Below are positions 1 to 37,057 of a DNA stretch of 37,057 nucleotides, piece by piece. Below the pieces are notes generated by a model, which did not search any database, was not told the DNA's origin, and worked only from the letters and a program-made list of their open reading frames with translations. Within the stretch, counting starts at the first letter, position 1, and every line of letters begins with the position of its first letter. This DNA is from a virus: the IMG/VR virus record IMGVR_UViG_3300043256_000036, positions 1-37,057 of that record, one strand, 5' to 3'. Both the position numbers and the translations under genes were made by a program.

Positions 1-127
1 TCCAGGTCGGCCTTGGGATCGTCCGACGTCTTGTCCTTGACAGCGGTGGCAAGCTCAATTGCGCGCTCGGTGAGAGCGGACTGCGCCTGCTCCAACTCCT
101 CGCGGGTTAGCTCGTCAATCGCGTCGG
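1..127. repeat. Left copy of 127-bp terminal direct repeat
   Basis: These 127 bases are identical to 36931-37057. An exact overlap of 127 bp at both ends is what a de Bruijn assembler leaves when it closes a circle, so this most likely marks a complete circular contig of 36,930 bp. It does not prove a physical terminal repeat on the virion DNA; a circularly permuted (headful) or cos-ended molecule would look the same. Confidence 0.95.
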
Positions 128-173
128 GGTTCTCTGAGAGCTTGGAAAGTAGCTCGAGAAGTTCGGGGTCCAT
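1..173 (-). CDS. Major capsid protein, N-terminal part (continues at 37057)
   Basis: This is the start of the major capsid gene whose body is at 35391-37057. The ATG is at 173-171 with a GAGG Shine-Dalgarno about ten bases upstream (minus strand), and an earlier ATG is closed at once by a stop. Across the circular join the gene is 570 codons long: 26 residues beginning MDPELLELLSKLSENPDAID precede the TTG codon from which the right-hand reading frame would otherwise be taken. This N-terminal end is acidic and helical, as expected of a scaffold-like delta domain. The tRNA-like gene and the protease lie just upstream. Confidence 0.85.
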   Translation of the reverse strand, partial: MDPELLELLSKLSENPDAIDELTREELEQAQSALTERAIELATAVKDKTSDDPKADL

Positions 174-251
174 TAGTGCATACCTCAGCTAGAAGGGGAG
201 ATGGGATGCACTATGTGCGGAGACCCAAGGGTCACGATACCAGGGTGCGCC

Positions 252-355
252 CTCCGGGGCCCGGATTTGAACCGGGGACTTCCAGCCATTAAACACCTGA
301 TCGACCTAATGGTCGGTTAACCGACTGGCGCTCTACCGTGCTGAGCTAACCCGGA
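252..355 (-). tRNA. tRNA-like gene with a 37-nt anticodon loop
   Basis: Read on the minus strand from 355, the sequence folds as a class I tRNA. The acceptor is TCCGGGT/CCCCGGA with one mismatch at 7-66, the D arm is GCTC/GAGC with A14, G18, G19 and A21, the variable loop is AAGTC, and the T arm is CCCGG-TTCAAAT-CCGGG with discriminator G; no CCA is encoded. The anticodon stem CCAGT (328-324) / GCTGG (286-282) pairs fully but closes a 37-nt loop (323-287) instead of 7 nt. The body resembles tRNA-Asn, and the loop begins CGGTTAA, which would place GTT at 34-36 but G rather than U at 33. It may be an intron-bearing, degenerate or unusually folded tRNA. It lies between the protease and capsid genes. 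Confidence 0.6.
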
Positions 356-371
356 GGGGATTCGATCCTAG

Positions 372-1484
372 TCAGGCGTCGAGAGATGCGAGGATTTCGC
401 TGGCCTTCTCGGGAGCGGTGGCTCGGAGTATCTCGTCTTCGAGGTCAGCGATCTTCTCCAGCACGATCTCCAGCCCGGCTCTTTCGGTGGTCACGTCGTT
501 GGTCACGATCAGCGTAGAAGGCTCGCCGCCGGCCACCAGGGCACGGATGCGGGGAAGCTGGAACCCGGCCACGTTGACTGCATGAACTGCCACCAGTTGA
601 CGCTCGCCATTGATTGGTCGCCAGTCACCACTGACCTTGCCGTTGGCCTTGACCTCGTTTACCAGATCCTCGTCTACTCCCGGCTTGAGCATTCCACACA
701 TCCACGGCCCCAAGGCTCCATCGGTGATATGGACATATCCCAGCACCGAGCCAACGTCGTCATAGTGCTCTTTGGCCGCACCAGCGGAGAGCTTGATGTC
801 GGCATGGTTGCCGTGGGCGGTAATCACGCCTACCGCTATCTCGGAACCTTCGGCTGTAATGACCCCGGTGTGGAAATTGGCATACCCTCCACGCGGCGGC
901 GCTACGCAGTTGTCAGGAAAGCCAAGGTGGCACGAATCCCAAGAGGCGAGGTGTCCATAGATCTGCTCGCCTGAGATGGTGATAGGGGTCGGACGCTCCG
1001 ATTCCGGGCGGGTGAAACTAGCCAAGGAGGGGCTCCACCCAGAGGCAATGAGAACGTCCGACCCACGCCGGAAGTTTGTAAGGTTCCCTACGAAGATCGC
1101 GCCGTCGTGACCGTCTGAGGAATCGTTGAACATCAACGGTGCCGGGTCACGCCAAGTCAATGCGCCGTCGGCGATCTTGCGCTTGTCCGAAGTCTCAATC
1201 CCCTCGGGGGCCAAGAAGGCGACCATCCCTCCGTTCTGCTCTTCCAGATGGGCGTCGGCGAAGGCAGGCATCGCCACCTGAGTGGCTCCGATGATCTCAG
1301 CGGCGGTGATGGTCTCCAGCCAGTCGGTAGGGAATCCGTCGTCGTCTACTTCAATGATGTCTATCTCAGCATCTTGAATCGAGAGGTCTACCGAGAGACC
1401 GGCTAGCTTGCCCTCTCTCGCTAGGCGTTCGGCTTCGCGCGCCTCGGCGTCGGTGTCGAACTCAACGTCTGCGATAATCCACAC
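372..1484 (-). CDS. Capsid maturation protease, permuted S78-like
   Basis: This is a 370-residue head maturation protease, placed directly upstream of the capsid gene as is usual. It would cleave the capsid delta domain during prohead maturation. Residues 25-35 hold GKLAGLSVDL, the region of the expected nucleophile Ser, and 71-79 hold the AMPAFADAH segment typical after it. Residues 177-200 hold GHLASWDSCHLGF and CVAPPR, typical of the C-terminal part in actinophage proteases. The segment with ALTWRDPAPLMF and GHDGAIFVG (about 107-133), normally N-terminal and carrying the catalytic His, lies after the Ser segment here. The start is GTG at 1484, overlapping the previous stop (TAGTG). Confidence 0.75.
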   Translation of the reverse strand: MWIIADVEFDTDAEAREAERLAREGKLAGLSVDLSIQDAEIDIIEVDDDGFPTDWLETITAAEIIGATQVAMPAFADAHLEEQNGGMVAFLAPEGIETSDKRKIADGALTWRDPAPLMFNDSSDGHDGAIFVGNLTNFRRGSDVLIASGWSPSLASFTRPESERPTPITISGEQIYGHLASWDSCHLGFPDNCVAPPRGGYANFHTGVITAEGSEIAVGVITAHGNHADIKLSAGAAKEHYDDVGSVLGYVHITDGALGPWMCGMLKPGVDEDLVNEVKANGKVSGDWRPINGERQLVAVHAVNVAGFQLPRIRALVAGGEPSTLIVTNDVTTERAGLEIVLEKIADLEDEILRATAPEKASEILASLDA

Positions 1485-2014
1485 TACGCCACCTCGTAGG
1501 AAAAGGTGATGTTGAAATAGTCGTTATCGCCCCAGGTAAAAGGCCCCGTGTTGGAGACGATTATGGCCGAGCCGTCTGTCTCGACTGCTATCACTCGTAC
1601 AAATTTGGTCCCTGCCACATCCTTAATTGCCACCGTCGCGGGGTAGCCCTTGACTGCATTATTCTCCAGATATCCACTGCCTATTCCATAGACAAGGGCT
1701 GCGTCAGCCTGGGCGGGCTCTACGGGAAATGTGAAGCGCCAAGCCCCCGTTCCGAAGGTCGTTGTTCCGCCCGCCTGAAATCGAATGGTCGCGACGACCA
1801 ACGAGCCAGTCCCCGTACCCAACTGGACGAATCGTCCTGCCAGCGTTCCGTTGCCGATGGCGGGGGCCGTGCTCGCCGCAGTCCAGACAGGTGTGAAGTC
1901 TTCCCACACTGGATACACCGATATCAGGAAGTCGCGCACATCCTGCGCAGTGTTGTTGCCACCATCATCAATCAAGGCCTGAAGTGCGGCGAGAGTACGA
2001 ACCGTGTCAACCAA
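1484..2014 (-). CDS. Virion structural protein (decoration or fibre-like)
   Basis: This protein has 176 residues. Residues 1-35 (RTLAALQALI, then AQDVRDFLISV) form a short helical domain of a kind common at the N-terminus of phage virion proteins, and a similar one opens the protein at 22962-23513. The rest is Thr/Gly/Val-rich and predicted beta-structure, with no Cys and no signal peptide. A head decoration or fibre-like role is inferred from its position between portal and protease and from composition. An upstream in-frame stop leaves TTG at 2014 as the first possible start; the gene overlaps the mini-gene before it by 8 bases. Confidence 0.6.
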   Translation of the reverse strand: MVDTVRTLAALQALIDDGGNNTAQDVRDFLISVYPVWEDFTPVWTAASTAPAIGNGTLAGRFVQLGTGTGSLVVATIRFQAGGTTTFGTGAWRFTFPVEPAQADAALVYGIGSGYLENNAVKGYPATVAIKDVAGTKFVRVIAVETDGSAIIVSNTGPFTWGDNDYFNITFSYEVA

Positions 2015-2135
2015 TGAGGAGCCTAATCAGTTGAGTGATCCCAAAGCGTCGGGAGCGCATCACCCGTCTGGTGACGGCGGCACAATCGGTATCAAAGTCG
2101 TCCTCGTCCCAATCGGCACAAAGGAAGTCTGCCAT
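2007..2135 (-). CDS. Mini-protein with RRVMRSRRFGIT motif
   Basis: This 42-residue ORF starts at ATG 2135 and fills the gap between portal and the structural gene. It has an acidic N-terminal half with two Cys and a basic C-terminal half, VTRRVMRSRRFGIT, followed by a hydrophobic end. The basic motif is almost identical to the end of the 43-residue protein at 24770-24901 (VVRRVMRSRRFGIT), so the two are paralogous. Both sit just before or among head and connector genes. Function unknown; a virion or assembly role is inferred from position alone. Confidence 0.7.
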   Translation of the reverse strand: MADFLCADWDEDDFDTDCAAVTRRVMRSRRFGITQLIRLLIG

Positions 2136-2139
2136 CAGG

Positions 2140-4410
2140 TCACTCTACCAACTCAACGCTCGGCACCCAGCGACATAAGCATCCGCGATGATCGCCCGGG
2201 AAGTAGTGAGTTACGCCGAGCCAAGCCGTACTAGACCTGAGCCGCGGGTCCTCCTTGTTGTCGGTCTTGAATCCGTCCAATGCGCGGTGAGGGTCGAAAT
2301 TGGTCCGACGGGTCTGCAAGCCGTAGCGCCAGGTCTCGGTCTCGATCAAGAAGCCATGATCTATTAGCAAGGCGCGGGTGCGCTGGCCCAGGGCCAAGCC
2401 CCGAGGTGAGTCGGGAGCAAAGGCCGCAGGAGGGGTGCCGCCTGCGGTGGTCAGCAGTTGGAACACGATCTCACCTGAAGCGATGCTGTCGCCTATCTCG
2501 CCGGTCTCGGCTGGGTCCAGGTCTGGGTCGGAGGTGAAGAGACGCGCCGCCACCAGCCCGATCAGGGCAGCGATGAAGTTAAAGATCCCTCTTCGGCGGT
2601 CTTCTTCTTCCTCGGCACTCTCTTCCACCTCGGTCCCGAACAGCAACGAGAGCTGGCCCCGGGTCTCGTCTTGGGCCGACTCCACCAGACCTTCAAGCCG
2701 CGCTGCCAAGGGGTCGAAGGTGTCAGTGGGTACTAGTTGGTCGGCGGTGAGTTGGAGCCGTTCGATTCGTCGCTCCCCGAGGGTCAGGGTCACTTTGTCA
2801 TTCGCTACCGCTTCGATCAGGGCGCTGAGCTCGCGGTCCTTCTTGGCCTTGGCCCTCACCTTGGCGCCGGCCCTCTCTAGGGCGCGGTGGGCCGCGGCCT
2901 CGGCGGCCTCGATGATCTTGGCGGTCAGCATGGCGTCGATGTCCGCCAGCGCGGTCAATGGCTGAACGGATGCAACCAGGCCGGGCGGGCCACGGTCTAC
3001 GTTATCCGGCCCCGCGGGCGGCTCGTCTGGTACATCGTCTACGTCGGCCTCGCTCTGGATAGTTACCGGGGCCACGCCGGTATGAGGGATGGCAGGCAAG
3101 CCCAGGGCGCTTAGCACCGCCTCTGGCTCAAAGCCTGCCCGGTAGTAGACGCCTACCGCCTCAGCCCGGCTTGCGATGTCTGCCGCTGATAGTTCGCCCT
3201 CTTCGTCGCGAGGAAGATTGGCCACGGCGCGAACCTCATTGCCGGTGATGATGTTGTCCTTGGCGAGGTTATGAGCCTCGCTCAGACTCATCGGGCGCGA
3301 GGTCAGGTCGGAGTAGTCACGCCAGATAATGAACTTCTGCGCCTCTTCCATCGACATCATGGCTGTGCCTTGGTCGTTCTCGCCGGTCAGTGTCGGCCAC
3401 AAATAGCCCCGGGTCAATCCGTCGAGAATGTGGAGCACATCAGGGTCGACGTGGAGCTTGGCGGCGGACTCGTCTACGTCCCAGGCGCTCCAATGATTCA
3501 GGTCGGCCTTGCCCAGGATGATCTCGGGTGGCAAGTCCAGCCCCGCTGCGATCTGTCGAAGAAGCTCCTCGCGCATCTCGGCAAACGTCTTGTCGATCTC
3601 CCGCCCAAACGTGAGCTGACGCATTTCCTTGAGGTAGTCCTTGGGGCCCCGAACTACCGCCGGTGCTACGCGAGCCGCTGACTCACTGTCTGAAATCGGG
3701 TTGACCATGATCTGGATGATCTCGTCCATGAACGGGTCGCCCTCGATATTGGCTCCGGTGTCCGGGTTCTCCTCGGGGCTGCGGGCGAAGCTCAACTCGG
3801 ACGGCACCAGCAACAAGCCGGCGGACAGGCGGGACATCGCCACCGCGCCGATCTGCTCATTGAGTAGTAGGAGCTGCTCGCATTGTTGCTGCACCGAACG
3901 AAGCGGAGAATCGGGCTCGGCGTGATTCTTCGGTGACGGTCGCCAGACTCGAAGTAGGAAGTCGTCCTCGCGTAGCGGCTCAACGCTTTCGGGATGTCTC
4001 TTCATCGCCTGCTGGGCGGCCTTGACCTCTAGGGTGCTCCACACGTCCCAAGTCTCTACCCCGTCGCGCTCCTGGCCTACCAGATACCCCTCGCCTGCGA
4101 CGTTCTCCTGAGCCACGAACTCGGAGACAATCGAGGTGATGTCCCCAAGACGGGCAAGAGCCTCGTTTGCCTTGGGGTCATCGGAGCGTGCCGGTTCGTC
4201 GTCATGTGCTGCCTCGGCAATGAAGTAATCGATCTTCTCCGCTGAGTTGCGCTTGAAGCTCACCCCGTAATGCACCGGGCCAAGCTGTTCGTAAATCTCC
4301 CACAGCCGCGCTTGCCATCCCTCGCCGACCGTGCCCTCTACCTTGTCGCGGCGGATCTTGCGTTGTGCCGCCGATGCAACCAAAGCTGAAGAAGTGTTAG
4401 AGCCGATCAT
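2140..4410 (-). CDS. Portal protein fused to MuF-like head morphogenesis domain
   Basis: This 756-residue protein follows the terminase genes. The first ~430 residues read as a phage portal, the dodecameric DNA entry ring of the capsid, with an acidic linker around 435-470. A charged helical middle follows (Ala/Arg/Lys-rich, about 480-560). The C-terminal ~150 residues contain a hydrophobic stretch (FNFIAALIGLVAARLF) and end with HYFPGDHRGCLCRW, the His/Cys-rich ending seen in MuF-type minor head proteins. About 750 residues is long for a portal alone and fits a portal-MuF fusion. ATG 4410 overlaps the end of the Cys-rich mini-gene upstream. Confidence 0.85.
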   Translation of the reverse strand: MIGSNTSSALVASAAQRKIRRDKVEGTVGEGWQARLWEIYEQLGPVHYGVSFKRNSAEKIDYFIAEAAHDDEPARSDDPKANEALARLGDITSIVSEFVAQENVAGEGYLVGQERDGVETWDVWSTLEVKAAQQAMKRHPESVEPLREDDFLLRVWRPSPKNHAEPDSPLRSVQQQCEQLLLLNEQIGAVAMSRLSAGLLLVPSELSFARSPEENPDTGANIEGDPFMDEIIQIMVNPISDSESAARVAPAVVRGPKDYLKEMRQLTFGREIDKTFAEMREELLRQIAAGLDLPPEIILGKADLNHWSAWDVDESAAKLHVDPDVLHILDGLTRGYLWPTLTGENDQGTAMMSMEEAQKFIIWRDYSDLTSRPMSLSEAHNLAKDNIITGNEVRAVANLPRDEEGELSAADIASRAEAVGVYYRAGFEPEAVLSALGLPAIPHTGVAPVTIQSEADVDDVPDEPPAGPDNVDRGPPGLVASVQPLTALADIDAMLTAKIIEAAEAAAHRALERAGAKVRAKAKKDRELSALIEAVANDKVTLTLGERRIERLQLTADQLVPTDTFDPLAARLEGLVESAQDETRGQLSLLFGTEVEESAEEEEDRRRGIFNFIAALIGLVAARLFTSDPDLDPAETGEIGDSIASGEIVFQLLTTAGGTPPAAFAPDSPRGLALGQRTRALLIDHGFLIETETWRYGLQTRRTNFDPHRALDGFKTDNKEDPRLRSSTAWLGVTHYFPGDHRGCLCRWVPSVELVE

Positions 4411-4522
4411 GCTCTGTACATCCGATCAAGGGGCATCGCATTGGGTCGTCTCCCTCATAGTGACAGAGATCACCGTCGGGGCATGGACAAGTCTCGTCAC
4501 CGTGGGGGCACATCTCAGTCAT
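4397..4522 (-). CDS. Cys-rich mini-protein
   Basis: This 41-residue ORF begins at ATG 4522, inside the end of the DUF1360-like gene (its TGA is at 4517-4515), and ends TAA at 4397-4399, inside the portal start. It contains five Cys and three His (CPHGDETCPCPDGDLCHYEG, then CPLIGCTEH), consistent with a small zinc-binding or knotted peptide. The tight overlap on both sides supports translation. Function unknown. Confidence 0.65.
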   Translation of the reverse strand: MTEMCPHGDETCPCPDGDLCHYEGDDPMRCPLIGCTEHDRL

Positions 4523-4904
4523 TTAACCATGCCGCCACGAAGCTAAGCGCCAAGGGCAATGCTACCCAGAATGTGATCTCGGGATAGAAGTAGTGCGACG
4601 CCGCCGCGGCTAGGCCAATCCAGATCGAGGAGCACCAGTCACAGGTCAACAACTCAGACGACTTGTATGGGTCTACCGCATACCAGGCCTCGCTGGTTCG
4701 GAACACCTGCCGCCCCGTCTTTAAGGTGCCGGTCCTGAATCCAAGGGCGTCGGTGCCGCGCTCGGTTACCTCGCTATCCCCGAACTCGGTGGAGTCGTCG
4801 GGCCAGCGTGTCAGTACCCATTCCCTGATCCTCTGGGTGAGTGAGTCTTGAGTCACCAGACGGGTAAGCCGGGCCACCGCCAGAGCCAGGATGACAAGGT
4901 TCAT
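4515..4904 (-). CDS. DUF1360-like membrane protein
   Basis: This protein has 129 residues with a hydrophobic N-terminus (MNLVILALAVARLTRLVTQD) and two hydrophobic segments near the C-terminus around LLTCDWCSSIWIGLAAAA and FWVALPLALSFVAAW. The CDWCSSIWIG motif is characteristic of the DUF1360 family found in actinophages and Bacillus, whose function is unknown. It lies between large terminase and portal, a common place for this family in actinophages. ATG 4904 overlaps the upstream stop (ATGA). Confidence 0.8.
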   Translation of the reverse strand: MNLVILALAVARLTRLVTQDSLTQRIREWVLTRWPDDSTEFGDSEVTERGTDALGFRTGTLKTGRQVFRTSEAWYAVDPYKSSELLTCDWCSSIWIGLAAAASHYFYPEITFWVALPLALSFVAAWLND

Positions 4905-5035
4905 TTCTTGCGGGCCGCGTTGATCCGAGCCTGAGCCTTGGCCCGCTCCTCGCGTTGACGGTTTGACTCGGCTACGCGCTGGGACTTCTGGGCTTGGGCA
5001 TTGGCGGCTTTAGCTGATTTGCATCCGCAGGCCAT
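4901..5035 (-). CDS. Small basic Ala/Lys/Arg-rich protein
   Basis: This 44-residue ORF begins two bases after the large terminase stop, at ATG 5035, and overlaps the DUF1360-like gene at its end. It starts MACGCKSAKAANAQAQ and continues as one highly charged helix rich in Ala, Gln, Arg and Lys, probably a coiled coil. Small basic proteins at this position occur in many actinophage genomes, but I cannot name a role. Its compact fit between two genes supports it being real. Confidence 0.7.
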   Translation of the reverse strand: MACGCKSAKAANAQAQKSQRVAESNRQREERAKAQARINAARKK

Positions 5036-6376
5036 TCAGTGAATCCTAGCCGCTGTGACCTGAGCGACACCTGATGTCAGTTCGCCGGACTCATGCAGGC
5101 CGAGCTCGGTGACGGCCCAGACCAGGGCGTCCATGTGATTGGGTGACCACGGCTCGTCAGGGGTCCAGGTGGTCATCTCGTCCTCCAGCTCAGGAAATGA
5201 ACCGACATGATGCACCCTCCCCTGCTCGTAGAGCGCGGCGATGGGCTCGGCCCTGATCGACTTACCCCGCGATGCAACCACCATGTGAATCGGTGCCGAG
5301 GGCAGGACGGTGCGAATGGTTGATTCGACCATCGCGCCACCGAAGTTACGCTCCGCGGCAAACCGATCGGCCATGGTTTGGTTGAAAGCTGTCACCGCCC
5401 GACGAGCCCAGCCATCCGGCGAGGCCGAGAGAGAGTCGTCACGCAAGACAAAGGCATGTGGTAGGCGCTCCAGGTTCTTACCGCAGGGACAGTTGCCGGT
5501 GGTACGCCCCGCGGTCACTATGCCTGTCGTACCTGAGCCTTCGCCGCCGCCCTGAGGGTCGATACCAACCGCGACCACCGCCAGATCCGGTGCGTCATCC
5601 TTCCAACGATGCTCATCAATCCACACTCGCTTCCAGGGTGCGCCCTCGACCTCATCTAATAGCTCACCGCCGATCTCCTGCCGGCCTTTGGCTGTCCCAC
5701 CGAAAAGCCGGTCGAGCCGCTGATGGTATGACTCCTCCAGATAAGGGTTGTCATCGGTGTGAGCTCGGGTGATGTGATGGTGGGAATCGGTAACGATCTC
5801 GCGGAACTTGGGCCGGCTCTTAGGTGTGGACGATCCCACCCAATGAGGATGGGGGCCGATACGGAGCCCGAGCTGCATCTGGTCCCATGCTTCACCTAGT
5901 TCGGGCCAAGCCGCTAGCTCTTCAACCCAGACGAGGCAGTTGTTGCCCCCGGCACGGAGATGGTCTACATCCCGCCGACTGTAGGTACCGAACAGCTTGA
6001 TCTCCGAGCCATTCTCGAATGTGAAAATGGTCCCGCCTGGCTTGGTCTGAAGTTTCCCTTTCGGGTTCAGGGTGCGCAAACATACCGGATGACGGTCGGC
6101 GGACTCCACCGCGTCGCCAAGAGTCGGAGCGATCAAAGCCATCTTGTGCGGCATGTCCCCCTTGATGCACCGCTCGCCGTTCACATGGTCGGTAACGTAT
6201 TGCGCCATCGCTGCAGTTTTGCCTGAGCCTCTACCCGCCTGGATCAACCACCCTTCGTCAATGATCGCCGGTGGGATTTGATGCGGTAGCAGAGTACGCA
6301 ACGGCGATTGGACGTGCTCCCAGGTTTCCCGAAGGCCATCGAGTCGCTCTAGGTCACTGACTGTCGGCTGCGGCAA
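5036..6376 (-). CDS. terL: Terminase large subunit
   Basis: This 446-residue packaging motor ATPase/nuclease pumps DNA into the prohead through the portal. Walker A is GRGSGKT (48-54) and Walker B is CLVWVEE (147-153) with the catalytic Glu following. The nuclease domain begins around VGIDPQGG (Asp 273), then AERNFGGAMVE (Glu 351) and PNHMDALVWA (Asp 416), the acidic residues of an RNase H-like fold. A CPCGK motif near 296-300 is an extra Cys pair inside the nuclease. ATG 6376 lies within the end of the small subunit gene (23-base overlap). Confidence 0.95.
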   Translation of the reverse strand: MPQPTVSDLERLDGLRETWEHVQSPLRTLLPHQIPPAIIDEGWLIQAGRGSGKTAAMAQYVTDHVNGERCIKGDMPHKMALIAPTLGDAVESADRHPVCLRTLNPKGKLQTKPGGTIFTFENGSEIKLFGTYSRRDVDHLRAGGNNCLVWVEELAAWPELGEAWDQMQLGLRIGPHPHWVGSSTPKSRPKFREIVTDSHHHITRAHTDDNPYLEESYHQRLDRLFGGTAKGRQEIGGELLDEVEGAPWKRVWIDEHRWKDDAPDLAVVAVGIDPQGGGEGSGTTGIVTAGRTTGNCPCGKNLERLPHAFVLRDDSLSASPDGWARRAVTAFNQTMADRFAAERNFGGAMVESTIRTVLPSAPIHMVVASRGKSIRAEPIAALYEQGRVHHVGSFPELEDEMTTWTPDEPWSPNHMDALVWAVTELGLHESGELTSGVAQVTAARIH

Positions 6377-6758
6377 TGTCTGCCTCTAGGGCTTCGATCC
6401 AAGCGTGGACTGTCGCCTGGTCAGGCATCTGGGTGATCTCCAGTCGATCGGTGAACATTGCCAGGTGCTTACCGAGTAACTCATAGGCCCGGACACGTGC
6501 TGATAGCATCTTGTCGCCGTACTCAGCGATCCCCATCAGCCCTTCTATGACGTACTCCCGAGTCAGTTGTGTGGCAATGGCATCCTTGGTCCGAAGTTCC
6601 GCCAGACGGTTGGCAATCTCAGGTTTCTTCAGGTTCTCCCAGCCAATGGAGTAGGAAGTGTGCTCCGAGTAGCCAGCGCGGATCGCGGCTTGCGTCGCGT
6701 TGAAGTCCACAACGTATTCCAGACAGAATCGCTCTTGCTTAGCGGTGAGTGACGACAT
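6354..6758 (-). CDS. terS: Terminase small subunit
   Basis: This 134-residue protein belongs to the Terminase_2 type. It opens with LTAKQERFCLEYVVDFNATQ and continues AAIRAGYSEHTS, the helix-turn-helix that recognises the packaging site. The C-terminal half is helical and acidic and would form the oligomeric ring and contact the large subunit. A GAGGT Shine-Dalgarno precedes ATG 6758. The 63-base non-coding stretch upstream, or the start of this gene, is a plausible place for the pac or cos site, but I cannot identify one. Confidence 0.92.
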   Translation of the reverse strand: MSSLTAKQERFCLEYVVDFNATQAAIRAGYSEHTSYSIGWENLKKPEIANRLAELRTKDAIATQLTREYVIEGLMGIAEYGDKMLSARVRAYELLGKHLAMFTDRLEITQMPDQATVHAWIEALEADIAAADSQ

Positions 6759-6821
6759 ACCTCAACATCTCATTAGGAATGACCGACCCAACAAGTGCGA
6801 CTGCTTGCGGCTCCCGAAAGG

Positions 6822-6929
6822 CTACTCTCGGACCCCTTCCCGGTCTGACTTGCGTCGCCGGTACTCAGCGATAGAACAAAGCACACTCTGCCCGGTCCAG
6901 TCGATGGGTCGGTCATTTCCCTGGAACAT
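6822..6929 (-). CDS. Possible small ORF between HNH and terS
   Basis: The 35-codon ORF begins MFQGNDRPIDWTGQS at ATG 6929, five bases after the HNH stop. It is charged, with a basic end (EYRRRKSDREG). No clear Shine-Dalgarno precedes it. I keep it because it fits the gap and the gene-dense style of the genome; it could equally be non-coding leader for the terminase operon. Function unknown. Confidence 0.4.
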   Translation of the reverse strand: MFQGNDRPIDWTGQSVLCSIAEYRRRKSDREGVRE

Positions 6930-6934
6930 CCTAA

Positions 6935-7234
6935 TCAACCAAGGCAAGTATCCGCTAGGATTACTGTTCGTAGCATCTCTCCAAGCTCCCAGCGTAGTGT
7001 GCCCAAGCCGGTACGTCCGTCTAAGCAGTTGTGGTGAATGCGACAAAGCATGACAACCTCATCGAGAGTGTTGACTTCGGTCGAGCCGCCCATACCCCGG
7101 TGCCGAAGGTGAGCCATCTCTAGCGGGTTGTTGTAGTTGGTTACTCGGTCACACGAAGGCCAGCGACATCCCTGATCTCTCTCTAGAGCTTGCGCCCTGA
7201 GTGCAGCCATATCCTCTCTCGAGGATTTAGGCAT
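6935..7234 (-). CDS. HNH endonuclease
   Basis: This 99-residue HNH nuclease has zinc ligands C23 and C28 (CRWPSC), the catalytic His in EMAHLRHRG (42), the central Asn at about 55, and the CRIHH end (C64, H67/H68). HNH proteins next to terminase genes are often needed with terminase for end formation during packaging, a role known in HK97-like phages; here it is inferred from position. The start is ATG 7234, six bases after AGGAG in a P-type junction cassette. A longer frame from 7255 would run back through that cassette and is unlikely. Confidence 0.9.
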   Translation of the reverse strand: MPKSSREDMAALRAQALERDQGCRWPSCDRVTNYNNPLEMAHLRHRGMGGSTEVNTLDEVVMLCRIHHNCLDGRTGLGTLRWELGEMLRTVILADTCLG

Positions 7235-7406
7235 CGGTGTCTCCTGGTGGGTCAATCAACTCGAATACCCCACACTCCATCAATACCGTCCTTTGCTCGT
7301 CAGTGATCGGACCCCAATCGAACCAATCCAAATCTCCTGGCATCCTCGCCAACAGGGTCAACTTCTCGTTGTCGTCCACTCGCGTTACGAAGTTGGGTGT
7401 GTTCAT
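7227..7406 (-). CDS. Small acidic protein ending PPGDTDA
   Basis: This 59-residue ORF begins MNTPNFVTRVDDNEKLTLL at ATG 7406, overlapping the SLOG gene stop. It is acidic and Trp-containing (LDWFDWGPITDEQ) and predicted helical. Its last residues IDPPGDTDA are encoded by the same cassette that carries the Shine-Dalgarno of the HNH gene. The fixed overlaps on both sides make it convincing. Function unknown. Confidence 0.75.
   Translation of the reverse strand: MNTPNFVTRVDDNEKLTLLARMPGDLDWFDWGPITDEQRTVLMECGVFELIDPPGDTDA
7229..7252 (-). repeat. P cassette, copy 1
   Basis: The minus-strand core CCACCAGGAGACACC (7250-7236) is shared with copies at 7409-7431 and 7771-7793. It encodes PPGDT at the end of one gene and supplies AGGAG for the next, here the HNH gene. 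Confidence 0.85.
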
Positions 7407-7768
7407 TGTTCGGTGTCTCCTGGTGGGGTGACGCTAGCAGCAGTGTCAACGTCAAACTTCTCTGCCCATTCGATAGCACTTGCTGTGCCCCTGCCGCCAG
7501 GGAAGTGCAACAACAGGTCGGGCTTGTAGTCACGGGCGATTCGCATGTTCTGTTCAGGACCAGCACCACGACCTCTCACGCTCCATCTGGCAGGGATACC
7601 CTGATACGGCCCTTCCCATCCACGCCAAATGGTTTCGGCGGTCAGGTCAGCCCCTCGCTGCGCCCCTGTTATCAGCGACCAGCCATCATCAAAGTAAGGA
7701 CGCAACGCTTCACGCATAACGGGGATATGTGAATAATCCCGACCACCGGCAACCCACAACAGTCTCAT
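7403..7768 (-). CDS. SLOG-family (DUF2493/YspA-like) protein
   Basis: This 121-residue Rossmann-like protein opens with MRLLWVAGGRDYSH, continues with LITGAQRGADLTAE and has RGRGAGPEQNMRIA near residue 70. These are the phosphate/nucleotide-binding glycine-rich loops and GAG-P-N-M motif of the DUF2493 branch of the SLOG superfamily. Family members are thought to bind nucleotides or nucleotide-derived ligands; the substrate here is unknown. It lies in the early operon among tiny genes. ATG 7768 sits in a TAATG junction directly after a P cassette, and its own end (TPPGDTEQ) lies in the next cassette. Confidence 0.8.
   Translation of the reverse strand: MRLLWVAGGRDYSHIPVMREALRPYFDDGWSLITGAQRGADLTAETIWRGWEGPYQGIPARWSVRGRGAGPEQNMRIARDYKPDLLLHFPGGRGTASAIEWAEKFDVDTAASVTPPGDTEQ
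7409..7431 (-). repeat. P cassette, copy 2
   Basis: Twenty-three bases are identical to 7771-7793, followed in both by a start codon a few bases on. It encodes the TPPGDTE end of the SLOG protein and places AGGAG ten bases before ATG 7406. Confidence 0.9.
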
Positions 7769-7914
7769 TATTCGGTGTCTCCTGGTGGGGTGAGAGCCTC
7801 ATCAGAGTCCAACAGTTGTCGGATGGCTTCTCTGTCTGTTTCGCTGTACACCAATCTCCCGTAAGGGTCGTACTGTGGCTCAGCTTCGACATTGCTAACA
7901 GTCATCTCGCTCAT
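7768..7914 (-). CDS. Small hypothetical protein ending TPPGDTE
   Basis: This 48-residue ORF starts at ATG 7914 in an AATGA overlap with the gene before it. It begins MSEMTVSNVEAEPQYDPYGR and ends LTPPGDTE, the last residues being encoded by P cassette copy 3. It is acidic, with no membrane segment. Overlap at both ends with neighbouring genes is the main support. Function unknown. Confidence 0.7.
   Translation of the reverse strand: MSEMTVSNVEAEPQYDPYGRLVYSETDREAIRQLLDSDEALTPPGDTE
7771..7793 (-). repeat. P cassette, copy 3
   Basis: This copy is identical over 23 bases to 7409-7431. It codes for the end of the 48-residue protein and carries the Shine-Dalgarno of the SLOG gene. Confidence 0.9.
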
Positions 7915-8060
7915 TGGGTGTCTCCTGAAGGGTCGAAGTCGTATCCCATGAAAACAGGGACAGGATCATGGCGATACCAGCGAAGATGCGCCCATACCCA
8001 CCGACCGATGGACCACTCACGAATCAACGGCTCACCACAGATACGGCATTTGTAGCTCAT
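7911..8060 (-). CDS. Small zinc-ribbon-like protein
   Basis: This 49-residue ORF begins MSYKCRICGEPLIREW at ATG 8060 (ATGA overlap with the preceding stop). One CxxC knuckle at residues 5-8 is followed by a Trp-rich segment (WSIGRWVWAHLRWYRHD) that could supply His ligands, giving a possible single zinc site. It ends DPSGDTQ, encoded by a diverged P cassette (7916-7931). Function unknown. Confidence 0.7.
   Translation of the reverse strand: MSYKCRICGEPLIREWSIGRWVWAHLRWYRHDPVPVFMGYDFDPSGDTQ
7916..7931 (-). repeat. P cassette, diverged copy 4
   Basis: The minus strand reads CTTCAGGAGACACCC followed by AATGA. It keeps the AGGAGACACC core and codes for PSGDTQ. It precedes ATG 7914. Confidence 0.7.
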
Positions 8061-8179
8061 CCGGTGTCCTCGGTGATACCGCATGGACAACCGGAACAAC
8101 ATGCCGGAATGGGCCAGCGGTTGTTGTCGTGCTCCACAGCTAACGCACCACAGACTTCACAGACGTGCAGGTCGCTCAT
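8057..8179 (-). CDS. Cys-rich mini-protein ending EDTG
   Basis: This 40-residue ORF begins at ATG 8179 with MSDLHVCEVCGALAVEHDN and contains CEVC, then CCSGCPC, a layout suited to one or two zinc sites. It overlaps the genes on both sides by four bases. The end ITEDTG may be a further worn form of the P cassette ending. Function unknown. Confidence 0.65.
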   Translation of the reverse strand: MSDLHVCEVCGALAVEHDNNRWPIPACCSGCPCGITEDTG

Positions 8180-8472
8180 TCGGTTCTCCCTGGCTGTTCG
8201 GCCAATGCTACGGCTGCCGCTTCGACCTGCCGTTGGTTCGGCACCAAGCCATCCACACAGTCAGGACAGTCTTCCTGCTCCTGACCTTGGGTTGGCACGG
8301 GTACGGGACAGGTCCGTTCACAGGTCTCGCCGTTGCAGCTGTGAGCATGGCCTGCCACCACCACAGTGGTATCAACAAGGATAAACCCTTCGCCGCCACA
8401 TGTGTCGCAATCCTCCCAGCCGTCAGCCAGGAGACGGTCACGACGAGAAGAAGAGCGGGACAGGTCGCTCAC
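8176..8472 (-). CDS. DnaJ-type Cys-repeat zinc protein
   Basis: This 98-residue protein has CDTCGGEGF near residue 22 and CPDCVDG near 75, the CxxCxGxG-like knuckles of a DnaJ central zinc domain, plus extra Cys between them (CNGETCERTC). There is no J domain, so it is not a DnaJ co-chaperone; such free Cys-repeat proteins are common in phage early regions. GTG 8472 overlaps the upstream TGA. The start sequence MSDLS recurs in several neighbours. Confidence 0.75.
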   Translation of the reverse strand: MSDLSRSSSRRDRLLADGWEDCDTCGGEGFILVDTTVVVAGHAHSCNGETCERTCPVPVPTQGQEQEDCPDCVDGLVPNQRQVEAAAVALAEQPGRTE

Positions 8473-8633
8473 TGTTCATCTCCAAGGCTACGGCGTATAG
8501 ATTCTCCATAGAGGATGATGCTCCCAGCGATAAAGACGATGACTATAGAGCCGGCCCATGTCTCGGCGTTGAGATAGGCGTAAGCTCCGAAGCCGGCGAT
8601 CAGGCCGTTGATGACGATGATAAGACCTCTCAT
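8469..8633 (-). CDS. Small two-helix membrane protein
   Basis: The 54-residue ORF reads MRGLIIVINGLIAGFGAYAY then ETWAGSIVIVFIAGSIILYG: two hydrophobic helices with a short loop and a basic C-terminus (ESIRRSLGDEQ). I chose ATG 8633 because AAAGGA lies six bases upstream and it overlaps the preceding stop; an ATG 21 bases further up is possible. Inner-membrane location is likely; a superinfection-exclusion role is only one possibility. Confidence 0.7.
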   Translation of the reverse strand: MRGLIIVINGLIAGFGAYAYLNAETWAGSIVIVFIAGSIILYGESIRRSLGDEQ

Positions 8634-8836
8634 TGTTCCTTTCTCAATTGCCACCTATCTACAGCACGGACGTAGAACCAATTACCAGCTCTTGCGGAAA
8701 GTATCATGCCTTCATTGGGATTATCTGTCTCGTGCACAATTTCGATCCGATCGTCTTTGATGTACACCCTAATCTTCCCCTGTGGTGTTCGCAGCGATAT
8801 CCCGTCGTGCTTCTCTTTCCGATGTAGCCCTCTCAC
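8630..8836 (-). CDS. Small hypothetical protein
   Basis: This 68-residue protein starts at GTG 8836 (GTGA overlap). It is predicted mostly beta (GKIRVYIKDDRIEIVHE, then GNWFYVRAVDRWQL), giving a small barrel-like pattern. I do not recognise the family. The overlapping junctions on both sides support translation. Confidence 0.65.
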   Translation of the reverse strand: MRGLHRKEKHDGISLRTPQGKIRVYIKDDRIEIVHETDNPNEGMILSARAGNWFYVRAVDRWQLRKEQ

Positions 8837-9051
8837 AGCAAGCTCATCTGGTCTGAATCGACCAGCTCATAGACGACCTGGGGATTGTCATGGATGTGAA
8901 GCTGACAGCGCCGGGTAATGATGTCGTGGCCCTCTTGTCGTAGTTCCCCGACCCAAGCAGCAGCCCGTCCGATCCTCCAATCAAGGAAGATAGTGGCACA
9001 TCTCGGCTCCAGGCGCAGGGCTTGGAGTATGCGGTCTTTCTGTGATGTCAT
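8833..9051 (-). CDS. Winged-helix DNA-binding protein
   Basis: This 72-residue protein begins MTSQKDRILQALRLEP; the stretch IGRAAAWVGELRQEGHDIIT and the following beta residues fit a winged helix-turn-helix of the kind that opens phage-encoded helix-turn-helix proteins. It could regulate early transcription. ATG 9051 is chosen over an upstream ATG at 9078 because AAGGAG precedes it at ideal spacing. Confidence 0.7.
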   Translation of the reverse strand: MTSQKDRILQALRLEPRCATIFLDWRIGRAAAWVGELRQEGHDIITRRCQLHIHDNPQVVYELVDSDQMSLL

Positions 9052-9230
9052 GGCGTTCTCCTTACTCGTTGTCTCCACAACCGCTCGAACCGGCGTATCT
9101 GGTTCATGCGTTGATGGACAGTCTGGTCTTTGTTGCTGGCTACCAGTTTTATGTCCACGGCAAACATCAACCGGTTGATCGAGTCGATCGCCTTGACCGC
9201 TGCCGCATCCAACTGCTGTTCACCTACCAT
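9048..9230 (-). CDS. Small basic hypothetical protein
   Basis: This 60-residue helical protein begins MVGEQQLDAAAVKAIDSINR and ends RRFERLWRQRVRRTP with a strongly basic tail. It overlaps the next gene by four bases. It is the first gene after the gene-poor stretch 9231-9590. Function unknown; nucleic-acid binding would fit the charge. Confidence 0.65.
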   Translation of the reverse strand: MVGEQQLDAAAVKAIDSINRLMFAVDIKLVASNKDQTVHQRMNQIRRFERLWRQRVRRTP

Positions 9231-9515
9231 CGTAACATCATCTTACACTCTCGGGCATAGCCCGTTCCCATTCTGGCTCTGGATATGTCGGGGCCGGGTA
9301 CTCACTCATGCCATCAGTCCTTGAACTGAGATCTCCAACCGTATCGTGGTCAACGCTGGCTCTCCGCTGGTGCGGCTCGGAGTGAGAGGTCGCCGAAGTG
9401 CCTTCTAATCGCTCTGAGGGACATATCCGTCGCTTTACGAGATCGCCCGCCTCTAGGTGAGATCCGGGTTTGAAGTCATCGGCTACTAGCCGGTACTCGC
9501 GAGTCAGGCGATTGC

Positions 9516-9524
9516 TGGTATGAT
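9516..9524 (+). promoter_or_regulatory. Extended -10 promoter-like site, plus strand
   Basis: TGGTATGAT is an extended -10 (TGn before TATGAT, five of six matches to TATAAT). No good -35 is present at the usual spacing, which extended -10 promoters can tolerate. It points away from all genes, toward the hairpins at 9532-9589. Confidence 0.35.
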
Positions 9525-9530
9525 GAATCT

Positions 9531-9589
9531 CGTTCGCCGCATACGAACATCGTAGCACCCCTGAGCCCACCTCGGGGGTGCTTTCATTT
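9531..9589 (+). ncRNA. Candidate small RNA antisense to gene direction
   Basis: A transcript starting about seven bases after the -10 would be roughly 59 nt. It would form a hairpin GTTCG-CCGCATA-CGAAC (9532-9548) and then the 12-bp terminator hairpin. No ORF fits. All genes run the other way, so a unit with promoter, structure and terminator on this strand is unexpected. Target and function unknown; it might be chance. Confidence 0.3.
9554..9589 (+). terminator. Rho-independent terminator, plus strand
   Basis: AGCACCCCTGAG (9554-9565) pairs with CTCGGGGGTGCT (9571-9582): 12 pairs, one of them G-U, around the loop CCCAC, followed by TTCATTTG. The U-rich tract exists only in the plus-strand sense; on the minus strand the hairpin is followed by ACGATGTT. 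It begins just beyond the stop of the minus-strand gene at 9591. Confidence 0.55.
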
Positions 9590-9590
9590 G

Positions 9591-9776
9591 TCATTCTTCC
9601 TCTCCAGTTGTGAGGTCAAAGGTGCCATACGGAACCAGTCTCCCGCCATCCTCAGCGAGTGCAGCTAGTGCCTGAGCAAAGGTGACGTGATCGGGGATAT
9701 CCTCGACACAAACGAAGTCCGCGGAGTCCTTGAACTGTTGTGGCGCATCCCTGGCGGCGATCGTTACGGTTCTCAC
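9591..9776 (-). CDS. Small acidic hypothetical protein
   Basis: This 61-residue protein starts at GTG 9776, overlapping the stop of the ERF gene, and begins MRTVTIAARDAPQQFKDSAD. It contains FVCVEDIPDHVTFAQAL and an acidic tail (TGEEE). It is the last gene of the block that includes the recombinase, before the hairpin region. I do not recognise the family. Confidence 0.65.
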   Translation of the reverse strand: MRTVTIAARDAPQQFKDSADFVCVEDIPDHVTFAQALAALAEDGGRLVPYGTFDLTTGEEE

Positions 9777-10360
9777 GGCAGCTTCTCGATCAGCTCGTCG
9801 GCCTGTTCCTCGCTCAGTCGGTCCTCACGCTTGATCAAGCCGTAGGCTTCGAGCCCTGCCTTGAAATAGGTCGTCCCGTCCTCTGGTCCCAAGGCATCAC
9901 TAATGGCTTGCCAGGCTCGGTTGTGGGGGTCTGGTGGGGTCTCAGCCCCGGCGGCGTCTGCGTCCTCGTCGGACGTAATCCCGAGAGCAGCGGTCAGCGA
10001 GTAGCGACGGGCATAAGTCACCGCCGATCCAGCGGCCCGAGCATCTCCCCCAGCGGGGAGGTAGAGGGGCCCGAAGACCTCGACATGGCCGGACGTGTGA
10101 TAGATCCGGGTCTCAATCCCTATCTTGTCGCCTGACGTGATAGCGGATTGAGCGAAGGCCAGCCCATATTTAACCAGGATTGGACGCACCGCGTCGATGG
10201 TGTCCCCTAGGTCCGCGTAGGAGTACGAGTAGGACCCGCCGGCTTTGGTCGGAATGGTCGCTGTCTTGGTCTTGACGATGGTGGGGAACTTAGTTTGTGC
10301 TTTGGCGAAAGCCTCCGTCCACTCGGTCTTCATCCTCGTCTTGGCTGGGTCCTCGCTCAT
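9773..10360 (-). CDS. erf: ERF-family single-strand annealing protein
   Basis: This 195-residue phage recombinase anneals complementary single strands and supports genome circularisation and recombination. Typical ERF features are present: an N-terminal region with KTEWTEAFAKAQTKFP, the Tyr/Ser-rich YSYSYADLGDTIDAVRPIL, and SGHVEVFGPLYLPAGGDA followed by GSAVTYARRYSLTAALGI, the most conserved ERF block, then an acidic DEDAD. A helical C-terminal tail follows. ATG 10360 has GGAGG upstream and overlaps the previous stop. It is the only recognisable DNA-metabolism enzyme in the early region. Confidence 0.88.
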   Translation of the reverse strand: MSEDPAKTRMKTEWTEAFAKAQTKFPTIVKTKTATIPTKAGGSYSYSYADLGDTIDAVRPILVKYGLAFAQSAITSGDKIGIETRIYHTSGHVEVFGPLYLPAGGDARAAGSAVTYARRYSLTAALGITSDEDADAAGAETPPDPHNRAWQAISDALGPEDGTTYFKAGLEAYGLIKREDRLSEEQADELIEKLP

Positions 10361-10932
10361 TCCTCTTCCTCCTTGATTGGAACCCTCTTGACACCGTTGG
10401 GCTTCTGCCATTCACCGACATGAGCCCCGCCGACCTCGCCCGCCTCGATCTCCTGGTACTGAGTGCGTAGTGGGATCTCTAATTGCTTCAACGCCGCCCT
10501 GAGGCCGGTGATCAGCCATGAGACCTTGATGGCTTTCTTCTCCCCCAGGTAGCGCAGGGTGCGCTCTAGTGAGACCTCGGCCCCGGCCAACTTCTCGAGG
10601 CCCTCACGAACATCAACAAGAATGGCGTCTTCGTTGAATGTGCGGTCGGTCTTGAATTGGGGGACCAGCTCATATCGCTGGCCAACCGCTACCGGCTTGC
10701 CGGCGCGCTCGGCCTGGTTGATGCGGCGCTCAGGATCGTGGTCCTGTACCGGCTCCATCTCTGAGGTCAGCGATTCCCACCGATGCCGGGTATCGGCCAG
10801 ACGGACTTCGATATTGCGCACGTCCCCAACCGCATCGGCCAACTGTTCGTCGGTGGGTGTGAGCTTGTCGAGTTGCTGAACCTTCTCAAGGATCTCTTGA
10901 ATCAGCTCAGTCGTCTTGGTTTCTTGGGTCAT
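10357..10932 (-). CDS. Coiled-coil protein paired with the ERF protein
   Basis: This 191-residue, largely helical protein opens with MTQETKTTELIQEILEKVQQ and a heptad-like Leu/Val pattern to about residue 60. Basic/acidic mixed helices follow, then a C-terminal KEEEE tail. It contains no catalytic motif I recognise. Its four-base overlap with the ERF gene suggests that they are co-translated, so a recombination partner role is possible but inferred only from position. Confidence 0.6.
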   Translation of the reverse strand: MTQETKTTELIQEILEKVQQLDKLTPTDEQLADAVGDVRNIEVRLADTRHRWESLTSEMEPVQDHDPERRINQAERAGKPVAVGQRYELVPQFKTDRTFNEDAILVDVREGLEKLAGAEVSLERTLRYLGEKKAIKVSWLITGLRAALKQLEIPLRTQYQEIEAGEVGGAHVGEWQKPNGVKRVPIKEEEE

Positions 10933-11086
10933 CTTGAGTCTCCACTCTCTCGATGGTTTCTAAGTTCCAACCCGGGCTTCGACCTATCACTAGGTCAGGC
11001 TCGGGAAGCTTTCCGCGATGTCGCCATACCCGCAAGGTGTTGGTTGACACACCCCAGCGTCTAGCGAGGTCTTTATACGAGAGCAT
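10907..11086 (-). CDS. Helix-turn-helix protein, MerR/AlpA-like
   Basis: This 59-residue ORF reads MLSYKDLARRWGVSTNTLRV then WRHRGKLPEPDLVIGRSPGW: a helix-turn-helix of the MerR/excisionase (AlpA) type followed by a short wing. It probably binds DNA; with no integrase present, an early-gene regulator is more likely than an excisionase. It starts at ATG 11086 inside the SWIM gene end and overlaps the coiled-coil gene by 26 bases, more than most junctions here. Confidence 0.8.
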   Translation of the reverse strand: MLSYKDLARRWGVSTNTLRVWRHRGKLPEPDLVIGRSPGWNLETIERVETQDDPRNQDD

Positions 11087-11300
11087 AGGCCACGGCCAGC
11101 TCCAGTGCTATGGCGTGAGAGCACACTCGATGGTGTCTCCCGGCCTCGCAAGTACAGACGTAACCGGCCGGTGAGAACTGCACCTGATAGGTATCGGTGT
11201 CTCCGTCAACCGTTCCTGCTCCGGCTTCGTCGCCGGTCCAGGTGACAGTCACCCGACCATTCTCGACCATGCGTATTGCCTTTTCATCTAGAGGTTTCAT
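11073..11300 (-). CDS. SWIM zinc-finger protein
   Basis: This 75-residue protein carries a C-terminal SWIM finger, CTCEAGRHHRVCSHAIALEL (CxC...CxH), which usually binds DNA or proteins. The N-terminal half is a beta-rich strand region (RVTVTWTGDE). Free SWIM proteins are frequent in actinophage early regions. The start ATG 11300 overlaps the preceding stop; the upstream in-frame ATG at 11309 is less likely. Confidence 0.8.
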   Translation of the reverse strand: MKPLDEKAIRMVENGRVTVTWTGDEAGAGTVDGDTDTYQVQFSPAGYVCTCEAGRHHRVCSHAIALELAVAYALV

Positions 11301-11554
11301 ATGATCCACTTTCGGAATTGAGCGTCATAGGCGCCGAGCCTTGCCGCTACCCGCTCCTGCTCATTGCCGAGAGGAATGTCAGCCGTCGTCACTCGGAGGC
11401 CATATTTCAACATCGGCTCATACTCGCCCAGTAAACCGGCGATAAGATCTGGTTCTACATCAGTAGCGAAGTGGTGATTCATGTCATCGCGCAACGGCTC
11501 AGCGACTTCTAGATCAAGCCCAATAGTGTCAGACAAGATTTGCAACGAGGTCAT
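11297..11554 (-). CDS. Hypothetical protein
   Basis: This 85-residue acidic helical protein begins MTSLQILSDTIGLDLEVAEP and contains LIAGLLGEYEPMLKYGLRVT. No motif recognised. Four-base overlaps join it to both neighbours, which supports expression in the early operon. Confidence 0.6.
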   Translation of the reverse strand: MTSLQILSDTIGLDLEVAEPLRDDMNHHFATDVEPDLIAGLLGEYEPMLKYGLRVTTADIPLGNEQERVAARLGAYDAQFRKWII

Positions 11555-11847
11555 GGGTTCTCCGCCTTGTAGCCAGCGTACTCCTCATTCCATTTCCACG
11601 GCGAAGCGAAGAGAGCAAAGATCTCAAGCTTGATTCTTACCGAGGAATACCCGTCGAAGTACCACCGGGCGAAGGCGACAACCTCGTCTCGATCATCGAA
11701 CCATGTCGGTGGGTCGAGGTCCGGATGTTCCTCGAAGTCTGGGCGATTCACCGGCAACCCTAGGCGCTCATGGCACCACTCAGCGATCTGGCTTTCCAGC
11801 ATCGCATCGGCGGCTTGATCCTCCTGTGCAGTTGTCATCTCGCTCAT
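11551..11847 (-). CDS. Hypothetical protein, Trp/Glu-rich
   Basis: This 98-residue protein starts at ATG 11847 right after an E cassette; the reading frame continues upstream without supporting start signals. It begins MSEMTTAQEDQAADAMLESQ and contains HPDLDPPTWFDDRDEVVAFA then WYFDGYSSVRIKLEIFALF. It is acidic and probably soluble. Family not recognised. Confidence 0.65.
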   Translation of the reverse strand: MSEMTTAQEDQAADAMLESQIAEWCHERLGLPVNRPDFEEHPDLDPPTWFDDRDEVVAFARWYFDGYSSVRIKLEIFALFASPWKWNEEYAGYKAENP

Positions 11848-11862
11848 AGGTTTCTCTCTGCC
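11844..11862 (-). repeat. E cassette, copy 3
   Basis: The minus strand reads GGCAGAGAGAAACCTATGA. It encodes the AERNL end of the upstream protein and contains the start ATG of the next. It matches the copy at 12331 with one substitution. Confidence 0.85.
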
Positions 11863-12110
11863 CGCTCCATCAAATCCACGATCCCGGTCATAGATTTCAG
11901 GCACTTGTCACAGGTCACAGGTGAGGCAACGGTGCCAGTACTAACACGCCGCTGGAATGTCTCATCCACACGGGGTCCACAAAGCACCCTATGGCGTCCA
12001 TTACGCCGCACCTTGACCTTAGCTGTCACCACTACATGGTTCACCCTGTCGTGTCTGAAAACGTGGGCATAAGTGAGTAGTGGAAGCGCTCGGCACACCA
12101 GATTGCTCAC
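11844..12110 (-). CDS. Small basic protein with CDKC pair
   Basis: This 88-residue protein starts at GTG 12110 (GTGA overlap) after an E cassette. It is basic (VVVTAKVKVRRNGRHRVLCG), has a CDKC pair near residue 70 and isolated Cys upstream, and ends MERAERNL in the next E cassette. A zinc or nucleic-acid binding role is possible. The frame extends upstream to 12230, but the cassette start is better supported. Confidence 0.65.
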   Translation of the reverse strand: MSNLVCRALPLLTYAHVFRHDRVNHVVVTAKVKVRRNGRHRVLCGPRVDETFQRRVSTGTVASPVTCDKCLKSMTGIVDLMERAERNL

Positions 12111-12125
12111 AAGTTCCTCTCTGAA
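12107..12125 (-). repeat. E cassette, copy 2
   Basis: The minus strand reads TTCAGAGAGGAACTTGTGA. It codes for SERNL and provides the GTG start of the next gene at 12110. Confidence 0.8.
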
Positions 12126-12334
12126 CCTTGTGCAGCAGCAACGATCCGTCGCACAAAGTCCTCTTTTAACATCGGAATAGGTGCTTCGTCGTAAGCACGC
12201 ACTGCCGACTTGATGTCGGGATTGACGCATCGCCTCGCCGCCTCCACGAACAAATCTCGGTCATTGCGGACTTGTGACCGAACGGTGTAGTCACCCCGGT
12301 CGTATCGTTTGAGTGCGTCTGATAGGTCGCTCAT
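12107..12334 (-). CDS. Small charged hypothetical protein ending SERNL
   Basis: This 75-residue helical, charged protein begins MSDLSDALKRYDRGDYTVRS and ends AAAQGSERNL. ATG 12334 is part of E cassette copy 1. No family recognised; the MSDLS opening is shared with the protein at 8176-8472, which probably reflects a reused start sequence. Confidence 0.65.
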   Translation of the reverse strand: MSDLSDALKRYDRGDYTVRSQVRNDRDLFVEAARRCVNPDIKSAVRAYDEAPIPMLKEDFVRRIVAAAQGSERNL

Positions 12335-12349
12335 AGGTTCCTCTCTGCC
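12331..12349 (-). repeat. E cassette, copy 1
   Basis: The minus strand reads GGCAGAGAGGAACCTATGA. It codes for AERNL at the end of the upstream protein and holds GAGAGG and ATG 12334 of the next gene. Confidence 0.85.
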
Positions 12350-12804
12350 AGTACCAAGGCTCCTCGGAAGACCTCATCGAACTCATAGGTCATGCCAGCG
12401 CTAAGCCGACACAGACCTATTGCCTCACAAACTCCGACAATCACATCGGCTGGGTGGGTCTTGCGGGCGGGCCAGGGGAATGTCACTTTGCCGTCGTCTG
12501 CAATGGAGTAAGCCAGCGTCCATGAGGTCTGGCGCATCCCCTTCCCGTCTACCGATATGCGGGTGATTTCGAGGTGGCGTTGGGCGTCTCGGACAAAGAA
12601 TGAATCGGTGAGCTCGGTGCAGTACCCGAAGGGCGCTAGAAAGATGAAAGCCGTCTTAGCGAGGTCTCTCTTTGGCGGTGCGTGGACCGATCCAAGCATC
12701 CGGTCCTCGATGTAGTGCGCGGCCCAATAGGCGGGATGGCGCGACGGCGTGGCACGCTCATAGGCCCGCACCCACTCGGCAGCGGCGATCTCGATCTCGG
12801 TCAT
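12331..12804 (-). CDS. Hypothetical protein, 157 residues
   Basis: The start is ATG 12804, overlapping the stop of the preceding zinc mini-gene. The protein begins MTEIEIAAAEWVRAYERATP and contains FIFLAPFGYCTELTDSFFV and beta-rich VTFPWPARKTHPADVIVG. It is soluble and mixed alpha/beta. It ends LVLAERNL in the E cassette. I do not recognise a family. Confidence 0.65.
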   Translation of the reverse strand: MTEIEIAAAEWVRAYERATPSRHPAYWAAHYIEDRMLGSVHAPPKRDLAKTAFIFLAPFGYCTELTDSFFVRDAQRHLEITRISVDGKGMRQTSWTLAYSIADDGKVTFPWPARKTHPADVIVGVCEAIGLCRLSAGMTYEFDEVFRGALVLAERNL

Positions 12805-12944
12805 CTCGCCACCCTTTCTAGCCACGATGCCCTCTCACATTCCTCACATAGGTGTTGTAAGCGACCGTCAACAATGCGAGTCATGGTTGCCGGGTTGTCC
12901 CAACAATGATCACACCAGCGGTCGCCATCTGCGTCGAGGCTCAC
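12801..12944 (-). CDS. Zinc-finger mini-protein (CxxC...CxxC)
   Basis: This 47-residue ORF starts at GTG 12944, overlapping the preceding stop, and ends at TGA overlapping ATG 12804. It holds WCDHCWDNP and LCEECERA, two CxxC pairs about 22 residues apart: a complete four-Cys zinc site. Probably binds nucleic acid or protein. Confidence 0.72.
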   Translation of the reverse strand: MSLDADGDRWCDHCWDNPATMTRIVDGRLQHLCEECERASWLERVAR

Positions 12945-13243
12945 ACCAACCTCCCAGCTCGGAGGCTACGATTTGCCTGCGGTCCTCGCTCCGATTCGCT
13001 CCGGCGTTCTCCACCGGAGCCGGGACCGCGCAACTCGACCATGTAGGCGGTCCTGAAAGCCCCGGCTAGATCCTTGCGCTCGGTAATCAACACGCTGTCC
13101 CATTCCTCCTCGTACTCGGCAACACAAGCCATCATCTCGTCGGCGCTCATCCCGTCGTTGTGGATGATGTGTCGCACGACTGTCTCGGTCTTCTCATCGA
13201 GACCACCGAACATAAAGGCTGCGGTGTCGTCTGAATATGACAT
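12941..13243 (-). CDS. First gene of the early operon, acidic hypothetical
   Basis: This 100-residue protein begins MSYSDDTAAFMFGGLDEKTE, has a helical acidic middle (ACVAEYEEEWDSVLIT) and a basic, Arg/Gly-rich tail. It has the best ribosome site in the region (AAGGAGGGCC before ATG 13243) and lies directly below the promoter at 13268-13296, so it is likely the first protein made. Phage first-expressed proteins are often host-takeover factors; that is inference. Confidence 0.7.
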   Translation of the reverse strand: MSYSDDTAAFMFGGLDEKTETVVRHIIHNDGMSADEMMACVAEYEEEWDSVLITERKDLAGAFRTAYMVELRGPGSGGERRSESERGPQANRSLRAGRLV

Positions 13244-13258
13244 GGCCCTCCTTGGCTA

Positions 13259-13275
13259 TGTAACGTAATGTTACA
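13259..13275. promoter_or_regulatory. Palindromic operator-like site
   Basis: TGTAAC-GTAAT-GTTACA is a perfect six-base inverted repeat with a five-base spacer. It overlaps the -10 and start region of the predicted promoter, where a bound repressor would block transcription. No second copy was noticed. The binding protein could be phage (several HTH proteins) or host encoded. Confidence 0.5.
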
Positions 13276-13296
13276 CCATGAGGACAGGGTTGTCTA
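13268..13296 (-). promoter_or_regulatory. Early promoter, sigma70-like
   Basis: On the minus strand, TAGACA (13296-13291) and TAACAT (13273-13268) are separated by exactly 17 bases; they match the consensus at 4/6 or better each. It precedes the 13243 start by about 25 bases and lies between the lysis and early genes, the expected place for an early promoter. Confidence 0.55.
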
Positions 13297-13392
13297 GCCG
13301 AGACTCCAGCCGGCGAACATCGGGAGTAAAAAGACCAGCACTACGCCGGGTGGAATCGCGATGGCCCAATGACGCCAGTTCCTACGGCTCAC
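13294..13392 (-). CDS. Tiny single-span membrane protein
   Basis: This 32-residue ORF starts at GTG 13392. It reads MSRRNWRHWAIAIPPGVVLV then FLLPMFAGWSLG: a basic N-terminus and one hydrophobic span. It lies just below the holin gene and could be a lysis accessory. Small size and a non-ATG start keep confidence moderate. Confidence 0.45.
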   Translation of the reverse strand: MSRRNWRHWAIAIPPGVVLVFLLPMFAGWSLG

Positions 13393-13486
13393 GATGCCTG
13401 AAAGTGTTGGTCTCACGACTCGCTTGTGTCACCGCGGCGATCAGTTGCTCTACCGCAGAGGCCAGGCGATCGATAGCGGTCGCCAA
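13382..13486 (-). CDS. Possible small helical ORF after holin
   Basis: The frame ATAIDRLASAVEQLIAAVTQ reads as an amphipathic heptad helix. The only conventional start is TTG at 13486 (34 residues). The frame stays open upstream to the holin stop, with only ATT (at 13515, in ATTAG) near the junction. Coding likelihood comes from the helix pattern only. Confidence 0.35.
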   Translation of the reverse strand: MATAIDRLASAVEQLIAAVTQASRETNTFRHREP

Positions 13487-13511
13487 ATCCAGTAGCGCGG
13501 CGATGAGCCGT

Positions 13512-13736
13512 CTAATCGATTGCCGAAGGTGAGTCGGTAGCTCCGAGCTTGACGGTAGCTATCGAGGTGAGCAGCGAGAACACTGCACCACCCAAGGCCA
13601 CACCCAGCCCGAGCTGGTAGTCCATAGTGAAGGCATCGAGCACACCGTCCCCTACCGCCCACACCATCAACGGTGCTTGTGCGGCGGATTTAACGGCCCG
13701 TTCCAAGGTCTCTCGCCAGAATCGCCAGGTGAACAT
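13512..13736 (-). CDS. Holin, r1t-like
   Basis: This 74-residue holin would form membrane lesions that release the endolysin. It opens with FTWRFWRETLERAVKSAAQA, a typical r1t-family beginning, followed by two hydrophobic helices (PLMVWAVGDGVLDAF region and LGVALGGAVFSLLTSIA) and a short tail with SPSAID. Position two genes after the amidase supports the call. ATG 13736. Confidence 0.85.
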   Translation of the reverse strand: MFTWRFWRETLERAVKSAAQAPLMVWAVGDGVLDAFTMDYQLGLGVALGGAVFSLLTSIATVKLGATDSPSAID

Positions 13737-13764
13737 ACCGATAGTCTAGGTCATCAGCCGACGA

Positions 13765-14055
13765 CTATCGCGGAGCGCCGGGCAGCTGGTGGTCGGTACG
13801 ATGGGCAACGATGTACGACTCGAGGAGTTCATGCGTTTGCCCCTGCCGGATGTAGATCTCGTTCATTGCGTCGGGTAGGTCCTTGGCTCCGTTGGGCCAC
13901 CTGTCGGTAGTCCCGATCAAGATCAGTCTCCCGACTGCCGCGGAGACCTGTTGAGTGAATCTGAGAGCACGCCACAACCGGGACGCCAGATAGAGGAGTC
14001 CAGACAGGGCCGCCGCCCAAAGGACGAGCAACCCCGGAATAGTCTCCCACCACAT
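13765..14055 (-). CDS. Membrane protein of the lysis cassette
   Basis: This 96-residue protein has one strong N-terminal hydrophobic helix (PGLLVLWAAALSGLLYLA) followed by a basic then soluble helical part. It sits between endolysin and holin, a place often held by a second holin-like or DUF2746-type protein in actinophages. Its topology (N-terminal anchor, C-terminal cytoplasmic or external domain) also allows a lysis regulator. Confidence 0.65.
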   Translation of the reverse strand: MWWETIPGLLVLWAAALSGLLYLASRLWRALRFTQQVSAAVGRLILIGTTDRWPNGAKDLPDAMNEIYIRQGQTHELLESYIVAHRTDHQLPGAPR

Positions 14056-14057
14056 GG

Positions 14058-14891
14058 TCAGCGTGGCGCCCGGATAGACGACTGGTTAATGATCGTTTTC
14101 ACATCGTCCTCGGTGAGGGTCGCTGCCGGGCTTTGTCGGGAATCGTCGTAGCGTTTCAGGAACACCATGAGCTGTTCCACGGTCACGACCTCTTTGGGAC
14201 CTGACGACCACGAGAATCGGGCTTTCGCCCAATCCCATGACGCCTGTGCCCAGCTTGATACTGTCATTTCGTCCTCCATTGTATTCAAGGTGTCTTGACG
14301 GATTTGGGGCATCGGGTTGGCGGACCCGTCCCACCGGGGATCGACTTTGCGTCTTGTCCATTCCCGGTGGCCGATCAGCCGGAAGCGAGGGTCCCAAGCC
14401 ATGTGACGGCAAATCACAGCGTTAGTGGCGATGAGAGCCATTCGTTGGGCGGGTACAATCGGATCGCCGTTGCCGAGGTGCTGGACCTCAATGTCGATGT
14501 AATACCGGTTCCCTGAAACACCAGGGTTCACCCCACCCGGTTTACCGTCGACGTAGGTGTCGGATGGTTTCGGTGCCGCCCTGTCGGCTCGGACCGCGGC
14601 CAACACCTTCTTGTCGCCGTTGCCGGAGTCGTGGGCCCATCCGGCGTTCAACACGGCGACGGTGCCGTCACCGCGAATGGTGATGTTGCAGGAGGCTTCC
14701 AGTCTCCTGTTCGACCAGTAGGGCGGGTCGGGATAGTTGGTGAGGACCGACGACCCGGCAGTGTGATGATTCAACAATCCGACGGGCATGAACTGGTCGA
14801 AGGGTCGCATGGTGCGGGTCTCCCACCCGTCATGCTCAATAACCGTCAACCCAGCGGCACGAAGTTCGTCAGCGAGCCAGTCGAGTCTCAC
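14058..14891 (-). CDS. Endolysin, N-acetylmuramoyl-L-alanine amidase
   Basis: This 277-residue amidase (Amidase_2/PGRP fold) cuts the bond between muramic acid and L-Ala. Zinc and catalytic residues are visible: NHHTAG (His 42-43), IGHREW (His about 175) and RKVDP (Asp about 184). The N-terminal 15 residues and a C-terminal helical domain after about 215 (WAQASWDWAKARFSW) flank the catalytic part; the latter may bind the wall or dimerise. I chose GTG 14891 because it overlaps the preceding TGA; TTG 14906 in the same frame is the alternative. Confidence 0.9.
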   Translation of the reverse strand: MRLDWLADELRAAGLTVIEHDGWETRTMRPFDQFMPVGLLNHHTAGSSVLTNYPDPPYWSNRRLEASCNITIRGDGTVAVLNAGWAHDSGNGDKKVLAAVRADRAAPKPSDTYVDGKPGGVNPGVSGNRYYIDIEVQHLGNGDPIVPAQRMALIATNAVICRHMAWDPRFRLIGHREWTRRKVDPRWDGSANPMPQIRQDTLNTMEDEMTVSSWAQASWDWAKARFSWSSGPKEVVTVEQLMVFLKRYDDSRQSPAATLTEDDVKTIINQSSIRAPR

Positions 14892-16138
14892 GATCCTGTA
14901 CCGCAATCGGTAAAGTTGTCACCATAGGTGGCATCGTTGGGCCAGAAGAGCTGGGTATTGGCGCCGTTGTCATTCAGTGCGTCGGTGCCGTAGTCATCGG
15001 GGTCTCCGAGATCGTTGCCCACCACGATATTGCACTCGTCGGTAGTCGCAATATTGACTCCATAGCGGGGAACCGGGCCCGAGGAGGGGAGCACCAGGGT
15101 GTTGTCGTGAATGAAATTACGCGCCGAGTCGCCGTCTACGATGATGTTATCGAAGGTGTTGGTTGCATTTCGGGACGAGGCGTAAACGGTGTTATCGGCA
15201 ACCGCTACACCTTGGCAGTCCACGAGGCTGATGCCCTGTTCGCCGCACAAGACAATGAGATTGTCCGTCACTTTAGTAAGGGTCGCACCAATGAGAGCCA
15301 CGCCGATTCCCCCGACAAAGATAGTGCAATCCGAGATCTTGAGACCGTCATTACCACCCAAGGCGCCCACACCATCGCCGCCGCCAGTGATATAGCAGCC
15401 CGAAATAGCAGCGTCGAGTGCCGATGACGCCAGCTCTATTACCGGATCTGTCGACGAGCTATCGGAGAACAGATAACAATCCTTGATCCGAACGCGATCT
15501 GTATCAATAGTAATCGCCGAACCAAAGGATGCTTCGATCCAACAAGATTCGATCACTGTATCGCCGCCACCCGAGACCACCTGAATACCATCGCCCTGGA
15601 ACGTAGTGATAAGAACGTCGGTGACTTTATCGCCGCCACCAGCCAATTTCAGAGCGACCTGAGTAGGGGTACCGTTCTCTGGGCCTTCGATCCAAAGGTC
15701 CCTAATCCGGCATTGACCATTCCCGACCACGACCTCGATCACTGGCCCGGTCCCGGTTGTGGGGTTGGTGTCATTCATATCGAAGCGCGTGGACATCCCC
15801 ACGCCCTGGAGTGTGATCTTGCCCGAATTGGGAATTTTGATCTTGTCCCAGTCTGGGTGGAATTCGCCTTCAGTGAAGAAGATCCGACCGCCGCCGAAGG
15901 GTAGAGAGTCAAGAGCGGCCTGAATCTCGACATGATCATCGGTTCCCGTACAAGTCCTGTCGGCCTTTGACTTGGAAATCTCTGTCGAGTTAGACGCTGC
16001 GAGCATGATGGTGGGCACACCGCCACCGCCGCCTACGACCACGCCGCCGCCGCCGATCTCGTCGGGATACTCAAACGCATCGATGAGCTTGTTGACCTCA
16101 TGGACAACCAGGGCCTCACCAAATACGCGGGGTCTCAC
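14888..16138 (-). CDS. Right-handed beta-helix tail protein
   Basis: This 416-residue protein has residues 1-30 as a helical adaptor, then a Gly/Val hinge around 31-47. Pectate-lyase-type repeats follow: DHVEIQAALDSLPFGGGRIF at about 85-105, GKITLQGVGMSTRF, then rungs such as VSGGGDTVIESCWIEA, RIKDCYLFSDSS and SGCYITGGGDGVG. This is the architecture of phage tailspikes that bind or cut cell-surface polysaccharide. A catalytic pair cannot be assigned. GTG 16138 overlaps the preceding stop. Confidence 0.75.
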   Translation of the reverse strand: MRPRVFGEALVVHEVNKLIDAFEYPDEIGGGGVVVGGGGGVPTIMLAASNSTEISKSKADRTCTGTDDHVEIQAALDSLPFGGGRIFFTEGEFHPDWDKIKIPNSGKITLQGVGMSTRFDMNDTNPTTGTGPVIEVVVGNGQCRIRDLWIEGPENGTPTQVALKLAGGGDKVTDVLITTFQGDGIQVVSGGGDTVIESCWIEASFGSAITIDTDRVRIKDCYLFSDSSSTDPVIELASSALDAAISGCYITGGGDGVGALGGNDGLKISDCTIFVGGIGVALIGATLTKVTDNLIVLCGEQGISLVDCQGVAVADNTVYASSRNATNTFDNIIVDGDSARNFIHDNTLVLPSSGPVPRYGVNIATTDECNIVVGNDLGDPDDYGTDALNDNGANTQLFWPNDATYGDNFTDCGTGS

Positions 16139-18117
16139 GATCCGGCCTCGGTCGCCGGGGTGAACTGGACCCCGATGATTACTTCGTGGGCGGTGGCGGT
16201 TCCGACCACATCAGTAAGACGGGCCTCGTCTTCGACTTCGGGGGGATCGTGGATAGTCAGCAGATCACCAACAAGGTAGGCCACCAGGGGCATCTCAGAG
16301 GGGTCTGTGAGGTCATAGATGTACACCACGCCTCCAGTGAGCGAGGCCAGGGAGTCCTCGAAGGCAGCATCGAAGATCGCGACCTTGCCAGGCAGGTCGC
16401 GATCGAGTCTTGACCCTTCGCTTAGACCTAGCGCAGAGGTCAGGTCGGAGTCACGGTATCGGGCGGTGATCCTGTCGGTGCCCTCTACCAGATGATCGGT
16501 TGCCGGCGGGAGCACCCGGGCGATCGAGCGGCGGATGTCCTCGGCGCCACCCTGGATCGCCGGGCTTTGTGCCGCGGTGTAGTCGGTCTTCATGGTGCCC
16601 GGGTTGTAGACCTGCCACAGCCAGGTCCCCGCCTCGGTGTCGTTGGGGACAATCCGCCACTCATAGCCCCAGGTATTCACTACCCGACCCATGACGTGAA
16701 GATAGGTCTGACGCATCCACAACTTGATCTCGATATCGTTATGGAACCACGGCTCCCCGTTCGAGTCGAGAGCGTCACTGAAGTCGATCGTCAAATACGG
16801 CGTGCCCGGATTGGCCTCATCTTCCCACACCAGTCGGGCCGGAGAATGGTCGGCGGTGGCGTCGTCGTAGATATCGCCGAGGATCTTGCCGATGGTGGCG
16901 ACTGCTTGGCCCTCTTTCAATGCCCCATCATCGACATAAAACCCCGCCGGGTTGCCAGTGGCGTCCACGTTGGCAAACCGGAATATCACCTGATCCTTGC
17001 CTTCAGGAATCAACAGATCCGGAATGGTGACCTCCGACCATTGGTTCGCCGGATACGAGGTGCCACCGAGCCCGCCGGTGTCCGACGCAATAAAGTCCTC
17101 ATCTATGCCCCGGATGATGAATCGGAACTCTGTCGCCGCTGCGGTCGGGTAGACCCAGATCGATGCCTGGTAGGTCCCGCCCTCTTTGACCGCCACCACT
17201 TGTTGGGTACCCGCGTATCGTCGTCCGATCGCGGCCGGGTCGATGAACAACGATTGGGTGCCTGAGTGGGCCTGGGCGGTGGAGATGACGAAGCTGTCGT
17301 ACTCACCAAAGATCTGAGGAACACCGCGGGAGATGGTCTGGCTTTTCGTCCAGCCGGTCGGGGTGGTAGCTCCGAACACGAGCACGGTTAAGGTCGAGGT
17401 CATCCCGGTGTCCACCACACCCAGGCTGATTACCGAGAAGATGTGTGGGGTGACGAATTCGATCACCCACGGATCGTCCTCGGTACCGGCGCCAGTCACC
17501 AGCACGTCGTCGTAAGACGTGATGTCGTCTTCCAGCCTGGTTTCAACGGTCCCGGGCGCGGCATCCCAGGCGATCGCCGCGGTGAAGTCCACCCCGTCAT
17601 CGAGAGTGAACGTATCCCCGCCAGCGCCGTCGTTCCACAACTCGAAGACCGTGGGCCGCTCGCCGTTGTTCTCAATGTCGCCGTTTTGGAGGATGTTCCG
17701 ACCGCCATAGATCCAGTCGGGGAATTGAGGCACGAAGTTAACCGAGCCGTCCCAGTCGAAAGCCTCAATCCGTGCGTCTGAAAGGATTGACTTGATGCCC
17801 TTCCCTGCCACGTCTACGTTGAGATCCGCCTTGTCGGTGGTGGGTAGGATCGACTTGGGCAACCACTCGAAGAACGGCGTTGTTGAGCCTTCGGAGAAGA
17901 GACGCACCACAGACTTAACCGAGTTGGCCGGAGTGGCCTGGTCAACCTTGAGGATCTCATCGAACCGATCGAAGGATTCAGCGATTGCCATCGACCCGTC
18001 GCCCACCAGATTCACCCCGTCATGCCAGGTCATTGACGGTGTGGGGGCCTCGTCTATCACCCGCCCGAAGGTTGCATCGCCGGGGCGGGTCCAGATCTCG
18101 GCCCAGATCTCAGGCAC
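16135..18117 (-). CDS. Tail-tip protein with internal carbohydrate-binding-like domain
   Basis: This 660-residue protein begins MPEIWAEIWTRPGDATFGRV with the pattern of a Gp37/Tal-like tail-tip protein (siphovirus minor tail) and ends with matching beta-rich sequence. The middle (about 130-400) is inserted and resembles a carbohydrate-binding module: NGDIENNGERPTVFELWND, later HSGTQSLFI and GGTYQASIWVYP. It probably contacts the host surface. GTG 18117 overlaps the distal tail stop. Confidence 0.7.
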   Translation of the reverse strand: MPEIWAEIWTRPGDATFGRVIDEAPTPSMTWHDGVNLVGDGSMAIAESFDRFDEILKVDQATPANSVKSVVRLFSEGSTTPFFEWLPKSILPTTDKADLNVDVAGKGIKSILSDARIEAFDWDGSVNFVPQFPDWIYGGRNILQNGDIENNGERPTVFELWNDGAGGDTFTLDDGVDFTAAIAWDAAPGTVETRLEDDITSYDDVLVTGAGTEDDPWVIEFVTPHIFSVISLGVVDTGMTSTLTVLVFGATTPTGWTKSQTISRGVPQIFGEYDSFVISTAQAHSGTQSLFIDPAAIGRRYAGTQQVVAVKEGGTYQASIWVYPTAAATEFRFIIRGIDEDFIASDTGGLGGTSYPANQWSEVTIPDLLIPEGKDQVIFRFANVDATGNPAGFYVDDGALKEGQAVATIGKILGDIYDDATADHSPARLVWEDEANPGTPYLTIDFSDALDSNGEPWFHNDIEIKLWMRQTYLHVMGRVVNTWGYEWRIVPNDTEAGTWLWQVYNPGTMKTDYTAAQSPAIQGGAEDIRRSIARVLPPATDHLVEGTDRITARYRDSDLTSALGLSEGSRLDRDLPGKVAIFDAAFEDSLASLTGGVVYIYDLTDPSEMPLVAYLVGDLLTIHDPPEVEDEARLTDVVGTATAHEVIIGVQFTPATEAGS

Positions 18118-18901
18118 GACTTGAACGCCAGGTGACTACCACCGAGACATCGGTGGTCACGTTGTTCGCCCCGGGCACAAACCAACCCCACTTGCGCGAG
18201 TCCCGGCGGATACGGTTGCGCGCAATAGCCGCTCCTTCGGTCACGGTCCTCGCTCCGAGGTCAACGGTCACTGGGGCGCCTGAGCCGGTGACCTCGATCG
18301 ACCACCCCAGATCGTCATGGGTAAAGGTTCCGTCGCCAGCGAAGACCAGCACCGCGTCATACACCTCGCGGTTCCCCGCGAAGGCCATCAGGTCTACGCC
18401 GTCGATGATCTGAGTGGACTCCTGGCCTCCGGCCTTCCAGTAGGAGAAGGTCGAGACCAACGGCACCCGAATGGTGCGCGAGCGTCGTGGTTGGATGATC
18501 GGGGCAGGACCGAGATTGCGGACATGGATAAAGCGCAAGCTCCCATCGGGCATGTCCAGCTCCAGATATTGCCCATCCGGGTCGGTGATCAATCCCAGGA
18601 ACACATCGGTGTTAACTACCTTCTGCTCGTAGCGGGTCGGCTCAGTCAATCCCCCGGCATCATCCAAGTCGGTGATTCGCATAGAAAGGATCGGGTAACG
18701 CTCCCTGCCTAAGAGGTCCCCCGAAATCACCCCCCCGGGACGCCCGTTGATGACCTGGACTCTTCCTGACATCCCTGCCGACCCGAGGATCTGTGACCAG
18801 TCTGCAACCGCCAGGGCGGTCGAGTTGATCGACGTCCCTCCGGTCAGTCCTGAGGCCGAGAGTGAACCACCCAAATGCAAGTCATCGCATACAGCTACCA
18901 C
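18110..18901 (-). CDS. Distal tail (Dit-like) protein
   Basis: This 263-residue protein is rich in beta strands (FSYWKAGGQESTQIID, AVLVFAGDGTFTHDDLGW), positioned between tape measure and tail-tip genes as Dit proteins are. A central segment carries ILSMRITDLDDAGGLTEPTR, and the C-terminal part is a beta sandwich-like region. GTG 18901 lies 7 bases after the tape measure stop. Confidence 0.65.
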   Translation of the reverse strand: MVAVCDDLHLGGSLSASGLTGGTSINSTALAVADWSQILGSAGMSGRVQVINGRPGGVISGDLLGRERYPILSMRITDLDDAGGLTEPTRYEQKVVNTDVFLGLITDPDGQYLELDMPDGSLRFIHVRNLGPAPIIQPRRSRTIRVPLVSTFSYWKAGGQESTQIIDGVDLMAFAGNREVYDAVLVFAGDGTFTHDDLGWSIEVTGSGAPVTVDLGARTVTEGAAIARNRIRRDSRKWGWFVPGANNVTTDVSVVVTWRSSRA

Positions 18902-18908
18902 GGAAACC

Positions 18909-21197
18909 TCATCTTATTAGTGAGCTTGCTTCTTGGGCGGCCCGGGTGGTCTCGGTGGTCGGGCTCGGGGTATTGTCGAAGAACTGGTTAACCACGACTT
19001 GACCCCCTGCTCCAGTTCCGACTGCTGGGATTACGAGGTTCTCCAACGCGGGCAGGAACCCGCCGAGGGTCAGCCCCTCCAGTTCGGCGATGATATTGAC
19101 CGGGACTCTCAAGCCGTCGGGCGGGATGAAGTCATCTATCGCGGACAGGAACGTGGTGGTGAATGTCTCGGCCTGATTTGTGGCGAACTCCTCGAGTTGG
19201 GCCTCGGCCCGGCGCGCCTCCTCGGGATTGGCTATCGCGTCTGCGAGGGCGGCGGCCGACTCAAGTCCGGCTTCAGTGAACACCTGAGCCAAATCATCGA
19301 GTCCGAGGGCGCGGAGTATTACAATATCGGTAACGAAGGCTTCGCGGGCCTCCAGTTCTTCGGTGAGGTTATCCAGGAAATCGGTGAAGTCCTCAACGAT
19401 CTTGTTCTCTTCGTCACGCAAGGCGGCGGCGGCACCATCGAGAGCGTCGGGAAGTCGATCGAATTGGGTTTCGAGATCGGCAATGATCCCGTCTATATCG
19501 GCATCGCGAATCTTGCTGCCAGCCCGGGCGAATTCTTCAAGCTCGCCCGCAGTATCAGAGGCAGTAGCACCGACGGCTTGCATCGACAGATTCAACTCGT
19601 CTAGTGGCGGGGCAAACCCTCGCACACCCCCGAAGAGCCGGCGCATCGCCTCGTCGAGCACTGCTACCTGATCGGCAGTGAAAGCGAAATCGCCACCTCT
19701 GGTACTCAGAATCCCGAAGATTCTCGCCGCCTCCGGTCCATCGACCCCGGCGATCCTAAAGAGGCGTTCCACGGTCGAAGCGAATTGATCGATGTCTAGA
19801 TCGAGAAATTGCAGTGACTCGATGGACTCAACCAGCGCCCGAATCGGATCATCAATCTCTGCAAGATCAGCAATCAATGTGTTCTTGATCTTGCGCACAC
19901 TGAGGTTGGTGAAGGTCTGATCGAAATCCTCCATAGCCTCGGTCCAGGAGTCGAAGGCCTTATCGACTCTGAGCTCGGTTAGATCCTCAAGCCCGGCGAA
20001 CGTGCCGCCGATGAACCCACCGAAACCACTAATCACATCGGAGGTAGCCCCGATGGCTGTCGCAAGGTCCCTCATGAAGTCGATAAATCCCTCCCCATCT
20101 TCAACCGCGTCGGCGAAGCCAGTCGCCAGGTCAGAGAGGATCGGGATCATATCTTCGAGCAACTCCAGCGCCGCCGGGGCCGCGGCAAGGATCGCCTCGA
20201 ACGCCGGGACCAGGGCCTCGCCTACCGCGGCTTTGAAGTTCTCAAGCTCTGCGTTGAGTGTGCGCTGTGTGTTTGCTAACCCTTCGGAGGTGCGAGAAAA
20301 GTCCCCCTGCGCGGTGGCAGTCTGCTCGAGGATGAGCGCGTAGCGGGCCTGTACCTTGGCCGCCTCGGTAATGACACCATTGACATCGACAAGCCCCAGC
20401 TCCATAGCCTTGGCATTGGTGGTGGCCGCGGTGAGGTTGACCCCCAAGGCACGGAGTGGTTCGGCCTCCCCGACCAGACCAGCGCGCAACTTGTCCAGCG
20501 CATCGGTGACTTCGATGTTATTGAACGAGGCAAGGTCGGCCCCGAGTTGGACGATCTCGGGAGCCAAGTCGGCGGCGGCTTGCTGGGAGAGTCCGAGAGC
20601 AACGAAGAGGTTGCCGAAGGTACCGGTGAACTCCAGGGCGGCCGAGTTGGCGAGACCTAAGGCTTGCGGAGCGGTGGTGGAAAACCGCTGGATATCATCG
20701 AAGAATGACCCGAAGACGACTTGGGCCTTGGAGGTGGATTCTTCGAGGTCCGACGCTGAGTCGATGGCATCACCAAAGAATCCGATTAGTCCACGTAGCG
20801 CCGCAATCCCACCGAGCGCGGCGCCGAACGCCAGGACACCTCTGGTCAGTCCGCTGAATGCGCCCTTGCCCTTCTTCCCGGCCCGCTCCAGGTCATCGCC
20901 GGTTGCCTTGGCCTGACGTTCTACCTTTCGTAGTTCGTCGTCGGTCTTGTCAACCTCACGGCGCAACTCCTCGAACTCATCCTCAGCCCGGGCAACGCCG
21001 TCCACGTCAACGTCGATATCAATGTCATCGGCGTCGGCTGCTCGGATGTCGCGGCGCAATTGGTCGAGTGCCTGATCGGTCTCTACGTCTACCGGGATGA
21101 CAATCGGCTGAATCAGCGCGTCTAGCTGACGCTCCAGGTCATCGAGTTGGGATAGAGCCTGGGACAAGTCGAAAACCAGCTCTTCACGGATTGCCAT
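18909..21197 (-). CDS. Tape measure protein
   Basis: This 762-residue tail length-determining protein spans the tail tube lumen. The N-terminal 20-115 are a coiled coil rich in Asp/Glu/Leu, a Gly/Ala hydrophobic segment follows (FGAALGGIAALRGLIGFF at about 125-142), then long Leu/Ala helices with Asp/Glu, and a C-terminal QVVVNQFFDNTPSP. At roughly 1.5 angstrom per residue the tail would be about 110 nm; this is a rule of thumb, not a measurement. Confidence 0.9.
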   Translation of the reverse strand: MAIREELVFDLSQALSQLDDLERQLDALIQPIVIPVDVETDQALDQLRRDIRAADADDIDIDVDVDGVARAEDEFEELRREVDKTDDELRKVERQAKATGDDLERAGKKGKGAFSGLTRGVLAFGAALGGIAALRGLIGFFGDAIDSASDLEESTSKAQVVFGSFFDDIQRFSTTAPQALGLANSAALEFTGTFGNLFVALGLSQQAAADLAPEIVQLGADLASFNNIEVTDALDKLRAGLVGEAEPLRALGVNLTAATTNAKAMELGLVDVNGVITEAAKVQARYALILEQTATAQGDFSRTSEGLANTQRTLNAELENFKAAVGEALVPAFEAILAAAPAALELLEDMIPILSDLATGFADAVEDGEGFIDFMRDLATAIGATSDVISGFGGFIGGTFAGLEDLTELRVDKAFDSWTEAMEDFDQTFTNLSVRKIKNTLIADLAEIDDPIRALVESIESLQFLDLDIDQFASTVERLFRIAGVDGPEAARIFGILSTRGGDFAFTADQVAVLDEAMRRLFGGVRGFAPPLDELNLSMQAVGATASDTAGELEEFARAGSKIRDADIDGIIADLETQFDRLPDALDGAAAALRDEENKIVEDFTDFLDNLTEELEAREAFVTDIVILRALGLDDLAQVFTEAGLESAAALADAIANPEEARRAEAQLEEFATNQAETFTTTFLSAIDDFIPPDGLRVPVNIIAELEGLTLGGFLPALENLVIPAVGTGAGGQVVVNQFFDNTPSPTTETTRAAQEASSLIR

Positions 21198-21208
21198 AGT
21201 GCCTCAGA

Positions 21209-21963
21209 TTAGCCAGGGACTATCCCCATCTGGCTCATCACCATGTCGGTGATGTCAGTCTCTTCGACAGGCTTGTCTTCGCCACGTCCCTCATCCCGTA
21301 TTGCCGCCGCCCGGTCCTTCAGTGAGTCACGCTCGCGTGCCCACAGCTCAGGGTCGATCCCTTCGGTACGGTCTTCGTCTGTTCCGAGGAGGGCGCCGAG
21401 TTGCCACAGCTCCATCTCGTCGGCAACCGGGGGGCTGATCCCGACTCTCAACAGCACCCGGTATAGGTCGGCGTCGGCGCTCCATCCGATCCCGTCAAGT
21501 TTGGACGGTGGACGGTTCTCGATTGACAGACGGTCCTCGAGGGTTAGTTCGTCCCCTTGGCGCCAGGGGCTAAAGGGACGGTGCGCCAGTGCTCGATGAT
21601 CTTGGTGGGGATGGTCTGGTCGGCGGCGAGCCAGGCAGGCCAGTCGTCGTGGTCCTCGGGTAAGGGGTCGCCGAGGTCCTCGAATACCGCCTTAAGCCAG
21701 GGTACCGAGGTGAGCAAGAATGAGTTGCGGGATATCTCGGTGATCTCGCCAGCCAACTTCTCAAACGCCGGACCGCCCTCCTTGAGACCCTCCAGTTTGT
21801 CCTGCATCGCCTTGAACGTGTCCATTGCGTTCGCACTTAGAGAGCGGATCTGGTCGCGGTGATGGCGGAACTGGCGCAGCTTGGGACGGCGTAGCACGCG
21901 CTCCTTGTCGTCAAGGGTGATGGTGACGGTGCCCATCGGGTCAAAGGTTATGCCCTCGCTCAT
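21209..21963 (-). CDS. Tail assembly chaperone, frameshifted G-T fusion
   Basis: The -1 product is read from ATG 21963 through the slip site CCCTTTA (21577-21571) into the second frame, ending at 21209. It has 251 residues: 131 shared with the short form, then SPWRQGDELTLEDRLSIENR and on through the 82-residue second frame. There is no ATG for the second frame near its beginning; the GTG at 21457 is internal. The gene order G, T, tape measure is standard for siphoviruses, and the fusion product guides the tape measure in tail assembly. Confidence 0.85.
21544..21963 (-). CDS. Tail assembly chaperone, short form (G)
   Basis: This 139-residue protein ends at TAA 21544. It is a helical acidic protein, with MGTVTITLDDKERVLRRPKL and PWLKAVFEDLGDPLPEDHDD. 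The unshifted product would be the more abundant one. ATG 21963 overlaps the previous stop, and the long tail gene cluster continues directly. Confidence 0.85.
   Translation of the reverse strand: MSEGITFDPMGTVTITLDDKERVLRRPKLRQFRHHRDQIRSLSANAMDTFKAMQDKLEGLKEGGPAFEKLAGEITEISRNSFLLTSVPWLKAVFEDLGDPLPEDHDDWPAWLAADQTIPTKIIEHWRTVPLAPGAKGTN
21571..21577 (-). promoter_or_regulatory. -1 ribosomal frameshift site CCCTTTA
   Basis: C CCT TTA fits the XXXYYYZ rule in frame with the G reading frame (GTC CCT TTA). Shifting by -1 gives CCC TTT and opens the second frame without stops to 21209. No stimulatory hairpin was verified downstream, though the sequence GGCGCCAAGG follows closely. Confidence 0.85.
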
Positions 21964-22265
21964 ACAGGCACCTCAACATCCGACAAAAAGGAGGCGTGGT
22001 ACTCATCACGCCACTTTCGAGCAGCATTACGCCACTCCTCGGAGGCTGAATCCCAATCACCGCCGTGGGCGTTGGCGATGATGACCCAGGCCATTGCCTC
22101 CAAGTCGTAGTCCTCACTCGGCTGCTCCAGCTTCCATGGTGCATACTTCGTTAGAGCGTCAAACCAAGACCACCCCTCCTTGGGTGGCAATAGCTGATCG
22201 CCGACGTATTCCTGGGTGAGTCGGATCGCCTCAGTCAGTTCTTCGATTGCGACTGCGTCTTCCAT
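21960..22265 (-). CDS. Hypothetical tail-region protein
   Basis: This 101-residue protein from ATG 22265 begins MEDAVAIEELTEAIRLTQEY and ends SDVEVPV, with Trp-rich helices (EGWSWFDALTKYAPWKLEQP). It sits between connector genes and tail chaperones. It could be a tail completion or tube accessory protein; no family recognised. The upstream in-frame sequence is a Pro/Arg-rich shadow. Confidence 0.6.
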   Translation of the reverse strand: MEDAVAIEELTEAIRLTQEYVGDQLLPPKEGWSWFDALTKYAPWKLEQPSEDYDLEAMAWVIIANAHGGDWDSASEEWRNAARKWRDEYHASFLSDVEVPV

Positions 22266-22411
22266 GCATTCTCCTCTGCCCACTCGGGCTCTTCTGCCGG
22301 GGCCAGGTGACCCTTGATCACTCGCAACTCTACATCTTCGGTGTCTTCGAGGTAGACGATATCTCCTCGCCTCATGTGGTCGTGCGGTGTCTGGACTTCG
22401 TACCAACTCAC
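22235..22411 (-). CDS. Small head-tail region protein
   Basis: This 58-residue protein starts at GTG 22411 (GTGA overlap with the previous stop). It opens MSWYEVQTPHDHMRRGDIVY with a small beta-barrel-like pattern (DIVYLEDTEDVELRVIKG) followed by an acidic helical end. It overlaps the next gene by 31 bases, an unusually long overlap. Function unknown. Confidence 0.55.
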   Translation of the reverse strand: MSWYEVQTPHDHMRRGDIVYLEDTEDVELRVIKGHLAPAEEPEWAEENAWKTQSQSKN

Positions 22412-22965
22412 GATCCCTCCGGGCTGCAAGGCCACGTTACACGAAGCGACCCGGTGGCGCTGACACGATCGCCTCGAGGCTCACCGATCACCAATGGACC
22501 GATGATGATGTCCTCGCAGTCGATATCAAACAGCGTCCCATCCGACGCACCGTGAGCGAGAGTACACCAGGCGGCATCGCATAGGTCGTAGAGCTCAACC
22601 GCCAACGCCAAGGACTCAGTAGAGGTCAGTTCCGATCCGTCGTCGTGGATATCGAGACAGATGTCGATCCGATAGCCGAACTCATAGGCCCGTCGGTAGA
22701 AGCACCCGGCGGCGTCGCCTCTTTCCACCACGCCTACTGGAGAGTCAAAGATCTCCCTGGCCCAGACATAGACCGCCGAGCAATCATCGGAGGCGGCAGG
22801 CTCGCCGACGGTCACCGCTGAAGTTTCGAGGTCTAGGACGATTTGGAGTCGGACCAGGATGGCGGTGGCGAAGTCGACCATCCCAGCATCGCCCCCGATG
22901 AAGGCACCAGGCGGCATGGGTGATGGTCCGTACCCCGAGTCATACCCAGAGTCGTAGCCGGTCAT
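22408..22965 (-). CDS. Neck/tail terminator-like protein
   Basis: This 185-residue protein starts with a tandem Tyr/Asp/Gly repeat (MTGYDSGYDSGYGPSPMPPG), followed by an alpha/beta core with Cys residues (CFYRRAYEFGYRIDICLDIH, YDLCDAAWCTLAHG). Its place between the gp10-like and tail genes fits a tail terminator. I assign it by position and general pattern only. Confidence 0.55.
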   Translation of the reverse strand: MTGYDSGYDSGYGPSPMPPGAFIGGDAGMVDFATAILVRLQIVLDLETSAVTVGEPAASDDCSAVYVWAREIFDSPVGVVERGDAAGCFYRRAYEFGYRIDICLDIHDDGSELTSTESLALAVELYDLCDAAWCTLAHGASDGTLFDIDCEDIIIGPLVIGEPRGDRVSATGSLRVTWPCSPEGS

Positions 22966-23513
22966 GCGGGCATTGTCATTGCCTGGAGGTTGGCTACCTC
23001 CAGGGTGACATCATTGGCACCACTGGCGTTGCGCACCCACAGACTCAGATAATCACCCTGGGACATCGCCTCGATTAGGTGCAACGCGGTAGATCCGACA
23101 TCGGCCCCGGTGCCAATCTTGCGCTGTACCTCACTGGCCTCGTCAGGGACGGCATTCTTTCCGAGCCGCCAATGGGTCACCTGATTATTGTTTCCAGACG
23201 TCATTGAGATGGTGCACGCGATATGCAGCGTCACTGGCGCCAGACCGATGTAGGTGAGACGCCCATTGCCGCTGGACTCATCGAAGAAGTGGGGATCAGC
23301 GCTCAGGGTCCACGCCGGGTCGATCGCCTCGAAGTAGTCGTCGGTGTTGTTGATGATAATCGGTGCCGACGCCGCGGCGGGCACATAGATCTGACCGTGG
23401 CCCATCCGCCAGGTCGCCAAGGAGTCGCGATGATCCTGAGGCGAGACGTCTTCGGTGATGTTGTCGGCCAGTAGGGCGTAGATCTCTGCGACCGAGCGTT
23501 GAGTTTGTGTCAT
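22962..23513 (-). CDS. Virion structural protein, jelly-roll-like
   Basis: This 183-residue protein from ATG 23513 begins MTQTQRSVAEIYALLADNIT, then SPQDHRDSLATW, a helical N-terminal domain like that of the protein at 1484-2014. The C-terminal 120 residues are beta-rich (TLHIACTISMTSGNNNQVTH, YLSLWVRNASGANDVTLEVA), as in C1q/TNF-like virion decoration domains. Function in head decoration or fibre attachment is inferred. Confidence 0.6.
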   Translation of the reverse strand: MTQTQRSVAEIYALLADNITEDVSPQDHRDSLATWRMGHGQIYVPAAASAPIIINNTDDYFEAIDPAWTLSADPHFFDESSGNGRLTYIGLAPVTLHIACTISMTSGNNNQVTHWRLGKNAVPDEASEVQRKIGTGADVGSTALHLIEAMSQGDYLSLWVRNASGANDVTLEVANLQAMTMPA

Positions 23514-23574
23514 TGTGCTTTCCCAAGATAGCCCGTCCACCTGTCGATGACTTGACTAAGAACGGGTCTGCTTG

Positions 23575-23901
23575 TCAAGCGCTACTCCTTAGGTATTGCT
23601 GCCAGCGGCGGACGATACGCTCGAAGAATGGGTTGGCGTCGTTGCCGGGATGGTTCACTTTGGCAAAGAAGAAGGTTCCCGGTCCTCTTGCTGGCCACTT
23701 AAACGCCAACACTCCGCCAGGTTTCTTGGGGCGGATCTGATGAAACAGCGTGCCCTCAATCACAAAGGCGGCATAGTCGGTATCGGCGATAGCTTCAGCA
23801 CGGACCTGTCGCGCGCTGGCAGCAACAATCGCCACGCCGGTGCGTCGTCGCAGTTCGCCGGTCTCCCCGACAGGTGTCGCCCGTTTGATGTCGTCGGTCA
23901 T
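23575..23901 (-). CDS. HK97 gp10-like head-tail protein
   Basis: This 108-residue protein from the first available ATG (23901) contains TPVGETGELRRRTGVAIVAA, the G-x-L-R motif of the HK97 gp10 family of tail completion or neck proteins, and PGTFFFAKVNHPG later. The family normally has about 30 more N-terminal residues. The frame stays open upstream (DRIVDLSSLKDEIAVSARRR) to a stop at 24015, yet contains no ATG, GTG or TTG. The real start may be a rare codon, for example ATC at 23976. See findings. Confidence 0.7.
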   Translation of the reverse strand: MTDDIKRATPVGETGELRRRTGVAIVAASARQVRAEAIADTDYAAFVIEGTLFHQIRPKKPGGVLAFKWPARGPGTFFFAKVNHPGNDANPFFERIVRRWQQYLRSSA

Positions 23902-23969
23902 TGCCGCAGTAGCCCGCTCTACTCTGCGCCGAGCCGAGACTGCTATCTCATCCTTGAGAGAGGAGAGAT

Positions 23970-24773
23970 CTACGATCCGATCACGCCCACCCGGCGTCCC
24001 TTGCCCCGCACCTCAGGACTCCACGCGGTTGCTCTGCGCTGGAGGCCGTTGGGGTTGACTGCGGCGATGAACAGGTCCACGTCGTAGAGCCCGGTGCGGC
24101 CCTCGGCCAAGAACTCCTGGGGATCAAGCAGCGTCATCGAGATCCCCTGACGGACGATGTTGGTTACCCGCTGGGGCAGGCGGCAGTCTGCCCCGACACA
24201 AGCCTTGACCATTTCGGTGGCCATCGAGGCGGCGGCGTTCTTGCCCGACTGCGGGGGCTCTAGGCCGTGGGCCAGTACGATGTACCAGGTCCCGGTAGCG
24301 CCGATGTCCTCTGAGAGATCTTGACAACACGGCCACAGGTTGTCGTCGGTGCGCACTATCTTGCTGCCGTGATCGAGCCGGTAGTTGTCAGCACCCAAGG
24401 CCACGCCATCGATGTTGATCTCCAGTATCTCGGTTACGTCCGAACGCCCAAGGAACACCTCGGGGATACCCTTACAGGCGCAGTCATAAGAGATATGGCA
24501 GCCACACGCCGGGCCCAGGTTGAGCCAGGTCCCCCCACTCCGTATCGCTACCCAGGGATAGGTCCAACGGCTCCAGGCGAAACCGGGAAGCGCCCCGCCC
24601 TGGGCGCAAGGTCTGACTGTCTCGGTGCAAGAGCCCGAGAATTGGCGACCCGAGAGGGCGTAGAGGATCTCCGAGGTGGCGGTGATCATCCGCTCATTGA
24701 TGGCCGTCGTTGCGCCATCGACCGTCTCGCACTCGATCAGCTCGGCCTCGGAGATCCAGGGTGCACAGATCAT
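23970..24773 (-). CDS. Head-tail connector protein
   Basis: This 267-residue protein lies in the position of the gp6-like connector after the tail-tube and mini-gene. It begins with an acidic helix (MICAPWISEAELIECETVDG) and has Cys-containing beta patches (CGCHISYDCACKG, CCQDLSED) and a C-terminal region with IVRQGISMTLLDPQEFLAEG, a sequence resembling the end of connector proteins. It is unusually Cys-rich for a virion protein. ATG 24773 overlaps the mini-gene stop. Confidence 0.6.
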   Translation of the reverse strand: MICAPWISEAELIECETVDGATTAINERMITATSEILYALSGRQFSGSCTETVRPCAQGGALPGFAWSRWTYPWVAIRSGGTWLNLGPACGCHISYDCACKGIPEVFLGRSDVTEILEINIDGVALGADNYRLDHGSKIVRTDDNLWPCCQDLSEDIGATGTWYIVLAHGLEPPQSGKNAAASMATEMVKACVGADCRLPQRVTNIVRQGISMTLLDPQEFLAEGRTGLYDVDLFIAAVNPNGLQRRATAWSPEVRGKGRRVGVIGS

Positions 24774-24901
24774 CGGAACAGCCCAGCAGTGATGCCGAAC
24801 CGACGACTACGCATCACCCGTCTAACAACAGCGGCGGCACCAATACAGAACGCACCGTTCCCGGTGGGAGAATCGAAGGCGCTATCGAAAGCGCAAGCCA
24901 T
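24770..24901 (-). CDS. Mini-protein with RRVMRSRRFGIT motif, second copy
   Basis: This 43-residue ORF starts at ATG 24901, which is part of a TAATG junction, and ends overlapping ATG 24773. It begins MACAFDSAFDSPTGNGAFCI and ends VVRRVMRSRRFGITAGLFR. The final part matches the mini-protein at 2007-2135. Similar AFDSAFD-type mini-proteins occur near the head-tail genes of actinophages; function unknown. Confidence 0.72.
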   Translation of the reverse strand: MACAFDSAFDSPTGNGAFCIGAAAVVRRVMRSRRFGITAGLFR

Positions 24902-25599
24902 TAACTGGCGTTGGCTGGAGTATCAACAAACCCGCAAGACAGACCGTCATCGCTATATGGCGAAACGTCTGGGTCGGGAATGTCGGATGCCAGGAAGACA
25001 CCGAAGAACTGCTGAATCCCTGCGCCGGGCAGATCGTTGAATGTCCCCGAGCCCAGGTTGGCGTTCGCCGTTGCCTTCGCTGTGATCACGATAGAGAGAA
25101 TGCCGCGCTCGATGGTCCAGTCCCCGATGTTCCACTGCGTTCGAGGCCATACCCAATGGTAGAAGTCTCGGGGAGCGGCGACCTGGCTCGATCCGTCGAA
25201 GGCCTTGGTCCATGAATTGAACTCGACTATCGGAGCATCGGCGCCGGGGTCGGGTGCCTCGATGCCGATGGCGTTGGCCGAGCCGTCCAATAGGATCTCG
25301 GCGCCGGTCAGGATCGAGATCAGTTCGAGGTCGAGCTGGCAAAGCGTCAGCGTCAGAGTCTCGGAGGTGGTTACGTCGGCATCGGTGATGGAGACACAGA
25401 TCCGTCCACAACCGTCGCGTTGCTCGAAGGTCTCACCCGCCGAGACAACCGGAGACCGTCCCAGAGAGATGGGTCGCAGGTTGTAGGCGGCGCCGTTCAC
25501 CGTAGGCCCTGCTGGAGCAGAACCATCGGAGTCGAGCGTCGATGCCCTTACCGCACAGAGGTCAAGTGACTGATAACAGCCATATTGAGTACTTGCCAT
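24901..25599 (-). CDS. Virion protein, candidate tail tube
   Basis: This 232-residue protein opens MASTQYGCYQSLDLCAVRAS and is beta-rich, with a pattern CGRICVSITDADV...LTLTLCQLDLELISILTGAE and later IGDWTIERGILSIVITAKA. This resembles the tail-tube family of actinophages with Cys pairs, but it is placed upstream of the connector rather than before the chaperones, so a head or neck role is not excluded. GAGGAAGTA precedes ATG 25599. Confidence 0.6.
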   Translation of the reverse strand: MASTQYGCYQSLDLCAVRASTLDSDGSAPAGPTVNGAAYNLRPISLGRSPVVSAGETFEQRDGCGRICVSITDADVTTSETLTLTLCQLDLELISILTGAEILLDGSANAIGIEAPDPGADAPIVEFNSWTKAFDGSSQVAAPRDFYHWVWPRTQWNIGDWTIERGILSIVITAKATANANLGSGTFNDLPGAGIQQFFGVFLASDIPDPDVSPYSDDGLSCGFVDTPANAS

Positions 25600-25619
25600 T
25601 ACTTCCTCACATTACCTTT

Positions 25620-26546
25620 CTAGGAACCAATATCGCTGCAATCGAGCGCCGGGTCTTCAAGACACACCGAAACACCAATGTGGATCGCACGATCCCAATG
25701 GGCAAGCGCCATCCGCTCGGCCCGATATTCGATCAGGTTGGTATCCCGATTCACCGCGCCGGCCAAGTCGGTGAATACCTCTATCTCGGTCATCAGCACC
25801 TCGACCATCGAGGTGCCGTAGATCCACGAATAGTTATCCGACGCCGCGTCTTCTTCTGGCGAGCTGCCGGTGTAGCCGGTGCCAGTGACCACGATGTGAT
25901 CGCCGAGCGTAGTGACGAGTCGCTGGCCCGATTGGATTGCCAGACCGTAGAACGCCAGGAACGGGATCATACGCTTCTCGACATGGATCATTCCCCGCGT
26001 CCCTCCCAGCGCGTCCGAGAGCGCTTCGATCATGGTCTTGAACGCGGAGACCGGGGGTACCGAGTCGAAGGCGTTGGGGGTGGTTATTGGGGTCCCGCCC
26101 GCCGGGTCGCCGGGATAGATCGAGGCATCGGACAGCGATACGTTGGGGTGGCTACCACCGAAGTCAGCCCCGTCGATGACGTTGGTCCACAGGGCTGCCT
26201 CGATCAAATGAGAGGTCTGGGCTTCAAGATGCCGGATGGCTCGAGCCTTGAGCTCGTCAGGGTCGGTTCCCAGAGTGGTGCATTGGTCGCCCACCCAAAT
26301 GATGTAGGGGTCCCACTCGACAATTCCCGGCGAGGCGGTGATCGTCTTAGTGCCTGATCCCACCTCACCACAGGGGTCTATCGAACCGGAGCCTCCAGTG
26401 CCGTCTCGCTCCGGCTGATAGGCGATGCCCATCTGCCAACGGCCCTCGGTGGGACGGGGTTCAGTCCCTACCGAAGAGAGAAGGTTGGGACGGCTGGGAG
26501 CGTGAAGCGGCGGGCTGTGTACTGCCCTCGGGCCCAAAGTTGTCAT
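25620..26546 (-). CDS. Virion structural protein, possible second capsid-fold protein
   Basis: This 308-residue frame contains EPRPTEGRWQMGIAYQPE near its start, a conserved-looking opening in actinophage structural proteins, then TSHLIEAALWTNVID, GMIHVEKRMIPFLAFYGLAI and VEVLMTEIEVFTDLAGAVNR, which ends in an HK97-capsid-like strand pattern. It might be a minor or pentamer-type capsid protein. Only two ATGs exist: 26546, overlapping the previous glycosyltransferase by 86 bases, and 26432, which would remove the conserved opening. The start is therefore unsure. Confidence 0.6.
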   Translation of the reverse strand: MTTLGPRAVHSPPLHAPSRPNLLSSVGTEPRPTEGRWQMGIAYQPERDGTGGSGSIDPCGEVGSGTKTITASPGIVEWDPYIIWVGDQCTTLGTDPDELKARAIRHLEAQTSHLIEAALWTNVIDGADFGGSHPNVSLSDASIYPGDPAGGTPITTPNAFDSVPPVSAFKTMIEALSDALGGTRGMIHVEKRMIPFLAFYGLAIQSGQRLVTTLGDHIVVTGTGYTGSSPEEDAASDNYSWIYGTSMVEVLMTEIEVFTDLAGAVNRDTNLIEYRAERMALAHWDRAIHIGVSVCLEDPALDCSDIGS

Positions 26547-27447
26547 TGATCGCCTTAGCTGCTCTAGCGGCTGATCCTTCGACGGTCCCGAATATTTCGG
26601 CGATCATCTCGGTGCCATCATAACCTGCCCTCTGGTGATTGGCTTGCAATGCCGCTTCTTCTAGTTGGTCGCCAGTCTGAATCCGTGGTCCGATGTCGGC
26701 GTAGCGCCAGAATCGAAACCCGGTTTCCTCGGGGGGATAATGGGGAGCGTCGAGCACAGCCACGTCCAGTCCGCATGTCTTGGCCTCGAAGAGCGTCGAT
26801 GAGTTGTCCACTGCATAGACGTCGGCCCAGGAGACAACATCATTGAACTCGCGAATGAACCCTATCCCTGCTTTGGCAAACAGACGCTCGGCTCGGTCTG
26901 CTATTCGGGGGTGGGCGTGGCCCATGACTCCCCGCCATGAGCTAAAGAAAGGCTGGTAGTGATAGAGAGCGGTCCTGGTCTGAGGAAAGACCCTGCAATC
27001 CCAATGAAATGACACGACTACCTTGGGCTGGTCCACCACCTCGATCTTGCGTTTGGGCAACGACTCAACCCAAGGACTCCCCACCACCACCGAAGGCGCG
27101 TCGTAGATCCGGTTGGCCTCGGCCACGCGCTCGTTTGGACAAAGAAAGAGCTTGATCATCTCTCGCCCCGAGCCACCGGAATAATGGGGATGATGGTCGC
27201 CGTAGGTCTCCCCAATGCCGTGTTCGACAAAGATCGCCGGGCGTCCCCTGATCCGCTTCAAGTCGGGATACCCGGCCACGATCGTGGGCACGCCGTTGGG
27301 CATCAGCGCCGCCACCCGCTCGCCTGGACGACCTGCGCCTGGAGTGACAAAAAACGTGCCTTCGGCGTCGAGAGCATCCCAGATTGGTTTCAGGTGATCA
27401 AAATAATGAGGCTGAGACGCGAAGGCATCAATGCGGATCTTTGTCAT
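26461..27447 (-). CDS. CDP-glycerol glycerophosphotransferase-like transferase
   Basis: This 328-residue GT-B-type transferase is most like TagB/TagF proteins of teichoic acid synthesis. Key places are AIFVEHGIGETYGDHHPH (about 90-110), VVSFHWDCRVFPQTRTA (about 147-163) and VVSWADVYAVDNSSTLFEAK (about 206-226), the last being the donor-binding block with conserved Asp and Ser. In a phage it would more likely modify virion or surface glycans than make wall teichoic acid. The last 35 residues are low-complexity and overlap the next frame. Confidence 0.7.
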   Translation of the reverse strand: MTKIRIDAFASQPHYFDHLKPIWDALDAEGTFFVTPGAGRPGERVAALMPNGVPTIVAGYPDLKRIRGRPAIFVEHGIGETYGDHHPHYSGGSGREMIKLFLCPNERVAEANRIYDAPSVVVGSPWVESLPKRKIEVVDQPKVVVSFHWDCRVFPQTRTALYHYQPFFSSWRGVMGHAHPRIADRAERLFAKAGIGFIREFNDVVSWADVYAVDNSSTLFEAKTCGLDVAVLDAPHYPPEETGFRFWRYADIGPRIQTGDQLEEAALQANHQRAGYDGTEMIAEIFGTVEGSAARAAKAINDNFGPEGSTQPAASRSQPSQPSLFGRD

Positions 27448-27652
27448 GGGCCTCTTGCCAGGCTTTCATTGGGGGAGTCTTCGCGCAAGTCCCACAGTGT
27501 ATGTATCCCTGGAGCATCTGGCAGCCCTCGGTGCTCAGAGGAACCACAGTCCAGCAATCCTCGAAGGCGGTTGGCTCAAGACAGCGCGCACAGAGGAAGG
27601 AGTCTGAGGTCTTAGACGCGATGTCCGACAGGCGTTTCCACTTAACCGGCAA
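27428..27652 (-). CDS. Small zinc-ribbon protein
   Basis: This 74-residue protein carries CARC at residues 21-24 and CGTC near 53-56: a four-Cys zinc ribbon. It starts at TTG 27652 and overlaps both neighbouring genes (11 and 20 bases). It sits between two glycosyltransferase genes. It may be regulatory or a bound subunit; function unknown. Confidence 0.65.
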   Translation of the reverse strand: MPVKWKRLSDIASKTSDSFLCARCLEPTAFEDCWTVVPLSTEGCQMLQGYIHCGTCAKTPPMKAWQEAHDKDPH

Positions 27653-28631
27653 GCAAGGTTCGAATCTTCGGCAGCCATTGCGACCAGGTGTTGGCTCGTG
27701 CCCATTCCAGCGAGGCGGTCTGATGTGTATGGAGGGTCTCGGGGTCTGCGAGATCCTTTAGTATCTCCCTAAAGGGACGGGTCAAGACTTGGGCCAAAGG
27801 TATCCGTCCGCTCGGAGTGCGCACGTTGCCACTGGGCCGGGTAGGGACCGGGATGATCGGCCAGCTCCGGTTCGGCTCGACATCGCTCATCACTACCGCC
27901 AGGCCACGCGCCATCGCCTCGTTCACTTGCAAGGACTGCCCTCCGTATCTTCGGGGGTAGGCGAGAATCGAACAGTCGTCGTAAATGCTCCATCGGTCCT
28001 CTGAGCGCGTTGCCAATATGGTGTTCTGCATCGAGCGCGGATGTAGTCTCAAACCGTCTTGATGGGCCAGCTTCCACTCGAACTCCATATCTCTCATCAG
28101 CGCGGTAACCACATTGGTGCCATTGCGATCCCCGGCGGCGCGGTGCCCGGCTACGTGGAGGATGCGCCCCGGCCCCGGAACCTTTGAAACGATGTCCTCG
28201 TCTGCAATCGGAGTCGGCACGATTTCACCCGGCGGCAAGTCGATCGGTTTCCAGGAGGTCCCGTACCAATACTGCGTCGCCTGGGCCCCGCGGTAGAACT
28301 CGGGATTGACATGGAGGATCGATGGGTGGGTAGTAAGGCTCTCGTCGTAGTGGGTTTCCGCGGTGTAGATCAGATCGGTTGACCTCAGAGCTTCGATTGC
28401 CTCAGACGAGAGCGGCGCGGTGTAGCCCTTCCACGGCGAGACTATTGCTCCGGGATAGCGGTCGAATTGCAACGGCCACGCTGCGTCTGGGTTATCGGGG
28501 TCGGCGTTGTGGTCGATCTCCCGGTTGTCGATTACCACCGTCACGTCGGGCTTGAGGTGGGACCAGAAAGAGTAGGTCTGATGTGCCAGGCCGCGGCCGA
28601 AGTCGGCTCGCACAATCATTCCTAAGGTCAT
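27642..28631 (-). CDS. Glycosyltransferase, GT-B type
   Basis: This 329-residue protein has GT-B features: an N-terminal acceptor half (MIVRADFGRGLAHQTYSFW, typical opening) and a C-terminal donor half with LAYPRRYGGQSLQVNEAMAR and GLAVVMSDVEPN, where the E-x-(2-7)-A/G-x-x-V pattern binds the sugar nucleotide. The donor sugar is unknown. ATG 28631 overlaps the upstream stop. Confidence 0.78.
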   Translation of the reverse strand: MTLGMIVRADFGRGLAHQTYSFWSHLKPDVTVVIDNREIDHNADPDNPDAAWPLQFDRYPGAIVSPWKGYTAPLSSEAIEALRSTDLIYTAETHYDESLTTHPSILHVNPEFYRGAQATQYWYGTSWKPIDLPPGEIVPTPIADEDIVSKVPGPGRILHVAGHRAAGDRNGTNVVTALMRDMEFEWKLAHQDGLRLHPRSMQNTILATRSEDRWSIYDDCSILAYPRRYGGQSLQVNEAMARGLAVVMSDVEPNRSWPIIPVPTRPSGNVRTPSGRIPLAQVLTRPFREILKDLADPETLHTHQTASLEWARANTWSQWLPKIRTLLAG

Positions 28632-29146
28632 CTCGGCTCATCCCTTTGTTGAATGTTGCGCGCTAACGAAAGCATGAATGAATAGGGCGGCGGCGGGGTG
28701 TCTCGCCACTGTGCCCGATGCTCAACCTGGAGACCCGAGTGCCGATAGGCCATAACACCCCAGGCGGGTGGTAACTCAATGTCCCTATATACCTCGGGCG
28801 GGGCCACCAAGTAGAAGAGGTTAGAGAGAGCCACCGCGGCACCTTGCTTGTGGGGCTGCTCCAATTCCCGGCGTAGGTCCGAGCGAGTGGCCTTCACCTC
28901 GTAGGCAACTCGGCGGTGACGTTGCGATCTCCAGGTGTGGAGTGCGAAAGCATCAATGAACTGCTCTCGGCCCAAACGAATCGCTAGGTCAATCTCGGCG
29001 TCTCTCTCTTGGCTCATACTCAGCCAGCCAGTGGAGACACGTACCTCCTCAGCATAGACCCATGCCCGGCTCAACCCGTTACGAGGCTGATCATGGCGTT
29101 TACGAAGCGCCCCCTTAATCTGATAGGTGGTCTCTGAGGCACTCAC
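28628..29146 (-). CDS. PD-(D/E)XK nuclease-like (MmcB-type) protein
   Basis: This 172-residue protein carries VAYEVKATRSDLRRELEQPH, the E-x-K half of a PD-(D/E)XK nuclease, and ALSNLFYLVAPPEVYRDIEL, a downstream segment typical of MmcB/DUF-type phage relatives. Catalytic Asp may be the DAFALHTW one near residue 65. It could cut DNA or be an inactive binder. GTG 29146 overlaps the previous stop; GTG 29152 is an alternative. It is the only nuclease-like gene within the transferase cluster. Confidence 0.6.
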   Translation of the reverse strand: MSASETTYQIKGALRKRHDQPRNGLSRAWVYAEEVRVSTGWLSMSQERDAEIDLAIRLGREQFIDAFALHTWRSQRHRRVAYEVKATRSDLRRELEQPHKQGAAVALSNLFYLVAPPEVYRDIELPPAWGVMAYRHSGLQVEHRAQWRDTPPPPYSFMLSLARNIQQRDEPR

Positions 29147-30642
29147 CACCACATCTCCCGCTTCTCGGCTCCGGCCCTGCCGTCAGTGTGGTAAGACCGT
29201 TTGATATCGCCCTCCGGGGTGTAGATCCCCATCCTGGCATCGGGCCACGGCTTCCTAGTCATTGGGCCGTAGATCCAATCCTCTACATAGGTGCGAGCAT
29301 CTTGGGGTAACGGGGCCAAGAGCCCCGAGACAAAGCTAAGAAGGGCAACGTGGGGCCGCTGAGAATACTGGGAGGTCTTAGTCACTCTCATATCACCAAA
29401 CTCGTAGAGTCCGGCCATCAGGTAGTCGTGCTCCGCCGGGATGGCGGCTTCGTGGTGGAACCGGATCGAGTTGAAGGTCTTCTCGTAGAGCAGCTCGGTG
29501 AGGCGGTGAAACGGGAGCTCGCCCATCAGCGGGGTGTCGTGCTCCATCATCAGCACCGTGGCGTCTTCGGGATAGACCAGCGGCAGCACGTCCTTGATGG
29601 TTCCGGCCTGATGCTTCCACACTCCCGAGTAGTGGATCTCGGTCTCGGGCCAGTAGAGATTGGCGTGATAGCAGACCCGGCGGATGTGCTCCTCATAGGT
29701 CGAGCGTGAGTCAGAGTCATGGGGACCATCGAAGGCGATGATGATCCTGTTCCCCGGCAGACGCTCGCGCACGCTGTCCACGGTCTCTGAGAGAATCTCG
29801 AAGCCAGGGTGCGAGAGGATCGGCGACGCGGTGATGATCGTAGTGATGCGATCTCTCGGTTCCAGCCGAGGCTCTGAATCGATTGAGCGCCATGCGTCCC
29901 AGATATCACGGCGGAACTTGGCCTTGAACCCCGAGTACCAGGGACCGACCAAAGGCGGGGGTTGGCTCATCACCTCGCCGATCTGTGACCAGTCGGCCAG
30001 CACCGTGAACGGATGATCGCCGAGAGTGAATGGCCAGTAGCCCTGATCTCCCGCGGGTGAAGTGGCATCGAGGATCGGCACCGCTCCCGCTTCGAGCGCT
30101 TCCCACATCCTAAAGGTCTCCGGTCTGACGTTGCCCGCGGGACACGGCGCCCATTCCGCTTTCCACAGAGTCTTGATGTAATCGGCAGGCGGGAGTCCAG
30201 AGGTAAACGCCTCTGTCTCCAAGGGCTCCCCGAGCTTGCGAAGTGCTTCCATCGCCGAGTGCCGGCGAGAGTTGGTGACCTGGCCTGAGAACGTCCAACC
30301 CTCTTTATCCATCGGTATGTCCGCTTTTACGAGAACTTGCCGAGTGTGCGGCGTGTAGCCGAGTGGCACCGCGCGGTCAGGCCGGTAAGCCAGGCCGAGG
30401 TTGGGGGTCATCTTCCACACCGGGTGCTCGACCTCCCAGAACGGACATTCGCCCTCTTCGTCGGAGGTGATCATCACCAGCGTCGGCTTGGTCAGATAGT
30501 CATTAATCACCGAGCCGTGACGCCAATGGCCAGGCGTAACCAGGATGTTGGGGTAGTCGATGCCTATAAGCAGATCGGCGAGCATGGTCTGATCCCAATA
30601 GCCACGGCCGGGTGACTCGATAAACGATTCCCAGGTAATCAT
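29143..30642 (-). CDS. Bifunctional glycosyltransferase fusion
   Basis: This 499-residue protein has two parts. Residues about 1-255 resemble an exostosin-like or GT-B transferase: TFSGQVTNSRRHSAMEALRK, then APCPAGNVRPETFRMWEALE and AGAVPILD, the donor-site ending. Residues about 285-460 are GT-A-like: ITTIITASPILSHPGFEILS, then VLMMEHDTPLMG with an EHD motif in place of the usual DXD. Two active sites in one chain suggest synthesis of a disaccharide. ATG 30642 is chosen over an upstream start at 30690; no clear Shine-Dalgarno precedes either. Confidence 0.7.
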   Translation of the reverse strand: MITWESFIESPGRGYWDQTMLADLLIGIDYPNILVTPGHWRHGSVINDYLTKPTLVMITSDEEGECPFWEVEHPVWKMTPNLGLAYRPDRAVPLGYTPHTRQVLVKADIPMDKEGWTFSGQVTNSRRHSAMEALRKLGEPLETEAFTSGLPPADYIKTLWKAEWAPCPAGNVRPETFRMWEALEAGAVPILDATSPAGDQGYWPFTLGDHPFTVLADWSQIGEVMSQPPPLVGPWYSGFKAKFRRDIWDAWRSIDSEPRLEPRDRITTIITASPILSHPGFEILSETVDSVRERLPGNRIIIAFDGPHDSDSRSTYEEHIRRVCYHANLYWPETEIHYSGVWKHQAGTIKDVLPLVYPEDATVLMMEHDTPLMGELPFHRLTELLYEKTFNSIRFHHEAAIPAEHDYLMAGLYEFGDMRVTKTSQYSQRPHVALLSFVSGLLAPLPQDARTYVEDWIYGPMTRKPWPDARMGIYTPEGDIKRSYHTDGRAGAEKREMWW

Positions 30643-30790
30643 GACAGGGGGCCGGGGCGAAAGGAGGGGGCACCGCCAAGCCAACTGCAAACCCCTCCCC
30701 CTGCTGATAGTGTTATTTGGATATCCAGTGACGCGTCTGGGTTACCGCGGCGGTTTTTCGTCACTCGCGCCACTTGCTGTCTTGGCGCAT
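30643..30790. other. Gap between FkbM and fusion glycosyltransferase genes
   Basis: This 148-base gene-free stretch contains a ten-base palindrome TGGATATCCA (30718-30727), the imperfect hairpin described separately and an A/T-rich piece (AAATAACACTAT, minus strand) that could hold a weak promoter. An eight-codon frame at its upstream end is too short to call. Confidence 0.6.
30663..30698 (-). terminator. Possible terminator or attenuator hairpin
   Basis: On the minus strand GGAGGGG (30698-30692) can pair with CCCCTCC (30669-30663) across a 22-nt loop, followed by TTTCG. The long loop and short U tract make it weak. It lies just before the fusion glycosyltransferase start and could attenuate that gene. 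Confidence 0.3.
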
Positions 30791-31447
30791 TCATGTAAAC
30801 CATACGTTTCTCTGGGTCTCCCCGAGCGTATCCCCGGTGATCTCGGTGCCCTCTACGTCGGCTCTATACCCCATCGCGATCAGGTCATCGATCATGGTCG
30901 GATAGTAGGTGTCGAACTCGGGCGAGCACTCCAGTAGCATCGGCGGTTTTAGGATAGTGATGATCGGATCACACACCCTGAGTACCTCGTCTTCTGATCC
31001 CTCCACGTCGCTTTTGATGAAGCGGACATCTTCGTAGTAGAGCACCGGCAGGTCCTCGACCCAGGCACTCTCCACCCCGATTCTTACTCCATAGTTGCGG
31101 GCATTGATCTGAAGTAGCTCGCAGTTGACCGGATCGGCGTCTGTGGCTTGCACGTCGAGTCCGGCGAGAGCGAACATGATCGCGTACCAACCGATGTGCG
31201 AGCCGAAGTCGAGCGCCATTCCCTCTCTACCCTGGACATAGCGTCGGGACCTCAGCCAGTCAGGGCTTTCCCAAGTGCCATACAGATCGAGGGTCATCGA
31301 GACATCATCCTGGCCGGTGCAGTACCCCTCGAAGCCTGCGTACTTCTGCCAGTCCCAGATGGTGAACGGGCCGAGCGCGGTGTCTACGATCTTGGTGTCA
31401 TGGGTCTTGTGCCCGGCCTGGCAGGCGTTGGCCGCTTGGCGTCTCAT
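30791..31447 (-). CDS. FkbM-family methyltransferase
   Basis: This 218-residue methyltransferase starts at ATG 31447, overlapping the previous stop. It has the SAM-binding loop LDFGSHIGWYAIMFALAGLD and the FkbM signature FIKSDVEGSEDEVLR. FkbM enzymes commonly O-methylate sugars or polyketides. In this block the most natural substrate is a glycan made by the neighbouring transferases; this is inferred. Confidence 0.82.
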   Translation of the reverse strand: MRRQAANACQAGHKTHDTKIVDTALGPFTIWDWQKYAGFEGYCTGQDDVSMTLDLYGTWESPDWLRSRRYVQGREGMALDFGSHIGWYAIMFALAGLDVQATDADPVNCELLQINARNYGVRIGVESAWVEDLPVLYYEDVRFIKSDVEGSEDEVLRVCDPIITILKPPMLLECSPEFDTYYPTMIDDLIAMGYRADVEGTEITGDTLGETQRNVWFT

Positions 31448-31935
31448 TGCATATCTCTTAGTTGGCGGACCATTCCCCGGGTTACGAGACCGCCTAACGC
31501 CCAGTCGGCATCCTCGCCCACACCGAGTAGGACCGTCGAGAAGTTCACCGAGCCTTGCTTTTCGCCATGACCGTTTACAAACTGGAGGCGAGGCGTAGGG
31601 ACAAACAGAGATGTAGCTGCGGCGAATGCTGCTGCCGGTCCTCGCGATGACAAGTCGGCCCGCAAAACGATGACACCGTTGCCGTGAATCACCCACTTGT
31701 CACACCAGGCGAATGGCGCTGAATAGGGCGGGTTGCACCAGATGAACCCTTCCCATGGTTGGACCAGCCCATCGTCGTCAATCGAGAATGAGCGAATAGC
31801 CGGAATCCACGGAACCCCACCAGGAGGGGCACACACGTCCAAGTCAAACGTGACATTCATTTTCTCGAAGATCCATTGGGGCGTGTACCAGTCGTCCGTA
31901 TCTGCGGCGTGAGGGAGCATGAACAAGCGGCTCAT
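31444..31935 (-). CDS. DNA N6-adenine methyltransferase, Dam-type
   Basis: This 163-residue protein belongs to the phage DNA_N-6-adenine-Mtase family. It has DWYTPQWIFEKMNVTFDLDV, CAPPGG, then IWCNPPYS, the catalytic NPPY motif, and VIVLRADLSSRG. It would methylate adenines in phage DNA, which commonly protects against host restriction. ATG 31935 overlaps the stop of the MT-A70 fragment. Confidence 0.88.
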   Translation of the reverse strand: MSRLFMLPHAADTDDWYTPQWIFEKMNVTFDLDVCAPPGGVPWIPAIRSFSIDDDGLVQPWEGFIWCNPPYSAPFAWCDKWVIHGNGVIVLRADLSSRGPAAAFAAATSLFVPTPRLQFVNGHGEKQGSVNFSTVLLGVGEDADWALGGLVTRGMVRQLRDMQ

Positions 31936-31952
31936 TCGGCGTTTCTTGGAGG
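31932..31952 (-). repeat. P cassette, diverged copy at the MT-A70 end
   Basis: The minus strand CCTCCAAGAAACGCCGAATGA matches the P cassette pattern (CCACCAGGAGACACCGAATAATGA) at most positions and codes for PPRNAE. It precedes ATG 31935 of the Dam gene, far from the other copies. Confidence 0.5.
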
Positions 31953-32105
31953 GACGAGAGCAGTGATGATCACGTCGTTATCGACCTCAAGGGAAAGCGT
32001 CGAATAGAATTTTTGCGGGCGACCCTTGTCCACTCTGGCACTCCATGTTCCGCCAAGGATCGGACGCCAAGGCGGATCGGCGACAACGGTGGCAAAGTCG
32101 CTCAT
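31932..32105 (-). CDS. Truncated MT-A70-like methyltransferase
   Basis: This 57-residue ORF from ATG 32105 begins MSDFATVVADPPWRPILGGT and has KFYSTLSLE. DPPW is the catalytic motif of MT-A70 adenine methyltransferases, which need about 180 residues, so only the N-terminal part is present. It ends ALVPPRNAE, a worn P cassette. It probably lacks activity unless it pairs with another protein; it may be a remnant or a small regulatory form. Confidence 0.6.
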   Translation of the reverse strand: MSDFATVVADPPWRPILGGTWSARVDKGRPQKFYSTLSLEVDNDVIITALVPPRNAE

Positions 32106-32617
32106 TGGACTGTCATCCAGCACCACTCCCACTCCACTGAGCTGAGATCAACCTGGGTGATCTCCAGCCCGGCATTAGCCACCAGCTCCGTCATGCGTTC
32201 AACGCTCACCGGATGGCTGAACGGCCCCTCTTCACCTCGAGTCACGAATTGGAATCTAAACGGCCCAGCGACGCATCGCTTGACCTCTGCCAGATAGGTG
32301 GCCTGGTCCCACACTTCGAGATGCTGGAACAGGTTCACCGAGTAGGCGGCATCGACCAGGATCGGGATGGTGTGCCCGTTCCCCAATATCACTCCAGAGA
32401 GGCCATCGACCATGTTGGGCGAGATATCCAGGCCGATGAAATGGGTCAGCGGATGCTGTTGCCGTAGGGGGGTCAAGAATCGTCCAGGGCCACAGCCAAG
32501 ATCCAGCACCCATCGACCGGGCTCGAACGTCATGTCGAGCGCCTCGATGATCGCCGTGGTGTCTGAGTTGAAGACATCGGCCCCCCAGGGGTCGGACGCC
32601 TCCCAATGCTCAATCAT
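32102..32617 (-). CDS. Class I SAM-dependent methyltransferase
   Basis: This 171-residue protein has the SAM-binding motif WVLDLGCGPGRFLTPL (about 36-51) and HFIGLDISPNMVDGL. It is short for the family and carries no specificity domain. Small-molecule or glycan O-methylation is possible. ATG 32617 overlaps the upstream stop. Confidence 0.82.
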   Translation of the reverse strand: MIEHWEASDPWGADVFNSDTTAIIEALDMTFEPGRWVLDLGCGPGRFLTPLRQQHPLTHFIGLDISPNMVDGLSGVILGNGHTIPILVDAAYSVNLFQHLEVWDQATYLAEVKRCVAGPFRFQFVTRGEEGPFSHPVSVERMTELVANAGLEITQVDLSSVEWEWCWMTVQ

Positions 32618-33264
32618 CGCGGGTCGAATCGGTAGTCAACCTCATGATGGTCATCGAGATAGGTGGCGTCATAGCGTAGAAGCTCCATCAGTTGCAGCAG
32701 CTCAGCGTGGATGTGCCCATAACGGTCCTTCATGAAGTCGGGGTGCACCGAGACCCAGACCGTTGGACGGTGATCATCGAGAATGCCCAGCGCGCCGCGC
32801 AGCACAGACAACTCTGAGCCTTCCACATCGATCATCAGCGCAGTCACGGCTTTTGGTAGCCAGGTGGCGAAGTAGTCGAGCGTGACGCGGGGAATATCGG
32901 AGCGCTCATTGAGATGGGCGAAGCCATCCGCTTCCTGGCTCCCGGTCGGTGTCAGGTCGGTGTAGTCGGCAGCAAATCCGATGAACGAGATACCCCGTGC
33001 CAGGTTATTGGCCTTGAAGATGTCAATCGTTTGTTGGCGCCAGTATTCAGACGGGTCGATGTAGTGAACCCTCGGCCCCCATGACGCGTAGAGCGCGGTC
33101 AGGTCGCCTTCCTCGGAACCGACATCAATCAGGGTGTCTTTGTCGCCGAGCCGCTCGAACATATCAGAGAGACGTGGCGCTTCCCACCAGGGCCGCTCGA
33201 TGTGGAACTCGGCGCGGTGTTCTGGAAGTTCTAGCTCCCAGCGGTCATTGATCTTCGCCAGCAT
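32614..33264 (-). CDS. FkbM-family methyltransferase, second
   Basis: This 216-residue protein has LIDVGSEEGDLTALYASWG as the SAM loop and ALMIDVEGSELSVLRGALG as the FkbM signature. ATG 33264 lies within a 23-base repeat, and its first residues MLAKINDRW are encoded by that repeat. It is the second FkbM enzyme of the block; two may methylate different positions of the same glycan. Confidence 0.82.
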   Translation of the reverse strand: MLAKINDRWELELPEHRAEFHIERPWWEAPRLSDMFERLGDKDTLIDVGSEEGDLTALYASWGPRVHYIDPSEYWRQQTIDIFKANNLARGISFIGFAADYTDLTPTGSQEADGFAHLNERSDIPRVTLDYFATWLPKAVTALMIDVEGSELSVLRGALGILDDHRPTVWVSVHPDFMKDRYGHIHAELLQLMELLRYDATYLDDHHEVDYRFDPR

Positions 33265-33265
33265 C
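33243..33265 (-). repeat. D cassette, copy 1
   Basis: Twenty-three bases are identical to 33578-33600. In this copy they encode DAGEDQ at the end of the 112-residue protein and, in another frame, MLAKIN of the FkbM methyltransferase. Confidence 0.9.
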
Positions 33266-33583
33266 CGGGTCTCGTTCGTTTCTCTCGCCACACTTAGCGC
33301 ACTGGAAGTCAGCGCCAGGTTCATTGATCCGACGCCAGTCATGCTCGTCTTTGCACGCTATCCAGCGAGCGTTCTTATGGGGCTGGATCAGCCATGCATC
33401 GGCCTCGGCGGGATCAGCAGCGGTGTAATAACCCGGTGTAAGCCCACCCATCCGAACCATAGGTATCGCATTGGCTACCAGCCGGGCGGCCTCCAATATC
33501 ATGTCAAGGTCTTCGTCGGTCACCTTTGTTTGCGGTTCCTCGTCCCATCGGTCGAGTGCGTCTTGCAATGTTCGTGTGGTCAT
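33245..33583 (-). CDS. Zinc-finger-like hypothetical protein
   Basis: This 112-residue protein from ATG 33583 has a helical N-terminal half (LQDALDRWDEEPQTKVTDED) and a C-terminal half with IACKDEHDW and QCAKCGERN, a possible zinc site (Cys/His plus CxxC). It ends DAGEDQ, encoded by the D cassette. Function unknown. Confidence 0.65.
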   Translation of the reverse strand: MTTRTLQDALDRWDEEPQTKVTDEDLDMILEAARLVANAIPMVRMGGLTPGYYTAADPAEADAWLIQPHKNARWIACKDEHDWRRINEPGADFQCAKCGERNERDPDAGEDQ

Positions 33584-33600
33584 TGATCTTCGCCAGCATC
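33578..33600 (-). repeat. D cassette, copy 2
   Basis: This copy is identical to 33243-33265. It encodes the DAGEDQ end of the 73-residue protein and contains the start ATG 33583 of the 112-residue protein. Confidence 0.9.
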
Positions 33601-33801
33601 ACTAACTTCTATGCGCTCGCTGACCTCGATATGCGTGCGTTGCTCAACTCTCGCGGTGACTCTCCTGCCCGGATCAGCGAGCCGATAGAACATTGCTGAC
33701 TTGTCATCCTCAAGGATGTCTTTGGCGGCGGCTGTGATGTTCTTGGCTTCCACGAAGACGATTGCTCCGTCCTCGTGAATGATTAGATACTGTGCCATCA
33801 T
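33580..33801 (-). CDS. Small hypothetical protein ending DAGEDQ
   Basis: This 73-residue protein begins MMAQYLIIHEDGAIVFVEAK with a strand-turn-strand pattern and a charged end. An AGGAGGA Shine-Dalgarno is followed by ATGATG (33801/33798). It overlaps the 59-residue gene before it. Function unknown; alpha/beta small protein. Confidence 0.65.
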   Translation of the reverse strand: MMAQYLIIHEDGAIVFVEAKNITAAAKDILEDDKSAMFYRLADPGRRVTARVEQRTHIEVSERIEVSDAGEDQ

Positions 33802-33977
33802 TCCTCCTCATCGAAAAAATTCATCGCTATATCCCGCGGGACTAAAGAGAACACATCACCGTTGCGCGGTAGTGGCCTATCTATCTTGCCAGCAATGATG
33901 TCATAACCGCACAGCTCCAACACCACCTCCGTGTTGTATTCACCATCGGTGACTGACAGCGTTTTACCGATCCACAT
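33798..33977 (-). CDS. Small hypothetical protein, 59 residues
   Basis: This 59-residue ORF starts at ATG 33977 directly after a 23-base repeat with AGGAGGA. It begins MWIGKTLSVTDGEYNTEVVL, is mixed alpha/beta with acidic tail (NFFDEEE), and overlaps the next gene. The strong ribosome site makes it convincing. Family unknown. Confidence 0.75.
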   Translation of the reverse strand: MWIGKTLSVTDGEYNTEVVLELCGYDIIAGKIDRPLPRNGDVFSLVPRDIAMNFFDEEE

Positions 33978-33997
33978 TGCGTCCTCCTATTCGATCA
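33975..33997 (-). repeat. G cassette, copy 1
   Basis: Twenty-three bases are identical to 34181-34203. They carry AGGAGGACGCA followed by the start codon of the 59-residue gene. Confidence 0.9.
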
Positions 33998-34183
33998 ATC
34001 TGTCTTTGTCGAGAGAGAGTCCAAGTGTCGCGCCCATTGTTCAGCAGCGTGGCGAATCACCGATTCATCGAGAGCACACACAAAGAGTTCCTCCCCTTCC
34101 TCATCATGTGGGAAGTCTCCCTGACTTCGGTTATACAAAGCACGCCATAGTCGCGCACGCGCACTCGCGTTAACTTCGGGCAT
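33995..34183 (-). CDS. Small helical hypothetical protein
   Basis: This 62-residue protein from ATG 34183, after AGGAGGACGCA, begins MPEVNASARARLWRALYNRS and continues helical, acidic (DEEGEELFVCALDESVIRHA). The next small gene starts after the stop within the other G cassette. Function unknown. Confidence 0.7.
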   Translation of the reverse strand: MPEVNASARARLWRALYNRSQGDFPHDEEGEELFVCALDESVIRHAAEQWARHLDSLSTKTD

Positions 34184-34203
34184 TGCGTCCTCCTATTCGA
34201 TCA
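34181..34203 (-). repeat. G cassette, copy 2
   Basis: This copy is identical to 33975-33997. It runs from the end of the CgeB-like gene (its TAG is inside) to the ATG of the 62-residue gene. Confidence 0.9.
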
Positions 34204-35203
34204 GTGTAACCAGACGTTGCATCCGATGCTCGTAGAGATGGTATTTAATTGTGTGGGATCGGTTGATTTGCGCGTTCTCTGTGCGCCACTCGGGGTCTTC
34301 GAGGGCGTAATCGATGCAAGCCTTGAGGATGTCGAACTCACCGAGGGGATAGGTCACCACGTCGGGATGGTGTACCTCTAGCCCCTTGACCCAAGGATGA
34401 ATGATGAAGCCGCCGCGCCCCGTCGTCTCCGGTATGCGGTCACTCCAGTAGTACGAGGTCTCCCCGGGCAGACAGGAGTCGCCGATCATCACCTTGACCG
34501 AGGCGTAGACGTTGGCGAGATTACGACCTCTGAGCTGTGGCTGGCCCCGGAACGGGAACACTTGGAACCGGCCCCGATACCAGTCACGCAGATGAGTCCA
34601 TAGCGCTTCGCGGTAGGGCGCCCACTCGGCGTGCCCGTAGCCTCGGAGGTTGCCGACAAACCCAACATCGAATCTGTAGGAGTCTCGAACTTCGCCGGGC
34701 TCTGCCTCGTCGCCAAGAATGGCAGGCGGAAACCAGATGTGCCGGGTGGCCCACTGGCTCTGGTGGCCGCCGTCCGCGGTGCACAACAGGTCCATGTGGG
34801 TGAAGAACGGCGAAGGATCGGGACCGAGCGGGCCGCGTTCCTCGCTCTCACGCGCAAGGCCGAACCAGCGATCGAGATGGAACCCGACCTTGGGGACCTT
34901 GACCGCTTCTAGAGCACGGCGTTGCAACTCGCGGTCGGGCGGATCGAAGCCAGCGGTACGGGTCCAGAGTAAGAAGTCGCCTTCGATCAGATCAGGTAGT
35001 TCGGCCCACTCGGTGCGCTGCTCGGGTATGCGCTGGACCTCGTGGCCGATGTTCTCCAGGGCGGTAGCGACGTGGTTCTCGGTGCTCCAGTCCGGGTCGA
35101 AGTTGCCGACGTATGAGACCTTCATCGGCGGGCCCACCAGCGTCCCCCGCGCGGGCTTGCCCTTTCTTGGCCCTTGAAGAATCGGGCCATCACATACCTT
35201 CAT
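34193..35203 (-). CDS. CgeB-like glycosyltransferase
   Basis: This 336-residue transferase of the CgeB/DUF3880 type begins at ATG 35203 (overlapping the stop of the small membrane gene). The family opening MKVSYVGNFDPDWSTENHVA follows 26 residues later, so ATG 35125 is a possible alternative start. Later FPFRGQPQLRGRNLANVYAS and GDSCLPGETSYYWSDRIPET match the donor half, with FIIHPWVKGLE and HHPDVVTYP ending. Probably acts on virion or surface glycan in this cluster. Confidence 0.75.
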   Translation of the reverse strand: MKVCDGPILQGPRKGKPARGTLVGPPMKVSYVGNFDPDWSTENHVATALENIGHEVQRIPEQRTEWAELPDLIEGDFLLWTRTAGFDPPDRELQRRALEAVKVPKVGFHLDRWFGLARESEERGPLGPDPSPFFTHMDLLCTADGGHQSQWATRHIWFPPAILGDEAEPGEVRDSYRFDVGFVGNLRGYGHAEWAPYREALWTHLRDWYRGRFQVFPFRGQPQLRGRNLANVYASVKVMIGDSCLPGETSYYWSDRIPETTGRGGFIIHPWVKGLEVHHPDVVTYPLGEFDILKACIDYALEDPEWRTENAQINRSHTIKYHLYEHRMQRLVTLIE

Positions 35204-35313
35204 GCGTCCCAGTACTCCCAGATGTAATAAGCGAGTGACAGAGCCAGGCCGACTAGGAGTATCACGCCGCCGATTTGTAGACCAACGATTATCGAGTTGA
35301 TTGCGTTCTCCAA
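35200..35313 (-). CDS. Small membrane protein after the capsid terminator
   Basis: This 37-residue ORF from TTG 35313 reads MENAINSIIVGLQIGGVILL then VGLALSLAYYIWEYWDA: one hydrophobic helix with a short acidic end. It begins directly after the terminator hairpin. A longer frame to 35412 would run through the terminator and is rejected. It may start the accessory block. Start codon is uncertain. Confidence 0.5.
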   Translation of the reverse strand: MENAINSIIVGLQIGGVILLVGLALSLAYYIWEYWDA

Positions 35314-35317
35314 TAGC

Positions 35318-35348
35318 AAGAACCCCCAGCATACCACCGGGGGCTCTT
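35318..35348 (-). terminator. Terminator after the major capsid gene
   Basis: On the minus strand AAGAGCCCCC (35348-35339) pairs with GGGGGTTCTT (35327-35318): ten pairs including one G-U around an 11-nt loop, followed by GCTATTGG. It is 43 bases after the capsid stop. Such hairpins commonly keep capsid mRNA high relative to downstream genes; the U tract is short. Confidence 0.65.
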
Positions 35349-35390
35349 GGATTGTGAGTCTCGGAGTGACCCGAGATCTGGTTGGTTTGT

Positions 35391-37057
35391 CTAGCTCGCG
35401 AACCCTGGGCAAGTCAACGTGACCCTGTTACCGACTGCGCCGGTGGGACAGATTGCTATGTCCTGAAGGTCCCAGGCATCGTGGCCGATCTCACAAACGC
35501 TCTCAAAGGTCTCGGTGAAGACCTGGAAGTCGTTTGTGACGTTGAGCGTCGCGTCCCTGACGATGCCCAGATCCAGCTTCCCCTCATCGAGGCGAATGAA
35601 GGTGCCGGGGGCATAGAGTAGGAAGTCGGCGGCGTCGGGCCATCCGGCGTCGTCGTTGTCTCCGATGCTCTGGTAGTCCTGGACCCACTGGACGTTGACC
35701 CCATACCCAGCCAATACCGAGGCCACGCGGCCCTTGGCATTGTCGAAGGTATTGGTCGAGTCCCTGGCGATCAGGTCGGCAGCGAGTGCATCGAGCACCC
35801 ATGCTGGAGACACCAGATCAAGCGTGGCCGTCGGGCTCATCCTGAAGTTGTCGCGGTACTTGGCCGCGGCAAATGCGATGAGATGTGAGACGTTGACCAG
35901 TCCACCACCACCGGGATCGCCACCCAGCTCTGCGGTCGAAGCCGCCACCATCACTGCGATCAGAGTCTCATTAACGAAGTGGGCATTGAAGTTCATCGAC
36001 TCGGCCAAAGCATGCGCAACGTGCTCTGGGTAGAACCGTTGCGCGAAGTTGCCGAACTGGAGAATCACCGGGTAGGCGTCGATCGTGCACGTCGTGGTCG
36101 TCGGACACTCCACCACGAAGGTGTTCTTCGATGACTCGGCCTCGTCGTCGGTGTTGGAGTGTTGCTGTCCTACAGCATCTCCCCAATCAGTATTAGCGCG
36201 GATCGTTGCATACGAGGTGCTCACCGGATAAGTGAGCCGTCCCCGCGGTGCGCCCACCGTGGGCACCTGAACCATCCCCGATGCCTCCGAGATGGAGAAG
36301 AAATCGTACACCGGTTGTGCTGGAGCACAGATGCCACCGGAAGCGACAAGGGCGTACGTCTCGGGATTGGCCTGAGCCTCGGCTTCGATCTCCTTGAGCA
36401 TTGCGTCGATCACCGCCGAGTCATGCTCAACCTCACCGGTGACCTGATACTTGTATTGATCGAGCGTGTCGAACGACGCCGCCACATAGCGCTCAGTGTG
36501 ACGTGGCCTCGAAGACCCAAAGGACTTCCAGTACTTCATCACGGCCTTGGACATCTCCCCAATGTCACCAAAGGTCTTGGACTCAAGGCCCGGCCCGGCG
36601 GACGCCACCAGAGCGGGCACCGGATCGGGATGGCGGGGAGCACGTTTGGCAAGGGCGCCGATGGAGGGAGCGGCCACTAGGACCTTCTCCGGCTCATCAA
36701 CTACTTCCGGCTCTACAAGCTCTGCCACAACCTCTTCGACCTCTTCAACCTCTGGCACCTCTACTTCAGCGACCTCGATGGTCTCTTCGGCTTCCTCTTC
36801 GACTTCGGCCTCGAAGTCGAGACCGTCAAGGATCTCGTCGGCTGAGGAGTTGTTAGCAGTCTCCTCTTCGATGAAGGTCTCCAGACGGGTGCTGATGGCA
36901 CCGAGGCGTTCCTTGGCCTCTAGCGCAGCTTCCAGGTCGGCCTTGGGATCGTCCGACGTCTTGTCCTTGACAGCGGTGGCAAGCTCAATTGCGCGCTCGG
37001 TGAGAGCGGACTGCGCCTGCTCCAACTCCTCGCGGGTTAGCTCGTCAATCGCGTCGG
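35391..37057 (-). CDS. Major capsid protein (continues into 1-173)
   Basis: This is the main body of the 570-residue HK97-fold capsid protein (joined with 1-173 across the circle). Residues about 1-190 are acidic and helical, rich in Glu, Val and Pro (VEEEAEETIEVAEVEVPEVE): a delta/scaffold domain likely removed by the protease. The fold region then includes SSRPRHTERYVAASFDTLDQ, AQPVYDFFSISEASGMVQVP and NGATLNVTND-like strands ending LTCPGFAS. The gene is followed by a terminator and preceded by the tRNA-like gene and protease. Confidence 0.9.
   Translation of the reverse strand, partial: DAIDELTREELEQAQSALTERAIELATAVKDKTSDDPKADLEAALEAKERLGAISTRLETFIEEETANNSSADEILDGLDFEAEVEEEAEETIEVAEVEVPEVEEVEEVVAELVEPEVVDEPEKVLVAAPSIGALAKRAPRHPDPVPALVASAGPGLESKTFGDIGEMSKAVMKYWKSFGSSRPRHTERYVAASFDTLDQYKYQVTGEVEHDSAVIDAMLKEIEAEAQANPETYALVASGGICAPAQPVYDFFSISEASGMVQVPTVGAPRGRLTYPVSTSYATIRANTDWGDAVGQQHSNTDDEAESSKNTFVVECPTTTTCTIDAYPVILQFGNFAQRFYPEHVAHALAESMNFNAHFVNETLIAVMVAASTAELGGDPGGGGLVNVSHLIAFAAAKYRDNFRMSPTATLDLVSPAWVLDALAADLIARDSTNTFDNAKGRVASVLAGYGVNVQWVQDYQSIGDNDDAGWPDAADFLLYAPGTFIRLDEGKLDLGIVRDATLNVTNDFQVFTETFESVCEIGHDAWDLQDIAICPTGAVGNRVTLTCPGFAS
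36931..37057. repeat. Right copy of 127-bp terminal direct repeat
   Basis: This copy is identical to 1-127. See the left copy: assembly closure of a circular molecule is the simplest reading. Confidence 0.95.

Follow-up and report, generated by a model that had tools for sequence, protein, structure and literature searches.

We identified an interrupted tRNA-like gene in the head operon of a phage, within a window of 37,057 nucleotides (the whole stretch of viral DNA analyzed). Its frame looks like that of a tRNA-Asn(GUU), judging from sequence features. We consider it probable (roughly 0.58) that this is a tRNA-Asn-derived cassette with an interrupted anticodon loop that is not spliced, and that it represents a non-decoding pseudo-tRNA. 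The asparagine tRNA has most likely lost its decoding role, as no cut leaves a normal tRNA. As it stands, the gene appears to be an interrupted tRNA gene of little consequence. It is outweighed by the result of the accompanying search, which revealed recurrent phage tRNA genes with anticodon-arm insertions. Among these is at least one conserved family, which is present in cultured phages and can be tested directly.

Structure and setting of the interrupted gene

The original prediction had placed a class I tRNA-like gene at 252-355. The coordinates proved right, and the gene lies on the minus strand (Table 1). The Rfam tRNA model RF00005 aligned at full length (model positions 1-71) with 41.9 bits, compared with a gathering score of 29 (E = 8.2e-8 in a 311-bp slice and 2.3e-9 in the genome). 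The default fast Rfam scan of the whole window did not detect this tRNA and ARAGORN, run without introns, called nothing at 252-355. Thus, ordinary annotation could overlook the gene too.

Read from 355 to 252, the minus strand is TCCGGGT TA GCTC AGCACGGTA GAGC G CCAGT CGGTTAA (CCGACCATTAGGTCGATCAGGTGTTTAATG) GCTGG AAGTC CCCGG TTCAAAT CCGGG CCCCGGA G, with the insertion in parentheses. The D (4/4), T (5/5) and anticodon (5/5, including one G-U) stems are fully paired, the variable loop is 5 nt long, and U8, A14, G15-C48, the D-loop GG and TTCAAAT are present. The gene has the acceptor, D and T arms, U8, A14, G18G19 and TTC of a functional class I cloverleaf, with one mismatch (U7.C66). The prediction that all arms fit a normal tRNA holds for the D, T and anticodon stems. 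It was slightly overstated for the acceptor, given this mismatch and pairing that runs 2-3 bp past position 73 (CCCUCCGGG/CCCGGAGGG).

Table 1. Features of the window, and loci elsewhere that carry related or comparable RNAs.
Feature	Position or loci	Strand	Basis or remark
tRNA-like gene, class I frame, tRNA-Asn(GUU)-derived (probable), anticodon loop interrupted	252..355	-	Rfam RF00005, Asn-type acceptor end
Acceptor strand, 5' (TCCGGGT)	349..355	-	partner 253-259; 6/7 pairs, U7.C66 mismatch
D arm, GCTC-AGCACGGTA-GAGC	330..346	-	Rfam alignment
Anticodon stem, 5' strand CCAGT	324..328	-	Rfam alignment
Asn-type anticodon-loop remnant CGGTTAA	317..323	-	anticodon GUU 319-321; G, not U, at 33
30-nt insertion CCGACCATTAGGTCGATCAGGTGTTTAATG	287..316	-	excision enumeration; boundary ambiguous by about 1 nt (38/39 or 37/38)
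Perfect 14-bp palindrome GTCGGTTAACCGAC	312..325	.	spans anticodon stem and insertion
Anticodon stem, 3' strand GCTGG	282..286	-	Rfam alignment
T arm, CCCGG-TTCAAAT-CCGGG	260..276	-	Rfam alignment
Acceptor strand, 3' (CCCCGGA) and G73	252..259	-	CCA not encoded; GGCGCACC comes next
Head maturation protease-like gene, upstream of tRNA in operon	372..1484	-	ORF, PHROG matches
Major capsid gene, 5' end	1..174	-	phrog_777 major head protein; continues 35391-37025 across the join
Palindromic capsid leader element GCACATAGTGC	208..218	-	kept in the related phage that has no tRNA
Class A loci, part 1	L186-L188, L190, L191, L193, L194, L199, L200		
Class A loci, part 2 (and others)	L012, L028, L032, L038, L043, L050, L052, L061, L069, L075, L088, L091, L119, L120		
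Loci of the GGTGAAGGACC...GGTAAAGCAAGCC set	L015, L033, L066, L093, L099, L110, L027, L036, L104		

Two independent lines of evidence indicate a tRNA-Asn(GUU) in which the insertion follows position 38 (or lies at 37/38). The first is the acceptor end TCC...GGAG (U1-A72, C2-G71, C3-G70, G73), which 4/26 Asn tRNAs share and no other isotype shows among 754 tRNAs found in the loci gathered for this analysis. The second is the start of the loop, CGGTTAA, which has GUU in frame and matches the Asn consensus CTGTTAA except at position 33 (G instead of U). G33 itself is rare (2/673 tRNAs). The acceptor-end pairs, G73 and in-frame GUU of the Asn lineage are present in the Rfam register, upon which the assignment depends; ARAGORN puts the acceptor one base out. 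In intron mode, ARAGORN proposed Leu(taa), with this shift and an intron at 33/34, or Val(aac), in either case with a class I variable loop, and its fixed-position intron option made no call for 252-355. We rejected Leu(UAA) because tRNA-Leu of bacteria is class II and the variable loop here is short.

The contig has an exact 127-bp terminal repeat (1-127 = 36931-37057), giving a circle of 36,930 bp in which this is the one tRNA gene. The portal, terminase, tape measure and major head proteins match actinobacteriophage families. An archaeal virus is not supported, given these structural proteins and an endolysin/amidase.

Searches with the protease, portal and capsid found one related phage only (L002/L121; 50%, 57% and 52% identity, respectively). 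No tRNA was found within 11.6 kb around its capsid gene. In L121, the protease stop codon abuts a leader that aligns with the window sequence 3' of the tRNA, GCACATAGTGC included, with a score reached by 0/1000 shuffles. Thus, the tRNA is a discrete insert in one lineage, or was cleanly lost from the other. A comparison with related phages at this position had been proposed as a way to recognize a decayed tRNA. In the one relative found, the gene is missing altogether.

GCACATAGTGC occurs at window positions 208-218 and at L121:9298-9308, in phages whose capsid proteins are about 52% identical, and is perhaps a regulator site or an RNA hairpin site. The large terminase genes (window 5036-6376 versus L121:3832-5310) appear quite different, whereas portal, protease and capsid are common to both phages. 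The two genomes appear to be mosaic, the break lying immediately upstream of the portal gene.

We identified no DNA relative or second copy of the interrupted gene in phage records, viral contigs or prokaryote genomes. Where the same stem encloses a long loop in genomes, the archaeal matches have tRNA context (ordinary introns) and the bacterial ones are without it. L154 matches the start of the arm exactly but was rejected as coding sequence.

Within the head operon, the tRNA lies 16 nt after the protease stop codon and 77 nt before the start of the capsid gene (174), on the same strand. No sigma-70-like promoter was found in window positions 1-1500, and the single terminator-like site there is inside the protease gene. 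This placement, with no sigma-70-like promoter or terminator nearby, and the intact arms of the body would suit a functional tRNA-like element kept for its body. Such an element could direct cutting of the message between protease and capsid by RNase P/RNase Z, or could serve as a decoy or sponge, and its anticodon arm would be free to vary. We regard this as possible, if somewhat unlikely. It gains from the L048/L097 and class B RNAs, which are conserved-looking tRNA-frame RNAs with altered anticodon arms. However, the related phage manages without a tRNA at the same junction, pairing past position 73 and the lack of an encoded CCA would make a poorer processing substrate, and there are no homologues in which selection could be tested.

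Excision of the insertion and the anticodon arm

The predicted 30 or so extra nucleotides in the anticodon loop are indeed there. The stem CCAGT/GCTGG encloses a 37-nt loop with G33, rather than a 7-nt loop with U33 and a purine at 37, and a loop of this size would not present the anticodon normally. The position of the insertion agrees with 37/38 or 38/39, near the canonical intron site.

All single excisions were enumerated, and none yields a stem of 5 bp, U33 and a purine at 37 at the same time. The same test succeeded in 18/68 genes (the window gene and 67 viral genes whose D-to-T spacing is long) compared with 0.6 expected from shuffles, and therefore has power. A bulge-helix-bulge (BHB) scan gave a result not above the shuffle rate (46% of shuffles have such a motif), and the motifs found disrupt the anticodon stem. 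The gene thus lacks two features expected of a protein-spliced intron of the archaeal or eukaryotic kind, a significant BHB at the junctions and an excision that restores a normal anticodon arm, and the suggested likeness to such introns is not borne out. That the insertion is small and not a group I element was correctly foreseen. Group I ribozyme cores comprise about 200 nt or more. A group I intron is excluded because the insertion is 30 nt long and has no group I match in Rfam. Given the absence of a clean excision, G33, BHB motifs at chance level and no group I element, splicing of the 30-nt insertion is unlikely from what the sequence offers.

A genuine small intron at or near 37/38, removed by an undescribed route to give a tRNA-Asn(GUU) with G33, is accordingly weighed against these results and seems improbable. 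The insertion does occupy the canonical intron site and is flanked by Asn-like parts, small introns have been reported in tRNA genes of Lak phages (Devoto et al., 2019, PMC6784885), and a tRNA-Thr(UGU) gene of another viral contig (L074) has a clean anticodon-loop insertion. However, no excision restores U33 and R37, the BHB signal is at chance level, the motif of the class A insertions described below is absent and the class A model aligns the tRNA body only, and archaeal genes with the same stem retain U33 in their exons. We also find quite unlikely the wider proposition of either a real 30-nt intron spliced in a bacterium by an undescribed route (leaving a G33 tRNA) or an unspliced, non-decoding tRNA mimic. 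If the insertion were spliced, small tRNA introns would be extended to a small phage of a bacterium, and an unknown splicing route would be needed.

The source of the inserted sequence was sought in the phage itself. The insertion shares no stretch of >=11 nt with the rest of the genome, and a copy of another genome part was rejected. A partial duplication of the anticodon arm was rejected as well (best 9/16 matches, p = 0.2).

The hairpin GACC-ATTA-GGTC noted in the original prediction exists, and short hairpins are possible in the 37-nt loop, but the loop folds no better than shuffled loops (p = 0.17, or 0.14 with the stem held). The GACC-ATTA-GGTC hairpin overlaps the palindrome GTCGGTTAACCGAC, so that the two structures are mutually exclusive. 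The palindrome is perfect and has p about 0.001 within the arm, and tRNA genes are often attachment sites. These points would favor an element that acts at the DNA level, with GTCGGTTAACCGAC as a protein-binding site or the tRNA as an attachment site, and with the RNA incidental. Against this, GTCGGTTAACCGAC has no further copy at <=3 mismatches, it is one of two 14-bp palindromes in 37 kb (about the chance expectation), and no integrase was identified among the proteins scanned. We consider a DNA-level role very improbable.

The tRNA body, the insertion, the Asn-type features, the lack of a clean excision and the absence of the gene from the relative are read from the sequences. From these we infer an order of events for a pseudo-tRNA that is neither spliced nor used in decoding; a degenerate gene was among the options listed in the original prediction. 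A tRNA-Asn(GUU) gene would have been inserted as a cassette into the head operon, with the protease gene on one side and the capsid gene on the other. About 30 nt would have interrupted its anticodon loop adjoining the canonical intron position (37/38), and G would have replaced U33. In the transcript, the acceptor, D and T arms would form a tRNA body, and the anticodon arm would be oversized and unable to decode. Host RNase P and RNase Z could still release the intact body from the operon mRNA.

Some observations do not sit easily with a pseudo-tRNA. Pairing is complete in the D, T and anticodon stems, and the insertion is where a tolerated or functional one would sit. Decay should add stem mismatches, but only U7.C66 is seen. 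Finally, phages have tRNA-frame RNAs that combine an enlarged anticodon arm with apparent conservation, so an RNA of this kind can be maintained by selection.

Anticodon-arm insertions in other phage tRNA genes

A pattern search for tRNA genes in which the D and T arms are about 20-50 nucleotides further apart than usual returned 118 viral contigs, many of which contain tandem or class II tRNAs. In about 24 of the 118, the 5' strand of the anticodon stem is interrupted after position 28 or 29 by 41-50 nt. The insertion in these genes, here termed class A, contains a hairpin and, following it, ACAGCAA or a closely similar sequence. For 11 of the approximately 24, the anticodon arm is perfect once the insertion is removed, and Lys, Ile, Asn and other anticodons are represented. 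Two-sided changes that preserve pairing occur in the acceptor stem, the T stem, the inner half of the anticodon stem and the insertion hairpin.

KVP40 has about five class A genes, including the annotated tRNA-Pseudo-4, which is conserved in 45 Vibrio phage records; tRNA-Pseudo-5 probably belongs to class A also. About four class A genes were identified in GAP32. A clean arm upon excision is not universal, as KVP40 tRNA-Pseudo-4 does not yield one. When ten class A genes were compared with Rfam, most scored simply as tRNA and the insertion was given no other family. The motif is absent from four long Lak-A1 tRNA genes, and the family is undescribed in the literature searched, which comprised open-access papers only. 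The class A insertions resemble introns of a class as yet unnamed.

The window gene does not belong to class A. Its insertion follows position 38, the motif is absent and model R1 aligns its tRNA body only. A match of 47.6 bits to the class A model was rejected as evidence of membership, being achieved via the tRNA body as with ordinary tRNAs.

Other tRNA-frame RNAs were encountered in the viral contigs. In a second conserved set, a block around GGTGAAGGACC...GGTAAAGCAAGCC takes the place of the anticodon arm (Table 1), and no match to this set was found in phage records. At L048:2440-2524 and in the related contig L097, the anticodon arm of a tRNA frame is a long hairpin, GGGTGGTAATG...CATTACCACCC. 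The tRNA-Thr(UGU) at L074:5584-5665 (minus strand) carries a hairpin of 28 nt as a clean insertion in its anticodon loop; taking this out leaves U33 and A37 intact.

Comparison with known systems

The small introns of Lak phage tRNA genes belong to Prevotella phages of >540 kb with large sets of tRNAs. Many of these introns recur unchanged in different cohorts, and their boundaries are defined by intron-free versions (PMC6784885). Like the Lak genes, the window gene has a small phage-tRNA insertion of no described intron class, and removal is putative in both cases. Unlike these, it is a single tRNA in a 36.9-kb phage, with no intron-free version and no clean excision, and its insertion is not kept in relatives, the sole relative found being without the tRNA.

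Archaea possess tRNA splicing enzymes. Archaeal introns at 37/38, which are of the BHB type (for example, at DPANN loci L126-L128, L140-L142 and L147), resemble the window insertion in size, position in the loop and the CCAGT...RCTGG stem. However, the archaeal exons keep U33 and the anticodon, whereas the window gene is without U33 and without a significant BHB, and its phage's proteins match those of phages of bacteria.

The class A genes of KVP40, GAP32 and other large phages share with the window gene a small anticodon-arm insertion in an otherwise good phage tRNA. They differ in that their insertion is in the 5' stem strand, has the hairpin and ACAGCAA, and often leaves a perfect arm when removed, none of which applies to the window gene. 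Phage pseudo-tRNAs, such as the KVP40 tRNA-Pseudo genes, are similar in being tRNA-frame genes annotated as non-functional. The pseudo label alone is no proof of decay, because KVP40 tRNA-Pseudo-4 is both conserved and class A-like.
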